Below, in pieces: positions 1-64,000 of a DNA stretch of 64,000 bases (position 1 is the stretch's first letter; each line of letters opens with the position of its first letter). The DNA is taken from assembly GCA_002840435.1 (NCBI GenBank), contig PHAT01000002.1:266696-330695 (forward strand), written 5' to 3'. The notes under the pieces were generated by a model. It saw nothing but the letters and a program-made list of their open reading frames with translations. It was not told the origin of the DNA and did no database searches. Made by a program: the position numbers and the translations under genes. The stretch is from Deltaproteobacteria bacterium HGW-Deltaproteobacteria-6 (lineage in GTDB: Bacteria; Desulfobacterota; Syntrophia; Syntrophales; Smithellaceae).

Positions 1-1
1 C

Positions 2-118
2 ATTACAATTTGGAAGACAATCCTATACTTTAGTTCAAAACCGGAAAGACTTAAATCTGTTAAATGGCAAGACAAAGTATATCTGTATTCTGAATTAATT
101 GATGTAGATTTTAAGTAA
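2..118 (+). CDS. C-terminal fragment of an unidentified protein (cut by window edge)
   Basis: The second reading frame is open from the first bases of the window to a TAA at 116-118, giving 38 residues that end in ELIDVDFK. The composition (KPERLKSVKWQDKVYLYS) is protein-like, and a strong stem-loop begins two bases after the stop, as expected at a real gene end. The N-terminal part lies outside the window, so no family can be named. Confidence 0.4.
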   Translation: MTIWKTILYFSSKPERLKSVKWQDKVYLYSELIDVDFK

Positions 119-120
119 AT

Positions 121-159
121 TACCATCCAGGGGGATATGCTCCTCTCCCCTGGATGGTA
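121..159. terminator. 13-bp perfect stem-loop after the first stop codon; rest of 119-418 empty
   Basis: TACCATCCAGGGG at 121-133 is exactly complementary to CCCCTGGATGGTA at 147-159 with a 13-nt loop. It follows the stop at 118 by two bases, but neither side carries a proper T-tract, so it may be a terminator, an mRNA 3-prime-end stabiliser, or a copy of a palindromic repeat. The remainder of 160-418 shows no gene I can support. A possible ribosome-binding site for the next gene (AAAGGGGGATG) lies at about 404-414. Confidence 0.5.
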
Positions 160-418
160 AATACTTATCAGCAATTGATTTCTTTTTCGCAGCACCCCCG
201 GCAATTTCATGCGCCTTCAGTTCAGCATCAAAAACAGCATGACAGAATTTATTTTCATCTGATCCTCCATTCCAATGCAGGAGAAGACCGGTTTTCTTAT
301 TGAAACAAAACTGAAAAGGCTTTATGCTTTCAGCAGTAGAACTAATTTCAAATTGCTTCAATGATCCGGCCGAAGACGGCTCAAGCACATTTTTTCTTTT
401 GTAAAAGGGGGATGAACA

Positions 419-2659
419 ATGGCGGCACAGCACATCTGGAAATTCTTTCGCGCCGGCGGTTTTGATCAGGTCCAGCTGGATTCAGGCGCCGATCTGATGG
501 CGCTCGATGAACTCGATCAGAAGTTGTGGGTCGCGCTGGCCTGTCCGACGACCGGCCTGGAATTCGATTCCGGCACACTCGCCTTCATCGACACGGATAA
601 AGATGGCCGCATCCGCGCGCCGGAGCTGATTGCCGCCTTTCAATGGGCGGGAGAGTGCCTCAAAAATTCCGATGATTTACTGAAGGCCGCGCCTGAACTG
701 CCGCTTCGCGCCATCAATGATGCCACCCAGGAAGGCAGGCGACTGCTGGCGGCCGCAAACCGGATCCTCGCCAATCTTGGCAGGAAGGATGCCGCCGTCA
801 TCACGCTTGCGGATTTAGCCGATACGGCGGAGATGATTGATCAGACCCTGTTCAACGGCGACGGTGTCATTACCGCTGATTGCGCTGAAGAGGACGCAAC
901 CCGGATGGTCATCAGGGATATCATGGCCTGCACAGGTCCCCAGACGGATCGCAGCGGCAAGCCCGGCGTGGATCAGGACAAAGTCGATCAGTTTTTTGAC
1001 GAAGCCCGTATTTACTATGATTGGATGAAACAAGCCGAAAATGATGTGAACATTCTGCCTCTCGGCGATTCGACTTCCACGGCCGCAATCACTTTTCAGG
1101 CTGTTCAGTCGAAAATCGACGACTACTTCACCCGCGGCAGGCTGGCGGCTTTTGATCCCAATGCAACGATTGCCTTGAACCCCGACGAGAAGGATTACCT
1201 TGTTTTCTTCGGGCAGGATCTGAACCCGGCATCCAGCGGGATTGCCAATTTACCGCTGGCAAAGATCGGCATAAAAAAACCGCTGCCGCTAAGAGATGGT
1301 CTCAATCCCGCCTGGGCCGGCGTCATGGCGGATTTTGAAAACAGAATTGTCAAGCCCTTGTTCAATGAGCAGGCTGCTCTTACCGAATCACAATGGACGG
1401 CCATAAAAACCAAATTTGCCGCTTACACGGAATGGACCGCGACGGGGGCCGGCGGCAACGTCGTCAATCTTGGTATTGAACGGGTAAGGGAAATTCTTAA
1501 CGGCAAAAGCAGAGAAATAATCACGGCGCTTATCGAACGGGATAAGGCCTTCGAATTTGAATTCAATGCGATCACCGATGTGGAAAAACTGATCCGTTAC
1601 CATGGTCATCTTTATCAGCTGGTGAATAATTTTGTATCTTTCCGGGATTTTTATTCCCGCAAAAACAAAGCGATCTTCCAGGCCGGTACGCTTTATCTGG
1701 ATCAACGGAGCTGCGACCTTTGCCTTGTTGTGGAAAATGTTGCCAAACATGCGGCCATGGCAGGTCAATCCGGAAGCTACCTCGCTTATTGCGACTGCAT
1801 CCGGAAAGGCACGGGCGAGCAGATGCAGATTGTCGCCGCTTTTACCGACGGCGATTCGGATAATCTGATGGTCGGCCGAAACGGCATATTCTATGATTGT
1901 AAAGGCCGGGACTGGGACGCGACGATCACGAAACTTGTTGAAAATCCGATCAGCATCCGGCAGGCCTTCTGGTCGCCTTACCGACGGGCGGCCCGCATGA
2001 TCCAGGAGTTGATCGCCAAACGCGCTGAGAGCGCCGATCAGGCGGCAACTTCCGGTCTGGTGCGGAAAGCTGAAACAATGGGGCAAGGCGCCGTGAAAGG
2101 TCCTGCCCCGGCGCCTTCGCCTGCCGCCCCGACAAAGATTGACACGGGTCTGATCGCTGCATTGGGGGTCGGTGCAGCCGGCCTCGGCGGCATGCTGGGG
2201 GGCATGTTGAGCGGCTTTCTGAATCTCAAAGCCATGATGCCGCTCGGTGTACTGGCTGTCATTCTCATTATTTCCGGTCCTTCCATGATCATGGCCTGGC
2301 TTAAAATCCGCAAACGCAACCTTGGTCCCATCCTTGATGCCAGCGGCTGGGCCGTGAATGCGAAGGCAAAGATCAATGTTCCCTTCGGAGCTTCGCTGAC
2401 CCGGCTTGCGGTGCTTCCCCCCGGCGCCAAGCGCGACCTGGTGGACCCTTTTGCCGAAAAAAAACGCCCCTGGGGCTGCTACTTTATTTTACTGGCTGTG
2501 ATATTGTTAGGCCTGGGCTGGACGTTCGGGAAATTTGACGGAATATTATCGTCCCTGTCTCCCAGAATCACCAGTTCCTGGATCATTCATGATAAGCTTC
2601 CATTGGAAAGCAGCGCGGCCGTGCACAAGGGTGAATCGTTGGCGGAGCAAAAAAAATAG
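419..2659 (+). CDS. EF-hand protein with C-terminal membrane segments, function unknown
   Basis: The 746-residue product has a canonical EF-hand calcium loop at residues 58-70 (DTDKDGRIRAPEL; Asp at positions 1, 3 and 5 of the loop) and a second degenerate loop around 145-156 (FNGDGVITADC). The long middle part is soluble. After a Pro/Ala-rich linker (about 560-575) come two hydrophobic stretches near 577-630 rich in Gly and Met, and a further one near 685-705. The likely topology is a large soluble domain anchored by C-terminal helices. The ATG is preceded by a good purine-rich site. I do not recognise the family. A calcium-responsive envelope protein is an inference only. Confidence 0.85.
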   Translation: MAAQHIWKFFRAGGFDQVQLDSGADLMALDELDQKLWVALACPTTGLEFDSGTLAFIDTDKDGRIRAPELIAAFQWAGECLKNSDDLLKAAPELPLRAINDATQEGRRLLAAANRILANLGRKDAAVITLADLADTAEMIDQTLFNGDGVITADCAEEDATRMVIRDIMACTGPQTDRSGKPGVDQDKVDQFFDEARIYYDWMKQAENDVNILPLGDSTSTAAITFQAVQSKIDDYFTRGRLAAFDPNATIALNPDEKDYLVFFGQDLNPASSGIANLPLAKIGIKKPLPLRDGLNPAWAGVMADFENRIVKPLFNEQAALTESQWTAIKTKFAAYTEWTATGAGGNVVNLGIERVREILNGKSREIITALIERDKAFEFEFNAITDVEKLIRYHGHLYQLVNNFVSFRDFYSRKNKAIFQAGTLYLDQRSCDLCLVVENVAKHAAMAGQSGSYLAYCDCIRKGTGEQMQIVAAFTDGDSDNLMVGRNGIFYDCKGRDWDATITKLVENPISIRQAFWSPYRRAARMIQELIAKRAESADQAATSGLVRKAETMGQGAVKGPAPAPSPAAPTKIDTGLIAALGVGAAGLGGMLGGMLSGFLNLKAMMPLGVLAVILIISGPSMIMAWLKIRKRNLGPILDASGWAVNAKAKINVPFGASLTRLAVLPPGAKRDLVDPFAEKKRPWGCYFILLAVILLGLGWTFGKFDGILSSLSPRITSSWIIHDKLPLESSAAVHKGESLAEQKK

Positions 2660-2721
2660 GATTGGTTCGTACGTTCTGATGTTTTCCATATTCAGAAATA
2701 ACTATCCGGGGAGTGACGTTA

Positions 2722-3621
2722 ATGCAGGATTGTCAGTTCGGCCGTGTTCGTTTTGTCTGCGGTGAAAACGGAGGCAGGTATCCTTTCAGCCATTCATTGT
2801 ATCTGCAGGGGGACAAGACAAAAGTTGTTCTTGATCCCGCCTGTTCTCTTTCTAAATTGACGCGCTTAAAAGACGAAGGGGTCGATTGTGTCTGGCTCTC
2901 CCACTGGCATGAAGATCACATCCGCTATCTGAATATTTTTGAAACTTGCCCGCTATGGCTCTCGGAAAGAGACTTTCCGCCGCTGACGGATCTTAATGTC
3001 TTTCTGGACTGGTATGACATTCAAGAGACGGGGGCTCGTGCCTACTGGGAAAAAGAGATGCGGGAAACCTTTAACTACCGCCCGAAAGAGAAAGCTCGTT
3101 TTATTGCGGATGATGAAATTATCGACCTGGGCGGCCTTTCGGTTCAGGTGCTTGCCACACCGGGTCACACGCCCGGACATCTGTCTTTCTTTTTTCCCGA
3201 TGAAGAACTGCTTTTCCTGGGTGATTACGATTTGACGTCTTTCGGTCCCTGGTATGGCGATCTGTATTCCAGCATCGATGAAACCATTCAATCCATCCGC
3301 AGACTCAAAGCGGTGCCCGCGAAACTCTGGGTGGCCGCGCACAACGCGGGACTTTATCGGGAGAATCCGGCCGGGCTCTGGGATAACTATGAAAATGTCA
3401 TCTACCAGCGTGAGGAGAGAATCCTGGACTACCTTGATGAACCGAAAACGCTGACGGAAATTTTATCGGCCTGGCTGATTTACGGCCGGCCCAGGGAGCC
3501 GAAGGAGTTTTATGAATTCAACGAAAAGGTTTTAGTCGGTAAACACCTGGAATATATGGCGCGGCAGGGGATGATTGTGCTGGAAAAGGACCGTTACGTA
3601 AAAGTCCGGCCGGAGATTTGA
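2722..3621 (+). CDS. MBL-fold metallo-hydrolase
   Basis: Metallo-beta-lactamase superfamily protein of about 299 residues. The zinc motif HWHEDH (HxHxDH) lies near residue 59, followed by a second metal His in ATPGHTPGH and a metal Asp in FLGDYD. The C-terminal third, after the catalytic domain, is helical and may select substrate. The frame can start at GTG 2713, but the GGGGAG ribosome site at 2707-2712 touches that codon, whereas ATG 2722 has a 9-nt spacing, so I prefer 2722. The superfamily includes glyoxalase II-like and RNase-like hydrolases; the substrate cannot be told from sequence. Confidence 0.88.
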   Translation: MQDCQFGRVRFVCGENGGRYPFSHSLYLQGDKTKVVLDPACSLSKLTRLKDEGVDCVWLSHWHEDHIRYLNIFETCPLWLSERDFPPLTDLNVFLDWYDIQETGARAYWEKEMRETFNYRPKEKARFIADDEIIDLGGLSVQVLATPGHTPGHLSFFFPDEELLFLGDYDLTSFGPWYGDLYSSIDETIQSIRRLKAVPAKLWVAAHNAGLYRENPAGLWDNYENVIYQREERILDYLDEPKTLTEILSAWLIYGRPREPKEFYEFNEKVLVGKHLEYMARQGMIVLEKDRYVKVRPEI

Positions 3622-3693
3622 CTTGCTAAAATGCCGCCGGAATTGTACAAAAGATGCCAATGACGACGTCCCGGAGGATGAGAGGAGAAAATT

Positions 3694-4125
3694 ATGATTG
3701 CTTATCAGCTTTCCGTATTTGCAGAAGATAAACCGGGGAAACTGGCCCATGTGACAAGCGTTCTGGCCGGGGCCGGCATCAGCATCCGGGCGACCACCAT
3801 ATCGACTTCCGATACGTTCGGGGTAATCAATTTGATCGTCAACGACCCTGCGCGCGCAGAAAAAGCACTGACGGAAGCGGGAATGACCGTTCACCTTAAA
3901 AATGTTCTGGCCGTGCTGATTCCCGATCAACCGGGCGGTTTGGATAAGTTGATGCAGCTTCTGTATCAGGAAGGGATCAATATCAACAATGCTTGCGGCT
4001 TCGTCCTGGAAGCCTCGGAAAAGGCCGTCTTTGTTGTTGACGTGGATCAGATCGAAAAAACGGAGAAGCTCCTGGAAAAGAACGGATTTAAAACGCTCGA
4101 TACGGAAGCGCTGTCACGCTTGTGA
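3694..4125 (+). CDS. Tandem ACT-domain protein
   Basis: The 143-residue protein consists of two ACT domains (about 1-68 and 70-138), each opening with the typical strand-loop DKPGKLAHVTSVL or DQPGGLDKLMQLL. ACT domains bind small ligands, usually amino acids, and regulate enzymes. Stand-alone double-ACT proteins of this size are commonly found beside phenylacetate-CoA ligase-type and other acyl-CoA genes. This fits its place as the first gene of a run that continues into acyl-CoA enzymes. A GAGGAG site precedes the ATG. The ligand is unknown. Confidence 0.9.
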   Translation: MIAYQLSVFAEDKPGKLAHVTSVLAGAGISIRATTISTSDTFGVINLIVNDPARAEKALTEAGMTVHLKNVLAVLIPDQPGGLDKLMQLLYQEGININNACGFVLEASEKAVFVVDVDQIEKTEKLLEKNGFKTLDTEALSRL

Positions 4126-4140
4126 AAGAGAGGAAAAATC

Positions 4141-4575
4141 ATGACACACGTGGACAAAGGAAAATATTTTAAAAAACATCCGGAAGGCACGAAAGTAGCT
4201 GAGGATTTGAAGCAGGAAATTCTCAAACAAACCAAAGACAATAATATTTCCTGCCTCGCTGCGGAAAAGATTTCTCAGAATAAGAATACGCCGCTTGGTG
4301 AAATCGGCGTGGCGATAGATATGCTCAATATCAATATAGCCCAATGTCAGTTGGGGCTTTTCGGCTTTGACGGCAAGCAAAAGCGCGTTCCCGCCGCGGC
4401 TGCAGTCGCCTCTGATCTGGAGGCCGCCATCCGGGGATCGCTCGCGGGCGGCCGGCTGCCCTGCATTGCGGCCTGGGATCTCGCGGACCGGTTCAAGATC
4501 AAACGGCCGGATGTCTGCGCCGCCTGCGAAAAACTGCGAATCAAAGTCAAACCCTGTCAACTCGGCGCTTTCTGA
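4141..4575 (+). CDS. Duplicated CQLG-motif protein, function unknown
   Basis: The 144-residue protein is built of two homologous halves. Each has Cys-x2-Ala-Ala (Cys38; Cys108), a helix-turn-helix-like stretch, then Leu-x-Ile and a terminal CQLG-x-F (69-74 and 139-144). The second motif is the very C-terminus. Paired conserved cysteines in each half suggest metal or redox chemistry, or a winged-helix-like module with a Cys signature. It starts 15 bp after the double-ACT gene with a GAGAGGAAAAATC leader, so the two are probably co-transcribed. No assigned function that I can name. Confidence 0.8.
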   Translation: MTHVDKGKYFKKHPEGTKVAEDLKQEILKQTKDNNISCLAAEKISQNKNTPLGEIGVAIDMLNINIAQCQLGLFGFDGKQKRVPAAAAVASDLEAAIRGSLAGGRLPCIAAWDLADRFKIKRPDVCAACEKLRIKVKPCQLGAF

Positions 4576-4655
4576 TGTGCAACGCATAGAGGCTGTTCAT
4601 ATCACGTTCCGGACGGCCTTTCATATTTGTGGCGCAACAAGAAGAGACAATCGAT

Positions 4656-6524
4656 ATGATTCTCGACTGGCCAAAAACCTATAAGGAAAAGCTCACGGAC
4701 GCGCAAACCGCTTTGTCGCGAATCCGGCGCGGGGCAAGGATATTCATTGCATCCGCCTGCGGAGAACCGCAGTTGCTGGTTAAGACGCTCCTGGACATGG
4801 CGCCGAGTTTCTCCGATGTGGAAATCATCCATTTTCTCGATCTGGGTCTCACCGATTATACGACGGAAATCTATACCGAGCATTTCCGGCATAACGCGCT
4901 ATTTATCGGCGCCAACGCCCGCGCGGCCATCAAGGCGGGCCGCGCCGACTACACGCCCGTCTTTCTCTCTGAAGTGCCTCTGCTCATGCAGCGGGGGTCC
5001 ATGCCCATTGATGTTGCGCTGATTACCGTCTCGCCTCCGGATATGAACGGCTATGTCAGTTTGGGGATTTCCGTGGATATCACCAAGACGGCGGCTGAAA
5101 CGGCGCGTTACGTCGTGGCGGAAGTCAATCAGAACATGCCCCGGACGCTGGGCGACAGTTTTCTGCATATCAGCCAGATTTCCGCGCTTGTGGAAAACAA
5201 CACGCCGCTTCTGGAGTTTGAACAGAAATCCCCCGGCAACATTGCCCAATCCATCGGTCAATGGATTGCCGATTTGATTGACAACGAATCCACAATCCAG
5301 ACCGGCGTGGGTAAAATTCCCAACTCGGTGTTCCCGTATCTGAAAAATAAAAAGGATCTGGGCGTCCACACGGAAACCTTTACCGACGGTTTGATTGATT
5401 TGATCGAAAGCGGCGTGGTGACGTGCCGGAAAAAAACGCTCCATCCGGGAAAGGTTGTCGCGGCCTTCTGTATGGGCACAAGGCGTCTGTATGAATACAT
5501 CAACAATAATCCGCTGTTTGAGTTCCGTCCGTGCCAGTATGTCAATGACCCCTACGTGATTGCCCAAAACGACCGGATGGTGTCCATCAATTCCGCGCTG
5601 ACCGTCGATCTGACCGGGCAGGTGTGTTCGGATTCCCTGGGCTTTGAGTTTTACAGCGGCATCGGCGGGCAGGTGGATTTTGTACGCGGGTCGGCCATGT
5701 CGAAGCGCGGCAAGTCCATCATGGTGCTGCCTTCCACGACGGAAGACGGGAAGATATCGCGCATCGTCCCCTATCCTTCGCCTGGCAGCGGTGTGGTTGT
5801 GACGCGGGGCGATATCCATTATGTGGTGACGGAATACGGCATAGCCTATGTGCACGGCAAATCCATCCGGGACCGGGCCATGATGCTGATTAACATCGCT
5901 CACCCCGACTTTCGCGATGAGCTTCTGGAGGCGGCCCGCAGGCAGGGCTATATTTACCGGGATCAGACGCTGCCGGTGGTTTTGTATCCAAAAGAATATG
6001 AAATCAACTGGGTTGACAATCAGGGCACGCCGGTCTTTTTCCGTCCCGTGAAAGCCACGGATGAGCGCGCCATTCAGGATCTGATTTACGGCCTGCCGGA
6101 ACAGGACATCTATACCCGTTTTTTCCATAGCCTCAAATCCTTTTCCCATAAAGTCGCCATGCCGCTTGCCGCAATTGATTACGACAACAAGATGGCCATT
6201 GCCGCGGTGATCGGAAAAGAGGAGCCGGAGGGCAGGGAAGAGATTGTGGCGATCGGGCAGTATATGAATAATTCGAACACCCGTTATGCCGAAGTCGCCT
6301 TTACCACCCATCAGGACTGGCAGCACCGGGGTATTGGAACGTTTTTGCTGAGGTATCTGATCCGCATCGCCAAGGAGAAAAATATCGAGGGATTTACGGC
6401 GGACGTATTGTCCCGCAACAGGTCGATGATGCGTGTTTTTTCCAAGTCCGGCTACCCCATGACAACGCACCTGGATACGGGTGTTTACGAGCTGAAAATC
6501 AGCTTTGCTAACGAAGAGGCATGA
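4656..6524 (+). CDS. Acetyl-CoA hydrolase/CoA-transferase fused to a GNAT acetyltransferase
   Basis: Residues 1 to about 430 form a type I CoA-transferase of the acetyl-CoA hydrolase / 4-hydroxybutyrate CoA-transferase family. The segment GVHTETFTDG carries the likely catalytic glutamate (Glu240). The last ~170 residues are a GNAT domain with the acetyl-CoA loop QHRGIGTFLL. The frame is open from GTG 4629, but ATG 4656 gives MILDWPKTYKEKL, which matches the N-terminus of the paralogue at 60165, and has AGAAGAG 8 nt upstream. This fusion is a recurrent architecture. The GNAT part may sense or use acyl-CoA, possibly acetylating a metabolic enzyme; that is inference. The next gene is an acyl-CoA synthetase. 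Confidence 0.9.
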   Translation: MILDWPKTYKEKLTDAQTALSRIRRGARIFIASACGEPQLLVKTLLDMAPSFSDVEIIHFLDLGLTDYTTEIYTEHFRHNALFIGANARAAIKAGRADYTPVFLSEVPLLMQRGSMPIDVALITVSPPDMNGYVSLGISVDITKTAAETARYVVAEVNQNMPRTLGDSFLHISQISALVENNTPLLEFEQKSPGNIAQSIGQWIADLIDNESTIQTGVGKIPNSVFPYLKNKKDLGVHTETFTDGLIDLIESGVVTCRKKTLHPGKVVAAFCMGTRRLYEYINNNPLFEFRPCQYVNDPYVIAQNDRMVSINSALTVDLTGQVCSDSLGFEFYSGIGGQVDFVRGSAMSKRGKSIMVLPSTTEDGKISRIVPYPSPGSGVVVTRGDIHYVVTEYGIAYVHGKSIRDRAMMLINIAHPDFRDELLEAARRQGYIYRDQTLPVVLYPKEYEINWVDNQGTPVFFRPVKATDERAIQDLIYGLPEQDIYTRFFHSLKSFSHKVAMPLAAIDYDNKMAIAAVIGKEEPEGREEIVAIGQYMNNSNTRYAEVAFTTHQDWQHRGIGTFLLRYLIRIAKEKNIEGFTADVLSRNRSMMRVFSKSGYPMTTHLDTGVYELKISFANEEA

Positions 6525-6692
6525 AAAGACGTTTGCGCTTTAATGTTTATCGGTCACGCCCCGGCAGGCGAAACGCTGCCATGAGCCTGCCTCATGCTTG
6601 ATGGAGAAAATCCGCTGTAATTAATTCATGAACACCGGATACGAGCCGCATGACCATCGTATCCCTGGTGATGCCTGACAGGAGGCTGAAAT

Positions 6693-8876
6693 ATGGATAT
6701 CAAAAATATGCTGGAACAGGCAAAAAAGGAAGGCCGGAAAGCTTTGACGGAAGCGGAGGCCAAGGAAGTTTTGAACCTCTACGGCGTTCCCGTTGTCAAC
6801 GAATCCGTGGCGGCAACGCCTGAGGAAGCCGTCCACCACGCCCGGACGATCGGATTCCCTGTAGTCCTCAAGGGCCTGGGAGCAAAATTGACGCACAAAA
6901 CGGAACGGGGGCTTGTCCATCTGAACCTCAGAGATGCCGAGGCGGTAAAGGGAGCGGCCGAAGCTATCGCTCAATCAGCGGGCGGCGATCTTGCGGGGTA
7001 TCTGGTGGCGCCCATGCTTCAGGGAAGGCGCGAATTTGTTGCCGGCATGTTTTGTGATCCCCAGTTCGGCCCGATTGTCATGTTCGGCCTGGGGGGCATC
7101 TTTACAGAAGCCGTAGGTGATGTCGTTTTCCGCGTGGCTCCCCTGGATGAAAGAGAGGCGGAGTCGATGCTTTGCGAACTCCGGGCGGCAAAACTTCTCG
7201 ATGCTTTCCGCGGCGAAGCGGCCGTTTTTCGAAAAGAGATTGTCAAGACCCTGGTCGCCCTCTCCAGGCTGGCCCTGGACTGGGAGAGCATTACGGAAGT
7301 GGACATTAATCCCCTGCTCGTAGGTGTAGACGGCCACGTAACAGCAGTCGACGCGCTGATCATCCTCGGAGAGAGGCCGGTGGAGGTGGCGGCAAGGCCG
7401 CCCGTTGATCCCCGGGAGATCGGAAAAATGTTTAATCCCAAGTCGGTAGCTTTTATCGGCGCATCCGCCCAGCTTGGAAAATGGGGGAACATGCTGATGA
7501 CCAATGTCCTGGCCGGCGGCTATGAAGGCGACGTCTATCTGGTCAACCCCAAGGCCTCCGAAATTGCCGGACGCAAGGTTTATAAGACCATCCGTGACAT
7601 TTCCGGCCCGGTCGATTTGGCTGTTGTAACCGTCCCGGCCCTCCAGGCGCTGGCGCTGATTCCCGAGCTCAAGGCCAAAGGCATCCGGTACATGCTCCTC
7701 ATCTCATCGGGCTTTGGTGAGGTCGGCCCCGAAGGCCGCGAACTGGAAAAGACGCTGGTCCGTTCCGCAGCCGAAGCGGGCGTTTCCGTTTTAGGGCCCA
7801 ACACGATGGGGATATGCAATCCTCATATTAAATTCTATTGCATCGGGACGCCCTGCTGGCCCAAGGCCGGGTCCATCGGTCTTTTGTCCCAGTCGGGCAA
7901 TCTGGGAACGCAGTTGATGGCTTTTGCCGAAGCGGAAGGCATCGGCATCCGTTCTTTCTGCGGATCAGGCAATGAAGCCATGATAACCATCGAGGATTAT
8001 CTGCGCACCTCCGCCCTGGACGACGTCACGAAATCCATTATCCTATATGTGGAAAGCATCAAGGACGGTAAACGGTTTTTCAAGACGGCGCAGAAGGTGT
8101 CCCGCAGGAAACCCGTGGTTCTTCTCAAAGGGGGGCGGACGGCTGCCGGAAGCCGCGCCGCGGCAAGTCACACGGGCGCCATGGCTTCGAATATCAGGAT
8201 TCTCAATGCGGCGTGCCGTCAGGCCGGCGTAGTGCTGGCGGACCAGCCGATGGATCTGCTGGATCTCTCCGCCGCCTTTTCCTCACTGCCCCTGCCCAGG
8301 GGGAGGCGCATCGCCATCATGACTCTGGGCGGCGGCTGGGGTGTTGTGACCACGGATCTGTGTATGGAGAATGGTTTGGACGTCCCTCACCTGACACCCG
8401 ACGTGATCGGTGAGATCAATCAGATCCTTCCGCCCTTCTGGAGCAAGGAAAATCCCGTCGATCTTGTCGGTGAGATGGGAGCGGAAATTCCGGCAAAGGT
8501 TCTGGAAATCCTGGCCAAGTGGGACGGGTGTGACGCCGTCATCCATCTGGGCGTTGTCGGAAGGCTTCGCCTGATCGACACGATGGTGAAGGCGGCCCGC
8601 GACTCCGGACAAGAGGTCCCGCAGGAGTATTACGATATGGGGATGAAGATGTATCAGGATTCGGAGGCGGAAGTATTCAAGTACAGCGCCGAACTGATGA
8701 TGAAATACGGGAAGCCCATCCTGGGGGTATTTCTCGACGACGTCCACAGTAAGACGATCACCGAGGTTCCCGGAAGTCCGTATTGCGGAATTGCCTTCCT
8801 CACGCCGGAGCGGGCCGTCAAGGTGCTTTCCCGGATGGTCTTCTATCAAAACTGGCTTGCGCGGGAAGGTATTTAA
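6693..8876 (+). CDS. Acyl-CoA synthetase, NDP-forming (acetate-CoA ligase family, fused subunits)
   Basis: This 727-residue fusion has an N-terminal ATP-grasp domain (about 10-225; KGLGAKLTHKTERG, EVDINPLLV), then a CoA-binding Rossmann domain from about residue 247 (PKSVAFIGAS) and the succinyl-CoA ligase-like region with the phospho-accepting His493 in ASHTGAM. Such enzymes interconvert acyl-CoA plus ADP and phosphate with the free acid plus ATP and can conserve energy by substrate-level phosphorylation. AGGAGG sits upstream of the ATG. The preceding CoA-transferase/GNAT gene is 168 bp away and probably supplies or exchanges acyl-CoA. The acid specificity is unknown. Confidence 0.92.
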   Translation: MDIKNMLEQAKKEGRKALTEAEAKEVLNLYGVPVVNESVAATPEEAVHHARTIGFPVVLKGLGAKLTHKTERGLVHLNLRDAEAVKGAAEAIAQSAGGDLAGYLVAPMLQGRREFVAGMFCDPQFGPIVMFGLGGIFTEAVGDVVFRVAPLDEREAESMLCELRAAKLLDAFRGEAAVFRKEIVKTLVALSRLALDWESITEVDINPLLVGVDGHVTAVDALIILGERPVEVAARPPVDPREIGKMFNPKSVAFIGASAQLGKWGNMLMTNVLAGGYEGDVYLVNPKASEIAGRKVYKTIRDISGPVDLAVVTVPALQALALIPELKAKGIRYMLLISSGFGEVGPEGRELEKTLVRSAAEAGVSVLGPNTMGICNPHIKFYCIGTPCWPKAGSIGLLSQSGNLGTQLMAFAEAEGIGIRSFCGSGNEAMITIEDYLRTSALDDVTKSIILYVESIKDGKRFFKTAQKVSRRKPVVLLKGGRTAAGSRAAASHTGAMASNIRILNAACRQAGVVLADQPMDLLDLSAAFSSLPLPRGRRIAIMTLGGGWGVVTTDLCMENGLDVPHLTPDVIGEINQILPPFWSKENPVDLVGEMGAEIPAKVLEILAKWDGCDAVIHLGVVGRLRLIDTMVKAARDSGQEVPQEYYDMGMKMYQDSEAEVFKYSAELMMKYGKPILGVFLDDVHSKTITEVPGSPYCGIAFLTPERAVKVLSRMVFYQNWLAREGI

Positions 8877-8892
8877 TCCCGCTCAGGCGGGA
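8877..8892. terminator. Short GC stem-loop directly after the acyl-CoA synthetase gene
   Basis: TCCCGC-TCAG-GCGGGA forms a 6-bp stem with a tetraloop immediately after the TAA at 8874-8876. No T-tract follows, so it is a weak candidate for transcript-end processing or termination. Confidence 0.3.
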
Positions 8893-9004
8893 CGAGCGTT
8901 CATTCGCCCAAAGTTTGCCGCGGGGTGGTTGATTATTTTCCCGGGCAGGGTGATATCCGTCCGTTCATAACGTAACAATACATTTCCGGAGATGAAGAAA
9001 CATC

Positions 9005-10309
9005 ATGGAAGTGCTCATCATAACCCTTTTGCTTCTGTTAAACGGCCTTTTCGCCATGTATGAAATTGCTCTGGTTTCGGCGCGCCGCTCCGGCCTGGAA
9101 GAAGCAGCGAAATCCGGACGGATGGGCGCCCAAACGGCGCTGGCATTGCTTGCCGAGCCGGAAAAAGTTCTTTCCGCCATTCAGGTGGGCATCACGCTCA
9201 TCGGTGTCGTGTCCGGCGCCTATGCCGGCCTGGCTCTGGCGGAAGATGTCGCGCCTTTGTTTAAAAATATCGGCTGGCTGTCTCCATACGCCCATACGCT
9301 GTCTGTGGTCATCGTCGTGGGGATCATTACATACCTTTCACTGATCGTCGGGGAACTGGTGCCGAAAACGATTGCGCTGAACAATGCTGAAATGATTGCC
9401 ATCGTCCTTTCGCCGCCGATGAAAGCATTCAGTAAGGCTGCTTATCCCGTGGTGTGGATTTTAAGTGTTTCCACAAAGCTGGTACTGAAATTTTTCGGTG
9501 TGAAAGATCGCCGGGAAGCCCCTGTCACGGAAGAAGAATTGCTCCATCTCTTGAAGAAAGGCTCCGAGTCCGGCGTCATTGAAAAAGAAGAATCGAAAAT
9601 GATTAATGAAATAATCCGTTTTGGCGATAAACGCGCCAATGCCCTGATGACGCCCCGCATCGATGTGGACTGGATCGATATTACGGAGAGCGAGGATAAA
9701 ATCATGGCCAAGGCGCTGGCGTCTCCTTATCCCCGGATGCTGGTGTGCGAGGAGACTATCGACAACATTAAAGGCGTGGTGAACATCAAGGATGTGCTTT
9801 CCCTTTATATCACTCAACACCGGTTGCGTCTTATGGATATTCTGTTTGAGCCCCTTTATATCCCTGAACAGGCGCAGGCATTGAAAGTGCTTGAGCTGTT
9901 CCGCAGCACGAAAAAGCATTTCGGCGTGGTCATTGACGAATATGGTTCCACGGAGGGCATCATTACGCTGCATGATCTTACGGAAAACATTATGGGCGAT
10001 CTGCCCGCGACCTATGAAGCGGGTGTGCCGGAGATCTTCCGGCGCGATGATGGTTCTTTTTTGATGGATGGCGCCATGATGATTGAAGATGTCGAGGATT
10101 TTCTGAAGGTTTATTCTCTTTTTGAAGGCGAAGATGAGAGGCCGGACATCAATACCCTGGGTGGATTCGCGATGTACAAACTCAACCGGCTTCCCAAAAC
10201 AGGGGACAAGTTCAGGATCGGCGGCTACGAGTTTGAAATTGTCGATATGGACGGCAACCGGGTCGATAAATTACTGATCAAGCCGGTCTTGCCTAAAGCC
10301 GGCGGATAA
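9005..10309 (+). CDS. Hemolysin-family/CorC-type transporter (DUF21-CBS-CorC_HlyC)
   Basis: The 434-residue protein has an N-terminal DUF21/CNNM membrane domain with about four helices (residues 1-170, including the conserved GELVPKTIALNN). Two CBS domains follow (about 205-330; LMTPRIDVDWID and the second with FGVVIDEYGSTEGIITLHDL), then a C-terminal CorC_HlyC domain (about 345-430). The family acts in the cytoplasmic membrane, in Mg2+/Co2+ efflux or resistance; the hemolysin name is historical. It stands alone, with the next gene on the opposite strand. Confidence 0.93.
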   Translation: MEVLIITLLLLLNGLFAMYEIALVSARRSGLEEAAKSGRMGAQTALALLAEPEKVLSAIQVGITLIGVVSGAYAGLALAEDVAPLFKNIGWLSPYAHTLSVVIVVGIITYLSLIVGELVPKTIALNNAEMIAIVLSPPMKAFSKAAYPVVWILSVSTKLVLKFFGVKDRREAPVTEEELLHLLKKGSESGVIEKEESKMINEIIRFGDKRANALMTPRIDVDWIDITESEDKIMAKALASPYPRMLVCEETIDNIKGVVNIKDVLSLYITQHRLRLMDILFEPLYIPEQAQALKVLELFRSTKKHFGVVIDEYGSTEGIITLHDLTENIMGDLPATYEAGVPEIFRRDDGSFLMDGAMMIEDVEDFLKVYSLFEGEDERPDINTLGGFAMYKLNRLPKTGDKFRIGGYEFEIVDMDGNRVDKLLIKPVLPKAGG

Positions 10310-10327
10310 TCTCTGTAAAACCAGGCG

Positions 10328-11035
10328 CTACGACTCTTCGACATAACGCTCCAGAAGTCTCATCATCATGTCCGCGTTTTTGCGCGTTCCGGTGATAATT
10401 TCTTCCATACTGAGCGGCTTTTCCACAAGCCCGTTGCCGTAATTGTCAATGGAACAGGCTGAGGCGTAAGGCAACCCCAATTCCAGGGCGATGACCGCTT
10501 CGCTGGCCATCGTCATACCGACCACGTCGGCAAAATTGGCCATCATCCGGATTTCCGCTCTGGTTTCCAGGCGGGGGCCCGTGACCTGCCAGTAGGTTCC
10601 TTTTTCCACAACATCCGGATGGCAGCTCCTGGCCGCCGTGATCAGCCGCCGGCGGACAGTTTCATTCAAGGACGGCGTGATATGGACGGCTTTATTCTGA
10701 TGAATGGAGGGGGTTGCCGTGAGTGTGATAAAATCATCGGGAATGACGATCATGCCCGGACTCAGGTCTTTTCGCAATGATCCTGTCGAGTTGATGCCGA
10801 TGACGCAGGTGACGCCGAGATCCTTCAGTGCCTGAAGATTGGCGCGGTGATTGATTGCGTGCGGCAGAATGTATTCGGCGGGATCATGGCCGTGACGGAT
10901 TATAAAAACCATCTTGTCGGTTACGATTGCCTCCACGTCGCCATATGGGTTCTTGATCCGTTCTGTGCCGCCTTTTTGGATCAGATGGCTTCTTTCCATC
11001 ATGATCGTGCCTGCCAATACCCCCACGCGTCCCAT
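10328..11035 (-). CDS. Purine nucleoside phosphorylase / methylthioadenosine phosphorylase family
   Basis: This 235-residue protein belongs to the MTAP/PNP phosphorylase family, which cleaves purine nucleosides with phosphate. Visible family signatures are IIRHGH near residue 47, GINSTGSLR (about 83) and VVGMTMASEA (about 165). The last differs from the NMTGMPEA form of true methylthioadenosine phosphorylases and resembles bacterial enzymes that take 6-oxopurine substrates such as methylthioinosine. Family membership is secure; the exact substrate is inferred. The start has AGGAGG 5 nt upstream. Confidence 0.88.
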   Translation of the reverse strand: MGRVGVLAGTIMMERSHLIQKGGTERIKNPYGDVEAIVTDKMVFIIRHGHDPAEYILPHAINHRANLQALKDLGVTCVIGINSTGSLRKDLSPGMIVIPDDFITLTATPSIHQNKAVHITPSLNETVRRRLITAARSCHPDVVEKGTYWQVTGPRLETRAEIRMMANFADVVGMTMASEAVIALELGLPYASACSIDNYGNGLVEKPLSMEEIITGTRKNADMMMRLLERYVEES

Positions 11036-11200
11036 GTCAACCTCCTGATGTGTGCTGATTCATAGCAGATAAATGATGCACAGTCAAAAAAATGAAAGGA
11101 TTATTTCCGGCGCGGGAAAAAACTCCGGATGGCTGTCGGATATTTCCGGTTTTCAGATTCCTGATTCGTTATCGATTCAGACAGGCGGGGTAAATAGCAT

Positions 11201-11230
11201 TTGACTTTTTTTGCTGCGCTGTGACATATA
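11201..11230 (+). promoter_or_regulatory. Probable sigma-70 promoter of trxA-bamD
   Basis: TTGACT (11201-11206) and CATATA (11225-11230) are separated by 18 bases, 32 bases before the trxA start. The -35 is strong and the -10 only moderate. Confidence 0.45.
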
Positions 11231-11261
11231 GTCGGCAAATAAAAAAAGGAGGGCGTATTTG

Positions 11262-11591
11262 ATGAGCAGCCAATTTCTCGGTGCAGCCACTGATGATAAT
11301 TTTGAAGGGGAAGTCCTGAAAAGCGACAAACCGGTACTCATTGATTTCTGGGCGCCCTGGTGCGGGCCGTGCAAGGCCATCGGTCCGATTGTGGAAGAAA
11401 TTGCCGCCGAGTATCAGGACAAAATCAAAGTCATGAAGCTGAACGTTGATGACGCTCAGAAATCGGCGGTTACTTACGGTGTTCGCAGCATTCCTACCCT
11501 GATGATATTCAAAGCCGGGAAAGTGTCCGATACGCTGATCGGTCTTGTGCCTAAAGAGAAACTCGAAGAGTTTATTAAAAAAAGCCTGTGA
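11262..11591 (+). CDS. trxA: Thioredoxin
   Basis: A 109-residue thioredoxin with the active site WAPWCGPCK near residue 30 and the cis-proline loop RSIPTLMIFK near 72. It reduces protein disulfides in the cytoplasm. The frame opens at a TTG (11259), but the next codon is ATG 11262 with AGGAGGG 8 nt upstream, so that ATG is the better start. A promoter-like sequence lies just upstream and bamD follows 44 bp downstream. Confidence 0.96.
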   Translation: MSSQFLGAATDDNFEGEVLKSDKPVLIDFWAPWCGPCKAIGPIVEEIAAEYQDKIKVMKLNVDDAQKSAVTYGVRSIPTLMIFKAGKVSDTLIGLVPKEKLEEFIKKSL

Positions 11592-11635
11592 TATTCGTTC
11601 CGGCGGATAGATCAGCGTGATAGGAGCTTCCAATT

Positions 11636-12406
11636 TTGGACAGGTATTTAGTAAAAATAAAAAACATCAGCATGATTCTGGCTTTTCTGCTTATCTGCAG
11701 CGGTTGCTCATTTAATACATCGGCCATCGTGTCATTCTTTAAAAAGAGCCCGACAGTCCGGTCAAGCCCGGAAGGTCTGTATTCTCAGGGTACAATTGAA
11801 TATCAGAACAGCAATTACAAAAAGGCCCGGGAATACTATACCCGTCTGAAAGAAGAATATCCGCTGCATGAACTGGCTGTCCTGGCTGAGCTGGGTATTG
11901 CGGATTCTTTTTACAGCGATAAGGAATACGCCGAGGCGGAACTGGCCTACCAGGATTTTACAATGCTTTATCCAACCAATGAAAATGTTCCCTACGCGTT
12001 TTATCAAAAAGCCATGTGCCACTACGTGCAAATCGGGGCGATTGACCGCGACCAGACGGAAACCATCAAGGCCAAAGGCGAATTTGAAAGGCTGATCGCC
12101 CGCTTTCCGCAAAGCAAATTTTCCATCCTGGCGGAAAAAATGATCCGGGAATGTAAATTAAAGCTGGCTGAACATGAGTTTTATGTGGGTAATTTGTATT
12201 TCAAAATGAAAAAGTACGCCGCCGCTCTGAAACGTTTTGAAGGCATCGCACGGGATTATGCCGGCGTGGGTCTGGATTTGAAAGTTGAAACCTATATTGC
12301 GCAAACCAGAATCCGGCTTGCCGAAGAAGAAAAAGAACAGAAACTGAAAGAAGAAAAAGAAAAAGCAAAGGCGAAAGCGAAAGATAAAAAAGCTTCCAAA
12401 CCGTGA
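11636..12406 (+). CDS. bamD: Outer-membrane assembly lipoprotein BamD
   Basis: The 256-residue lipoprotein precursor has a hydrophobic signal and lipobox LICSGC, with Cys near residue 23. TPR-like repeats follow (NYKKAREYYTRLKEEYP, EYAEAELAYQDFTMLYP, KYAAALKRFEG), as in BamD/YfiO of the outer-membrane protein assembly complex. The C-terminus is a very charged Lys/Glu tail of about 30 residues (KEQKLKEEKEKAKAKAK), probably disordered. The start is TTG, supported by AGGAG nine bases upstream; a later ATG (11672) would still leave the lipobox. It is convergent with the next gene. Confidence 0.88.
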   Translation: MDRYLVKIKNISMILAFLLICSGCSFNTSAIVSFFKKSPTVRSSPEGLYSQGTIEYQNSNYKKAREYYTRLKEEYPLHELAVLAELGIADSFYSDKEYAEAELAYQDFTMLYPTNENVPYAFYQKAMCHYVQIGAIDRDQTETIKAKGEFERLIARFPQSKFSILAEKMIRECKLKLAEHEFYVGNLYFKMKKYAAALKRFEGIARDYAGVGLDLKVETYIAQTRIRLAEEEKEQKLKEEKEKAKAKAKDKKASKP

Positions 12407-12414
12407 ACGATCCA

Positions 12415-12453
12415 CCCCGGCGGCGACCGTCTGTCAGGTCGTCGCCGCCGGGG
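12415..12453. terminator. 13-bp GC stem-loop between convergent genes
   Basis: CCCCGGCGGCGAC (12415-12427) pairs perfectly with GTCGCCGCCGGGG (12441-12453). It lies between the 3-prime ends of bamD and the minus-strand kinase gene, so it may serve both. No T-run follows on either strand. Confidence 0.55.
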
Positions 12454-12466
12454 GATGGATACCCAT

Positions 12467-14041
12467 CTATAATTCAGCCATCTTAATTGCGCGAACAATA
12501 TTCCGGCGGAGCGTTTCCGGGTTGTCCGATGTGTCGACTTTAAAAAAGCAGGCAGCGGGGAATTCGTTTATTTCTTCGTATTGGTTTTTCTGCTCCTGCA
12601 GGATTTCCCAGCGGCCGTCTGACGGATTATCGTTATCCAGCATTCTTTTTTCCAGGCGTATTTTAACAATGTCATCGGGGCAGGTGCATTCAATGATGTA
12701 AAAAGGCACCTGAAGCCTGTGGGCCAGATTGACGGCCAGTGCGCGGTCTGACCTGTTTTTGAAAGACGCGTCAATAATGACCGGCTTGCCCTGCGCAATT
12801 TTTTCAGCGGCCAGTTCGACGGCTTTTTCATAGGTTTTCCGGGAAATGTCACTGGCGTAAATACCCTGGCCGAAAGATTCATGATGTTTTTCAGCAGGCA
12901 CGATATTCAGTAATTCCTTGCGCAGGACATCCGTGCGGATGACGTCCGCTCCGAAACGCTCCGCCAGGTTTCGCGCCTGGTAGCTTTTGCCGGAACCAAT
13001 CAGCCCCGCGGTCAGAATCAAAACCGGTTTTTCCAGACGCGCCGCATAGGTATAAGCCAGATCAAAATATTTCGATGCGGTTTGCTTTATTTCGGTTCGC
13101 TCGGCGTCCGGTATCTCTTTTTGATCCAGACGGAAGCTGATAACCTTCCCGCGAACGTAAGCATAGTAGCAGCGGTAAAAATTTAGAAGCGTGTGCATAT
13201 CCGTATCGCCCGAATATTTCAAATAGGAGCGTACAAAGTCTTCGGCCTGGCGGAAGTAACCGTTAAAATCGAGATCCATCGTCAGGAAAGCCACCTCGGC
13301 CGCCACATCGGCGAATCGGAAGCGTTCATTGAACTCAATGCAGTCAAAGACAATAATGTCATCGGCGATGCAGATATGCTCCAGGTGAAGGTCGCCGTGG
13401 CAGTCCCGGATTTTATGCTGAGCGACCCTTTTTTCCAGAAGGTGAATGCGTGCGGCAAGAAATTTCTCCACATACTCTTTGATAAACCGGTACTGGTAGG
13501 CGGGGATGGTGACATCGAGATATTTTTCGGTTTGCGCAAAATTTTCTTCGTGGTTGCGGCGGATGGTTTTGATGGACCCCATCTCGTCAATCGTGCCGCC
13601 GGTTTCCGCCAGTTTGTGAAATCCCGCGATTTTTCCGGCCACGGCATCCATGATTTTTGCATCAGCCTGGCCCCGGGCCAGCAGAATTTTGAGCATATGA
13701 TCCAGCGGCAGTTTTTTCATCCGGACGGCGTAGTCGACGATTTTCTGCGTGCCATCAGGCGAAAGGCGGCCCTGATCATCCTCGGTAATCGGCACGACAT
13801 CAAGATAGATGCTGGGGGCAAGGCGCCTGTTCAGACGCAGCTCCTCTTCACAGTAAAATTTTCTTTTTTCGAGCGTGGTGAAATCAAGAAAACCGAAATT
13901 GACCGGTTTTTTTACTTTATAGACATAATCGCCGGCGATGAAGACATAGGAAATATGCGTTTGCACCAGTTCAACCGTCTGAGGGCGGTGCGGATAAAAA
14001 GCGGGGCGGGTCATGTTTTCAATGATGCTGGGCTGGCTCAT
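12467..14041 (-). CDS. Bifunctional aminoglycoside phosphotransferase-like / AAA ATP-binding kinase
   Basis: The 524-residue protein has an N-terminal APH/choline-kinase-like domain (about 30-320) with the catalytic-loop motif CHGDLHLEH and a downstream metal-binding Asp (VFDCIEF). A P-loop kinase domain of the AAA_33/zeta-toxin-like type begins near residue 345 (Walker A GLIGSGKSY; DASFKNRSDR). This two-domain architecture is widespread but its substrate is not established. The frame is open further upstream, yet ATG 14041 has GGAGG 7 nt before it and begins MSQPSIIENM, so I take that start. Confidence 0.85.
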   Translation of the reverse strand: MSQPSIIENMTRPAFYPHRPQTVELVQTHISYVFIAGDYVYKVKKPVNFGFLDFTTLEKRKFYCEEELRLNRRLAPSIYLDVVPITEDDQGRLSPDGTQKIVDYAVRMKKLPLDHMLKILLARGQADAKIMDAVAGKIAGFHKLAETGGTIDEMGSIKTIRRNHEENFAQTEKYLDVTIPAYQYRFIKEYVEKFLAARIHLLEKRVAQHKIRDCHGDLHLEHICIADDIIVFDCIEFNERFRFADVAAEVAFLTMDLDFNGYFRQAEDFVRSYLKYSGDTDMHTLLNFYRCYYAYVRGKVISFRLDQKEIPDAERTEIKQTASKYFDLAYTYAARLEKPVLILTAGLIGSGKSYQARNLAERFGADVIRTDVLRKELLNIVPAEKHHESFGQGIYASDISRKTYEKAVELAAEKIAQGKPVIIDASFKNRSDRALAVNLAHRLQVPFYIIECTCPDDIVKIRLEKRMLDNDNPSDGRWEILQEQKNQYEEINEFPAACFFKVDTSDNPETLRRNIVRAIKMAEL

Positions 14042-14209
14042 GAAATTCCTCCGTATCCGGCGGGTATAAATTTCAGCGGCAGTTTCCCGTCGATAACTGA
14101 GAGAATGTTTAAACAATCATACGCCGATAATCAAGCCAAATATTAATTTACCCTTGCAGAGAAACGCTATCCATGATTATTCTGCGCCCGATCCACGAAG
14201 GAGTTGACG

Positions 14210-14860
14210 ATGTTCAAGAAGTTGCGCCGGTTGGCGGCCGTTAAATTTGGCGGAAGTATTTTTTACTATTTTGTCCGGATGTATGCGGCGACTTTCCGGC
14301 TGAAGCTGGAAAATGAAGCCGAATGGCGGGCCTACCTGGAGCAGGGCGGGAAAGTGCTGATCTGCTGCTGGCATCAGCAGTTTTTTATCGGTGTCCGTCT
14401 GTTTCTCCGTTATCGTAAATATTCCCCCAGCGTCATGATCTCTAAAAGTCTGGACGGTGATATCGCTTCGAGAATTGCCGAGAAGTCGGATATCTTCCCT
14501 GTCAGAGGATCATCATCACGCAGCGGCGGCCGGGCTTTGAAAGAAATTATTGCCCGGTTGAATCACGGCCGTCTGGCGGCTCATCTGCTGGATGGCCCCA
14601 GAGGACCGGCGGGCGTCGTCAAAGGCGGCGCCATCTCCATTGCTTCCGGTGCGAATGCCGCCATTGTTCCCACCTATGTCACGGCCGATCGCGCTTTTTA
14701 CCTGAAAAGCTGGGACCGGTATATGGTTCCGAAACCTTTTGCCCGTGTCACGGTAAGGTTCTACCCGCTGATGGAACTGCCGCCCATCAGGGATAATAGT
14801 GATTTTGAAGAACAAAGGCAGATACTGGAAAAAACGCTCCAGCCGCATTTGAAGCGTTAA
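14210..14860 (+). CDS. DUF374 lysophospholipid acyltransferase family protein
   Basis: A 216-residue LPLAT-like protein of the DUF374 type. It has CCWHQQF in place of the classical HX4D motif, KSLDGDIAS, and LDGPRGPAG, which is typical of this family. Such proteins are linked to lipid A or phospholipid acylation at the inner membrane, but the acceptor is unproven. TTG 14204 is in frame, but ATG 14210 has AAGGAG 6 nt upstream. Confidence 0.85.
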   Translation: MFKKLRRLAAVKFGGSIFYYFVRMYAATFRLKLENEAEWRAYLEQGGKVLICCWHQQFFIGVRLFLRYRKYSPSVMISKSLDGDIASRIAEKSDIFPVRGSSSRSGGRALKEIIARLNHGRLAAHLLDGPRGPAGVVKGGAISIASGANAAIVPTYVTADRAFYLKSWDRYMVPKPFARVTVRFYPLMELPPIRDNSDFEEQRQILEKTLQPHLKR

Positions 14861-14881
14861 TTAGAATTCCGCTCTGAAATT

Positions 14882-14916
14882 GATTTAAAAAAGAAACGGC
14901 CTGCCATGGCAGGCCG
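14882..14916 (-). terminator. Intrinsic terminator of the phasin-like gene cluster
   Basis: The 20-bp perfect palindrome at 14897-14916 (CGGCCTGCCATGGCAGGCCG) is followed, read on the minus strand, by TTTCTTTTTT. It lies 10 bases beyond the stop of the last phasin-like gene. Confidence 0.75.
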
Positions 14917-14926
14917 GATAAAAAAG

Positions 14927-15190
14927 CTATTTTGTTTCTTTAAAGAAATCTTCCACTTTTTGAAAATTGTCATCTACGACGTTCTTAAAATCTTCACAGC
15001 CTTTTTTATAGGCCGCCATCCAATCGGATATTGCCTTTTTTCCTTCTTCCGGAAACATCGGCGATTTTTCCCAGAACTTGCTGACCAGTCTTTCAGTTTG
15101 TTCCTGTAATGCCTGCATTCCGCGGAAATTATTGTCAAAGGCTGTTTTGTTGAAAACAATCATTTGCTTGGCGATTTGTTTCGGGTCCAT
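14927..15190 (-). CDS. Small phasin-like protein (copy 1)
   Basis: The 87-residue all-helical protein starts MDPKQIAKQMIVFNKTAFDNNF. The pattern (helix, FNKTAFDN, Q-x-QTE-x-L, K-x-P-x-FPEEGKKAI-x-DW, YKKG-x-DFK) is that of small phasin-family proteins that coat polyhydroxyalkanoate granules. It is clearly homologous to the two upstream genes. The substrate-granule role is inferred from the family; no PHA synthase is in the window. It is the last gene before the terminator. Confidence 0.75.
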   Translation of the reverse strand: MDPKQIAKQMIVFNKTAFDNNFRGMQALQEQTERLVSKFWEKSPMFPEEGKKAISDWMAAYKKGCEDFKNVVDDNFQKVEDFFKETK

Positions 15191-15214
15191 TGCCGCCTCC
15201 TTTATAAAATTCTT

Positions 15215-15499
15215 TTATTTTTTTGTTTTTTGCTGTTTTTCCGCCTGAGCGAAGTATTCGGCAACTTTCTGATAACTTTCATCGGCGGCGGCTTTGAAAT
15301 CCTGACGGCCTTTTTTATAGCTTGTGACCCAGTCATTAACGGCCTTCTTCCCTTCCTGCGGGAACCAGGGCGCTTTATCCAGAAAGCTAAATACCAGTTT
15401 TTCAGTTTGATCCTGAAGCGCGGACATTGCGCTGAAACTGTTGTCAAAAGCCGTTTTGTTGAATTCCATCATTTGTCTGGCTATTTGTTTTTGCTCCAT
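15215..15499 (-). CDS. Small phasin-like protein (copy 2)
   Basis: This 94-residue paralogue of the neighbouring gene shares FNKTAFDN, LQDQTEKLV, P-x-FPQEGKKAV-x-DW and YKKG-x-DFK. It ends in a charged tail (AEKQQKTKK). Start choice: GTG 15502 and ATG 15499 are adjacent, and GGAGG lies 6 or 9 nt upstream; the ATG is preferred. A gap of 24 bp separates it from copy 1, indicating co-transcription. Confidence 0.75.
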   Translation of the reverse strand: MEQKQIARQMMEFNKTAFDNSFSAMSALQDQTEKLVFSFLDKAPWFPQEGKKAVNDWVTSYKKGRQDFKAAADESYQKVAEYFAQAEKQQKTKK

Positions 15500-15586
15500 C
15501 ACAGGTCACCTCCCTTATGTTTTATGGTTATTTTTTACAGTTTGTAATCTATTCGGTAGTTTAACGATTTAATTCCATTTGTAAAG

Positions 15587-15868
15587 TCATTTATTTCCGT
15601 AATGAAAATGGCTGCGCATTAAGTAATCCGGAACTTTTTCATTTCCCTCATCGACATGCGTTTGAAAAGCGAACCTCCTTTTGTGCGAGGCAAGAAGATA
15701 TTCATGGATTGCCTCTTTCGAATTGTCCTGAAACAGGGGATTTTTATCGATGAAACTGAAAAAGAAGCTTTCAGGAGTCTCCTTGCGCAGTGCCGTCGTG
15801 TTGGACGTACTATGGAAGACTGTTGTGTTCAAATCCATCAATTGTTTTGCGGTTTTTTTGTGATCCAT
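15587..15868 (-). CDS. Divergent phasin-like protein (copy 3)
   Basis: The 93-residue product keeps the frame and spacing of copies 1 and 2 (MDHKKTAKQLMDLNTTVF; F-x-DKNPLF; KEAI-x-EYL) but has lost QTE, the EEGKK element and YKKG. It is the first gene of the trio on the minus strand. It may be drifting toward a different role or decaying. The block 15869-16142 upstream contains no gene and must hold the promoter, though I see no strong consensus there. Confidence 0.6.
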   Translation of the reverse strand: MDHKKTAKQLMDLNTTVFHSTSNTTALRKETPESFFFSFIDKNPLFQDNSKEAIHEYLLASHKRRFAFQTHVDEGNEKVPDYLMRSHFHYGNK

Positions 15869-16142
15869 GGCATGTCCTCCAAAATCATCAGTTGTTTGGA
15901 TGCAAACGATATCATCGTTTCGAACATTTGCCCGCCGTGACGCCCTAGCCTGTTCTTTCCTGAAAAAAAGCGAAATCTGAATTCATTTACTTCTGATTCT
16001 ATCAGGTTGACTGTTTAAAAGCAACGGATGTGCCAGTCATCAAAGCATGTGTGCTGATCATAATATCCTGATGTCCGGCGAAGGATTTAAACGGTCAAAA
16101 AAGGTTGAAAGAGCGATAATGAAAATCAATTAAACTGCATTC

Positions 16143-17843
16143 TTAGTTGACTAAACGGATGAAATGCTGGACATCATTGGACCAGATGACCTGCAGACGG
16201 GGAAACGCTTTTTTTAATTCATCAAAATTTTCCTTCTTGGCCGTAATGCAGTAGACAGAGCCCTCTTTTTTTCTTACGAGATGAAAGAATTCCTGCTGCA
16301 CCAGAAAATACCGTGATTTCTCGCCTGCTGAAAGTTTTTCCATGCCGAAACTCATCTCACCGAAGCTGTCCACCACAGGCGTTCTGAGGTTCGTGTAGGT
16401 TTCCACGCCATAAAGGAAAATCTTGTACTGATAAAGTTCCTCGCCGGCAGGAAGATGGGCTTTGATGGCCTGGGACAGCGGATAGGAAGTCTTATACGGC
16501 GTCAGGAAAGCGGAGATCGGATAGATCAGAGAAAGCAGAAAGACCGCGGAAAGCAGATACGCCGTCACAAACCAGCCGGAATTGAACCGTCGCTTGATCA
16601 TTCCGGGCAGAAAAATCATGAGCAGCAGCGTGATCATCGACGGAAGAACCAGCCACATCCAGTTGCGGGGATGAATAATCACCAGATCGCCGCCCAGTTG
16701 AGCGTTCTCCGGCAGGAAGAGAGGCCCAATCAGCACTGCGATAAACAGGAGAGACTGCAGGGCAATGGGCAGGTAGTGAAAAAACCTGTCCGTTGTTTTC
16801 GTGAACGGCGTCCAAGGCAGTTCATCGTATCCTCTGAGCAGATGGCCGAGAAGGACGGCGACGGGCAGGAAGAGCGGCGCAATGTAAGGAACCAGCTTGG
16901 AGGATGAAACGGAAAAGAAGGCGAAGATAAAGACAATCCAGGTGACGAGAAAGTACAGGTTCGTTTTTTTAAAGACAACGTTATACAAGCCCGCCCGTCT
17001 GGCGCGGATCGCCTGGATCAGATAAGCAAACCAGGGAAGAACACCCAGCAGAACGACAGGCAGATAGAACAGGACGGACTGATAGCGTCCGTGAACTTTT
17101 GTCGTATAGCGGAGAAAGTGCTCGTATACGAAAAAAAACCAGAGGAAATCCTTGTTTGCCTTCTGGACAAGAATGATCCACGGGGAGACGATGGCGATCA
17201 GGATAAGCAGCCCCACGGGAGAAAAGAGTTTGAAAATATCCCGCCACCTTTTTGAAATGAGCAGCCATAAGACGAGGATGGCGAACGGAAAGATTATTCC
17301 GATCAGCCCTTTCGTGAGGAAGGCCAGGGCGCTTGCCGCATACAGAAGATAGATCCATCCTTTCACCGTTCTGTTTCCGGCCATGTAGCGGTAACCCGCC
17401 CACGTGGCCAGGCAGACGAAGAAGGCCAGGGGAATATCCAGGATATTCATGCGTCCCAGGACAAAGATATAAAGGAAAGTACTCAGCATTCCCGCCGAGT
17501 AGAGGCCTGTTTTTCTGTCGTATAAAAATGAGCCCATGGCAAAGGCAAGAAGGATCAGTCCCCAGGCGCAAATGCCGGGAAAGAAACGGGCGGAAAATTC
17601 ATTTTTACCGAATATTTTGACGGCGCCTGCCGTTACCCAGTAGGCGAGCGGCGGTTTTTCCAGATAAACGACATGATTGATATGGGGGGTCACATAATCC
17701 CCGGTGTCAACCATGTAAGCCGGTATTTCAATGTAGCGGGATTCATCGGGATCAAGAAGCGGCATAATATGCAGTGTCGACACATACAGAATAATGGGAA
17801 CGATCAAAAGAAATAAAATTGCGCTCTTTGTTGTGTCTGACAA
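16143..17843 (-). CDS. GT39-family (ArnT/PMT-like) membrane glycosyltransferase
   Basis: The 566-residue polytopic protein has about eleven hydrophobic segments. The first periplasmic loop bears DPDESRYIEIP (acidic catalytic-type motif) and EKPPLAYW, hallmarks of the PMT/ArnT superfamily that use polyprenyl-linked sugars. The soluble C-terminal part (about 460-566) follows the last helix. A role in lipid A or other envelope glycan modification is likely, but donor and acceptor cannot be assigned. It is a single gene with about 165 bp to rdgC. Confidence 0.9.
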   Translation of the reverse strand: MSDTTKSAILFLLIVPIILYVSTLHIMPLLDPDESRYIEIPAYMVDTGDYVTPHINHVVYLEKPPLAYWVTAGAVKIFGKNEFSARFFPGICAWGLILLAFAMGSFLYDRKTGLYSAGMLSTFLYIFVLGRMNILDIPLAFFVCLATWAGYRYMAGNRTVKGWIYLLYAASALAFLTKGLIGIIFPFAILVLWLLISKRWRDIFKLFSPVGLLILIAIVSPWIILVQKANKDFLWFFFVYEHFLRYTTKVHGRYQSVLFYLPVVLLGVLPWFAYLIQAIRARRAGLYNVVFKKTNLYFLVTWIVFIFAFFSVSSSKLVPYIAPLFLPVAVLLGHLLRGYDELPWTPFTKTTDRFFHYLPIALQSLLFIAVLIGPLFLPENAQLGGDLVIIHPRNWMWLVLPSMITLLLMIFLPGMIKRRFNSGWFVTAYLLSAVFLLSLIYPISAFLTPYKTSYPLSQAIKAHLPAGEELYQYKIFLYGVETYTNLRTPVVDSFGEMSFGMEKLSAGEKSRYFLVQQEFFHLVRKKEGSVYCITAKKENFDELKKAFPRLQVIWSNDVQHFIRLVN

Positions 17844-18009
17844 GATATGAATCCCTCGAGAGTTGGTGAACTTTTTTATTGAAAAATATTATTTTACTTC
17901 CCGGGATTAGTCAAATTTATTTTAATCAACGGATTGATATTGAAAAGTGCGGATGCCGGTTAAAATCGGTAGAAGGCTCTTTTCCGTCAACAGGGATTAC
18001 CGTCTTTTG

Positions 18010-19086
18010 CTATTTCAACCATCTGGTAAGCGCCGGTTTTTCCTTTTCCGTCCAGTCGGTGGAAAAACGCACCGCCAGAAATGATTCATAAATTTTATCG
18101 ATGGTCTTGACCGCATTTTCGATCAGATAAATACGCTCCAGAAGGCTTGCGGAAGGATCTTCCGGGGTTTCCCGCCAGTCCACAACGGGCATTTTCAGAG
18201 ACTGGAAATAAAAAGTATCGGCTTTGAAATTAAATTCCCATTCATTCTGGTCACGGTGGAGCTTCATGCCGGTCTCTTTGACCTTTTTGCCCTGACGAAC
18301 GGCTTCCTTGCCTTCTTTAAGCTCGGCATGCAGGCCCGAACAAACAACGCCCTGCGAATATTCTCCTTCTCCGGCTTCCAGCGCGATCCGTTTGAGAAAA
18401 TGCAATTCCACCTCTTCCGTTTTGGACAGGGCGATGGTGCCGTTTCTCTCCTCGGATTTGAACCACAGCCAGGTAAGAAACTCGCGTCCGATTAAGGAAA
18501 TGTCCTCCGCGGCGACGTCACCTTTCGTTTTGCCGGCCTGTGCCAGCGGATGTTCCTGGGGGAGAATCCGCTTCAGGCCCAGTGAGAAAGTTTTTTTGAA
18601 CAAATCAACAAAATCATCCGCGACCTTGTCGGACAGACATGAAAAATATACTTTATTCTGTCCCACTGCCCAGAGGACGTCGTAGAAGGAGGGCACGGGA
18701 TCGCTTTTCGTCAAAAGCTCCAGTTTGACCTTTTCTTTGATGCCTTCATTCATGGATTTGCCGATGCGGGTCTGGCCGTGCTCGGTCAGAAACCGCCTCT
18801 GCTCTTCCATTAAACGGACTTTCATCAATTTCGGGGAAATCAATTTGCGATCGATGCGCAGAGAGAAAATCAGATAATCGCCCAGCGCGTAATTTGCCTG
18901 CTCAAAGTCGGCGTCCAGGATATCCGTGGCCGACACCCAGCCCATCCGTTTTTCTTCCGTGGAACTCCGCGCCTCCCGAAACGAGTTCGCCTTGATCCGG
19001 TTGCTGATAAAAGTTGTAAACGCCTGCGGCAGTTGGCCGTCCACTGCAAACTGTATAAAAGAGAAATTGCCCTTGATCAAACCCAT
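18010..19086 (-). CDS. rdgC: Recombination-associated protein RdgC
   Basis: The 358-residue protein shows RdgC features: N-terminal MGLIKGNFSFIQF, an FREARSSTEEKRMGWV segment, LIFSLRIDRKLISPKLMK, and VLWAVGQNKVYFSC-x(12)-FVDLFKKTF. RdgC forms a ring around DNA and limits RecA filament formation. GTG 19095 and ATG 19092 are also in frame, but GAGG lies 8 nt before ATG 19086, so that start is chosen. The family is best known from gamma- and betaproteobacteria. Confidence 0.82.
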   Translation of the reverse strand: MGLIKGNFSFIQFAVDGQLPQAFTTFISNRIKANSFREARSSTEEKRMGWVSATDILDADFEQANYALGDYLIFSLRIDRKLISPKLMKVRLMEEQRRFLTEHGQTRIGKSMNEGIKEKVKLELLTKSDPVPSFYDVLWAVGQNKVYFSCLSDKVADDFVDLFKKTFSLGLKRILPQEHPLAQAGKTKGDVAAEDISLIGREFLTWLWFKSEERNGTIALSKTEEVELHFLKRIALEAGEGEYSQGVVCSGLHAELKEGKEAVRQGKKVKETGMKLHRDQNEWEFNFKADTFYFQSLKMPVVDWRETPEDPSASLLERIYLIENAVKTIDKIYESFLAVRFSTDWTEKEKPALTRWLK

Positions 19087-19262
19087 CTTCATCACCTCAC
19101 TTCGCGCGCACCGTATCTTATCGGAAGCGGTCCTGTCAAGGATTTATGTTCTTAAAATGCCTTTATAAATCATAGAGTTTTCATCGATACCCGAAAAATA
19201 TTTATCATAGACAGCATCTTTTTTTTATGTTACGAAATGCCATCTTTTTGGAGCTAATCATC

Positions 19263-20156
19263 ATGAAAATTAAGAAGGTCGGCATTATTGCCAACATTGA
19301 AAAAGAAAATATCGCCGGTTTTGCAGGCGCCTTGAAAAAATGGCTGGAAGACAGAAAAATTAAAGTATCGCTCGAAGCGAACATCGCCGCCGCCATCGGC
19401 AAAAGCGGCGGCTTCAAAATCGAAGATCTGGCGTCCCGGGTGGATTTGATCGCCGTGCTTGGCGGAGACGGCACCATGCTGCGCACGGCCCGCTACGTCG
19501 CTCAGCAAAATGTGCCCATCGTCGGCATCAACATGGGGACGTTCGGTTATCTGACGGAAGTCAACCTGAACGAAACATACGCGGCGCTGGAATTGATTCT
19601 TAAAGGCGATTTTCTGACCGAAAAAAGGATGATGTTGGATGTAAAAATCCGCAGGGGCAATAAAATCATCGGTTCGGGCATTGTCTTAAATGACGTGGTG
19701 ATCAACCGCGGTAATCTCTCCCGCATTGTGGAACTGGAAACGTCCATCAATAACCAGTATCTTGCGACGTATAAGTCCGACGGCCTGATTATCTCCACAC
19801 CCACCGGTTCGACGGCTTATTCGCTTTCCGCCGGCGGTCCGATTGTTTTTCCCGGCAAGGAATTGATCATTATTAACCCGATCTGTCCCCATACGCTGAC
19901 GAACCGGCCGATTATCTTCCCCGAAACTTCCGATTTGCAGATTACCATGTGGTCGAAAGAAAGCGGCGCGACCGTGACGCTGGACGGACAGGAGTCCTAC
20001 CGGATCAGCTCCGGCGATATCATGACCATACGAAAATCAAAATATTATACAAGACTGGTTCTTTCGCCGCACCGGAGTTACGGAGAAATATTGCGTTCCA
20101 AACTGGGTTGGGGCAGTCTGCCAACAGGCACTGGAAAAAGAAAAAATGCTTCATGA
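19263..20156 (+). CDS. nadK: NAD kinase
   Basis: The 297-residue protein makes NADP from NAD and ATP. It carries the GGDGT motif (LGGDGTMLRTAR) and the NAD-binding/catalytic segment DGLIISTPTGSTAY. The frame is open upstream of the chosen ATG, but MKIKKVGIIAN is the usual family start and GGAG lies about 10 nt before it. Its end overlaps the recN start by 11 bp, so it opens the nadK-recN-argA-mltA-trmN6 operon. Confidence 0.95.
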   Translation: MKIKKVGIIANIEKENIAGFAGALKKWLEDRKIKVSLEANIAAAIGKSGGFKIEDLASRVDLIAVLGGDGTMLRTARYVAQQNVPIVGINMGTFGYLTEVNLNETYAALELILKGDFLTEKRMMLDVKIRRGNKIIGSGIVLNDVVINRGNLSRIVELETSINNQYLATYKSDGLIISTPTGSTAYSLSAGGPIVFPGKELIIINPICPHTLTNRPIIFPETSDLQITMWSKESGATVTLDGQESYRISSGDIMTIRKSKYYTRLVLSPHRSYGEILRSKLGWGSLPTGTGKRKNAS

Positions 20157-21882
20157 ACTGAGCATTACCAACTTTGCCATCATTGACGAACTTCATGTCT
20201 CTTTTGATGAAGGTTTGAATATTATTTCGGGAGAAACCGGCGCCGGAAAATCTATTTTGATCGGCGCTGTCAGCCTGCTTTTGGGGGACCGGGCCACGGC
20301 GGAGATGATTCGCACACAGACGGACACCGCCACCGTGGAAGCGCTGTTTAACATCAGAAACAATCCGGCGCTTCAGGAAAAACTGGCCGGGATGGGGTTT
20401 GGAGCGGGTGAGGAACTTGTCATCCGGCGGGTGATTTCGCGAACCGGTAAAAACAGGGCGCAAATCAACGGGCAGATGGCGACGCTTGCGAATCTGGCCG
20501 CGATCAGTGAATCGCTGATCAACATCTGCGGGCAGCATGAACATCAGATGATCCTCTCAGCCGAAAATCATATCGACATTCTCGATGAATTCGGCGGCTG
20601 CCTTTCTGCCCGCGGGGCGTTTGAAGCCGTTTATCTGCGGTATCGCGAGCTCTGCGACCGGATGGAAAAGCTGGATAATCTGCGCCGTCATCGTGCGGAA
20701 AAAATCGATCTGATCCAGTTTCAGCTCAAAGAAATAAACGACCTCAATCCCCTCGCGGGTGAGGACGCGGCGCTTTCCGATGAAAAGAAAGTGCTGGCCA
20801 GCGTGCAGAAGCTTGCGGACTGGGGCAACCGGGCTTACGCGCTGCTTTACGCCGATAACGGCTGCATCAATGATCAGCTCAAGGAAGTCCTGACGCAGAT
20901 CAAAGAGATCCGGAAGATTGATCCGGGATTGAATCTTCAGCCGTCCGATGTGGAAGGCAGCTACGTTGTTTTGCAGGAAGCGGCGCTGACGTTGCGCGAT
21001 TACACGAAGAAACTGATTTTTGATCCCGAACGGCTGGCCCTGATTGACGAGCGGCTGGATGCCATCAACCGGCTCAAACGCAAACACGGCGGGACAATGG
21101 ACACTTTGCTCAACCGCAAACGGGATATGGAGGAAGAGCTTAAACGTGTTTCCGGGGTGGCCCAGGAGCTGGAAAATCTCACGAAAGAAAAAGACGCCGT
21201 TGCGGCCGGTTTGCGGGAAAAAGCGCTGGCGCTTTCCAAACTGAGATTGCGGGCGGCCGGTTTGCTGAAAAAAGCGGTCGATGCGGAAATACAGGGCTTG
21301 AATATGCCGCATGCCTGCTTTTTTGTGGAGTTTCTGAAACGCTGTTCGGAAGCGGAGAATACTTACGGCCCGAAAGGCGGCGATGATCTGGAATTTTATC
21401 TGGCCGCAAACGCCGGAGAAACGCCGAAACCCCTGAACAAAATCGCGTCCGGCGGCGAGCTGTCACGCATCGTGCTGGCGCTTAAAAATGTTCTGTCACG
21501 GACCGGATCGGTGGACACGGTTGTGTTTGATGAAGTGGATTCGGGCATCGGCGGCGCCACGGCGGAAATCGTCGGACGCAAATTAAAGGAAGTATCGGCC
21601 CATCATCAGGTTATTTGCATCACGCATCTGCCGCAGATCGCCAGCTTCGGAGGACCGCATTTGCGGGTCAGCAAACAGGTGGCCTGCGGCCGTACCTCCA
21701 CGGTGGTGGAGAAGATCGATGACGAACAGAAAATAGAAGAGATCAGCCGGATGCTGGGCGGCGTGGATGTGACGGACACCGCGAGAGAACACGCCCGCGC
21801 GATGCTTGCCGCCGCCGGAGCGGCGCGTGTTGCGGCTGATGCAGAAAGGAGCAATCATGCTGAGAAAAGCGCGCATCGGTGA
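20146..21882 (+). CDS. recN: DNA repair protein RecN
   Basis: The 578-residue SMC-like ATPase has Walker A GETGAGKS near residue 31, ISGQHEH-like NICGQHEHQM near 127, a long coiled-coil middle (about 160-360), the ABC signature ASGGELSRI near 440 and Walker B VVFDEVDSGIGG near 463. It acts in double-strand-break repair. It overlaps nadK at its start and argA at its end (26 bp), a sign of translational coupling. Confidence 0.96.
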   Translation: MLHELSITNFAIIDELHVSFDEGLNIISGETGAGKSILIGAVSLLLGDRATAEMIRTQTDTATVEALFNIRNNPALQEKLAGMGFGAGEELVIRRVISRTGKNRAQINGQMATLANLAAISESLINICGQHEHQMILSAENHIDILDEFGGCLSARGAFEAVYLRYRELCDRMEKLDNLRRHRAEKIDLIQFQLKEINDLNPLAGEDAALSDEKKVLASVQKLADWGNRAYALLYADNGCINDQLKEVLTQIKEIRKIDPGLNLQPSDVEGSYVVLQEAALTLRDYTKKLIFDPERLALIDERLDAINRLKRKHGGTMDTLLNRKRDMEEELKRVSGVAQELENLTKEKDAVAAGLREKALALSKLRLRAAGLLKKAVDAEIQGLNMPHACFFVEFLKRCSEAENTYGPKGGDDLEFYLAANAGETPKPLNKIASGGELSRIVLALKNVLSRTGSVDTVVFDEVDSGIGGATAEIVGRKLKEVSAHHQVICITHLPQIASFGGPHLRVSKQVACGRTSTVVEKIDDEQKIEEISRMLGGVDVTDTAREHARAMLAAAGAARVAADAERSNHAEKSAHR

Positions 21883-22315
21883 CGTCAAGACCATTCACCG
21901 TTTAATTAATCAATCGGCGGGGAAAGGTGAAATGCTGCCCAGGTCTTTGATGGATATCTATAATTCCGTGCGGGACTTTATTGTTTATTACGATGAGGAT
22001 GAACAGAATATCGTCGGAATCTGCGCGATGAATATCATCTGGGAGAATCTGGCGGAAATCCGCTCTCTTTACGTGGATGACGCCTACCGGAAAAAAGGGA
22101 TCGGCAGAAAACTGGTTGAATTTTGCATTTCCGAAGCCATTACGCTGGAGCTGTTTCGAATATTTTCACTCACCTATAAGAAAGAATTCTTCGCCAGGCT
22201 CAATTTCAAGGAAGTGGACCGTTCCACGCTGCCGGAAAAAATCTGGTCGGATTGTTTCCGCTGTTCCAAATACCCCGATTACTGCGATGAAGTCGCGATG
22301 ATTATCGAACTATGA
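21857..22315 (+). CDS. argA: GNAT-type N-acetylglutamate synthase-like protein
   Basis: The 152-residue GNAT enzyme begins MLRKARIGDVKTIHRLIN, with MLPRSLMDIY, EIRSLYVDDAYRKKGIG (acetyl-CoA loop) and a C-terminal IWSDCFRCSKYPDYCDE Cys cluster. This pattern is that of the short, stand-alone N-acetylglutamate synthase class that starts arginine synthesis in many deltaproteobacteria. ATG 21857 has AAAGGAG just upstream and lies within the recN 3-prime end. The Cys cluster may bind metal. No other arginine gene is nearby. Confidence 0.82.
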   Translation: MLRKARIGDVKTIHRLINQSAGKGEMLPRSLMDIYNSVRDFIVYYDEDEQNIVGICAMNIIWENLAEIRSLYVDDAYRKKGIGRKLVEFCISEAITLELFRIFSLTYKKEFFARLNFKEVDRSTLPEKIWSDCFRCSKYPDYCDEVAMIIEL

Positions 22316-23496
22316 AAAATGGATTGAAAATTTTTCTCCTGACGCTGATCGTCATGCTTGCTTTAGCCGGCTGCGCGCGAAAAGCCGTGGTTTTGCCGGT
22401 AACGACGCCGGAGCGCGCGCTTGCGGAAGTGTCCGCGAAACAATTGAACTTTGATGATGATCTGGATACGGCGCCGCTCCTTCTGGCCATTGACCGCAGC
22501 TTGAGCTATTACGACGGCGCCGGCCGAAATCAGTTGTTCAAGGTGACGGACCGGCTGGTTGACACGAAGCAGATGAAAAAAACACTGATCACTTTCCGCG
22601 AAATTCTTCAATCCAATGCAAGCCCGGAACAGAAAAAGAAACGGATTGCCGATGATTTTCTCGTGCTGCGCGCGGCGGGTGTGAACGGCGACGGCGCTGT
22701 TTTGTTCACCGGTTATTATGAACCCCTCCTGGAAGGATCGCTGACCCGGACGGACAAGTATAAATACCCGCTCTACCGGCCGCCGCCGGACATCGTCATG
22801 GAAAGAATATCCAAAAACGATACCAGGATCAGCCGGAAGGAAAACGGCCGGACCGTTCCCTATTATACGCGCCGTGAAATCGACGTTGACGGTGTGCTGA
22901 AGGATAAGGGGCTTGAACTCATCTGGGTGTCCGATGCGGTCGAATTGAATTCTCTGCACATCCAGGGTTCGGGAAAAATAAAGCTGGAAGACGGAAAAAT
23001 GTTAACGGTCAGCTACGCCCAGAATAACGGCCGTCCGTTCAGTTCCGTAACGCAAAACATGCTGAACCAGAACAAAATCGATAAAACCGATACCACCTAT
23101 CAGGGTTTCAAAACCTGGCTGAAAAGCAAAAGTGAAAAGGAAATCTTTGATATTCTCAGCCACAATGAGCGCTATATTTTCTTCCGGTTTGTGGACCGCG
23201 AGCCGGTCGGTTCGCTGGGGCAGCCGGTGACGCCTGACCGGTCGATTGCCACCGATCCGGCTTATTTTCCCCAAGGCGCGCTGGCGTTTATCCGATTGCG
23301 CAAACCGGTGCTGGATGAGGATTATAACGTTGCCTCGCGTGTCGATTTTTCACGCTTTGTTTTAAATCAGGATAAAGGGTCGGCGATCAAAGGCCCGGGG
23401 CGCGTCGATCTTTTCTGCGGCTTCGGCCCCCAGGCGCAGGCCACTGCGGGAAGTCTGAAAGAAAAAGGCGAACTGTATTTTCTGCTGATCAAATAG
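22312..23496 (+). CDS. mltA: Membrane-bound lytic murein transglycosylase A
   Basis: The 394-residue lipoprotein precursor has a signal with lipobox LALAGC (Cys21), the MltA domain (FTGYYEPLLEGS, around 140; IQGSGKI around 222) and the C-terminal 3D domain with its conserved Asp in RVDLFCGFG. It cleaves peptidoglycan to 1,6-anhydro-muropeptides at the outer membrane. It overlaps argA by the ATGA arrangement. Confidence 0.93.
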   Translation: MKNGLKIFLLTLIVMLALAGCARKAVVLPVTTPERALAEVSAKQLNFDDDLDTAPLLLAIDRSLSYYDGAGRNQLFKVTDRLVDTKQMKKTLITFREILQSNASPEQKKKRIADDFLVLRAAGVNGDGAVLFTGYYEPLLEGSLTRTDKYKYPLYRPPPDIVMERISKNDTRISRKENGRTVPYYTRREIDVDGVLKDKGLELIWVSDAVELNSLHIQGSGKIKLEDGKMLTVSYAQNNGRPFSSVTQNMLNQNKIDKTDTTYQGFKTWLKSKSEKEIFDILSHNERYIFFRFVDREPVGSLGQPVTPDRSIATDPAYFPQGALAFIRLRKPVLDEDYNVASRVDFSRFVLNQDKGSAIKGPGRVDLFCGFGPQAQATAGSLKEKGELYFLLIK

Positions 23497-23575
23497 TTTA
23501 TTTGCACCATTGAAGCAGCGCCGGTTTTTCAAACAGCCTCCGGGAAAAGATGCCTGCTGCGACGGGAGTGATGCC

Positions 23576-24331
23576 ATGACGGATGAAGAAACGGTTGATG
23601 AAATTCTGGATGGCAGCTTAAAGATCCGCCAGAGCAAACGCGGCTACCGGTTTAATCTGGACTCGCTCATTCTGGCGCACTTTGTGTCTCTGAAATCCCG
23701 TACCGTCAATCTGGATCTGGGCTGTGGCAATGGCATCATTGCGCTGGTGCTGGCCAGGCGTTACGGGCAGTCGCGCTGGCATGGTCTGGAGGTTCAGGAT
23801 GGCCTCGCCTGGCTTGCGCAGAAAAATGTTGAACAAAACGGTCTGGACCGTCGCGTGGTGATTGACAAAGGGGATGCACGGGACATTAAAAAAATCTACC
23901 AGCCCCATGTCTTTGATCATATCGTTTTTAACCCTCCCTACCGCAAAATCAATTCCGGACGGATTAATCCCTTGCCGGAGAAAGCCATCGCCCGTCATGA
24001 AATCAGCGGTTCACTCGGCCACTTTCTTGCGGCGGCCCGATACGCGCTCAAACCAAAAGGGCGGGTGTTTACGATTTATCCGGCAACCAGGCTTACGGAG
24101 TTGATCAGTTTGTTTCGCAAGCAGGATATTGAACCCAAAAGAATGAAGCTGGTATTTTCGGATGCCGCATCGGATGCGAAGTTTGTTCTGGTGGAGGGGC
24201 GGAGCGGTTCACGCGAAGAACTGAAAATAGAGCCGCCACTTTTTATTTATGAAGAAGCTAAAAAATACACGCAGGCCATGAAAAATATTTTCAGCGAACT
24301 GGCTTTGCCTCCTGAAGCCTGCGGCGGCTGA
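23576..24331 (+). CDS. trmN6: tRNA1(Val) adenine-N6 methyltransferase-like (TrmN6/YfiC family)
   Basis: The 251-residue SAM-dependent methyltransferase has motif I LDLGCGNGII and the catalytic NPPY motif (FNPPYRK), typical of N6-adenine methyltransferases acting on tRNA position 37. The N-terminus (DGSLKIRQSKRGYRFNLDS) matches the TrmN6 family. The frame is open from 23510, but ATG 23576 has GGGAG 8 nt upstream. Its 3-prime end overlaps the convergent DUF721 gene by 41 bp. Confidence 0.85.
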   Translation: MTDEETVDEILDGSLKIRQSKRGYRFNLDSLILAHFVSLKSRTVNLDLGCGNGIIALVLARRYGQSRWHGLEVQDGLAWLAQKNVEQNGLDRRVVIDKGDARDIKKIYQPHVFDHIVFNPPYRKINSGRINPLPEKAIARHEISGSLGHFLAAARYALKPKGRVFTIYPATRLTELISLFRKQDIEPKRMKLVFSDAASDAKFVLVEGRSGSREELKIEPPLFIYEEAKKYTQAMKNIFSELALPPEACGG

Positions 24332-24791
24332 TTTCCTTTTTCATCACCCTTTTTACGATTTCGGCCAATTCCCGGTCAGCCAGCGTTTCCGTGCATTCGG
24401 CGATCATTTTTTTATCCCCGTCCCGGAGAACAATCTTTCCTGTTTCCACGGCGCCGGATCCGGTGTTTTTGGATGCCGGGCTGTATCCGGTGGTAAACAT
24501 GATTTCCTGCACGGTCTGTTTTCCGGAAAGCTCATTTATCTTTTGCCGGATGTCTTCTTTCATGAAGTGAAGCTGTTGCACCCAGACGGAAGAAGCGGCT
24601 TTTACAAACAGGGTTCCTTCGCGCCAGCCGTCCGGCTTTGTTTGCGCGGCAATCCGCTCTCCAACCGCTTTCGGCCAGAGTTTAAACAGAGCGCTTTCTT
24701 CCGGTCTGGCGGCCAGGCCTCTTTTTTTCAAGGCGGGCAGCAATATGTCGCCGATGGATTGTAATTGCCTCTTTGAATATCTTCTTCTCAT
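24291..24791 (-). CDS. DUF721 / DciA-like protein
   Basis: The 166-residue protein has the DUF721 (DciA) core in residues 1-90: LQSIGDILLPALKKRGL, LFKLWPKAVGERIAAQTKP, and LFVKAASSVWVQQLHFMK. DciA is the helicase loader of bacteria lacking DnaC. The C-terminal half is charged and specific. The longer open frame begins at 24836, but MRRRYSKRQL is the plausible start. It is the last gene of the minus-strand gpmI operon. Confidence 0.78.
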   Translation of the reverse strand: MRRRYSKRQLQSIGDILLPALKKRGLAARPEESALFKLWPKAVGERIAAQTKPDGWREGTLFVKAASSVWVQQLHFMKEDIRQKINELSGKQTVQEIMFTTGYSPASKNTGSGAVETGKIVLRDGDKKMIAECTETLADRELAEIVKRVMKKEISRRRLQEAKPVR

Positions 24792-24822
24792 GGTCTTGAT
24801 GTGACACAATTTGAGTGGCGGA

Positions 24823-26850
24823 TCAAGGTAAATCAAAAATCGGCAGAGGGATTTGCGTGGATTTTTTCAGGGTCTGCTGCTGGGGCTGCTGGCTGAGAAT
24901 CATTCGTAATTGCCTGGAAATATCGCCAATGGTGAAAGGCTTCTGAATGAAACCGTCACAGCCGCGTGCGATGATTTTGCTGGCCTTGCCGTTCAGACTG
25001 TAACCGCTGGACAATAAGACTTTGGCCTGCGGATTGATTTTTTTGATTTCGTCGAAAATTTCTCCGCCGTTCATATCCGGCATCACCATATCCAGAATCA
25101 CCAGATCAATCTGGTCCTGTTGCTCTTTGTATAAATCGACCACCTTCGGACCGTCCTGAGCGGTGATGACGGTATAACCTAATGATTTGAGCATATCGCC
25201 GGCTACTTCCAGAATGATGGCTTCATCGTCAACCAGCAGGATGGTCTCCGTGCAGGGCGACATCTGGATTGCGATTTCGGCTTCCGGATATTTTCCTTTT
25301 TCATCTTTTTTATCGGAGACGGGAAGGTAAATGTTAAACGTCGACCCCTGACCTTTTTCCGAATAGACATTAATGAAGCCGTTATGATTTTTAATGATGC
25401 CGTAAACGGATGCCAGACCGAGGCCGGTGCCGCGACCCATCTCCTTGGTTGTAAAGAACGGTTCAAAAATTCTTTCCCTGGTTTTCTCATCCATGCCGAC
25501 GCCTGTGTCGGTGACGGAAATTTTGACATAGCGGCCGGCTTTGCCGTTGTGATGCGTGAAACGATTCTCGTCCAGCGTAATATTCGTCGTTTCGATATAA
25601 AGATCCCCGCCGCCAGGCATCGCCTGCCAGGCGTTGACAAAAAGGTTCAGGAGAACCTGTTCGATCTGCCCCTGGTCGACATCCGTAGGCCAGAGTTTGT
25701 CTTTGAAGTAACGATGAATTCTTATTTCTTTTTTGGTGCGGCCGATGGTTTGGGATGTTTTGTCAATCAGAGCGTTCAAATCCACTCTTTTGACTTCATA
25801 TTTGCCGCCGCGGGCGAAGCCGAGCAGTTGTTTGGTCAGGTTGGCGCCGCTCATGACCAGGGTTTCGATCGTCTTGATATGCTCATAGTGAGGAGCGTCT
25901 TTATCAAGTTTCAGCAGGGTCAGAGAAGCGTGTCCCTGAATACCCATCAGCAGATTATTAAAATCATGGGCAATCCCGCCGGCCAGCGTGCCGATGGATT
26001 CCATTTTTTGCGCCTGCAGCAGTTTTGTTTCGGTTCTTTTCTGTTTGGTAATATCGCGCATGAAGTTTAAAGTCGCGGGGAAATTATCCCACAGGATCAT
26101 CACGCTGTTGGTTTCGACCCAAAGGGTTGATCCTTCCTTGTTCACCACGCGGAAAATATGACTGGCTGCCGAGTCATTGCCCTGGAGAATGGCTTTTTGA
26201 CGCTCGGATACCATGTCCCGGTCTTCAGAAATCACCAGGTCGAGAAAAGGAATAAACTGGAGATCGGCCGCGGGATAACCGAGCATTTTTTCGATGCGAT
26301 TGTTGGCAAAGTTGATGGTTCCATCGATGATAATGAAAATGGCTTCGCTGGAATGTTCAATGAGCTGGCGGTATTTTTCCTCGGATTTCTGAAGCGCTTC
26401 TTCCACTTCTCTTCTTTTGGTAATATCCTTGGACACAACCGATACGGCGATGATTTTCTCCGGGTTGGCTGAATCTCTCACGGGACTGAAGGTACGCAGA
26501 AAATATCCGCCGTCCCGGGAACTTTGATGTTCGTCATGAGTCGAGACGCCCGTTTCATAGACCATTTTAACCTCAGCTTCAAATTTGGCGTATTGCTCAG
26601 GCGAATGAAAATCTTTGTAAGAAAGCCCCGTGATTCTTGTTTTCGATATATTTAAACGCTGCATGTGGTTGTTGTTCATGAAAAGATAGCGGCAGTCGGC
26701 GTCAACAAGATAAAGCGAGTCGCTGGTGGAATCGACAAGATTGCGGTATTGATTTTCGATCTCAAACTGCTCGTGCAGTCTTCTGGATAGCTCAGCGTTT
26801 TTTTGTTCAAGTTCTGCGTAGGTTGGTTTTGCTTCCATGGCGCACCGCAT
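24823..26850 (-). CDS. Hybrid sensor histidine kinase (PAS-PAS-HisKA-HATPase-REC)
   Basis: The 675-residue cytoplasmic kinase has a short N-terminal coiled coil, PAS domains at about 35-145 and 155-272, a HisKA box with His295 ([11 protein letters not shown]), an HATPase domain ([34 protein letters not shown]) and a C-terminal receiver with phospho-acceptor Asp in [13 protein letters not shown]. There are no membrane segments. It starts 3 bp after the macro-domain gene; ATG 26838 is an alternative start. The output partner and signal are unknown. Confidence 0.93.
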
Positions 26851-26853
26851 CTT

Positions 26854-27390
26854 TTAAAGCTGAATTAATTTACCAAATTCCTGAGTAAAAATGTCATAGA
26901 TTCGTTGATCAAATAAAACGTGGCGGATGAGTTGAATCTCCGTGTGCTTCCGGGCAAATTCCATGCAGGAAGCGAGCGCCAGATGAGCGGCTTCCTGCGT
27001 TGGATAACCATAAATGCCGCAGCTTATAGCCGGAAAAGAAACGCTTTGCAAGCCATACTTTACGGCCAGCTTCAGACTGCTTGTGTATGCCGACGCCAGC
27101 AGCTCTGCTTCGCCATGGCCGCCGCCCCGATAAATCGGCCCGACCGTGTGAATGACGTATCGCGCCTTGAGGTTGCCGCCTGTTGTGATGACGGCATGGC
27201 CTGTCGGACAGCCTCCTATTTTGCGGCATTCCTCCATGATGGCCGGCCCGCCGGCGCGGTGAATGGCGCCATCGACGCCGGCGCCTCCCGCGAGACGGCT
27301 GTTCGCGGCATTGACGACGGCATCCGTATGCTCCTCCGTGATGTCTCCTGTGACCAGTTCGATGAGCGTTTGATGAAATGTTGCCTTCAT
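26854..27390 (-). CDS. Macro-domain ADP-ribose hydrolase (YmdB/MacroD type)
   Basis: The 178-residue macro domain has all MacroD-type signatures: LVTGDITEEHTDAVVNAAN, the GGAGVDGAIHRAGG loop, TGHAVITTGGNLKARYVIHTVGP and FPAISCGIYGYP. These enzymes remove acetyl from O-acetyl-ADP-ribose or ADP-ribose from acidic residues. It is placed between gpmI (5 bp away) and the histidine kinase (3 bp), so probably one transcript. Confidence 0.92.
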   Translation of the reverse strand: MKATFHQTLIELVTGDITEEHTDAVVNAANSRLAGGAGVDGAIHRAGGPAIMEECRKIGGCPTGHAVITTGGNLKARYVIHTVGPIYRGGGHGEAELLASAYTSSLKLAVKYGLQSVSFPAISCGIYGYPTQEAAHLALASCMEFARKHTEIQLIRHVLFDQRIYDIFTQEFGKLIQL

Positions 27391-27395
27391 TTATT

Positions 27396-28979
27396 TCACT
27401 CTATGGAGATTTTGTTTCCTTCCCCGTAAACCAGCATCCGGTAAGTTTTTTCAATCCGGTCCCAGTTGTCTTCTCGATCCATGGACCAGTAGCGGCCGAT
27501 GACGGATACCACCTGACCCAGCTCAAGCGACAGACATTTTTCTTCCACCTGATGAATATAGTTGGCGCCGCTTTGGGCCTGTTCGCCGCGCCGCCCCAGC
27601 ATGCCGTGAATATACAGTCGCGGGACGCCCTGCTTCCTGGCCATCTCCATTAAGGCAAAGAGATGTTCAATGGAGCCATGTGAACTGAAAAAAGAGACAA
27701 TACCCATCAGATGGAGGGCCGTGCCGTTTTTTTTCGCCAGGTTCATTACGTTCATGAAGGCCTGGTTTTGATGAAAATCGCCGCAGGCGATGGACTGATC
27801 AATATTGAGGCGGTCGGAATAAATCCGGCGGCCCGCGCCCATATGCAGATGCCCGGCTTCGGAATTACCCACCGTTTTCGGAGGTAATCCAACGGCAACG
27901 CCCGATGCGGCCAGCAGCGCCGAAGTATGGTTCTTCCGTAAGGCGTCCATTACCGGTGTTGCGGCGCAGGCGATTAAGTTGCCTTTTGTGTTTTCACAAA
28001 AGCCCCAGCCGTCGAGAATAATCAGCAACAAACGCGGGACCGGTACGAATGATTTTTTGTCCTGTCTGAGCAGTGAAGCACCGGTCATTGAAGCGGGCGT
28101 GGGCAAACCCAGAATATCCAGAATGGTCGGAGCGATATCCGTCAGCTCTCCTTCCGGCTTCAGGGTCAGCGTTTTATCCGGGTGCAGCAGAATAAACGGT
28201 ACGGGGCTGTCCGTGTGTCCGGTATCCACGCCTCCGTCCGGATACAGCCATTTTTCCACCGTGCCGTGGTCGGCCGTGACGATGACCGCCACATTCTGTT
28301 TCCGCGCTTCATCAATCAGGAGGCCTGCATGCCGGTCCACTGCCTGGATGGCCCGGAGCACCGCCGATTCATTTTCAATGTGGCCGACAACATCCACATT
28401 CGGGAAATTCACGACCGTAAAATTGCAGCGAGGATCTTTAATTTTTCCAACAGCCGCACGTGTTATTTCTTCAATGGACATCTCCGGCGCTTCATCAAAC
28501 AGTTTGACATCCTTGCGCGTCGGGATGACGATTCTTTCTTCTCCCGGCAGCGGGTCGGATTTCTTGCCGTTGAAGAAAAAGCTGACGTGGACGGCTTTTT
28601 CCGCTTCCGTTATTTTAGTCTGGGTTAATCCATGTTCTGCAATAACGTCGCTCAGCGTATCGGAAAGAACGCCCTGGGGCGGAAAAGCAACTGCGACGTT
28701 TAATCCTTTCTGATACTCGATCATGGTCGCAAAGTTAACCGGGAGGTTTTGATCAACCGGGAATTCACGGAAAGTTTTTTCCGTAAAGCTGCGGGTCAAT
28801 TCAATTTCGCGTTCACCGCGGATATTGTAAAAAATGACTGAATCACCCGAATGGATTCTTCCCAGAGGGTCGTTTTGCCGGTTGACCAGGACCAATGGAA
28901 GGAGGGTTTCGTCTTCTTCGCCCCGGGTATAGGCGTTACGGACTGCAAGCGACATAGGAAACTTGTTTTCAGAGTGCAT
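27396..28979 (-). CDS. gpmI: Cofactor-independent phosphoglycerate mutase with circularly permuted order
   Basis: This 527-residue protein contains every block of cofactor-independent phosphoglycerate mutase, which interconverts 3- and 2-phosphoglycerate, but in swapped order. Residues 1-305 correspond to the usual C-terminal part (YNIRGER with Arg54 and Arg57; Lys128 in TEAEKAVHVSFFF; NVDVVGH 194-200; TADHG 235-239; GHTDSPVP 254-261). Residues 312-527 correspond to the usual N-terminal part (DGWG 323-326; phospho-Ser373 in VGNSEAGH; His434; RYWSMDRE 496-503). The break falls inside the transferase domain, and the normal termini are joined by a short linker. The usual DGRD motif reads GRRG here (462-465). 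It opens a four-gene operon. Confidence 0.88.
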   Translation of the reverse strand: MHSENKFPMSLAVRNAYTRGEEDETLLPLVLVNRQNDPLGRIHSGDSVIFYNIRGEREIELTRSFTEKTFREFPVDQNLPVNFATMIEYQKGLNVAVAFPPQGVLSDTLSDVIAEHGLTQTKITEAEKAVHVSFFFNGKKSDPLPGEERIVIPTRKDVKLFDEAPEMSIEEITRAAVGKIKDPRCNFTVVNFPNVDVVGHIENESAVLRAIQAVDRHAGLLIDEARKQNVAVIVTADHGTVEKWLYPDGGVDTGHTDSPVPFILLHPDKTLTLKPEGELTDIAPTILDILGLPTPASMTGASLLRQDKKSFVPVPRLLLIILDGWGFCENTKGNLIACAATPVMDALRKNHTSALLAASGVAVGLPPKTVGNSEAGHLHMGAGRRIYSDRLNIDQSIACGDFHQNQAFMNVMNLAKKNGTALHLMGIVSFFSSHGSIEHLFALMEMARKQGVPRLYIHGMLGRRGEQAQSGANYIHQVEEKCLSLELGQVVSVIGRYWSMDREDNWDRIEKTYRMLVYGEGNKISIE

Positions 28980-29154
28980 GAAGATACCAGTTTATCCATT
29001 TAGAAGTGTTATTTTGGGGTGAATATCTAGCGAAATAATTCCAACCTGTAAAGGAAAAAGATTGCCGCCCTGCGGAGGGAAAAGCCTTTTTAACTTGAAA
29101 ATTAAACGCTTAAATGATAGATGCCCCGAAAGTATTATCCGTAAGGAATGCGGC

Positions 29155-29547
29155 ATGCAAACCATCGTACCGGGAAAAGAGAATCAACACGAAAGTTTAT
29201 GTGAAGAACTATTGCGGGAAAGAGCTGCTGTTTTGAGCCGGGCCGGTTTTGCCGTAGAAGATGCACTGGAAATGTTAACGAAGGTTGAGCGGCAGATTGA
29301 GCAGAAGATCGAACAACTGCAACTGGTTCAAAATGCAGATTCCCATCTGCCGGACGCCAATGATCAACGGTCAATTTTTGAAGAAATTAATTCAATTATC
29401 GATCAATTCAATGCGGTGCGTCAGAAAGCCGAAATTCAATATTATTACCTGATTGTGACTCGTGAAGCACTGGGACTCAGAAGACATGAAACAGTTCAAC
29501 GATTATACCGGATTCCTCCGAAGAAGAAAAAAATGCAGGCTATTTAA
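29155..29547 (+). CDS. Conserved-looking helical protein of unknown function upstream of pcm
   Basis: The 130-residue product is predominantly charged and helical, with a likely coiled coil at about 30-60 ([19 protein letters not shown]). It ends in a basic tail ([12 protein letters not shown]). The open frame begins at 29062, but ATG 29155 has AAGGAA 8 nt upstream. Its TAA shares a base with the ATG of pcm, indicating tight translational coupling. I do not recognise the family. Confidence 0.65.
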
Positions 29548-30200
29548 TGGATAGATACAAAAAACAGCGCACACGGATGGTGGAGACTCAGATTCGCGCG
29601 CGGCAAATAAGCGATGCCCGTGTTTTGAAAGTGATGGAAACCGTTCCACGTCATCTTTTTGTGGATGAAGGTTTAATCGATCAGGCCTACAGCGACAACC
29701 CGCTGCCTATTGGAGAAAAACAAACCATCTCGCAACCCTATATTGTTGCCTTAATGACACAGGCTCTGGAGTTAAAAGGGCGGGAGCGTGTTCTGGAAAT
29801 TGGTACCGGATCAGGTTACCAGACAGCAATTTTAGCAAAGCTGGCGGACCGGGTTTTTTCTATCGAACGTGTGGCCGCACTTGCCACCCGTGCGCGAAAG
29901 ATACTGGACCGGCTCGACTGCTATAATGTTGCCATTCGTGTGGGTGACGGCTCTTACGGCTGGAGAGAAGAAGCGCCTTTCGACGCAATTATTACAACGG
30001 CCGCCGCCCCGCAGGTTCCACAGTATCTGGTCGAACAACTCAGTCCCGGAGGCAGGCTGGTTGTTCCGGTCGGCAGCCGCGACGTCCAAACTCTTTATAA
30101 ATTCACCCGCTCAATAGAAAATCCGGCGGAACTGAAAAAAGAAGATCTGGGTGGCTGCCGGTTTGTCAGCCTGATCGGGGAGAGCGGATGGAAGGAATGA
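29547..30200 (+). CDS. pcm: Protein-L-isoaspartate O-methyltransferase
   Basis: The 217-residue protein-repair enzyme methylates L-isoaspartyl residues in damaged proteins. Signatures are RHLFV near 31, the substrate segment [19 protein letters not shown], motif [14 protein letters not shown] and the C-terminal PVG. It overlaps the upstream small gene by one base and the downstream nlpD-like gene by 13 bp, the classical pcm-nlpD neighbourhood. Confidence 0.95.
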
Positions 30201-31138
30201 TCCGGCGTGCCGGTGCCAGGCGCAGCGACTCCGGTATTCATCGTTCACATTTTCCGGCATGCGTTCTTCCGATGATCTTTGCTTTGTTTCTGCTGGTTTC
30301 CTGCGCTGGCCCGGACGTGCAAAAAAGTCCGGCAAAAGGTGTTTATCATATCGTCAAAAAAGGTGAGACGGCCTACCGTATTGCCCGCGCCTATTCAATC
30401 AGTTTGCAGGATTTAGCAGAAGCCAATAATATTACTGATATTTCAATTATCAAAGAAGGGTTTGTCATCTTCATTCCTGATGCCGATCAGGTGATTGAAG
30501 ATGTCATGGTTTCTCCTGGAAAGGCCGTCCTGGACGCCAAACGGGATGACGGATTAAATGATCGGAAGCCGCTTGATCAGGCTAAGCCTTCCGAACCGGC
30601 TGAAATGACGAAATTGCCGAAAAAATCATCGCCGGAGAAGCCGGTTTCGGCCGGAGTGTTGCCGCATCAGCCTCTGGGTCAGAAGAAAGGGCTGAAAGTT
30701 GAAGAAAAACAACCAGTAATTTCAAAAAAAGATGAAATTAAACCGGGTAAGGGGAAATTTATCTGGCCGGTTAAAGGAACGGTAAAAACCCGTTTTGGAA
30801 TTCAACCGAACAAAACATACCACAACAATAGCTGGATTAAAATTGTGTGTCCTGCGGGAACTCAGGTCAAAGCCGCCGCGGGCGGAACCGTTATTTATTC
30901 AACAAGCCTGAAATCAAGCTTGAAGTCTTTTGGCGAAACCATCATTATTCGCCATGACAATGATTTTGCGACGGTCTATACACATCTCAAAAAAAGATAC
31001 GTAAAACAGGATCAAAATGTTAAAAAAGGCCAAGTCATTGCCCTGGTCGGGGAAATTGACGAAGCAGGCGACGCTTATATCAATTTTGAAATCCGTTATA
31101 AAAGCAAACCCCGGGACCCGCTCTCCTACCTGCCCTAG
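30188..31138 (+). CDS. NlpD-like LysM/degenerate-M23 lipoprotein
   Basis: The 316-residue lipoprotein has a signal with lipobox LLVSC near residue 39, a LysM peptidoglycan-binding domain (about 52-98; [19 protein letters not shown]), a Lys/Pro-rich linker (about 115-195) and a C-terminal M23/LytM domain (about 196-316). Zinc ligands are incomplete: the usual HLH before FE is YIN and the HxGxD block reads HNNSWIK. Such degenerate LytM domains (NlpD, EnvC) activate cell-wall amidases instead of cutting peptidoglycan. The pcm overlap supports an NlpD-type assignment. Confidence 0.85.
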
Positions 31139-31200
31139 ATACCCATTTTGTTGGCGTATATATAGCATTCATGAAGTATTTCAGTAAATTGTATTAATCA

Positions 31201-31229
31201 TTGACTATATAGAGGAAAAGTGGTAATCT
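31201..31229 (+). promoter_or_regulatory. Sigma-70 promoter of carD
   Basis: TTGACT (31201-31206) and TAATCT (31224-31229) with exactly 17 bases between, 34 bases upstream of the carD ATG. Confidence 0.7.
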
Positions 31230-31263
31230 GCTACGTTATTATAGAAAGGCAGGGGTATAGCAA

Positions 31264-31749
31264 ATGTTTAAAGTAGGGGATTTGGCCGTATATCCGGCTC
31301 AAGGGGTCGGTGTCATTGAAGCTATTGAAAATAGAGAGGTAATGGGGAAGAAGCAGCCTTTTTATGTGATGAAAATTATGGGGAACGGAATGAAGATCAT
31401 GATTCCGACCAATTCAGCCAAGGCTGTAGGGCTTCGCGAGGTTATTCTGGAAAAGGAAATTCCCAAGGTTTATGAAATTCTGCGCAATAAAGATGTGACC
31501 ATCGACAAGCAAACCTGGAATAAGCGCTATCGGGAGTATCTGGAGAAGATTAAAACCGGATCTGTTTTTGAAATTGCCAGTGTTTTGAGAGATTTATTTA
31601 TCTTGAAAAGCGATAAGAACCTCTCCTTCGGAGAGCGGAAAATGATGGATACTGCAAAAAATCTGCTGGTTAAAGAAATATCTGTCGCCACGAACGCGCA
31701 GGAAGCCAACGTTGAGCGTGATCTGCAGATGATTTTTACGGTTCAATAG
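31264..31749 (+). CDS. carD: CarD-family transcriptional regulator
   Basis: The 161-residue protein has an N-terminal Tudor-like RNA-polymerase-interacting domain (FKVGDLAVYPAQGVGVIEAIE, residues 2-60) and a helical DNA-binding C-terminal domain (about 70-155; KRYREYLEKIKTG, LSFGERKMMDTAKNLL). CarD proteins stabilise open promoter complexes, often at rRNA promoters. It is followed by PIN/TRAM, ispDF and gltX, a neighbourhood seen in many bacteria. Confidence 0.93.
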   Translation: MFKVGDLAVYPAQGVGVIEAIENREVMGKKQPFYVMKIMGNGMKIMIPTNSAKAVGLREVILEKEIPKVYEILRNKDVTIDKQTWNKRYREYLEKIKTGSVFEIASVLRDLFILKSDKNLSFGERKMMDTAKNLLVKEISVATNAQEANVERDLQMIFTVQ

Positions 31750-31928
31750 CGATTTATAATTTATTCATTGATTTCGCGCTCTTTGAAAACTGAAAAGGAC
31801 GGATCAGCTCTCCTTGATCGGGGGAAAAGTATGACCTCCCTGTTTAATCTGTGATTTATCATCATGATTATTTATTAATATTATATATTTAATATCAACT
31901 TTATTTTTATGGAAAGGGGGTGAGGTAG

Positions 31929-32945
31929 TTGATCGTAAGAGCATTATTAGTTTTAGCCTGTTCGGTTAGCGGCTATTTTATCGCCTATCACATGATGGCA
32001 ACGACGAGTTCATATGCTGTTTTTCAGGCAATTATCGGCTTTATAATAGGTTTAGTCGTTGCGCTGCTGGTCATCAAAGTTGAACAGGACATCCGCAAGC
32101 TTTCCCTGAGAGTCATCGCGGGCGGTGTTGTCGGCATGGTTGTCGGATTGCTGATTGCGCTGATTCTCGGCTTTGGCCTGAACATGGTAATCAAAATTAC
32201 TCAAAATCAGCAGGTTGTTCCCTGGATATATCTGCTGCTGACGGGTATTCTGGGCTATCTGGGGCTTGTTCTGGGATCCAAAAAGGTTGAGGAAATCAAT
32301 TTTCGCGCTGCCGAGGGCAAAAATGCCGCGGATCATCGCCTGCTGGATACCAGTGTGATTATTGATGGCAGAATCGCGGACATTTGCGATACGGGTTTCA
32401 TGGATGGAGAATTGATTGTTCCGCGTTTTGTACTCAATGAACTTCAATTCATTGCGGATTCTTCTGATTCGATGAAGCGTTCCCGGGGCAGGCGGGGTTT
32501 GGACGTCCTCAACCGCATGCAGAAAAGTTCCACTATCAACATTGAAATCATCGAACAGGATTTTCCGAAAATAAAAGGCGTGGACGGCAAACTGGTGGCT
32601 TTGGCCCAGAAATTAAACGCCAAGCTCATGACCAACGATTATAACCTGAACAAAGTTGCAGAATTGCAGGGCGTGCGGGTACTGAATGTCAACGAACTGG
32701 CCAATGCGATGAAGCCGGTCGTATTGCCCGGAGAGCAGATGCTGGTCAAAATCATCCGGGAAGGTAAGGAGCAGGGGCAGGGTGTCGGTTACCTGGATGA
32801 CGGAACCATGATTATCGTGGATAGCGCGCAGAAAATGATTAACATGAATGTTGACGTTGTCGTAACAAGCGTGCTGCAAACGACAGCCGGCCGGATGATT
32901 TTCACGGAGTTGAAAGAAGCCGCCGAAAAGAAAAGTAACAGTTAA
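31929..32945 (+). CDS. PIN/TRAM-domain membrane protein (YacL family)
   Basis: The 338-residue protein has about four N-terminal membrane helices (1-125), a PIN nuclease domain with conserved acidic residues ([15 protein letters not shown], about 140; [23 protein letters not shown]) and a C-terminal TRAM RNA-binding domain (about 270-330; [16 protein letters not shown]). The start is a TTG preceded by a long purine tract GGAAAGGGGGTGAGG. A ribonuclease role at the membrane is inferred from PIN and TRAM. A strong terminator follows 51 bp after the stop. Confidence 0.9.
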
Positions 32946-32995
32946 TATCATGGATTCATGTTATCTTTTTTTGCCGGAAAGAAATATCTTTGGCG

Positions 32996-33034
32996 AACGG
33001 GCCCGGGAAAATAATTTTCCGGACCCGTTTTTTT
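32996..33034 (+). terminator. Intrinsic terminator or attenuator immediately before ispDF
   Basis: A stem of ACGGGCCCGGGAAAAT and ATTTTCCGGACCCGT (one mismatch, one bulge) is followed by seven Ts at 33028-33034. It lies 51 bp after the PIN/TRAM stop and 13 bp before the ispDF ATG. Confidence 0.8.
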
Positions 33035-33047
33035 GTGAAGATGAATT

Positions 33048-34235
33048 ATGAAAACAGCAGCCATTATTCCCGCGGGCGGTTCAGGCAGAAGATTGGGCGG
33101 CGGTATCGCCAAACAATATCTTCTTCTGGATTCGCTGCCTGTTCTGGTTCATACGATCCGTGTGTTTCAGAAATCGGATGTTATTTCAGAAATCGTTCTG
33201 GTTGTGCCGCAGGATGATATAGCGTATGTCCGGAAGCAGATTGTCGAAAAATATGATTTGACAAAAGTAGCGGCTGTTGTTGCCGGGGGCAACGAACGGC
33301 AGGATTCGGTTCGCAATGGTCTTCGGGCGATTGCCGTGCAGTGCGATGTTGTGATGGTCCATGATGGTGTGCGTCCTTTCGTTACTGAAGCAATGATTGC
33401 TCAGGTTGCCGCCGCGGCGTTTGACGGCGGCGCTGCTTCGATGGGCGTTAAAGCCAAAGACACCATCAAGGAAACAACCGATGAAAATATGGTGACGGGA
33501 ACGCTTCCCCGCCGCAACTTGTGGCAGACGCAGACCCCCCAGGCTTTTCAATATGGCCTTTTATGCAGGGCTTTTGAAGCGGCCGCCCGGGATAAATTTT
33601 ATGGAACGGATGACGCGTCCCTGGTCGAGCGGACCGGCGCAAAGGTCCGGATGATTGCCGGTTCTTATGGAAATATTAAAATAACGACGCCGGAAGATTT
33701 GCTGGTGGCGGAAGCCTTGATGATGGAAAAAATGAAGGAACAGATTATTATGCGGAGCGGCTTGGGCTACGACAGCCATCGGTTTGCGCCGGATCGGAAA
33801 CTGATTCTGGGCGGCGTTGAAATTCCCTTTGACCGGGGGCTTGCGGGCCATTCCGACGCTGATGCGCTTTTACATGCCGTTTGCGACGCCCTTTTAGGCA
33901 TGGCCGGGGCGGGAGACATCGGCAGACATTTTCCGGACAGTGATCCTGCTTACAAAAATATCTCCAGCCTGATTCTTTTAGAGCGGGTCAAACAAATCAT
34001 TGAGGCGAAAGGGATGAGCATCAATAACATTGACGTCACGGTCATGACGGAGAAGCCCAGACTGGCGCCTTATGCGGAAGCGATAGCAGCCAGTATCGCG
34101 GGGACTTTGAATATTCCGGAAGCAGTTGTCAACATTAAAGCTAAAACCAACGAGAGTATGGGTTTTGTAGGCCGCGAAGAAGGCATTGCCGTGCTGGCCA
34201 TAGCCAATGGTATGGAAAGGATCGTCAATGCTTGA
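33048..34235 (+). CDS. ispDF: Bifunctional IspD/IspF isoprenoid enzyme
   Basis: This 395-residue fusion carries two non-consecutive steps of the MEP pathway. Residues 1-228 are the MEP cytidylyltransferase (AAIIPAGGSGRRLGG; DGVRPFV; DDASLVER). Residues 229-395 are ME-cPP synthase (GYDSHRF with metal ligands; GHSDADALLHA; DIGRHFPD; KTNESMGF). IspDF fusions are common in alpha-, epsilon- and some deltaproteobacteria. The ribosome site is weak (GTGAAG), and a terminator ends 13 bp upstream. The 3-prime end overlaps gltX by 8 bp. Confidence 0.95.
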   Translation: MKTAAIIPAGGSGRRLGGGIAKQYLLLDSLPVLVHTIRVFQKSDVISEIVLVVPQDDIAYVRKQIVEKYDLTKVAAVVAGGNERQDSVRNGLRAIAVQCDVVMVHDGVRPFVTEAMIAQVAAAAFDGGAASMGVKAKDTIKETTDENMVTGTLPRRNLWQTQTPQAFQYGLLCRAFEAAARDKFYGTDDASLVERTGAKVRMIAGSYGNIKITTPEDLLVAEALMMEKMKEQIIMRSGLGYDSHRFAPDRKLILGGVEIPFDRGLAGHSDADALLHAVCDALLGMAGAGDIGRHFPDSDPAYKNISSLILLERVKQIIEAKGMSINNIDVTVMTEKPRLAPYAEAIAASIAGTLNIPEAVVNIKAKTNESMGFVGREEGIAVLAIANGMERIVNA

Positions 34236-35679
34236 AAAACCGAGAGTACGATTCGCGCCGTCGCCTACCGGAGAGCTGCATGTCGGCAATGCGCGGACGG
34301 CGTTATTTAACTGGATGTTTGCCCGTCATTTCGAAGGCAGCCTTGTCTTGCGCATCGAAGATACGGATGAATCCCGAAGCGCTCTTTCCTATCAGGTTAA
34401 CCTGCTTGATGATTTAAAATGGCTGGGGCTTACCTGGGATGAGGGGCCGGAAAAAGACGGCGCGTACGGTCCTTACAAGCAGAGCGAGCGGCTGCATCTC
34501 TATGCCGATCATCTGAAAAAGCTGATTGACGCGGAGCTGGTGTATCCCTGTTACTGCACGGAAGAAGAACTCGAAGAGGAACGTCAGGCGCTTATTTTGA
34601 GCAAGCGCATGCCCCGCTACATGGGCAAATGCCGCAACCTGACTTGTGGCGAGCGCGAAGCGCTTATGGCTTCCGGCCGAAAACCGTCTTATCGATTTAA
34701 AGTACCGCAGACCACCATTGAATTTGATGATCTGATCCGGGGGCCGATCAAGTTTGAGAGCGAATCCATCGGGGATTTTATCATTGTTCGTTCCAACGGC
34801 ATGCCCGCCTATAACTTTGCGGTGGTGATCGACGATCATCTGATGGCGATTACGCATGTCATCCGGGGCGAAGATCATCTGTCCAACACGGCTCTGCAGA
34901 TTATGCTGTATCGGGCGTTCGGGTTTGAACCGCCGGTCTTCGTTCATCATTGTCTGATTCTGGGCAAAGACCACGCCAAGCTCAGCAAGCGTCACGGTTC
35001 CGTATCCGTGGGCGAATTCCGCAGGCAGGGATTTCTGCCCGAAGCTCTTATCAATTATTTAGGGCTTCTGGGAAGCTCTTTTGGCGACGGACGGGAAGTT
35101 CTCTCGCAGTCCGAAATGGTTGCGGCTTTTTCTCTGGAACGTGCGTCCAAAAGCGGTGCAGTCTTTGATGAAGAAAAGCTCCGCTGGCTCAATGCTATTT
35201 ATATCCGGAGCTTGACCATCGATGATTTAATAAAGAGGCTTGAGCCGTTTTTGCATGAGGCAGGTTATCAGACGGATGCGCTGGATCCCCGGTGGCTGAA
35301 AAGTGTGATCGAGACCGTTAAAGATGAATTGACGACGCTTGCCGACATTGGCGGCCACATTGATTTGTTTTTTGATGATCGGTATGAAATATCGTCTGAT
35401 GCAAAGCAGATGCTTGCATCCGAAAACGCCCGGAAAGTGATCGGGTATTTTAGAGAATATCTGGAACAGGCTGCCGGTTTGCCGCAGGATATTTACATCG
35501 CGGCGATCAAACACGCCAAAGAAAAATCCGGTGTCAAAGGCCGGGATTTATTTATGCCCGTGCGGGCGGCGCTGACCGGTAAAACCAAAGGCCCCGAACT
35601 GGATAAAGTATTCGCGATTCTGGGTAAAGATGACGCTCAGAAACGTCTGCAGCGGATAGATTCATTAATTCAACAATGA
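34228..35679 (+). CDS. gltX: Glutamyl-tRNA synthetase
   Basis: The 483-residue class I synthetase has the HIGH-type motif in PSPTGELHVGNARTA and the KLSKRHG loop (HAKLSKRHGS). A CYC-x(20)-C zinc-type segment sits near 110-135. It charges tRNA-Glu. The frame is open slightly upstream, but ATG 34228 (MLEKPRVRFAP) has GGAAAGGA just before it and overlaps the ispDF end, suggesting coupling. Whether it is discriminating or also charges tRNA-Gln cannot be seen. Confidence 0.96.
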   Translation: MLEKPRVRFAPSPTGELHVGNARTALFNWMFARHFEGSLVLRIEDTDESRSALSYQVNLLDDLKWLGLTWDEGPEKDGAYGPYKQSERLHLYADHLKKLIDAELVYPCYCTEEELEEERQALILSKRMPRYMGKCRNLTCGEREALMASGRKPSYRFKVPQTTIEFDDLIRGPIKFESESIGDFIIVRSNGMPAYNFAVVIDDHLMAITHVIRGEDHLSNTALQIMLYRAFGFEPPVFVHHCLILGKDHAKLSKRHGSVSVGEFRRQGFLPEALINYLGLLGSSFGDGREVLSQSEMVAAFSLERASKSGAVFDEEKLRWLNAIYIRSLTIDDLIKRLEPFLHEAGYQTDALDPRWLKSVIETVKDELTTLADIGGHIDLFFDDRYEISSDAKQMLASENARKVIGYFREYLEQAAGLPQDIYIAAIKHAKEKSGVKGRDLFMPVRAALTGKTKGPELDKVFAILGKDDAQKRLQRIDSLIQQ

Positions 35680-35721
35680 TGAAGGGATAAAACGCCTATT
35701 AGCCTGCTTGTCGTCGACAAA

Positions 35722-36672
35722 TTGTTTTCGGGTAGGAAGATATCCCGGCACAAGGCGGCAGCCTTCTGCTTCTGTCTGGCTTTTTGCTTTTTATTCGGCT
35801 TAGTAATACCCCATCCGGCTTGGGCCGCTGATCAACCATCAAAAGAATTGCAGCGATTTCTGGAGACTCTGGATCAACAGAACACGCGCTATGGTTGGAA
35901 GGACATCAAGTGCGGCGGCATTCCGTGGGAATATCACAGGACAACCCGGAACCATCATCCCCTGATTTTCGCGCACTTTGGCAAACCGTCGGGCAATTGC
36001 ATTTTGTTTTTAGGCGGTGTCCACGGCGATGAATTGCCGACGGTTTATCTGATGTTCAAGCTGGCGCATTACATTAAGGATCATCCCGATGTGGTTAAAG
36101 ATAAATGCATCGTGATCGCGCCGCTGGTGAATCCTGACGGATATTTGTCGTCATTGCCGACTCGTGTTAACGCCGGCGGCGTGGACCTTAACAGAAATTT
36201 CCCCACCAGGCGCTGGCATCCCGAAGCGCATCGCCAATGGCAGATCAAGGGCAAAAAAAACAAGCGCTACTACCCCGGTCCGAAAGCAGGCTCCGAGCAG
36301 GAAACGCTGTTCCAGATCGCGCTTATTAAAAGATTCAAACCGCAGAAAATTTTAAGCGCCCATTCGCCGCTGAATTTTTTTGATTATGACGGCCCGTCAT
36401 CCGACCTGAATTCTTTTGAACAATGGATGGAAAAAATATCCAGAGAAGCCAATCATCCGCTGAAAAAATTCGGCTACTTTCCGGGTTCCCTGGGAAATTA
36501 TTCGGGACATGAACGCAATATCTTCACGCTCACGCTGGAACTGCCTACATCCGATCCCAGGCAGGGGGGCGAGTATTTTCGCAAATTCCAACCCGCATTT
36601 CTGAAGTTCATTAATCTGCCGGTTACCGGCACTCCGCCTTATACAAGGCTGTTGAAAAGTAATAAAAGCTGA
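35722..36672 (+). CDS. Secreted M14-family zinc carboxypeptidase / murein peptide amidase-like
   Basis: The protein is about 316 residues with a hydrophobic signal sequence (residues about 10-35, ending AWAADQ). It has M14 zinc-site features: GVHGDELPT (His and Glu ligands), NPDGY, GVDLNRNFPT, a His in SAHSPLNFFDYDG and a possible catalytic Glu in TLELPT. MpaA-like enzymes trim the peptide stems of peptidoglycan. The start is unclear: the TTG used has no good ribosome site, and AAGGGATAAAA lies further upstream. Confidence 0.82.
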   Translation: MFSGRKISRHKAAAFCFCLAFCFLFGLVIPHPAWAADQPSKELQRFLETLDQQNTRYGWKDIKCGGIPWEYHRTTRNHHPLIFAHFGKPSGNCILFLGGVHGDELPTVYLMFKLAHYIKDHPDVVKDKCIVIAPLVNPDGYLSSLPTRVNAGGVDLNRNFPTRRWHPEAHRQWQIKGKKNKRYYPGPKAGSEQETLFQIALIKRFKPQKILSAHSPLNFFDYDGPSSDLNSFEQWMEKISREANHPLKKFGYFPGSLGNYSGHERNIFTLTLELPTSDPRQGGEYFRKFQPAFLKFINLPVTGTPPYTRLLKSNKS

Positions 36673-36720
36673 ACATAGTGCTTATGGCAGCTCTGCTCAT
36701 GCTGCGCAGGAGAAGCCGGA

Positions 36721-37350
36721 ATGAAAAATGAGAAACACAATTTCGATCAGGACGCTGCGTTGTGGGATCAGAATCCCGGGCGCGTGAAGGTTGCGGCGGA
36801 TATTGCGCAGACGATCATCAGAGCAGTCCATCCCGATTCAACCATGGATGTGCTGGATTTCGGCTGCGGAACCGGATTGCTTGCACTGGCCTTACAGCCC
36901 CTCGTTCATGCCATTACCGGCGTTGACAGCTCACGGGGAATGCTCGATGTTTTTCACCGGAAGATTTCGGACCGGGGTTTGACAAATGTCAGCGCCCAAT
37001 ATCTTGATCTGGATCAGGGTGATGTTCTTACCGGTTCTTATCATCTCGTTGTCAGCAGTATGACGCTGCATCATATTAAGAATGTTGATTCCCTGCTGCG
37101 TCAATTTCACCAGATTCTCCGCCCTTCAGGCATGCTGTGCATTGCTGATCTGGATGCGGAAGGCGGCCGGTTTCATCCGGACAATGACGGTGTCTTTCAT
37201 TTTGGCTTTGACCGCGAAGAAATGAGACGCCTGTTTGCGCAGGCGGGATTTCATGATATTCGGGTGACGCAGGCGGCGCAGGTTGAAAAGCCGGTTGAAG
37301 ACGGCGCCATGCGATTGTTCACCATTTTTTTGATTACCGGGCGTCAATAA
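36721..37350 (+). CDS. Class I SAM-dependent methyltransferase
   Basis: A 209-residue Methyltransf_11-type enzyme with motif I VLDFGCGTGLLALAL (about 42-56), GVDSSRGML and VSSMTLHHIKNVD (post-II/III region). Substrate unknown; similar proteins include small-molecule and ubiquinone-type methylases. A CAGGAG site precedes the ATG. It is convergent with the CHAT gene. Confidence 0.88.
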   Translation: MKNEKHNFDQDAALWDQNPGRVKVAADIAQTIIRAVHPDSTMDVLDFGCGTGLLALALQPLVHAITGVDSSRGMLDVFHRKISDRGLTNVSAQYLDLDQGDVLTGSYHLVVSSMTLHHIKNVDSLLRQFHQILRPSGMLCIADLDAEGGRFHPDNDGVFHFGFDREEMRRLFAQAGFHDIRVTQAAQVEKPVEDGAMRLFTIFLITGRQ

Positions 37351-37383
37351 CCATCAGGCGCCTGGAGAAGTATGGCGATGCCG

Positions 37384-39672
37384 TTATTCTCCGCTGCCGG
37401 TCAGCACGAACGCCGCCCAGAAATAAGGGTGGGGATACCGCTTTTTAACATGGATCTGAGCCTGCCTCAGCGCCTCGTCTTTTTTCATTTCTTTGAGGTT
37501 GGAATAAAAACTCACCATCAGATCGCGGGTGGCCCGATCGTCAACCTGCCACAAACTGGAAACGAGCGAATTGGCCCCGGCGTAGAGAAATCCGCGGGTG
37601 AAACCGACGACATCATCCCCCGTGGCCACTTTACCCAGGGCCGTTTCACAGGCGCTCAGGGTGACCAGATCAGCATGGAGGGAAAGATTGTAAAGATCGG
37701 CAGCCCTCAGCAGTCCGTTATGGTTTTTGTCCGGAGCGAGGAGCAGGGCGGAAGCGAGCGGTTCATCCAGATTAAATGTGCCGTGCGCGGCCAGATGGAT
37801 CAGGGGATATTGGTCGCCGTAATGCATTAAATAAGAAGCCGTTGCCTCCGAACGTAAAAGGACTTTGGCACCCGGTAAAATTTTTTCGATGGCCAGAGCT
37901 TCATCCTGCGCAAACGCCAAATCGTATTTCGGATCACTCAACTTTGGGTTGCCTAAAATTAAAGCTTTGCGGGCCGCAAACTTTCCGGTGCGTGATTGGA
38001 GGAAGCTCAGCACACTGGCGCTGGGTAATGTCCGGATGCTGTAATGGTCAATCAGAAAATCTTTTCCGTCAGCAAGGGCGCTGATGGGCAGGTAATGCAG
38101 GGGACCGTGTCCAACCACAATTAACTTTTTTGTTTTGACTAGGGGAATGATGGGCGCAAAAAGCTGCCGATAAAGAGCCTCGGCATAAGGTTTATAAGCG
38201 CCGGATGCATGGAATGTAATGGTCCGCCGCAAATCATCTATATCTTTCACAAGATTATTTGCCGTCAATTTCTGCGCCGTGATGGTTGCCGGCGTCAGGA
38301 TAAAAACATACCAGCTTTTGCCTGTCGTATAATATTCAAGTAAGGTTTCGTCCGGTTTGAGCTTGCTTTGAATTTCGGCTGCGGTCGGCACCTGAACGGT
38401 AACGAGAGCGGCTGTTTCCGGCGCTTTTTCCAGCAATTCTTTTTTGAGTGTCACAATTACGGATCGGGTTTTGTTTTGAATATCCCTGCTTTCACCGGAT
38501 GATACGACGGCCAGTTCATTTTCCGCCTGAGCCAGTTGATTCAGATTTGTTTTGACCTGCTGAATGTTTTCACCGCGAACCGGGATATTCTTTTGCGAAG
38601 CGAGCAAATCAACCAGGGCGCGGGCTTTGGCGCGTTCCACATAGGCAAATGCTTCCGGGTAGCGGCCGGTGGCCAGCAGCAGATCGACTAATTGCGCGTA
38701 GGCATCCTGTTTGTCGCCGACAAAACCGATGCGGCCCGCTTCCGAATTGATCGAAGAACGTTGCTTTTCGATTACCTCAATGGCTTTTTTCAGCAGGTCT
38801 TCGGCTGTCTTTTGCTGGCCTGTGGCTAAAGCAATTTTGGCGCGATCCAGAAGTACCACCCAGTAAATCCCGCCGATTTGCTCAATCTGCGGGTGTCCTA
38901 AAAGCTGATCATATCCTTCTCTGGCTTCCGGAAGGTTTCCGGTTTCAAAAAGGCTTTTGGACAGGATATAGAGTTTGGGGATTTCCTGAAAGGTCTGGTC
39001 ATAAAAAGCAGTGAGCATTCCGGCAACTTTTGCTTCAGGGTTTCTAACGGAGGCCAGGGCATTGGCATAATCTTTTTTGGCCATGTAGATCCGGGCCAAT
39101 GCGATGTATTTTTCCGGGGCAAAAACCTGGCCGCTGGAATTCACGTTATGGAGAATATCAATTAGCTTTCGGGCCTCTTCCTTCCTTCCCGTGAGTTCCA
39201 GGGCAACGCCCCAAAAATCACAAATGCTGATGAGTTCCGACCGGTAGAAATTTTGCCGGTCGCGGCCTTCCGAATGCAGCAGTTTGAATGCTTTTTCACC
39301 TTCGCTGACCGCCTTTTGCGGTTCACCCTGGTCCAGATAAATATATCCGCGAAAAACATGGGGATAAACAGAGATGTCCGCCCCATAGGCTGATCTATCG
39401 CCCTGATCAACCCGTTTTTGCATCAGTTCGATGGTGGTAATCGCCTTATGGTAGTCTCGTATTTCATAATAAGCGCCGGCCAGAAAAAAAAGACGCCAAG
39501 AGGAAAGCTGATCACCCTGATCAAGGGATGGCTGGAGCATCTTAATGATTTCATGGTGTTCTTTTTTCTGGGCGTGCCGGGCAAGTGTAATGTCGTCGAA
39601 AATACCGAATCCGGGAAGGAATAAGGATAAAATTAAAATGGCTGATAATACGAGGAGATTTTTGCGTTTCAT
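37384..39672 (-). CDS. Exported TPR-CHAT protease-like protein
   Basis: The 762-residue protein begins with a hydrophobic signal (KNLLVLSAILILSLFLPG). Many TPR-like repeats follow (about 30-330), then a C-terminal CHAT caspase-like domain. The presumed catalytic dyad is visible: His in HLAAHGTF (about 630) and Cys in LSACETALG (about 675), with FLYAGANSLVSSLW typical of CHAT. TPR-CHAT proteins are separase-like proteases; some act in defence (TPR-CHAT with Cas7-11), but this one has an export signal and no CRISPR nearby, so an envelope role is more likely. ATG 39672 is preferred to 39690. Confidence 0.9.
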   Translation of the reverse strand: MKRKNLLVLSAILILSLFLPGFGIFDDITLARHAQKKEHHEIIKMLQPSLDQGDQLSSWRLFFLAGAYYEIRDYHKAITTIELMQKRVDQGDRSAYGADISVYPHVFRGYIYLDQGEPQKAVSEGEKAFKLLHSEGRDRQNFYRSELISICDFWGVALELTGRKEEARKLIDILHNVNSSGQVFAPEKYIALARIYMAKKDYANALASVRNPEAKVAGMLTAFYDQTFQEIPKLYILSKSLFETGNLPEAREGYDQLLGHPQIEQIGGIYWVVLLDRAKIALATGQQKTAEDLLKKAIEVIEKQRSSINSEAGRIGFVGDKQDAYAQLVDLLLATGRYPEAFAYVERAKARALVDLLASQKNIPVRGENIQQVKTNLNQLAQAENELAVVSSGESRDIQNKTRSVIVTLKKELLEKAPETAALVTVQVPTAAEIQSKLKPDETLLEYYTTGKSWYVFILTPATITAQKLTANNLVKDIDDLRRTITFHASGAYKPYAEALYRQLFAPIIPLVKTKKLIVVGHGPLHYLPISALADGKDFLIDHYSIRTLPSASVLSFLQSRTGKFAARKALILGNPKLSDPKYDLAFAQDEALAIEKILPGAKVLLRSEATASYLMHYGDQYPLIHLAAHGTFNLDEPLASALLLAPDKNHNGLLRAADLYNLSLHADLVTLSACETALGKVATGDDVVGFTRGFLYAGANSLVSSLWQVDDRATRDLMVSFYSNLKEMKKDEALRQAQIHVKKRYPHPYFWAAFVLTGSGE

Positions 39673-39754
39673 ATGATTTTCCCTGTTCAAATCGTGTTGG
39701 CATTTTATGAAAAAATATGCTCTTGTGGGGTATCCAAGTCAAGGAGAAATCAGG

Positions 39755-41113
39755 TTGAAAAAAAGTAAAACGAGTTTCTTCTGTCAGCATTGCGGCTATA
39801 TGTCGCCAAAATGGCTGGGCAAATGTCCGTCCTGCAACGGCTGGAACTGCTTTGCCGAAGAACTGGTTTGCGAACCGGAATCAGGCCATCGCGCCGACCT
39901 GACTTTTGACGGCATGCCAATGCCTATTGAAGAGATATCGGCCGAGGAGGGGGAGCGGACCATTACCGGTATCGCAGAAATTGACCGGGTGCTGGGCGGA
40001 GGTATTGTGGCCGGGTCGGCTATTCTGATCGGTGGTGAGCCGGGCATCGGCAAATCCACACTCATGCTTCAGGTGATGAAAAACCTGGCTTCAGGAGGCC
40101 GCAAGGTTCTCTATGTTTCCGGTGAAGAATCCGCCCATCAAATCAAACTGCGCAGCAACCGGATCGGCGCCGCGGCCAAAGATTTACTGGTGCTTGTGGA
40201 AGTGTCTCTGGAGAAAATCCTGGGGCAGATTAAAAAGATTGAACCGGCCATCGTGGTGATTGATTCCATACAGACGGTTTATTCAGGCGATTTGATGTCC
40301 GCGCCGGGGAGCGTGGGGCAGGTTCGCGAAGCCTCGTCAAGACTTATTCTCTCAGCCAAGAAAAACGGAATTCCTGTTTTTTTAATCGGGCATGTGACCA
40401 AAGACGGTTCTATCGCCGGGCCCAAGGTGCTCGAGCACATGGTCGATACCGTTTTATATTTTGAAGGAGATTCCGGGCATGCCTACCGGATCATCCGCAG
40501 CATCAAGAACCGCTTCGGCCCCACCAACGAAATCGGTGTTTTTGAAATGGGCGATAAGGGGCTCTCCGAAGTCCCGAACCCTTCAGCTTTCTTTCTGGCC
40601 GAGCGGCCGCAGAATGCTCCCGGTTCGGTGGTGGTAGCCAGTCTGGAAGGTACACGGCCGATTCTGGTCGAAATTCAGTCGCTGGTGAGTGTTTCCAATT
40701 TAGGCATGCCGAGGCGCACGGCAATCGGTGTGGATCATAACCGGGTGTCTCTGCTGGTGGCGGTTCTGGATAAAATTTGCGGTCTGCATCTGAGCGGATC
40801 CGACATCTTTATTAATGTTGCCGGAGGCGTCCGTGTGGATGAACCGGCGGTTGATCTGGGAGTTGTCGCGGCGATGGCGTCGAGCTTTCTGGATCGTCCG
40901 GTTGATGCCCGAACGGTTATTCTGGGGGAAGTAGGGCTTACCGGTGAGGTACGGGCTGTATCCCAGATGGAAGTCCGGGTGAAGGAGGCGGCGCGTCTGG
41001 GCTTTAACCGCTGTATCGTACCCAAAACAGATACATCTTTATTATCTAAAACAGCAAAAATGGAAGTCTGCGCGATTCGCTCCCTTAAAGAGTTACTGGA
41101 AAACCTCTTTTGA
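39755..41113 (+). CDS. radA: DNA repair protein RadA
   Basis: The 452-residue RecA-like ATPase has an N-terminal C4 zinc finger (FFCQHCG, CPSCNGW), Walker A GGEPGIGKST, the RadA-specific KNRFG motif (IKNRFGPTNEIG) and a C-terminal Lon-protease-like domain. It promotes branch migration in recombination. The frame is open from 39707, but TTG 39755 (MKKSKTSFF) has AAGGAG 8 nt upstream and gives the normal family length. Confidence 0.95.
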   Translation: MKKSKTSFFCQHCGYMSPKWLGKCPSCNGWNCFAEELVCEPESGHRADLTFDGMPMPIEEISAEEGERTITGIAEIDRVLGGGIVAGSAILIGGEPGIGKSTLMLQVMKNLASGGRKVLYVSGEESAHQIKLRSNRIGAAAKDLLVLVEVSLEKILGQIKKIEPAIVVIDSIQTVYSGDLMSAPGSVGQVREASSRLILSAKKNGIPVFLIGHVTKDGSIAGPKVLEHMVDTVLYFEGDSGHAYRIIRSIKNRFGPTNEIGVFEMGDKGLSEVPNPSAFFLAERPQNAPGSVVVASLEGTRPILVEIQSLVSVSNLGMPRRTAIGVDHNRVSLLVAVLDKICGLHLSGSDIFINVAGGVRVDEPAVDLGVVAAMASSFLDRPVDARTVILGEVGLTGEVRAVSQMEVRVKEAARLGFNRCIVPKTDTSLLSKTAKMEVCAIRSLKELLENLF

Positions 41114-41143
41114 AATCAAATCAATAAAAATTTTTCTAAAGCC

Positions 41144-41171
41144 TTGACAGAGGTGAAATAATGCATAAAAT
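41144..41171 (+). promoter_or_regulatory. Sigma-70 promoter of groES-groEL
   Basis: TTGACA (41144-41149) and TAAAAT (41166-41171) are 16 bases apart, 62 bases upstream of the groES ATG. I see no CIRCE inverted repeat (TTAGCACTC-N9-GAGTGCTAA) between 41113 and 41233, so HrcA control is not evident. Confidence 0.7.
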
Positions 41172-41233
41172 AGCGCGGCTTACACAGCATTTATAAATAA
41201 CATATCAATAATGAAGAAAGGAGAATAAAAAGC

Positions 41234-43194
<1,961 letters not shown>

Positions 43195-43222
43195 TAAATT
43201 AGATTGAAGATTAAATGATGAA

Positions 43223-43255
43223 AGCCCCCTGTTCGGAAGGACAGGGGGCTTTTTT
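43223..43255 (+). terminator. Intrinsic terminator of groESL
   Basis: AGCCCCCTGT (43223-43232) pairs perfectly with ACAGGGGGCT (43241-43250), directly followed by a run of Ts to 43255. It is 28 bp after the groEL stop. Confidence 0.9.
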
Positions 43256-43366
43256 ATGAGATCCAGTCTTTGGCATCGTCATGACGGTGGCGTCCGGTGT
43301 TCGGCATCCGGTCAGGTTGGCGGAAACCTTCATCCCCTCTTATTCCCGTTTCTAATAGGGTTAATA

Positions 43367-45100
43367 TTATACCCTGCGAAGCAGTTCAAAATTGCAGATG
43401 CGCACTTCGGGCAGATGGTCTTCCGTCGTGACGATATTGTTTTTACTGTCGAACGACACAATAAGATCGTTGGCTTCAAGCAGGGACCCGTCAATGCCGA
43501 CGTCGCTAAGACGCGCAATCATTGCTTCGAGGAGGAGGGCCTTGCTTTTGCCGGAGATGATTCCTTCCGATTCGGCTTGTATCAGACTCATTGGTTTTAA
43601 AAGTTCATGGGAACCTGCCACCCAGCTGTCGGTGCCGTTAAAGAAACCGCGGATCGATATGAAATTCCGGTCTTCGCGCAGCAGTGGTTCTCCCTGGCTG
43701 TTTACCAGATGGCTGTGCGATTCATATTTTCTTCTATCGGTGGATTGCTCTGTTTTGGCGCTGCCGGTCATGTAAATTGCACGCACATAGACGGTGGGAA
43801 TGCCCCTGAAGCTCAGGTATTGGGCAATTGAAAATTCCTCAAAAGGGCTGTTGAATCCGTATTCCGCGGTTTTTTTACTTTGGTTGTCATTGTTTTGCAA
43901 AACAACCATTTCGCCCACGCGGGAGATTTTCCACACAATATGAATATGGTCTTTGGTAAAAGTATAATAGGTGTCGGTTTTCTCGGAAAGTTTCCAGGAA
44001 TGTGTTTTGCGCCAGCGTTCAGGCAAAAAATAATCGAAAAGGCGCGCGTTTCGGCCAACCACCCACAAGTGTCCCCCTGTGCTTTCGGCAGGCCCGTGGA
44101 TATAGGGTACGCCCATTATCTCAACGATGCCCAGATGGCTGGGCAGTTCAGTAGGGCGCCAGCGGTGGCACTGGTCATCGTGATAGGTATGACGCTTGTG
44201 GCTTTTCACCTTTTCTTCGTGCTCGGGGGTTCGGATCAGGAGCTCGTAATCAATGACGGAATAATCCCCTGCCTCGATTATGCCGGTAACAAGTTCGGTT
44301 TGCGCCTTGAGTCTATCGGGTGTTTCAGCCGGAATACTCTCAAAAAGATTTACCTGTTTTTCTTCCAGAATAATGTGCACGGGTTTCATGTCCGCTACAT
44401 AAAAACCTTTTTGTGCCATATCTGATATGACTTTCAGGGTAACAGGCGAGACGACGGCGTCTGCTGCCTCTCCCGTTATGCCTGAGTCCTGAAGCATTTC
44501 TACAACATCCTTACCGCGTATCCACTGGTAGATGAGTTTATATTGCTTGAGGATGTCAACATCAATTCCCGGATGTTTTGCATGGATGCGGTTAAGTTTA
44601 TCTATCGAACGTCCGCTCTGCCAGAGTTGCATGGTTTCGGGCGGTACATAGATGGCGAGCGGCAACTGGGTTGATATGGCAATTTCCCGGGGGCCGTATC
44701 TTCCTTCGCGCATTTCAAAAACGAGAGAAAATTCCTCCCACGGGCTGTTGAATTCGGTATTCATGAATTGCATAAGCGTGTGCGTATCCAGCGGCACGTC
44801 TTCTCCCACCCGGCAATTTTTTACGACAAGATCCAGTGCAACGCCGTCCACCATTTTAGTCGGCACCCTGTACACGGCACTGGTGCCTTTCAGCCTTTGG
44901 CGTTTGTTCGAAAACCAGGGGTCCTGGTACCAGTTGGAAGGTTCTAAAAGTCCGGCCACGGGAAGGCCGAATTGTGTAAGATAAATATCTCCGCCGTTGC
45001 CGGTTTTTCGGTGAACATAGACCACTCCCAGTACGGTGACCAGTGTTTCGAAAGCGGCATGACTTATTGATGGCGGCAGTGGCGATGTGGTGGAAGGCAT
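43367..45100 (-). CDS. Unknown protein with two divergent kinase-like halves
   Basis: The 577-residue product contains an internal duplication. Lys94-x2-RVGE (97-100) followed by FNSPWEEFS (117-125) recurs as Lys391-x2-RVGE (394-397) followed by FNSPFEEFS (416-424). In the first half, FYVADMKPVHIIL (233-245) and VIDYELL (282-288) resemble, in place and pattern, the catalytic loop and DFG segment of protein kinases. The second half ends with IVSFDSKNNIV and VRICNFELL (566-574). Catalytic residues are mostly changed, so I read it as a tandem pseudokinase-like protein, tentatively. The frame is open from 45253; ATG 45100 is preferred. Confidence 0.7.
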   Translation of the reverse strand: MPSTTSPLPPSISHAAFETLVTVLGVVYVHRKTGNGGDIYLTQFGLPVAGLLEPSNWYQDPWFSNKRQRLKGTSAVYRVPTKMVDGVALDLVVKNCRVGEDVPLDTHTLMQFMNTEFNSPWEEFSLVFEMREGRYGPREIAISTQLPLAIYVPPETMQLWQSGRSIDKLNRIHAKHPGIDVDILKQYKLIYQWIRGKDVVEMLQDSGITGEAADAVVSPVTLKVISDMAQKGFYVADMKPVHIILEEKQVNLFESIPAETPDRLKAQTELVTGIIEAGDYSVIDYELLIRTPEHEEKVKSHKRHTYHDDQCHRWRPTELPSHLGIVEIMGVPYIHGPAESTGGHLWVVGRNARLFDYFLPERWRKTHSWKLSEKTDTYYTFTKDHIHIVWKISRVGEMVVLQNNDNQSKKTAEYGFNSPFEEFSIAQYLSFRGIPTVYVRAIYMTGSAKTEQSTDRRKYESHSHLVNSQGEPLLREDRNFISIRGFFNGTDSWVAGSHELLKPMSLIQAESEGIISGKSKALLLEAMIARLSDVGIDGSLLEANDLIVSFDSKNNIVTTEDHLPEVRICNFELLRRV

Positions 45101-45155
45101 TCGATTCAGATACCTCGATATCTCAGTTACAAAATGCAAAGTTGAAACCGGGAAG

Positions 45156-45333
45156 AATAATACAACGTCTTGAAAACAATGCAAGAATAAAAATAGTTTA
45201 TGACGAGCGGGCGACCCTGAAAGATTGCCTGCATCCCTGGCCGCATCCGGCACCTTACCTTAATGCCCTTGATCTGAACGGCTTCGCACCGGAAGTATGT
45301 CCGGTCATTGAAGCCATGCCGCGTGGGTGTTGA
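45156..45333 (+). pseudogene. Relic of a HAD-family phosphatase (C-terminal fragment)
   Basis: The plus-strand frame encodes TLKDCLHPWPHPAPYL and GFAPEVCPVIEAMPRG and then stops. This aligns without gaps to the HAD phosphatase at 54231-54860 (TLKDCQHTKPHPEPYL, GFAPEECLVIEDSPRG): 27 of 39 residues agree by my count, and the DNA is also visibly similar. The catalytic Lys and Asp positions are altered (KPHP to WPHP; EDSPRG to EAMPRG), and the N-terminal domain with the nucleophile is missing. It is therefore a degraded duplicate, wedged between two minus-strand genes. The left boundary is approximate. Confidence 0.7.
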
Positions 45334-45340
45334 GGCAAAA

Positions 45341-45958
45341 TCAGTTTGGGGTTTTTTTGCCGTCAGGGCTTATTTCGGCGGGATTGTAGTCATCAGGATA
45401 TTTACCGGTTATGCCGGCATAGAATGTTTGAATGATTTTCATATCGGCATTGATATCGCCTGAAGGCCAGACAACGGGTCCGATCCCGCCTGTCTTGTGC
45501 GCAAAGTCCAGGAACCCCAGGACAATCGGCACGCCTGCTCCATACGCGATGTGGTAGAATCCCGTCTTCCAGTATCTGACTTTTTTGCGGGTGCCCTCCG
45601 GAGGGATAATCATGACGAGGTGATCGTTTTCTTTAAAGGCCGCAATGGATTGCTCGACCATGTTATGGACTTTGGATCGGTCGATGGGGATGCCTCCCAG
45701 CCACCTCATGAGCGTTCCAAAGGGCCGTTTAAAAATGGTGTCTTTGCCCATCCAGTATACTTTTACCCTGAACGAGAAGGCCAGTGCCAAAGTTACCGGC
45801 ATGTCCCAGTTGGATGTATGGGGCGCGGCAATCATGACATATCGCGGCATCTCAGGAAGCTGCCCGACACGGCGAAAACCGAGAATTTTAAGAAAAATCA
45901 CCGATATCAGGTAAAGCAACGTCCCTAATACGGGCGTATCAAACAGCGTTTTGTTCAT
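45341..45958 (-). CDS. Lysophospholipid acyltransferase (PlsC-like)
   Basis: The 205-residue LPLAT protein has the acyltransferase motif HTSNWD (HX4D) near residue 48, LGGIPIDRS (block II) and IIPPEGTRKK (block III, the usual FPEGTR). One hydrophobic segment lies at the N-terminus. It likely acylates a lysophospholipid or a related acceptor at the inner membrane. No close partner gene is present. Confidence 0.88.
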   Translation of the reverse strand: MNKTLFDTPVLGTLLYLISVIFLKILGFRRVGQLPEMPRYVMIAAPHTSNWDMPVTLALAFSFRVKVYWMGKDTIFKRPFGTLMRWLGGIPIDRSKVHNMVEQSIAAFKENDHLVMIIPPEGTRKKVRYWKTGFYHIAYGAGVPIVLGFLDFAHKTGGIGPVVWPSGDINADMKIIQTFYAGITGKYPDDYNPAEISPDGKKTPN

Positions 45959-46135
45959 AGGTTTTTCCTTTGCTGCATCTTCTTAAAAAGTTACCCGGAA
46001 GAAAATGCACTTTCTGTATAGCATAAATCGAAGAAAGTAATAGAGCGCCACTTTGTTTTGGAGCAGACGGGACCAGGCGTCCTTCATTACGTTGTGCACC
46101 CATCAGGGTAGAGTGTTTAGTGAGCGCAGCAAAGA

Positions 46136-46798
46136 TCAATGATCGTCAATGTTTTCCTGAATATAGAGACGGCCGTCATCCAGACCGTATGCCAGCAAGT
46201 GACCGTATCCTTCCTGGCGGTAGCAGCAACCATTGTCAATGTTGATTCTATTGGTCTGCATGCTGGCGATGATCTTTTCCAGTTTCAGGGGGGTATGGCC
46301 GCAAATAACCCGCTTTTTTCCCGAATAAGTCTTTCCGCGACCCCAAAGCATGGATTCCTCGCCCATTTCGCCGAACGGATCCGTAAGCGAAAAGTCAAAT
46401 TCTCCATGGACAAGCAGGTAATCATCAAGCTCAGCATACAGGGGGAGGGTGCCGAGAAAATCCAGATAGGGGCGGGGGTCCGTCTGACCGAAACTGTTCA
46501 GCCCCGCCACAATGCCGTCTTCCATCCAATAATTGTAGTGGAAAAAACGTCGACGGTCCAGACCGGCACCGGCTGTTTTCAACCAGAGATCTTCATGGTT
46601 GCCGCGAAGGGCCACCATGCGGCAGCTAAGGTTCATCATCGTATCGAGGACGCCCTTGCTGTCGGGACCGCGATCGATATAATCTCCCAGCAAATAGAGT
46701 TGATCTGTTTCCCTGATCTGTATCTTATCGAGCAAGCCACGAAAGGTTTTGCAGCAACCGTGGATGTCGGCAATAGCGTAGCGCATCTTTAACATCAT
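46136..46798 (-). CDS. Serine/threonine phosphatase-like metallophosphoesterase
   Basis: The 220-residue PPP-family phosphoesterase has all metal motifs: DIHG (13-16), GDYIDRGPDS, RGNHED, LLVHGEF and CGHTP. Similar proteins are PrpA-type phosphatases or ApaH-like hydrolases. Substrates may be phosphoproteins or dinucleoside polyphosphates. Three ATGs lie within the first five codons; the one giving MRYAIADIHG (46786) is also possible. Confidence 0.9.
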   Translation of the reverse strand: MMLKMRYAIADIHGCCKTFRGLLDKIQIRETDQLYLLGDYIDRGPDSKGVLDTMMNLSCRMVALRGNHEDLWLKTAGAGLDRRRFFHYNYWMEDGIVAGLNSFGQTDPRPYLDFLGTLPLYAELDDYLLVHGEFDFSLTDPFGEMGEESMLWGRGKTYSGKKRVICGHTPLKLEKIIASMQTNRINIDNGCCYRQEGYGHLLAYGLDDGRLYIQENIDDH

Positions 46799-47130
46799 CC
46801 CCGAAATTCAAGGCGCTTCCATATCACATCTTGCAGCGTTTTGCATGTGAAACGACAATCGGTGAACCATCATGCCGGGGAAGGTCAGGTCAGTGAAAGA
46901 ATTGGGTAGGGCCGTCTGATCGCGTTTTACAGGCTTGCGCAATGTTGTTTTGTAAATATTCAGGAACTCTCGGAGCCATCATGCGAAGGGCTGTTTACTT
47001 ATTCAGATGAAGACATAGAAAAGATGGATTCCAGCCATTCAGACCGTGTCGCAATTCTGTGTTGTCATTACGCGACGCCTCTCAGGCGTTGTGGTAATCT
47101 CATGCATACAGCAACTGACGAGAACTCTGT
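46799..47130. other. Intergenic stretch without a gene
   Basis: No credible open frame or RNA gene. The only structure I see is the repeat copy at 47063-47099. It forms the left boundary of the AT-rich accessory island. Confidence 0.6.
47063..47099 (-). repeat. Short dispersed repeat, copy A
   Basis: Read on the minus strand it is GATTACCAC, then a perfect small hairpin (ACGCCT-GAG-AGGCGT), then CGTAATGACA. A plus-strand copy with the same ends is at 49902-49945. Confidence 0.5.
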
Positions 47131-47967
47131 TCAGTCCTCGAATATAAGGGCAAACACAAGATAGGAATTATAAAATGTGTGAAACTGAAATTCTCGCTTG
47201 GACGTTGTCATTTGGATACTTCCCTTACTGACATCTTCCTTAGACACTGAGAAAACCTGCTTCGCAAGAACATGGTTCTCTTGGAATATCTGATCCTTTT
47301 GGAAATACTGTGGTTTATACTTTTTTATCCATGATGGCGATGCAATTTGTGACTTTATCATTAAACATCGATTTCCATCTTCATCAACTCTACTAACTAA
47401 TATTAGAAGATAACATACCTTCATTGATGTCAGAACATATTGGATGGCAGAAGAGTGTATTGAACCTTTTGATAATTGACTTAGCTGAAGCACTGTTTCC
47501 ATAGCCATCGGGTATTGTTGATGAATATTATTCATTAGAGTTGACGGATATAAGACCTCAGAGGCGAATACATTAGCCTCATATTCCATCTCGGCTCTGG
47601 TATTAGGAGATAAATCGTGTTCAGAGCAAACATAAAATATTTCTCGATGTTCGGGGATAATGTGGTGACCGAGCTCATGTGCTTGGCCAAATGGCTTCCT
47701 TGCATAGTGCAATTCTTCATCAATGAGAACCAATCGCTCGGGAACCACAATGGCGGCTTTAATATATTTGATTACTTTTTTTAAAGGTTCTGTGATGTAT
47801 CTTCTTAAGATACTATCATCGGACAGATCATATTCAACATACGATAGTCCCTCTTTCTCCATCAAGAATTCTGGCGAAGCCCCCCATTCCATCGCATTAT
47901 GCTTCCGGCGCAGTACTTCTGCCAAGGTTTTAATTCTGTTTTTATTGCTTTCTGAATAGGTATCCAA
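47131..47967 (-). CDS. ImmA/IrrE-family metallopeptidase
   Basis: The 278-residue protein has the zinc motif HELGHH (HExxH) around residue 91, with the third ligand in EMEYEANVFASEVLYP, as in ImmA/IrrE proteases that cleave XRE-type repressors. The start is TTG, 8 bp after the stop of the XRE gene, behind AGGTAGGA. Pairing with an XRE regulator is the classical arrangement. The C-terminal ~100 residues have no domain I recognise. It is the last gene of the island cassette. Confidence 0.88.
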   Translation of the reverse strand: MDTYSESNKNRIKTLAEVLRRKHNAMEWGASPEFLMEKEGLSYVEYDLSDDSILRRYITEPLKKVIKYIKAAIVVPERLVLIDEELHYARKPFGQAHELGHHIIPEHREIFYVCSEHDLSPNTRAEMEYEANVFASEVLYPSTLMNNIHQQYPMAMETVLQLSQLSKGSIHSSAIQYVLTSMKVCYLLILVSRVDEDGNRCLMIKSQIASPSWIKKYKPQYFQKDQIFQENHVLAKQVFSVSKEDVSKGSIQMTTSKREFQFHTFYNSYLVFALIFED

Positions 47968-47974
47968 TGATATC

Positions 47975-48439
47975 CTACCTCTTTAGTTTTTTACCATTCG
48001 CAGTTTCTATAATCTTCTTGAAAAGTTGCTCGAGGTCAATTTTTTCTTTAGTCTTTAGTTCTGGTCCTGAATACTGTGCGGCTAGACCCAGCTCATATGA
48101 TGTGTCCGATGCTTTATTTGCATTTTCCATAACATGCCCCAATGAAGTCAATAACATCTTCAAATCAACCTTATAGATTTTCGCAAGCTTCGGAACCAAT
48201 TGAAAGGGCACATGATCATCACTATTTTCAATTTTTTCCAATTCTCGTTCTGTAATACCCAATTCTTTTGAGACTTCAGATAAGCTCTTATTTGAATAAA
48301 TCCTCAGTATTGTCAAAACATCATTACGTTTCTCCAAATAATCGTCCAAAATTTCGTTAAGTTCCATACCCTTTGTAAGACCGGTTTCTAACGCTGCTTC
48401 GTGGATGCCGTCCCTCAATCTATCACGATTCTCTGTCAT
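47975..48439 (-). CDS. XRE-family helix-turn-helix regulator
   Basis: The 154-residue protein has a lambda-Cro-like HTH at about residues 37-90 (KSLSEVSKELGITERELEKIENSDDHVP; KLAKIYKVDLKMLL). It also has N-terminal and C-terminal helical extensions. It is probably the repressor that the downstream ImmA-type protease targets. AAGGAGG lies 7 nt before the ATG. The gap to the GNAT gene is 65 bp, leaving little room for a separate promoter. Confidence 0.85.
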   Translation of the reverse strand: MTENRDRLRDGIHEAALETGLTKGMELNEILDDYLEKRNDVLTILRIYSNKSLSEVSKELGITERELEKIENSDDHVPFQLVPKLAKIYKVDLKMLLTSLGHVMENANKASDTSYELGLAAQYSGPELKTKEKIDLEQLFKKIIETANGKKLKR

Positions 48440-48504
48440 GGCTAAGCCTCCTTCTTTCTTGCCATTCTAATTCTTCAAAAGCTTTTTAATACAGCTATTA
48501 TAAA

Positions 48505-49071
48505 TCATTCTCTAATAATGTATTTCTTAAATTTTTCTTCGAAAATGTACGCTTCCTCTTTTGACATATAATACTCTTTTAGTCCATGATCGTTTGCTTT
48601 GCCTGTTTGAACCATCCCTATATTCTGGTAAAATTTTTCTGCGGTAGGCAATGCATTTAATAGAAATTCACCACGTAGCCCAATATATTGACTTGTTTTA
48701 ATGGTGTAATAAATAAGACCTTCACCGATTCGCTTCATCTTTCCAGTGCCAAGCTTATAATAATTCCAAGGTGCTGTGGCAATAAAATCTATGTGAAGGA
48801 TTTTATCATCTTTACTTAGGCAAAGCATTCCGTCAATTCTTTGATTTGTGATAGCACAGTAGCATTTATGCCCAAATCCCATAGTAAGAGATGTCTTAAT
48901 GATTTTATTCCATTTGAATAATGGATAATCAAATGCTGCGCTTGAAATAATTTTTTGAATCGTAAATGTAACCCAAGTATTAGTGAAATCTTCAATATCT
49001 GAGTCTTTAGCATATCTGATTTGTGTTTCTTTTTCTATCCTTTCTATGTTATCGTAAGATGTGAATATCAT
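48505..49071 (-). CDS. GNAT-fold acetyltransferase (candidate toxin)
   Basis: The 188-residue protein has a GNAT core: IDFIATAPWNYYKLG, an acetyl-CoA-loop-like KMKRIGEGLIYY and the final AEKFYQNIGMVQTG. Its ATG overlaps the stop of the RHH gene (ATGA). RHH plus GNAT in this order and overlap is the arrangement of TacA-TacT-type toxin-antitoxin pairs, whose toxin acetylates aminoacyl-tRNA. The length is somewhat greater than the usual ~160 residues, so this may be a different branch. The N-terminal ~20 residues are extra. Confidence 0.78.
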   Translation of the reverse strand: MIFTSYDNIERIEKETQIRYAKDSDIEDFTNTWVTFTIQKIISSAAFDYPLFKWNKIIKTSLTMGFGHKCYCAITNQRIDGMLCLSKDDKILHIDFIATAPWNYYKLGTGKMKRIGEGLIYYTIKTSQYIGLRGEFLLNALPTAEKFYQNIGMVQTGKANDHGLKEYYMSKEEAYIFEEKFKKYIIRE

Positions 49072-49277
49072 GGCAATATAATCTCCTTCTCGGGCTCACC
49101 TCCATCTTTTCTGAGGAACAGCTTATAACCCATGTCGCTATACTCGTTAATTATCATATACAGACGAACACTTTGGCGTAGCAATTCTGATAAAGTAATA
49201 TCCTTATCCTTTGAGTATGCTTCAATATCTTGGCGCACCTTTTCTGGGAGTTGGAACTGCATTAGTTTCTTTGCCAT
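49068..49277 (-). CDS. Ribbon-helix-helix antitoxin/repressor
   Basis: The 69-residue CopG/Arc-like protein has the beta-strand MQFQLPEKVRQDIEAYSK and helices ITLSELLRQSVRLYMIINEY; the C-terminal tail (about 48-69) would be the toxin-binding part. It is the first gene of the cassette and overlaps the GNAT gene by 4 bp. AGAGG precedes the ATG by 6 nt. The inverted repeats at 49316-49374 lie where an autoregulatory operator is expected. Confidence 0.82.
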   Translation of the reverse strand: MAKKLMQFQLPEKVRQDIEAYSKDKDITLSELLRQSVRLYMIINEYSDMGYKLFLRKDGGEPEKEIILP

Positions 49278-49315
49278 AATGATCCTCTAGCATCTTTTTT
49301 TAAATTGCTACTATA

Positions 49316-49374
49316 ATGTTAAGTAATAGTCAAGTATTAATTTCATGAATAATACATTATTTATAACTTAACAT
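49316..49374. promoter_or_regulatory. Nested inverted repeats, probable operator of the RHH-GNAT cassette
   Basis: Outer arms ATGTTAAGTAAT (49316-49327) and ATAACTTAACAT (49363-49374) match at 11 of 12 positions. Inner arms GTATTA (49334-49339) and TAATAC (49350-49355) are perfect. The block is AT-rich and lies 39-97 bp upstream of the RHH start on the minus strand. A TTGACT occurs within it on the minus strand, but I find no well-spaced -10. Confidence 0.6.
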
Positions 49375-49622
49375 TTGCATGCCTTTCAACTACTAAAAAA
49401 GCATTAGAGAAGTTTGCTATTGGAGGAACAGAGGGCCGCTACCGCATTACATGCCACCTCAACACCCGCCCCACTTGCTTTCTGACTTCCTTCACCCGCC
49501 AGGTAAAATAGTGAAAATGCGGGACGTACTTCAAAATATGAATCTAATAAGGCATTACGTCATATTTGATCTTTCTATTTACTGCAGGTTCTATTCTTTT
49601 CGACCAGTCATCTAAATATCCA

Positions 49623-49798
49623 GCAGTTGCACCGGGGCGCGACTTAAGCGAATCATGCCTGAAACGTTGTGGCGCTTAGCGAAACGGAGCATCAGACAGC
49701 CAAACTGTTTGAGCCGCAGGTGAGTTTTTGGCTGTCGCGGAATGAGCTTAGCGCCACAGTTGAGGGCATTGAGCAAAGGCACGCCCCGGTGCAACTGC
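49623..49798. repeat. Long imperfect palindrome (~176 bp)
   Basis: The ends are a 17-bp perfect inverted repeat: 49623-49639 (GCAGTTGCACCGGGGCG) against 49782-49798. Further in, TGTGGCGCTTAGC (49669-49681) pairs with 49746-49758 with one mismatch, and GACAGCCAAA (49695-49704) pairs exactly with 49727-49736, leaving a ~22-nt loop. The whole could fold into one long hairpin. It could be a MITE-like element, a REP-type sequence or a structured RNA. Confidence 0.75.
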
Positions 49799-49901
49799 CA
49801 CCGCTCTAAAATCCTAGATTTCCAGCTGCGCGGTTTTGTGTCGCAATGTCGTCGCAAGGGAGTGTAGTGATCGAAGTAATCTGACAATTCTGAATGAACA
49901 A

Positions 49902-49945
49902 GATTACCACGCGGCCTGACGCGTGCCCTTTAGGTTGAGGCGGCT
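49902..49945 (+). repeat. Short dispersed repeat, copy B
   Basis: GATTACCAC, a GC hairpin (CACGCG-GCCTGA-CGCGTG), then after a longer insert CGTAATGACA. Same ends as copy A at 47063-47099 but opposite orientation, on the other side of the island. Confidence 0.5.
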
Positions 49946-50077
49946 CGTAATGACATAACTGGATTGCACTACAGTCGATTCACTGGATGTCCCTCCGTCA
50001 TAGAAAAATATTGACAAACAAAATGCGATGAGCAAGGGATGTTGCGCAATAGCAAATAAAGGGAAGGAACATGACAA

Positions 50078-50869
50078 ATGCTTCGGGAAAACAATCAGTC
50101 CAATCTGAAAACTCTATGCGGCGTTACCATCCCATCCAAATATAAAGGCCCGCCAGACATTGCGAACGGTGGTTATGTTTGCAGCCTCTTTGCCGAATAT
50201 ATCGACGGCGTGATCGACGTCATGATTAAACGCCCCACGCCGCTTGACCGGGAACTGCAAATTTGCACAGGTGGCGACGGGATTTATTATCTGATGGATG
50301 GCGATCAAATGATCATTCAGGCCAAGCCGGGCACCATGGACCTCGCGGTACCGGATGCTCCGACATATGAAGAAGCCGTCAGGGCCGCTGCTGCGTCCAT
50401 TGCCCTGAAACCGACGCCTTATACCCACGTAACCGGACACGGCATTCATCCTATCTGTTTTTGCTGCGGCGCCGATGTGCCGGAAGGCGAAGGCCTGAAG
50501 ATTCACCCCGGCCAAGTCTTGGGCACCAACATGGTTGCAGCTCCCTGGACACCGTCCATGGAGTATGGCGATAAGCAGGGTTATGTCCTGCCGGAATTCA
50601 TCTGGACGGCATTGGATTGTCCGGGGGCCTATGCTCTTTGGGAACTGACCGATGCGAAACCAGGGTTTTTGGGAAGGTTGATCGGCCAGATCGAAAAGCC
50701 CCTGTGCTGTGACGAGCCATGTGTCGTTGCCGCCTGGCCTACGGGGAGCGATGGCAGGAAGTTATACACCGGAACGGCCCTGTTCGACTCGCAGGGACAC
50801 ATCATCGGCCGGTCGCTTGCGACCTGGTTTCTCATGCCGCCGGAAATGCTGCGGTACCTGGCGAGTTGA
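50078..50869 (+). CDS. Hotdog/thioesterase-like hypothetical protein
   Basis: The 263-residue product has an acyl-CoA-thioesterase-like start (IPSKYKGPPDIANGGYVCSLFAEYI). A central CFCCG Cys group lies near residue 128, and the C-terminal half has LDCPGAYALWE and GTALFDSQGHIIGRSLATWF, which look like a second hotdog-like unit. A double-hotdog thioesterase or dehydratase fold is my best guess. GGGAAGGAAC lies upstream of the ATG. It has no operon partner; pcnB starts 123 bp later. Confidence 0.7.
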   Translation: MLRENNQSNLKTLCGVTIPSKYKGPPDIANGGYVCSLFAEYIDGVIDVMIKRPTPLDRELQICTGGDGIYYLMDGDQMIIQAKPGTMDLAVPDAPTYEEAVRAAAASIALKPTPYTHVTGHGIHPICFCCGADVPEGEGLKIHPGQVLGTNMVAAPWTPSMEYGDKQGYVLPEFIWTALDCPGAYALWELTDAKPGFLGRLIGQIEKPLCCDEPCVVAAWPTGSDGRKLYTGTALFDSQGHIIGRSLATWFLMPPEMLRYLAS

Positions 50870-50992
50870 TGGGTCGTGCTTCCTGATTTAAGATAAGAAG
50901 GGGACCCTGTTCCCCGATAATTATCAGCGGCATTCAATATTCCAATCCATGGTCAATGACGCTGAAATCTTGCTTTTTCGATTTGGTGTGCT

Positions 50993-52357
50993 ATGTTGCA
51001 AGCCATGCAGCCACTAATCATTCCCCGCAAGGAACACCGGATCTCCCGGAAAAAGATAAACCGGAATGTTCTTAACACACTTTACCGGCTCCGCGACAAC
51101 GGCTTCATTGCCTATTTGGTGGGGGGATGTGTCCGCGACTTGCTCCTGGAGCGCGCACCCAAAGACTTCGACATCGTAACAGACGCAAGACCCGGTCAAA
51201 TCAAACGGCTCTTTCGCAATTGCCGGCTTATCGGCCGCCGCTTCAGGCTGGCCCATCTGCACTTTGCAGACGAAATTCTCGAAGTTTCCACGTTTCGGGC
51301 TGATGCTCTCCCTGATGAATCGGACATGGAGAAGCCGCTTCCCGATAATCAGAAGCCCCGTCACCTTAAGGATGATTCCGGAATGGTACTTCGCGACAAC
51401 GTCTTTGGCACACCGGAGCAGGATGCCCTCCGCCGCGACTTTACGATCAATGCCCTTGCCTATAATATCGCGGACTATTCGGTCATTGACTACTCGACGG
51501 GCCTTGGCGACCTCCGCGAGGGGCTCATTCGCCCCATCGGCGACCCGACCGTACGATTTACGGAAGACCCGGTGCGCATGCTTCGCGCCGTTCGTTTCGC
51601 GGCATCCCATCATTTTGTCATCGAACCTGTCGCGTGGGAGACGCTCTGCGAGTTGTCATCCACCATCTCCCGCGCATCGCCGGGAAGGCTCTATGAAGAG
51701 ATGTTGAAACTCTTCCTGTTCGGTTCTGCACGGCCGGCTTTCGGTCTGATGCACAAAAGCGGGCTCCTTGCCGCCCTCTTTCCCATGCTCAGTCTGTGGC
51801 TGGGCGAAAGCGCCCATCGTCTGAACATCATGAACACTAATCTCGGGCAGCTCGACTGGCGATACCAGACGGGAACGCCGCCATCCCCGGCGCTTTTCCT
51901 TGCCGCATTCTTCGGTCCCGTCCTGAAGGAAGCAGCACAGGCCGGCCGCCGGGATGGCATCTCTGGCCGGTTGATACGGGATGCCGCCTTCACCGATCTG
52001 ATTAAAGAGTGCTCGAAGACCGTGAGCATTCACGGAAAGGCGGCAAACCAGCTGCACAACATTCTTGCCATGCAGCGCCTGCTTCACAACGTGCCGCCGC
52101 GTCGTCCTTCCGTCATCGTCAAAAGACCCGAATTTACAGACGCCCTGGCGTACCTGCATCTTGAAGAGGAGTCGGGAGGGGACAATCAATCCGCCCGGGT
52201 ATGGTGGGATGCCTTTCTTTCACGGGAACCTTCTTCTGTCACTACAGAAACGCCGGCTGATGAAGCGCCGGCAAAACGGCGCAGAAGACGGAAGCGCCGA
52301 CATCGCCCTGCTGATAGACAAGCAGGACGAACGTTACCGATATTCAATCGGGGTTGA
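50993..52357 (+). CDS. pcnB: Poly(A) polymerase I
   Basis: The 454-residue nucleotidyltransferase has VGGCVRDLLLERAPKDFDIVTDA (catalytic DFD), the PcnB-typical LIGRRFRLAHLHF, RRDFTINALAYN and FTEDPVRMLRAVRFAA. The C-terminal tail is very basic (KRRRRRKRRHR), as in E. coli PcnB, in contrast to CCA-adding enzymes. It adds 3-prime tails to RNA and promotes decay. The 3-prime end overlaps the convergent thiolase-like gene by 14 bp. Confidence 0.9.
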   Translation: MLQAMQPLIIPRKEHRISRKKINRNVLNTLYRLRDNGFIAYLVGGCVRDLLLERAPKDFDIVTDARPGQIKRLFRNCRLIGRRFRLAHLHFADEILEVSTFRADALPDESDMEKPLPDNQKPRHLKDDSGMVLRDNVFGTPEQDALRRDFTINALAYNIADYSVIDYSTGLGDLREGLIRPIGDPTVRFTEDPVRMLRAVRFAASHHFVIEPVAWETLCELSSTISRASPGRLYEEMLKLFLFGSARPAFGLMHKSGLLAALFPMLSLWLGESAHRLNIMNTNLGQLDWRYQTGTPPSPALFLAAFFGPVLKEAAQAGRRDGISGRLIRDAAFTDLIKECSKTVSIHGKAANQLHNILAMQRLLHNVPPRRPSVIVKRPEFTDALAYLHLEEESGGDNQSARVWWDAFLSREPSSVTTETPADEAPAKRRRRRKRRHRPADRQAGRTLPIFNRG

Positions 52358-53864
52358 AGACGTTGACCTTGTCTCTGGAAGCAACCATGCCCGTGATGCC
52401 GCAAAAGTCTTCCTTTTCCATTGCTGAAAACAGCGATGGGTCGGATGGCGTAAAAGCCGCAAAGCGTTTTCCGTTTTCTTTTTTTCCGATGACAACACCC
52501 TTGCCCGGTAAATTATTCCGGTCATAAATCACGGTAAAGGTTTCCACTGTTCCCCGCCCCTCGGGCTGCGGATCAATCTCGTGTTTGGGCCGCAGGTCAA
52601 CGGCTTTCTGGCAAACGCTTGTATCGGCTGTAGCCGCCGCATTGTCTTTGGGAGGCGTGGTGGCGCACACGGCCGCCGAGTGCTTGGTCATGTAAAAAGA
52701 ATTACCGGTGACCAGGACCGTCTTGCCGGGATGACGGCGCAGCACCTCAACCATTTGCGCCATGGCGTGCATGACGTAGTTGTTGCCCGGTCCTCCGAAA
52801 TAGGGAAGCCCTCCGGTAACGGTGAGCGGCCGGGGATCGTTTTCGGCAATGCCCAGCATGTCGCGCGTCACCTGGACGGCAACCGGAAAGCAGCTGTACA
52901 GATCGAAGAAATCAATGTCTTCAATGGTCACGCCGGCCTGCGCAAGGGCAGACCGGCCGACGATTTCAATAGCCGGGGAAAAACCGTAGGCCTCTCTTTC
53001 CAGGATATGCCAGTGATCCGAGGCTTCGGCATAGCCGTGCACATACACCCATTTGGACCGGTCAATGCCCATCTTCCGGGCCTGCGCCTCCGATGTGACG
53101 ATGAGGGCGGCGGCCTGGTTGACCCCCAGCATGGCATTCATGCGCTTGGTATAAGGGAAAGCCGTGTTGCGGTTGAGATCCGAAACGGTGATGATTTCTT
53201 CGGGCGTGAACGATTCCTGAAACCAGGCCAAGGGGTTTTTGGCCGCGACGAGTGAAAAGCGGCTCATCAGCTCGCCCAGCTTGCGGGTATGATCCGCAAT
53301 CGTGCGCCCATAACGCCTTCGCAGGGCGTTTTCAAACATGGGATAGCATGTTGAGGGAAGCGAAAGTCCGTGGATGTGTTCTGTTTCGCAGGCTCCGTCA
53401 AAGAGCCCCAGAGCAGTCAGCGGGGGAAGGCCGGGGCGCCCGGATGTTACGTTCCAGCCGGTAAATGTCCCGGAATTTTTCGCCTGCTGCATATTGTACT
53501 GAGCCTCGGCCCCGGTCAGAATCACCAGACCGGCTTTGTTTTCGGCGACAGACTTCATGGCATGGTGCAGCATGGCGTGCGGCATGATGCCGCCAAATCC
53601 GGAAACCATGCACCGTGCATCGGGAAGACTCAGTTTATCGGCCACGGAGCCCGGTGGGTTGATAATCCCGTCATCGGAAAAAAGCGACGTGGTAATGAGC
53701 AGGTCGGCCTTTTGAAGGCATTGCATCGTCAAACCGCCGTCTTCTGCCGCAACTGTGACGGCCTCGGCCATCAGGTCCACAGGCGAACCGCAGATCACAG
53801 GCGCCGCTTCCTTTTTTGTCAGCTGACCTGCACCGATAATTACGGGGATGTTTTCAGAAGCCAT
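52344..53864 (-). CDS. Thiolase-like protein (TLP1-type) with extra C-terminal domain
   Basis: The 506-residue protein has the thiolase fold in residues 1 to about 400 (VIIGAGQLTKKE; DIDFFDLYSCFPVAVQ; GGLPYFGGPGNNY), then an added beta-rich C-terminal domain (about 430-500; RGTVETFTVIYDR). The usual nucleophile site CxSG reads MVSG, with a Cys one residue earlier, and the GHP His is absent. That is as in thiolase-like proteins of the SCP2/TLP1 group, annotated as acetyl-CoA acetyltransferase. A role in acyl-CoA metabolism is likely, but classical thiolysis is doubtful. Confidence 0.82.
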   Translation of the reverse strand: MASENIPVIIGAGQLTKKEAAPVICGSPVDLMAEAVTVAAEDGGLTMQCLQKADLLITTSLFSDDGIINPPGSVADKLSLPDARCMVSGFGGIMPHAMLHHAMKSVAENKAGLVILTGAEAQYNMQQAKNSGTFTGWNVTSGRPGLPPLTALGLFDGACETEHIHGLSLPSTCYPMFENALRRRYGRTIADHTRKLGELMSRFSLVAAKNPLAWFQESFTPEEIITVSDLNRNTAFPYTKRMNAMLGVNQAAALIVTSEAQARKMGIDRSKWVYVHGYAEASDHWHILEREAYGFSPAIEIVGRSALAQAGVTIEDIDFFDLYSCFPVAVQVTRDMLGIAENDPRPLTVTGGLPYFGGPGNNYVMHAMAQMVEVLRRHPGKTVLVTGNSFYMTKHSAAVCATTPPKDNAAATADTSVCQKAVDLRPKHEIDPQPEGRGTVETFTVIYDRNNLPGKGVVIGKKENGKRFAAFTPSDPSLFSAMEKEDFCGITGMVASRDKVNVFNPD

Positions 53865-53881
53865 TTTTGATTTCCCTTTCT

Positions 53882-54139
53882 TTATATTGGTCTCTGTTCA
53901 GGAATGTCTGCAGCGTGTTTGCAGCCATCATGGTGGAAAATTAGCAGAAATTCGTCGTTCCGTCGATGAGAAAAGCCTGAGGCATAGGATGCGGCTTTTT
54001 TGTGGCTGGTACCGGTTGACCTTATAAGATCAGCGGTGTAGAGTGCTGAAACATCCTGCGTCGTTTCCGCCAACTGTATGGGTTGATAGTTTCGACTGGC
54101 AAATATTACATCACTATATTTGTAATATTTAAGTTTCAT
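53882..54139 (-). CDS. Small orphan ORF, possibly a gene remnant
   Basis: The 85-codon frame starts MKLKYYKYSDVIFASRNYQ behind AGGAG with 8-nt spacing, which is better than chance. The segment QPIQLAETTQDVSALYTADLI has a faint likeness to the start of TonB-dependent receptor plug domains, but the rest does not continue it. It could be a decayed fragment or a lone small gene. If it is not coding, 53865-54230 holds only the direct repeat noted below. Confidence 0.3.
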   Translation of the reverse strand: MKLKYYKYSDVIFASRNYQPIQLAETTQDVSALYTADLIRSTGTSHKKAASYASGFSHRRNDEFLLIFHHDGCKHAADIPEQRPI

Positions 54140-54168
54140 TACTCAGCTCCTGAGATAGTTCGACTGGC
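54085..54168. repeat. Pair of direct repeats GATAGTT(T)CGACTGGC
   Basis: GATAGTTTCGACTGGC at 54085-54100 and GATAGTTCGACTGGC at 54154-54168 differ by a single T. They flank the start of the small minus-strand ORF. Confidence 0.5.
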
Positions 54169-54230
54169 GTTTCGAGCGTCACATCGTTCGCTCTCAACGA
54201 GTCTCACTAAAAGAGGGAAGCAAGGCTTCG

Positions 54231-54860
54231 ATGATCAAGGCAATTTTCTGGGACAATGACGGTGTGCTGGTCGATACGGAAGGCCTCTTTTTCCGGGCCA
54301 ATCAGGAGACGCTGGCGGGTATTGGCATTCCCCTGCGGTGGGAGCAGTTTGAAGAGATCTCTCTTGCCAGGGGGGAAAGCGTGCTGCGGCTGGCGGCAGA
54401 TCCGGGGACGGATGTATTTAATAAACTGCGGCGTGAGCGGGACGACCGTTATGCCGACTTGCTGACCCGTGAGCCGCTGGTGATTGACGGCGTCCGGGAC
54501 GTGCTGGATGAGCTCCGCGGAAAATACGTCATGGGAATCGTAACGAGTTCCGGACAGGAGCACTTTGAAATCATTCACCGGCAGTCACAACTCCTGCCTT
54601 ACTTTCAGTTTGTTTTGACCCTGAAAGACTGCCAGCATACCAAGCCGCATCCCGAGCCATATCTGAAGGCCCTGGCGCTTGCCGGTTTCGCGCCGGAGGA
54701 ATGCCTGGTCATTGAGGATTCGCCGCGCGGTCTTGCCGCAGCCCAAGGCGCCGGAATCCGATGCATCATGATCCCAAGCAAATTCACCCGTAGTCACAAT
54801 TTCTCGGGGGCCTATAAGATTTTGAACAGTGTCAAAGAACTTCCGCAGGCGTTGGTATGA
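54231..54860 (+). CDS. HAD-family phosphatase (beta-phosphoglucomutase-like)
   Basis: The 209-residue HAD hydrolase has motif I DNDGVLVDTE (nucleophile Asp8, acid/base Asp10), motif II GIVTSSGQ, the motif III lysine in KPHPEPYL and motif IV VIEDSPRGLAAA. The cap domain is helical (about 15-85). Substrates of this subfamily are small sugar phosphates. A broken copy of its C-terminal part lies at 45156-45333. Confidence 0.92.
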   Translation: MIKAIFWDNDGVLVDTEGLFFRANQETLAGIGIPLRWEQFEEISLARGESVLRLAADPGTDVFNKLRRERDDRYADLLTREPLVIDGVRDVLDELRGKYVMGIVTSSGQEHFEIIHRQSQLLPYFQFVLTLKDCQHTKPHPEPYLKALALAGFAPEECLVIEDSPRGLAAAQGAGIRCIMIPSKFTRSHNFSGAYKILNSVKELPQALV

Positions 54861-54872
54861 ATTTCTGTTCCT

Positions 54873-55220
54873 TTATTTCATCTCCAGGCGCTTCAGCCGT
54901 ATCTCATTGGACAGCATGTACCAGTGCTGCACGCCATTTTCCAGACGGTAATAATGAAGAATGTAAGCGGCGGAAAGAATCAGAAACAGGGCTGTCAGCA
55001 GGATATACGGCACCGTGAAATGCACCAGCGTCCATCCGAAAGACAAAAGAAAAAAAAGGCAGACGAACATCATGGTGATCAGATGCGCCAGTCTTTCGGC
55101 CTGCATCCAGGCAATCTGCTTGTCATGATACGCCAGAAGTTCATCCAGCGCTTCAGAATCGGGGTGGCTATCCAATAACTCTCTGACATAGCGTTCGTGC
55201 CGCCGGATATATTCAATCAT
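54873..55220 (-). CDS. Small two-helix membrane protein, unknown
   Basis: The 115-residue protein has a charged N-terminal helix (1-45), two adjacent membrane helices (about 47-68 and 71-92) and a short cytoplasmic tail ending RLKRLEMK. It lies in the same orientation as the two following minus-strand genes, 26 bp from the methyltransferase-like gene upstream, so probably one operon. Not recognised. Confidence 0.7.
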   Translation of the reverse strand: MIEYIRRHERYVRELLDSHPDSEALDELLAYHDKQIAWMQAERLAHLITMMFVCLFFLLSFGWTLVHFTVPYILLTALFLILSAAYILHYYRLENGVQHWYMLSNEIRLKRLEMK

Positions 55221-55246
55221 CAGTCATTTCTCCATTTCTCGGGAAT

Positions 55247-55789
55247 TTACCCTATCTTGGGAAGAAACATCGGTGTTCTTTTCTTATAATTTACATATTC
55301 CTGTCCCAGTCTCATTTCCAACTCCGGTTCTTCTATCGCTTTCAATTCCATAACGTTCACCAGGATAAAAAGGGGTGTAAAAATGAAAATCAGGCCGATG
55401 GACTGAAACGCCGTGCCCAGTCCGAAAAGAAAGATGAAAACACCGCTTAACATCGGGTTGCGAATGTAAGCGTAAGGGCCGGAAGTAACCAGTACGGGCG
55501 GCGGATTAAAAGGCACCGGTGTTCCTTTTATTCTTACAAAATGAAACACGCACCAGAAAGCCAGAGACAGCCCCGAAATGATGAAGAGAATGGACAGATA
55601 GAAATGAATGGGCGCCGAGGGAAACTGGGGAAAATGAAACAGGCGGTCGATCAGGAAAGCGGCGATGACGAACAATGATGCAAAAAGAAAATAGGACAGA
55701 CCGACAATTGGGGTAAGGAATATCCGAATCTTTCGGCTGCCTGTTGCTGCCTCGTAGATAAGACCGATCCACTTTGTTTTCAGGCTCAT
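55247..55789 (-). CDS. Isoprenylcysteine-carboxyl-methyltransferase-like membrane protein
   Basis: The 180-residue membrane protein has four or five helices and the ICMT/PEMT signature GPYAYIRNPMLSG (about 107-119), then EEPELEMRLGQEYVNYKKRTP. These motifs bind SAM at the membrane interface in isoprenylcysteine and phospholipid methyltransferases. Its bacterial substrate is unknown. It starts directly after the mtfA-like stop site region, indicating co-transcription. Confidence 0.85.
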   Translation of the reverse strand: MSLKTKWIGLIYEAATGSRKIRIFLTPIVGLSYFLFASLFVIAAFLIDRLFHFPQFPSAPIHFYLSILFIISGLSLAFWCVFHFVRIKGTPVPFNPPPVLVTSGPYAYIRNPMLSGVFIFLFGLGTAFQSIGLIFIFTPLFILVNVMELKAIEEPELEMRLGQEYVNYKKRTPMFLPKIG

Positions 55790-56608
55790 CTAGGATTCCT
55801 CTTTTTCCAGGTATGCCCTGTCAGTCATTTTCTCGACACGTTTTGCCGGGTCCTGGCCGTAAAATTCTTTCAGCACGCGGTAAAGCTCCGGGGCGGATTT
55901 AACCATCCGGCGGGGCCGGCTGAAAAAGTGTTCCGTGGCGACGGCGAAAAATTCCACTTCGTCTGTTGCGCCATATTCATCAAGGAATGCTGGTTTGCCT
56001 TGATGAATATCTTTGAGGAGCCGGATGTATTCACGCGAGCAGGTCTTAATCCAGTCGCGGTATTCTGCGCGGTTTTGCAGTCTTGGCGTACCGTCCGCGC
56101 CCCCGTCCTGCATATCCAGTTTGTGGGCAAATTCATGGTAGACCACATTAAAGCCGTATTCCGGCTGACGTCCCCCTTGCAGCACCGCGTCCCACGCCAG
56201 AATCACCGGCCCCTGTTCGAAGGCCTGACCGGAGACGGGGGAATCCGGTTCCAGAGGCTCGAGGGCGTTTTCAAAAAAGCCCAGCTTGCGCTCAGGCAAG
56301 ACGACATCAGAAGGATAGACAATCACTGTTTCCACGTTTTCGTAATAGTTGTGGGGAATATTCAAAAGGAGAAGGCAGGCCTGGGCCGCAATAGTCACGC
56401 GGATTTCATCGGTCAGTGCCAATCCTCCGCAGCCTTCCCAGATTTTTTCAGCGATGAAGACCCGGATCAGTTCCTGCAGGTGCATCCGTTCAGCTTCATC
56501 CAGCAGGCCATAATCAATCATGTTGCGGCGAATCATGTCTTCCCATCCGGAAGGAAAAGGCAGGGCCATGAGTTTCTGACGCCGTTTTTTGGAAAACCAG
56601 CCAAACAT
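55790..56608 (-). CDS. mtfA: MtfA-family (M90) zinc peptidase
   Basis: The 272-residue protein has the zinc site HEFAHKLD near residue 156 and the third-ligand region EFFAVATEHFF, as in MtfA. In E. coli MtfA binds the Mlc repressor and has aminopeptidase activity. The frame is open from 56674, but ATG 56608 (MFGWFSKKRR) has AAAGGA 7 nt upstream. The role here may differ, since no phosphotransferase genes are nearby. Confidence 0.88.
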   Translation of the reverse strand: MFGWFSKKRRQKLMALPFPSGWEDMIRRNMIDYGLLDEAERMHLQELIRVFIAEKIWEGCGGLALTDEIRVTIAAQACLLLLNIPHNYYENVETVIVYPSDVVLPERKLGFFENALEPLEPDSPVSGQAFEQGPVILAWDAVLQGGRQPEYGFNVVYHEFAHKLDMQDGGADGTPRLQNRAEYRDWIKTCSREYIRLLKDIHQGKPAFLDEYGATDEVEFFAVATEHFFSRPRRMVKSAPELYRVLKEFYGQDPAKRVEKMTDRAYLEKEES

Positions 56609-56750
56609 CTTGATTCCTTTGATCAGTCTTGTGAAAAATATGTACCATAAATAACTTGATATGAAAAACGACATTTTGGAGGAAACACTCTTGCCGGCGG
56701 AGACGCAGGATCATTTTGATCCGGCGGAAGGAGAGGATGCGATATGATGG

Positions 56751-56779
56751 TTGACAAAAAAACAATCCATCATTATAAA
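56751..56779 (+). promoter_or_regulatory. Sigma-70 promoter of arsR with adjacent operator-like sequence
   Basis: TTGACA (56751-56756), 17 bases, TATAAA (56774-56779). Immediately downstream ATATTTCAATAAGTATAT (56781-56798) resembles the operator half-sites found at 57319-57357, so ArsR may repress its own gene. Confidence 0.75.
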
Positions 56780-56825
56780 GATATTTCAATAAGTATATAA
56801 ACATCTAAATTAAACCGAAAGGTTC

Positions 56826-57176
56826 ATGGCTATGACGGAAAAAACAAGAAAATCGAAGAACAGTAAAGAGACGGAACGTATGGCCCGCATATCTTCCGCC
56901 TTTAAGGCCCTGTCCAATGAAACACGCCTGGCGGTTTTTGAGAATATCCGTCTTGGCCAATGCAAGGAGTCACTGGATGAAAAAAACCGGCCATCCGTAT
57001 GCTGTGTCGCGAGTAATTTTGACATATCCCTTTCCACAATTTCCCACCATCTGAAAGAACTGCGCAATGCCAAACTCATTGACTGCGAAAGAAAAGGCCA
57101 GTCCATTTTTTGTCAGCCCAATGAAGACACCGTTAAGATGATGATTGAATATCTCACGTCTGTTATGAAGAAATAG
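56826..57176 (+). CDS. arsR: ArsR-family metalloregulator
   Basis: The 116-residue winged-helix repressor has FKALSNETRLAVFENI, then SVCCVASNFDISLSTISHHLKELRNAKLI. The Cys pair in the segment before the recognition helix is where arsenite-binding cysteines sit in ArsR (ELCVCDL). It would release DNA on binding As(III) or a related metalloid. A third Cys (LGQCKE, near 46) may complete the site. It heads the arsenic-methylation locus. Confidence 0.87.
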   Translation: MAMTEKTRKSKNSKETERMARISSAFKALSNETRLAVFENIRLGQCKESLDEKNRPSVCCVASNFDISLSTISHHLKELRNAKLIDCERKGQSIFCQPNEDTVKMMIEYLTSVMKK

Positions 57177-57295
57177 ACCGGACTCTTTGGCGGCCAAAGG
57201 GTAAATACCTCCTCTCTCCATACTGTTTTTTTGTATCTTAAGTGCTCATTCTTTAAAGAGAAATAGCGCGGCCGGCGTGTTTTTTAAAAAAATAC

Positions 57296-57357
57296 TTGAC
57301 AAAAGAATAGTGAATATTATATTTCGAAATATATCGAAATATAGATATATAGAAATA
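57296..57357 (+). promoter_or_regulatory. Promoter and ArsR-type operator before the Cys-rich gene
   Basis: TTGACA (57296-57301), 16 bases, TATATT (57318-57323). The -10 is embedded in the perfect palindrome ATATTTCGAAATAT (57319-57332), followed by further CGAAATAT and AGAAATAT repeats to 57357. Repressor binding here would block the promoter of the downstream arsenic genes. Confidence 0.7.
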
Positions 57358-57384
57358 TCTAATTTAGAAAAGAGGAGGTGTCTT

Positions 57385-57624
57385 ATAGCGGCAAAAGAGG
57401 AAACACGAAGCAATGATGGTTTGGGGTTCTGTCAGTCCTTTATGGCTCAATGCTGCAGCCCGGGATCAGCGGAAGAAGAGAAAAAGGAGAAGTTTTATTT
57501 TAAAAGTTGTGAACCAATGATGAAACAGTTCTGCGCCGGAAAAGACGGGACGTTTGATTTTGACACGTTCCGGTCGAAAGCCGAACAGTTTTGTCAAAAG
57601 ATGAACATCAAAGAAAAAAAATAA
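57385..57624 (+). CDS. Small Cys-rich protein of the arsenic locus
   Basis: The frame encodes about 79 residues with six cysteines (FCQS, QCCSP, SCEPM, QFCAG, QFCQK) and a Lys/Glu-rich body. The frame is nominally open from 57277, but that part is the promoter and operator. A perfect AGGAGG (57373-57378) stands 6 nt before ATA 57385, with no ATG, GTG or TTG at a usable distance, so initiation at a rare ATA codon is likely. A metalloid-binding or delivery role fits its position between arsR and arsM but is inference. Confidence 0.6.
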   Translation: MAAKEETRSNDGLGFCQSFMAQCCSPGSAEEEKKEKFYFKSCEPMMKQFCAGKDGTFDFDTFRSKAEQFCQKMNIKEKK

Positions 57625-57664
57625 TTAAAAAGAAAACGATTCAAGAAAAGAAAGGAGTTGCGAC

Positions 57665-57919
57665 ATGACGGAAAATGAAAATTCGAAAGCGTCCTTAGTC
57701 AGAAGACATTGCTGGCACGGAATGTGCGGACGGCGGGACAGCGGCCTCTTTTGGGGAATATTCTTTATCATCGGCGGACTTTTCTGGCTGGGGAAGAAAG
57801 CAAACTGGTTTCCCGCTGAATGGCTTGAAATGTTCTGGCCGGGGGTGCTTATCTTTATCGGGGTATGGATCATCACGTCTGCATTGATGAGAAGAGATGA
57901 TCGCCGTTTAAATGAGTAA
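57665..57919 (+). CDS. Small membrane protein (LiaI/LiaF-like TM region)
   Basis: The 84-residue protein has a His/Cys-containing N-terminus (RRHCWHGMCGRR) and two membrane helices (about 28-44 and 54-72) with the pattern LFWGIFFIIGGLFWL and FWPGVLIFIGVWII. This is typical of LiaI/LiaF-type transmembrane modules (DUF5668). AAGGAG precedes the ATG. Its part in arsenic handling is unknown. Confidence 0.75.
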   Translation: MTENENSKASLVRRHCWHGMCGRRDSGLFWGIFFIIGGLFWLGKKANWFPAEWLEMFWPGVLIFIGVWIITSALMRRDDRRLNE

Positions 57920-58054
57920 ACATGATGACGGGCAAAATCACGGGAAGGCTGATTGGTCTGGTGAAGGCATTGTGTCAGGGATCATCACTCGCGGCGCCGA
58001 CAAGATTATTTCGGCTGGATAAATTTTAAAAAATAGGGAAAGGAGATCAGGATT

Positions 58055-58891
58055 ATGAAACAGGAAGAAATCAAAAAAGCAGTCAGGGAAGGTTATGGAA
58101 AGATCGCTCAAAAGGGTGGTTCGTGCTGCCGTCCTTCAACTTCAGGCAGCGGCCCTGATATTAACGTAGTTCAAATCAGTCAGAACGTCGGTTACCGTTC
58201 AGAGGATCTACAGTCCGTCCCCGAAGGAGCCAACCTTGGCCTGGGATGCGGAAATCCTGTTGCGCTGGCCTCCCTGAAAGCGGGAGAGACGGTCGTTGAC
58301 CTGGGTTCGGGAGCGGGCTTTGACTGCTTTCTTGCCGCAAATGCCGTCGGAAAAAAGGGCCGCGTCATCGGAGTGGATATGACGCCGGAAATGCTCGATA
58401 AAGCGCGGGAGAACGCCCGCAGGGGAGGCTACAGCCAGGTTGAATTTCGCCTGGGTGAGATTGAGAATCTGCCTGTTGCGGACAATACCGCGGACATTAT
58501 CATCTCCAACTGTGTCATCAACCTGGCCCCCGACAAAGAAAGAGTATTTGCCGAAGCTTTCCGCATCCTCAAACCCGGTGGCCGTCTCATGGTCTCCGAT
58601 CTCGTTCTTTTGTCGGAATTACCCGCATCGCTCAAAGAATCAATCTCCGCCTATATCGGGTGTGTCGGCGGTGCGATTGGAAAAGACCTTTATCTCGGCG
58701 CCATAAAAAAAACCGGATTTCAGGACGTGAAAGTGATAGATGAAACAACCTACCCGATAGAGGATCTGATCAGCCATCCGGCGGCAAAGGATACGGGTGT
58801 TGATTCGGCTACTCTGGGTAAAACGTTGTCCAAACTATCGGCAGCCGTTGCCAGCATCAAGGTATATGCCGTCAAACCGGAGATGCATTAA
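58055..58891 (+). CDS. arsM: Arsenite S-adenosylmethionine methyltransferase
   Basis: The 278-residue protein has the ArsM start ([14 protein letters not shown]), the Cys pair GSCCRP (24-25), [21 protein letters not shown] motif [16 protein letters not shown] and conserved catalytic cysteines in SNCVINL and IGCVGGA. These cysteines bind trivalent arsenic during stepwise methylation. Product volatilisation or efflux would be the detoxification route. It is the core gene of the locus, with GGAAAGGAG upstream. Confidence 0.94.
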
Positions 58892-58910
58892 TCTTAAGGG
58901 AGGATCACCC

Positions 58911-59084
58911 ATGAAAGAAAGTAAATGTTCCAACTGCACGATGAGATCACGCTATGATCGAAATCCGCATTCCATCATCAGCAAAATATGGAAATGGCAT
59001 ACCACCTGGTGCCCGGGATGGAAATCGTATCTTAAATCGTTGCCGGCAAATGAAAAGGATGAAATATTAAGGAAATACAGCTGA
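58911..59084 (+). CDS. Small WCPGWK-motif protein downstream of arsM
   Basis: The 57-residue product starts MKESKCSNCTMRSRYD behind GGGAGG with 8-nt spacing and contains KWHTTWCPGWKSYLKSLP. The compact Trp/Cys motif plus an N-terminal CxxC suggests a small metal- or redox-active protein. I recall similar small proteins as conserved hypotheticals but cannot name a function. It begins 20 bp after arsM, so it is co-transcribed. Confidence 0.7.
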   Translation: MKESKCSNCTMRSRYDRNPHSIISKIWKWHTTWCPGWKSYLKSLPANEKDEILRKYS

Positions 59085-59301
59085 AAAAAATAGAGGAGGG
59101 TTGTTGACGCTATGCATCATGCTTTTATTCATCTCTCCGGGTTGCCATTAAAATAATAAGTTGGTAGTATAGCCGCGTATGGATCCGGAAGCATATCATG
59201 ATAAGTAATTCCGGCAGGCAGTAGGAAGTATGCGGGGACGATTGACTAAAAAGATGGATTCTTCCCCATTCTTTTATGTTTTCATCAGGGAGGTCCTGTA
59301 A

Positions 59302-60144
59302 ATGCCCGCGGTTAAAGTCAATGGCATCAGCATGTATTATGAAATTCATGGAGAAGGCATTCCCCTCATCCTGATCATGGGGCTGAGACGAAATCTGGAA
59401 TGGTGGTATTGCCAGATCCCGGAACTCTCGAAGCGCTTCCGGGTAATTGCCTTCGACAACCGCGGGGCGGGACGGTCAGACAAGCCGGATATGGAATACT
59501 CCATTCGGCTTTTCGCCGATGATACCGCCTGCCTGATGGACGCGCTGGAACTTCCTGACGCGCATGTTCTGGGCATCTCGATGGGCGGATACATTGCTCA
59601 GGAACTGGCCATTAATTATCCCGACAGGGTGAGAAGTCTCATTCTGGGCTGCACCGGCTGCGGAGGCAGGCGAGCCGTGCTGATGAGCCCGGAGCGGGTG
59701 AAGAAATTTACGGCCAATGAAGGCCTGACGCCTGCCGAGATCCTGCGCAAAGACATGGATATTTATTTTTCCGATTCATTTGTTGCTGGCCATCCGGACA
59801 GGATTCAAAACTTCATCGATATCTCCCTCAAGTATTACCAGCCCGCGGACGCCTTTCTGCGGCAATTTGCGGCCTGCCAGAAACACGACACGGTGGATCG
59901 GCTGGGCGGCATCCGGGCTCCCGTTCTTCTGGCAACCGGCGATGACGACCCCCTCGTACCGTCGCAAAATTCACTGATCTTGAAAGAGCTGCTGCCCGTA
60001 TCCAAGCTTGCGCTTTTCGAGCATTGCCGGCATGCCTTTTTTATTGAAGAAGCGGCCCGGTTCAACCGCATGGTCATGGAATTCATTCAATCCCGCTCAG
60101 GCGCGACGGATGTTGATTCTCGGTACTTGCTGCAAGGTGGCTAA
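59302..60144 (+). CDS. Alpha/beta-fold hydrolase
   Basis: The 280-residue hydrolase has the nucleophile elbow GISMGG (Ser near 95), an acid in TGDDDPLVP and the catalytic His in HCRHAFFIEE; DNRGAGRSDKP is the typical preceding loop. It resembles 3-oxoadipate enol-lactonase or carboxylesterase-like enzymes. The CoA-transferase gene follows 20 bp later, so a thioester or ester of an organic acid is a plausible substrate. The 217 bp upstream hold no gene. Confidence 0.9.
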   Translation: MPAVKVNGISMYYEIHGEGIPLILIMGLRRNLEWWYCQIPELSKRFRVIAFDNRGAGRSDKPDMEYSIRLFADDTACLMDALELPDAHVLGISMGGYIAQELAINYPDRVRSLILGCTGCGGRRAVLMSPERVKKFTANEGLTPAEILRKDMDIYFSDSFVAGHPDRIQNFIDISLKYYQPADAFLRQFAACQKHDTVDRLGGIRAPVLLATGDDDPLVPSQNSLILKELLPVSKLALFEHCRHAFFIEEAARFNRMVMEFIQSRSGATDVDSRYLLQGG

Positions 60145-60164
60145 TTCCCGAAAGGAGTCAATTT

Positions 60165-61460
60165 ATGAAATGGCAGGATGTGTATCAGCAGAAACTTACA
60201 ACCGCTGCCGAAGCCGTGGCGCACATTCAATCGGGAAACAGGGTGGTAGTCGGACATGCCTGCGGATCGCCGGAAACCCTTTTGGCGGCGATGGTCGCCA
60301 ATAAGGAAGCGTATCGGGAGGTGGAAATCGTTCACATGGTTGCGATGGGCCCCTCCGAATATTGCCTTCCGGAAAACAGCCGGCACTTTATCCACAACTC
60401 TTTCTTTGCGGGGCAAACCACCAGAAAGGCCATCAATGAAGGGCGGGCCGTTTTTACGCCCAGCCATTTCAGCCTGATCCCCAAGCTGTTTACGGAAAAA
60501 ATTCTGCCGGTGGATGTCGTGCTCTGCATGCTTTCCACACCCGATGAACACGGTTACTGCTCTTTCGGCATTTCCGTGGATTATACAAGGCCCGCGGCAT
60601 ACAGTTCCCGATTGGTTATCGCCGAGGTAACGCCGCATATGCCCAGGACGCTCGGCCAGTCGTTCATCCATGTGTCCCAGATTGACTACCTGGTGGAGTG
60701 CGATGCCCGGCCGATTACCATGCCCCCTCCCCAAATCACGGCGGCCGATGAAACCATCGGGCATTACTGCGCCGGGCTGATCCAGGACGGGGATTGTCTG
60801 CAATTAGGTATCGGAGCCGTGCCGGATGCCATTCTGGGATTCCTGAAAAAAAAGAGGCACCTCGGCGTTCACACGGAGATGTTTTCAGACGGTGTTGTTG
60901 ATCTGGTCAATGAATCGGTGATCGACTGTTCGAAGAAGAATTTTCACCCCGGCAAAATGATCGCCACTTTTTTTATGGGAACCGAAAAACTTTATTCATT
61001 CGTTCATAATAATCCGATGGTCGAAATGCACAGCGTGGATTACACCAATAACCCGGCCAACATTGCCCAAAATGACAACGTGGTAGCCATTAACTCCGCC
61101 CTGGAGGTTGACCTGACCGGACAGATCGCCGCGGATACGATCGGCTACAAGCAATACAGCGGCACCGGGGGGCAGGCGGATTTTGTCCGGGGCGCTGCCT
61201 GGTCCAGAGGCGGACGCTCCATCATCGCCCTTTATTCCACGGCGGCCGAAGGAAAAATATCACGAATATGTTCCCATATCACCGAAGGTGCGGCCGTTGT
61301 GACCAATCGCGCCGACGTTCATTATGTGGTTACAGAATATGGTGTTGCGGATTTGCGGGGAAAGTCCGTGACAGACCGGGCGAAGGCTCTGATCGCCATC
61401 GCTCACCCGGATTTCAGAAATACTCTGAAAGAAGACTTCCGGGTGAACAGAGGAAAATAA
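60165..61460 (+). CDS. Acetyl-CoA hydrolase/transferase family CoA-transferase
   Basis: The 431-residue type I CoA-transferase is close to 4-hydroxybutyrate CoA-transferase. GVHTEMFSDG contains the likely catalytic Glu238, the residue number known for the Clostridium aminobutyricum enzyme. TGGQADFVRGA and YVVTEYGVADLRGKSV are also typical. It is a paralogue of the N-terminal part of the protein at 4656 but lacks the GNAT domain. CGAAAGGAG precedes the ATG. It would activate an organic acid by exchange with acetyl-CoA. Confidence 0.93.
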   Translation: MKWQDVYQQKLTTAAEAVAHIQSGNRVVVGHACGSPETLLAAMVANKEAYREVEIVHMVAMGPSEYCLPENSRHFIHNSFFAGQTTRKAINEGRAVFTPSHFSLIPKLFTEKILPVDVVLCMLSTPDEHGYCSFGISVDYTRPAAYSSRLVIAEVTPHMPRTLGQSFIHVSQIDYLVECDARPITMPPPQITAADETIGHYCAGLIQDGDCLQLGIGAVPDAILGFLKKKRHLGVHTEMFSDGVVDLVNESVIDCSKKNFHPGKMIATFFMGTEKLYSFVHNNPMVEMHSVDYTNNPANIAQNDNVVAINSALEVDLTGQIAADTIGYKQYSGTGGQADFVRGAAWSRGGRSIIALYSTAAEGKISRICSHITEGAAVVTNRADVHYVVTEYGVADLRGKSVTDRAKALIAIAHPDFRNTLKEDFRVNRGK

Positions 61461-61540
61461 CGGAAGAAAATAATTGCGGGAGATTCCGGCGGAAACCTGC
61501 AATTTCAGTGGCGTCCCGCTCTTGCTCTGACAAATTAAAC

Positions 61541-62116
61541 ATGAACCGGACAGAATATTTTATGCAAAACAATACCGACAGAATTCCCAGCCGGGCCGAA
61601 TGTGAAGACCTCATGGCACAGTACACCATGCTGCCCAATATCGTTGAACATTCCTTTCAGGTGATGCACGTGGCCCTGGCCATCACCGACAATCTTGCAG
61701 ATGATGTTTCAATCAACCGGGATGCGGTTATTGCCGGAGCGTTGCTTCACGATATTACCAAGACCCGGTCACTGCAAACAAAAGAAAAGCACGCGGCTTC
61801 GGGTGGCGCTCTTTTGCGCGAACTGGGATTTCCGCTGATTGCCGGGATTGTTGAGCAGCATGTCGTTTGCGACCTGAATCCGGCAGGGCCCATCGTGGAA
61901 ACAGAAATCGTTTATTACGCCGACAAGCGGGTGATGCACGACAAAATCGTGACCCTCGAAGAAAGGGTTCAGGATTTGCTGATTCGATACGGAAAGACGG
62001 AAGAGTTACGCAACCGGATTCTTGAAAACCTGCAGCACGTCATTCCGATCGAACGCAAGCTGAACCGTTTTATGAAAACCGACATCCATGATGCAATAAA
62101 GAAGATAGCCGGATAA
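61541..62116 (+). CDS. HD/HDIG-domain phosphohydrolase-like protein
   Basis: The 191-residue HD-domain protein has His in VEHSFQVMHVAL, the HD pair in GALLHDITKTR and a further Asp in YYADKRV. HDIG proteins of this size are metal-dependent phosphohydrolases, often of nucleotides. The frame is open far upstream (61268), but that part overlaps the CoA-transferase in another frame and is not credible. ATG 61541 or 61562 may be the start; neither has a strong ribosome site. Confidence 0.85.
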   Translation: MNRTEYFMQNNTDRIPSRAECEDLMAQYTMLPNIVEHSFQVMHVALAITDNLADDVSINRDAVIAGALLHDITKTRSLQTKEKHAASGGALLRELGFPLIAGIVEQHVVCDLNPAGPIVETEIVYYADKRVMHDKIVTLEERVQDLLIRYGKTEELRNRILENLQHVIPIERKLNRFMKTDIHDAIKKIAG

Positions 62117-62155
62117 TCTCCATTAAAGTCAGAAAAGATGACAGCCTCTGCGTTC

Positions 62156-63856
62156 CTATGTTTCCCGCAGCTCCCGTTTCAGCACTTTCCCCGCCATGCT
62201 GACCGGAAGCGCGCTGACAAAAACTACCTTGCGGATTTGCTTATACGGGGCAACCTGGGGGTTGACGAAGTTCATGATTTCATCCGCCGTCGCTTGATGA
62301 TCGGGGGATAACTGGACAAACGCCACGGGGATCTCGCCTCCCTGTTCGTCGGGCCTGCCCACGACGGCGCATTGCAATACCGACGGGTGCGTAAAGAGGA
62401 TCTCCTCCAGTTCTTTCGGGTAAACATTATACCCTTTATAGATAATCATGTCCTTCTTCCGGTCGGTGATGAAAAAGTACCCGTCGGCATCTTCGCAGCC
62501 GATATCTCCGGTGTGCATCCACCCGTCGATGAGGACATCCGCGGTTTCCCGCGGCTGGTTCCAATACCCCTGCATGCATTGAGGCCCCCGGATGCAGAGT
62601 TCTCCGACTTCGCCCTGTGCCACGGGCTTTCCCGTGGTCAGGTCGACGACTTTCATTTCGGTGTCGATAATCGGCATGCCAATGGAGCCGATCTTGACCG
62701 CCGGGCGTGAGGAGGGATTGGCCGTGGCCGCCAGGGTCACTTCGGTCATTCCGTAGCCTTCCGTAACCACTCCCGGAAAGGCCGACAAAAGCCTTCGCAT
62801 CACTTCCGCAGGCAGCGGCGCCGCCCCGGAAATGACGGTCTTAACGGATGATAGATCGGTGCGGGCAAAATCGGGATGCGCGATCATGGTGATGAAAAGC
62901 TGAGGCGCCCCGCCGATGACTTCCGCACGGTACTTCTCCACCGCGCGGATGAAGGGGCCGGGGTCAAACCGGGGAAACAGGATCATCGTGTGTCCCGCGT
63001 AGAGCTGGAGGTTCAGATAGGCGATGGTGCCCATCGCGTGAAACCAGGGCACGACGATCAGGGTTGTCCGTCCGGGCTTCATGCCCAGATCCGCGTCAGC
63101 CGGAATATCCGTAAGGTCGTAGGCGATAAGCCCCTGGTCCATCGCCGGCTTGCCGCCGGTATAAAAGTGGAAGCACTGCAAAACATTGACGACAACGTTG
63201 TAATGGGTCAGCATCACGCCCTTCGGCAGGCCCGTGGTGCCCCCCGTATAGGCCAGATGGGCCAGATCAAGCCGTGGATCAACAGGAACGCTTACTGGAT
63301 CGGGGCTTCCCTCTTCAAGAAGACGGATAAAGTCCTCGCCCTGATCGATCGTTATCTTGCGCAGTGGTTTGGTCGTGATGGAAAGAGCGGGAAAGTTGTC
63401 CGCAAGGCTGGTGACGATCAGATTTTTCACGGGCACCTGCGCAATCACTTTTTGGGTCCCTGCAAAAAACAGGTCGAGCGTAATCAGGGTTTCGGCGCCG
63501 GAGTCGGTGAGTTGATGCTGGAGTTCGCGCTCCGTCAAAAGCGGGGAGCATGGAACGAAAATAGCGCCGAGCTTGAGCGCCGCGTAGTAGGCAATTGCAA
63601 ATTGCGGACAATTGAGGAGGTGGATCGCCACCCGGTTCCCCTTCCGGACGCCGCGGGCTTTGAGGGCGTTGGCAAACCGGTGCACAAGAACAAGAAGTTC
63701 GCCATAAGTAATTTCCATACCGGAAAAACGCATGGCCACCCGGTCGGGAAAACGAACGGCTGCCGAGTCCAGAAAACCGTACACGGGGATCTCGGGGTAG
63801 GTCAGCGTCCGGTGAACTCCAACCGGCCATCGTGAAAAATTCTTTTCTTCGCCCAT
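62156..63856 (-). CDS. AMP-forming acyl-CoA synthetase/ligase
   Basis: The 566-residue ANL-superfamily enzyme has the P-loop YTGGTTGLPKGVMLTH, GYGMTE, MHTGDIGCEDADGYFFITDRKKD and the C-terminal lysine segment AGKVLKREL. It activates a carboxylic acid to acyl-CoA through an acyl-adenylate; similarity of the overall pattern is to long-chain fatty-acid-CoA ligases. The frame is open from 63895, but ATG 63856 has GGAGGA 5-6 nt upstream. The last 144 bp of the window (63857-64000) contain no gene. Confidence 0.93.
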   Translation of the reverse strand: MGEEKNFSRWPVGVHRTLTYPEIPVYGFLDSAAVRFPDRVAMRFSGMEITYGELLVLVHRFANALKARGVRKGNRVAIHLLNCPQFAIAYYAALKLGAIFVPCSPLLTERELQHQLTDSGAETLITLDLFFAGTQKVIAQVPVKNLIVTSLADNFPALSITTKPLRKITIDQGEDFIRLLEEGSPDPVSVPVDPRLDLAHLAYTGGTTGLPKGVMLTHYNVVVNVLQCFHFYTGGKPAMDQGLIAYDLTDIPADADLGMKPGRTTLIVVPWFHAMGTIAYLNLQLYAGHTMILFPRFDPGPFIRAVEKYRAEVIGGAPQLFITMIAHPDFARTDLSSVKTVISGAAPLPAEVMRRLLSAFPGVVTEGYGMTEVTLAATANPSSRPAVKIGSIGMPIIDTEMKVVDLTTGKPVAQGEVGELCIRGPQCMQGYWNQPRETADVLIDGWMHTGDIGCEDADGYFFITDRKKDMIIYKGYNVYPKELEEILFTHPSVLQCAVVGRPDEQGGEIPVAFVQLSPDHQATADEIMNFVNPQVAPYKQIRKVVFVSALPVSMAGKVLKRELRET

Positions 63857-64000
63857 CTGTTCCTCCGTAAAGAAATTTGTATGACTTACGGGCACTGTTC
63901 CATGCCCTGTGTCCGTTTATGACGGAGCGTACAGGAAACGCGGTTTCGCTGTCAACGAAAATTGAAAAACAAGGAAGGTAAACGACGGGGGAACAGGGAT

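Follow-up and report, generated by a model that had tools for sequence, protein, structure and literature searches.

Cofactor-independent phosphoglycerate mutase (iPGM, GpmI; TIGR01307; structures 1ejj and 4nwj) is the closest described system to the gene analyzed here. The archaeal-type phosphoglycerate mutases (ApgM; TIGR00306) have the same metal core, and phosphopentomutase (DeoB) belongs to the same superfamily and carries a different cap domain; both have the canonical block order, as does, to our knowledge, the rest of the superfamily. Reports of natural permutants among the enzymes of central metabolism are, as far as we know, rare. Glutathione synthetase is unrelated to iPGM in fold and reaction. 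In its eukaryotic form, passages of a published study describe a natural circular permutation that hid the relationship of a metabolic enzyme (PMC2876114). For the iPGM of Bacillus stearothermophilus (Bst), passages of another study list nine substrate contacts, namely, S62, H123, R153, D154, R185, R191, R261, R264, and K336 (PMC3886921). The gene studied here lies in a window of 64,000 nucleotides, by which we mean the whole stretch of DNA that was analyzed, and it is almost certainly a circularly permuted gene of the iPGM family. Its product resembles canonical iPGM in the two-domain fold, the metal ligands, the serine, and eight contacts, and differs in the order of its halves, in the motifs GRRG(E) and SF(F/Y)SSHGS, and in the substitutions N447T, D263E, and A265E (Bst numbering).

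The original prediction of an intact 527-residue frame in which the normally C-terminal half comes first was borne out. The frame of 527 codons (527 aa) is on the minus strand, with the ATG at 28979 and the stop codon at 27398-27396 (Table 1). A phmmer search against the PDB aligned residues 12-304 of the protein with 1ejj 219-509 (i-E 2.6e-59) and residues 317-522 with 1ejj 6-211, the latter without gaps (i-E 6.5e-53). Likewise, TIGR01307 (iPGM, EC 5.4.2.12) matches the protein in two separate stretches, of which the best pairs residues 12-304 with profile positions 216-504; their summed score is 474.9 bits, against a curated cut-off of 330.65. The cut-off of the stricter profile NF003897 was missed (402 versus 862). 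Among the Pfam domains, Metalloenzyme (best stretch, 99-293) precedes iPGM_N (best stretch, 393-523), and the match to Metalloenzyme (PF01676; 1.8e-54) places the protein in the alkaline phosphatase superfamily. The protein fell short of TIGR00306, a profile of 403 positions, with 36.7 bits for a cut-off of 320 and a weak match at residues 170-268, and its sequence match to DeoB was low. An alignment of the two halves with iPGM in normal order would have contradicted the permutation; the canonical N-to-C block order was absent from the profile, phmmer, and structure alignments. Within this single frame, residues 7-305 correspond to 1o98 214-510 and residues 313-524 to 1o98 2-213. In an alignment of 50 permuted sequences, the linker region, bounded by the columns that hold residues 303 and 318, spans 11-19 residues. 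One permuted homologue (L129:8001-9722), apparently the same gene as that on contig C36 of G153, joins the old termini by a linker that is much longer.

Table 1. Features of the permuted gene and its surroundings (window coordinates)
Feature	Position	Strand	Basis
Permuted iPGM-family gene, 527 codons	27396..28979	-	ORF, Pfam, TIGR01307, phmmer
First half, residues 7-305 = iPGM ~214-510 (canonical C-terminal half)	28065..28961	-	phmmer, VIA
Linker, residues 306-312, old C terminus to old N terminus	28044..28064	-	phmmer, structure, alignment
Second half, residues 313-524 = iPGM 2-213 (canonical N-terminal half)	27408..28043	-	phmmer, VIA
D196 and H200 = Bst D403, H407	28380..28394	-	kept 88/88
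TADHGT with D237 and H238 = Bst D444, H445	28260..28277	-	kept 88/88
H255 = Bst H462	28215..28217	-	kept 88/88
D323 of DGWG = Bst D12	28011..28013	-	kept 88/88
Nucleophile S373 = Bst S62	27861..27863	-	kept 88/88
SFFSSHGS, residues 429-436, replaces SDGGVHSH; H434 = Bst H123	27672..27695	-	family-specific
GRRGE, residues 462-466, replaces DGRD and the next residue	27582..27596	-	alignment
Macro-domain gene, 5 nt downstream	26854..27390	-	conserved neighbour in Syntrophales-type loci

An AlphaFold2 model built on 50 permuted sequences (pLDDT 91.5, pTM 0.87) was compared with known structures. The structural search with the whole model aligned the first half alone to iPGM: residues 7-305 matched the 1o98 chain at 214-510 with a Z of 22.1, and similar values were obtained with VIA for 1ejj (Z 22.0, 293 aligned residues, rmsd 7.6) and for the Staphylococcus aureus iPGM 4nwj (Z 21.8, 292 aligned residues, rmsd 2.1). 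This is expected, since the aligner preserves chain order, and the second half was therefore modelled alone, with fewer sequences than were used for the whole model. This isolated half (pLDDT 70.3) matched the 1o98 chain at 2-213 (VIA Z 11.6, 200 aligned residues, rmsd 3.7); its lower pLDDT would fit the idea that the phosphatase domain of the first half is completed by the second. Superposition on the Bst enzyme thus gave two blocks that match in swapped order and between them account for the parent chain; the cut lies near Bst 213/214. Structural matches at Z 8.1-11.1 included DeoB, alkaline phosphatases, and sulfatases, and the phosphatase domain aligned with the DeoB structure 3m7v over 173 residues (Z 11.1, rmsd 3.0).

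With the domain boundaries of the Bst enzyme, which we take to be 76/77 and 310/311, the phosphatase domain becomes one uninterrupted segment (residues ~103-387), flanked by the two parts of the transferase domain at the chain ends. If the protein folds as the model predicts, the chain would start in the transferase domain, cross the whole phosphatase domain, and end in the transferase domain. Through the permutation the two domains thereby exchange the roles of insert and host, the phosphatase domain now being the insert. Sequence and structure alignments agree with the earlier proposal that the new ends fall inside the transferase domain and that a short linker joins the old ones. The permutant is also a natural experiment that asks if the iPGM mechanism, with its two hinges and its domain closure, survives a re-cut inside the transferase domain.

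Full-length permuted homologues were found in 60 of the 155 genomes of the class, all of them in one taxonomic order, and pieces of the gene in six more (G058, G098, G101, G107, G127, and G153). In a sample of 395 genomes of the phylum, full-length copies occurred beyond this order in G155, G210, G229, G245, G274, G301, and G348, and the matches listed included a permuted fragment in G325. We further scanned genome contigs using six peptides of the window protein as seeds, which is not a census, and retained the best 80 of 81 loci. A single match covered more than 440 of the 527 residues in 77 of these 80; L129 is complete and has the long linker, and contig ends truncate L130 and L132. By record label, the 80 loci represent about ten phyla plus one archaeal chromosome, the bacterial labels being Syntrophales, other deltaproteobacterial, Chloroflexota, Aminicenantes, Zixibacteria, B38, Armatimonadetes, Eisenbacteria, Neomarinimicrobiota, Planctomycetota, Polyangiaceae, and Chitinispirillaceae. 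The permutant is rare in the phylum of G535 (labelled Chloroflexota): of 400 genomes, two had it at E 1e-90, G535 itself included. The homologue on the archaeal chromosome, labelled Methanomassiliicoccales (L124; CP070739.1), has 53% identity. This chromosome encodes ribosomal protein S28e, which was absent from six bacterial genomes searched alongside and which, among control genomes, was present in the four archaea and in none of the bacteria. The archaeal copy may have been acquired by transfer from bacteria.

We regard an assembly or annotation artefact that fused two genes as having a negligible probability. The carriers are, by their record titles, mostly metagenome assemblies, which would leave room for such an error; against it stand the recurrence of the same arrangement in independent assemblies (the 60 genomes above, including the one-contig genome G084 of 3,179,300 bases, and the single archaeal chromosome record), the similar linker length across 50 sequences, and purifying selection on the gene (dN/dS of 0.10-0.16 between the window gene and seven close relatives). 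Together with the E-values and the many full-length homologues, these dN/dS values exclude chance.

Trees were calculated from 35 permuted sequences, thinned by identity, and 39 canonical ones (38 plus Bst), with L129 left out. In the tree of the whole alignment, made with a quick method and unrooted, a single branch separates the permuted from the canonical sequences (SH-aLRT 100; stem 0.95). The permuted form again made up one branch when each half was analyzed separately (FastTree; L160 left out as a long branch). For the canonical copies typical of Syntrophales the stem is longer still (1.47), and a program warning flagged that long branches meet at this place. The permutation probably had a single origin, putatively by tandem duplication of an iPGM gene followed by trimming, and the direction from canonical to permuted is taken from the canonical order of the superfamily, since the tree is unrooted. 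The permuted gene would then have spread patchily across phyla: branching inside the permuted group does not follow the phylum labels, which suggests transfer, although labels of metagenome-assembled genomes may be wrong.

To compare active sites, we aligned 88 permuted with 47 canonical proteins, with non-ATG starts written as M. The permuted set was reduced from 122 extracted sequences by dropping near-identical copies and includes P0001. The canonical set consists of Bst and 46 others, mostly from one phylum (42 from matches in the phylum, the class, and relatives, 2 from G546 and G553, and 2 from the assembly of the window). The window residues R54, R57, K128, D196, H200, D237 and H238 of TADHG, H255, D323 of DGWG, and S373 align with their Bst counterparts, as had been proposed from the sequence; we take D196, H200, D237, H238, H255, and D323 to be the metal ligands (Bst D403, H407, D444, H445, H462, and D12). 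The equivalents of D12, S62, H123, R153, R261, R264, and K336, and those of D403, H407, D444, H445, and H462, are identical in 88/88 permuted proteins, so that the two-metal site and the nucleophilic serine are complete in all of them. The equivalents of R185 and R191 are kept in 87/88. Eight of the nine published substrate contacts are thus kept, and Asp154 alone is lost, being Gly in 88/88.

The changes on the side of the pocket around Asp154 are equally uniform. The replacement of DGRD by GRRG, noted at the outset, holds throughout: GRRGE is invariant in 88/88 permuted proteins and DGRD in 47/47 canonical ones, and D151G, G152R, and V/T155E are thus fixed around D154G. In the same way, the SDGGVHSH loop of Bst, which is less strict among canonical proteins (D119 in 43/47, H125 in 30/47), reads SF(F/Y)SSHG in 88/88 permuted proteins with H123 kept. 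Further fixed or nearly fixed changes include A461G, M404V, A24L, and N68H, in addition to the three substitutions named above. One side of the pocket rebuilt uniformly, with the chemistry retained, is the pattern that a substrate change would leave in the sequences, and it may reflect one.

Most carriers have another phosphoglycerate mutase. A second, canonical gpmI was sought in the assembly of the window and two were found (G000:C5:113891-115453 and G000:C16:5725-7281, the latter on a short contig of 8,120 bases). Both carry DGRD and SDGNVHSH, are about 32-35% identical to the permutant, and represent a divergent type found in other Syntrophales; the assembly also contains three apgM matches. 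Among the 66 permutant-bearing genomes of the class, 63 encode another phosphoglycerate mutase (either a canonical iPGM or a match to ApgM or dPGM that exceeds the cut-off, which for G069 and G111 was inferred from the E-value). Of the other three, G002 (69% complete; E 2.7e-71) and G005 (88%; E 5.5e-71) match apgM only more weakly, and G058 (85%) has no other phosphoglycerate mutase over any cut-off. At least 19 genomes of the class encode canonical iPGM in addition to a full-length permutant, and apgM exceeds its cut-off in 136/155. Elsewhere, 32 carriers were taken as lying outside the order by record title and identity, and 29 of these have another phosphoglycerate mutase over the cut-off (27 apgM, canonical iPGM in G546, and dPGM in G549). 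In G544 apgM is below the cut-off, and in G555 and G556 none of the other types searched was found; completeness is unstated for these 32 genomes. No other canonical iPGM over the cut-off was detected in 30 of the 32, including G538, which has a fragment of 58 positions. Syntrophus aciditrophicus has three archaeal-type iPGMs, according to passages of Foster et al. (PMC2964296).

We consider it reasonably probable that the protein is a two-metal phosphomutase of the phosphoserine type, circularly permuted and altered in its substrate specificity. It would act as an intramolecular phosphomutase in which the phosphate of the substrate passes to S373 and from there to a different oxygen of the substrate. 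Since the DGRD/SDGGVHSH side of the pocket is rebuilt alike in all members and most hosts have another phosphoglycerate mutase, this substrate would not, or not mainly, be 2- or 3-phosphoglycerate; judged from the sequences, a distinct one is likely. The name phosphoglycerate mutase in the original prediction is therefore right as to the iPGM family and goes beyond the evidence as a plain label, given the loss of one of nine contacts and the usual presence of another such enzyme. Against this stand the eight contacts that are kept, with which a phosphoglycerate mutase isozyme is possibly compatible, and the carriers lacking another phosphoglycerate mutase over the cut-offs (3/66 and 3/32). A permuted but otherwise ordinary 2-/3-phosphoglycerate mutase isozyme, in which E466 or the additional R463 replaces Asp154 and the redundancy is incidental, is a possible but less probable explanation. 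E466 adjoins the lost aspartate in sequence and might stand in for it, the summed score exceeds the TIGR01307 cut-off, and most carriers outside the order lack another canonical iPGM, G555 and G556 lacking every other type searched. An isozyme is harder to reconcile with the glycine that invariably replaces Asp154, a substrate contact according to passages of PMC3886921, with the further fixed changes around it, and with the frequency of apgM over the cut-off (136/155 and 27/32). It is improbable that the protein is instead a hydrolase in which the phosphoserine forms and its phosphate is released to water, the acceptor-side contact Asp154 being gone. Complete retention of the phosphatase-domain residues, with one side of the transferase pocket altered, would suit such an enzyme, whereas a plain phosphatase would have no need of H123 and the arginines on the transferase side, which 87-88 of 88 proteins keep.

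For the favoured phosphomutase with its own substrate, the balance tips slightly towards a new enzyme family, a permuted phosphomutase of the alkaline phosphatase superfamily found in at least one archaeon and in bacteria of several phyla. Uniform rebuilding of the pocket leads us to predict a phosphomutase substrate that has not been described. If this is true, the family has been hidden because profile searches would name the permutant gpmI: as its summed score exceeds the TIGR01307 cut-off, annotation pipelines would probably do so, and it may be miscounted in phosphoglycerate mutase profiles and in metabolic models built for syntrophs and other anaerobes. The original prediction knew of no description of the permutant, and full-text searches likewise showed none of a permuted iPGM among the papers listed; as most subscription journals and bioRxiv lay outside their scope, one may nevertheless exist. 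The same applied to searches combining permutation with the alkaline phosphatase superfamily, glycolytic enzymes, or the Pfam names. Two texts that pair phosphoglycerate mutase with permutation terms were unrelated in the passages retrieved, and no word beginning with "permut" occurs in the main text of Foster et al. (PMC2964296), as far as available, in an iPGAM paper, or in the accessible part of a 2025 glycolysis review.

Neighbouring ORFs were clustered for 75 of the 80 loci, the permutant being unplaced in L081, L084, L089, L110, and L114. Widely common neighbours in Syntrophales-type loci include the macro-domain gene, pcm, a LysM/M23 peptidase gene, and CarD; outside these loci, the clusters shown are common to only three related loci each, and none of the neighbours in the 75 loci that is conserved across phyla points to a substrate. 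The macro-domain gene directly follows the permutant in 43 of the 46 loci that are at least 59% identical to the window protein and have downstream sequence, at 8-152 bases by tblastn ends. It is missing in L058, L080, and L129; L130 stops at the contig edge; and it was absent from the other 33 loci, where the sequence stops within 8 bases in two cases and within 290 in three. Since conservation extends to the surrounding genes, this pairing may reflect shared synteny rather than function.

In three loci (L112:6867-9554, L113:6695-9554, and L116:2953-8739), the permutant adjoins related sulfotransferase genes that are 65-75% identical; CysD and CysNC are encoded in L116 and a PAP-phosphatase-like gene in L112. 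These loci have different lineage labels, yet each derives from a Zod_Metabat bin. Among 80 genomes (65 carriers and 15 members of the order without a full-length permutant), the sulfotransferase matched seven at E 1e-10, all of them carriers, and only the genomes of these three loci reached at least 65% identity. Sulfotransferase/PAPS was thus rejected as a general substrate clue, close relatives not being found in the other carriers tested, and is retained as a lineage-specific lead. In another three loci (L097, L099, and L101), a GT4-like glycosyltransferase, which fell below every NCBIfam cut-off with no equivalog named, is encoded directly upstream of the permutant; the three proteins are 486-491 aa long and 88-92% identical.
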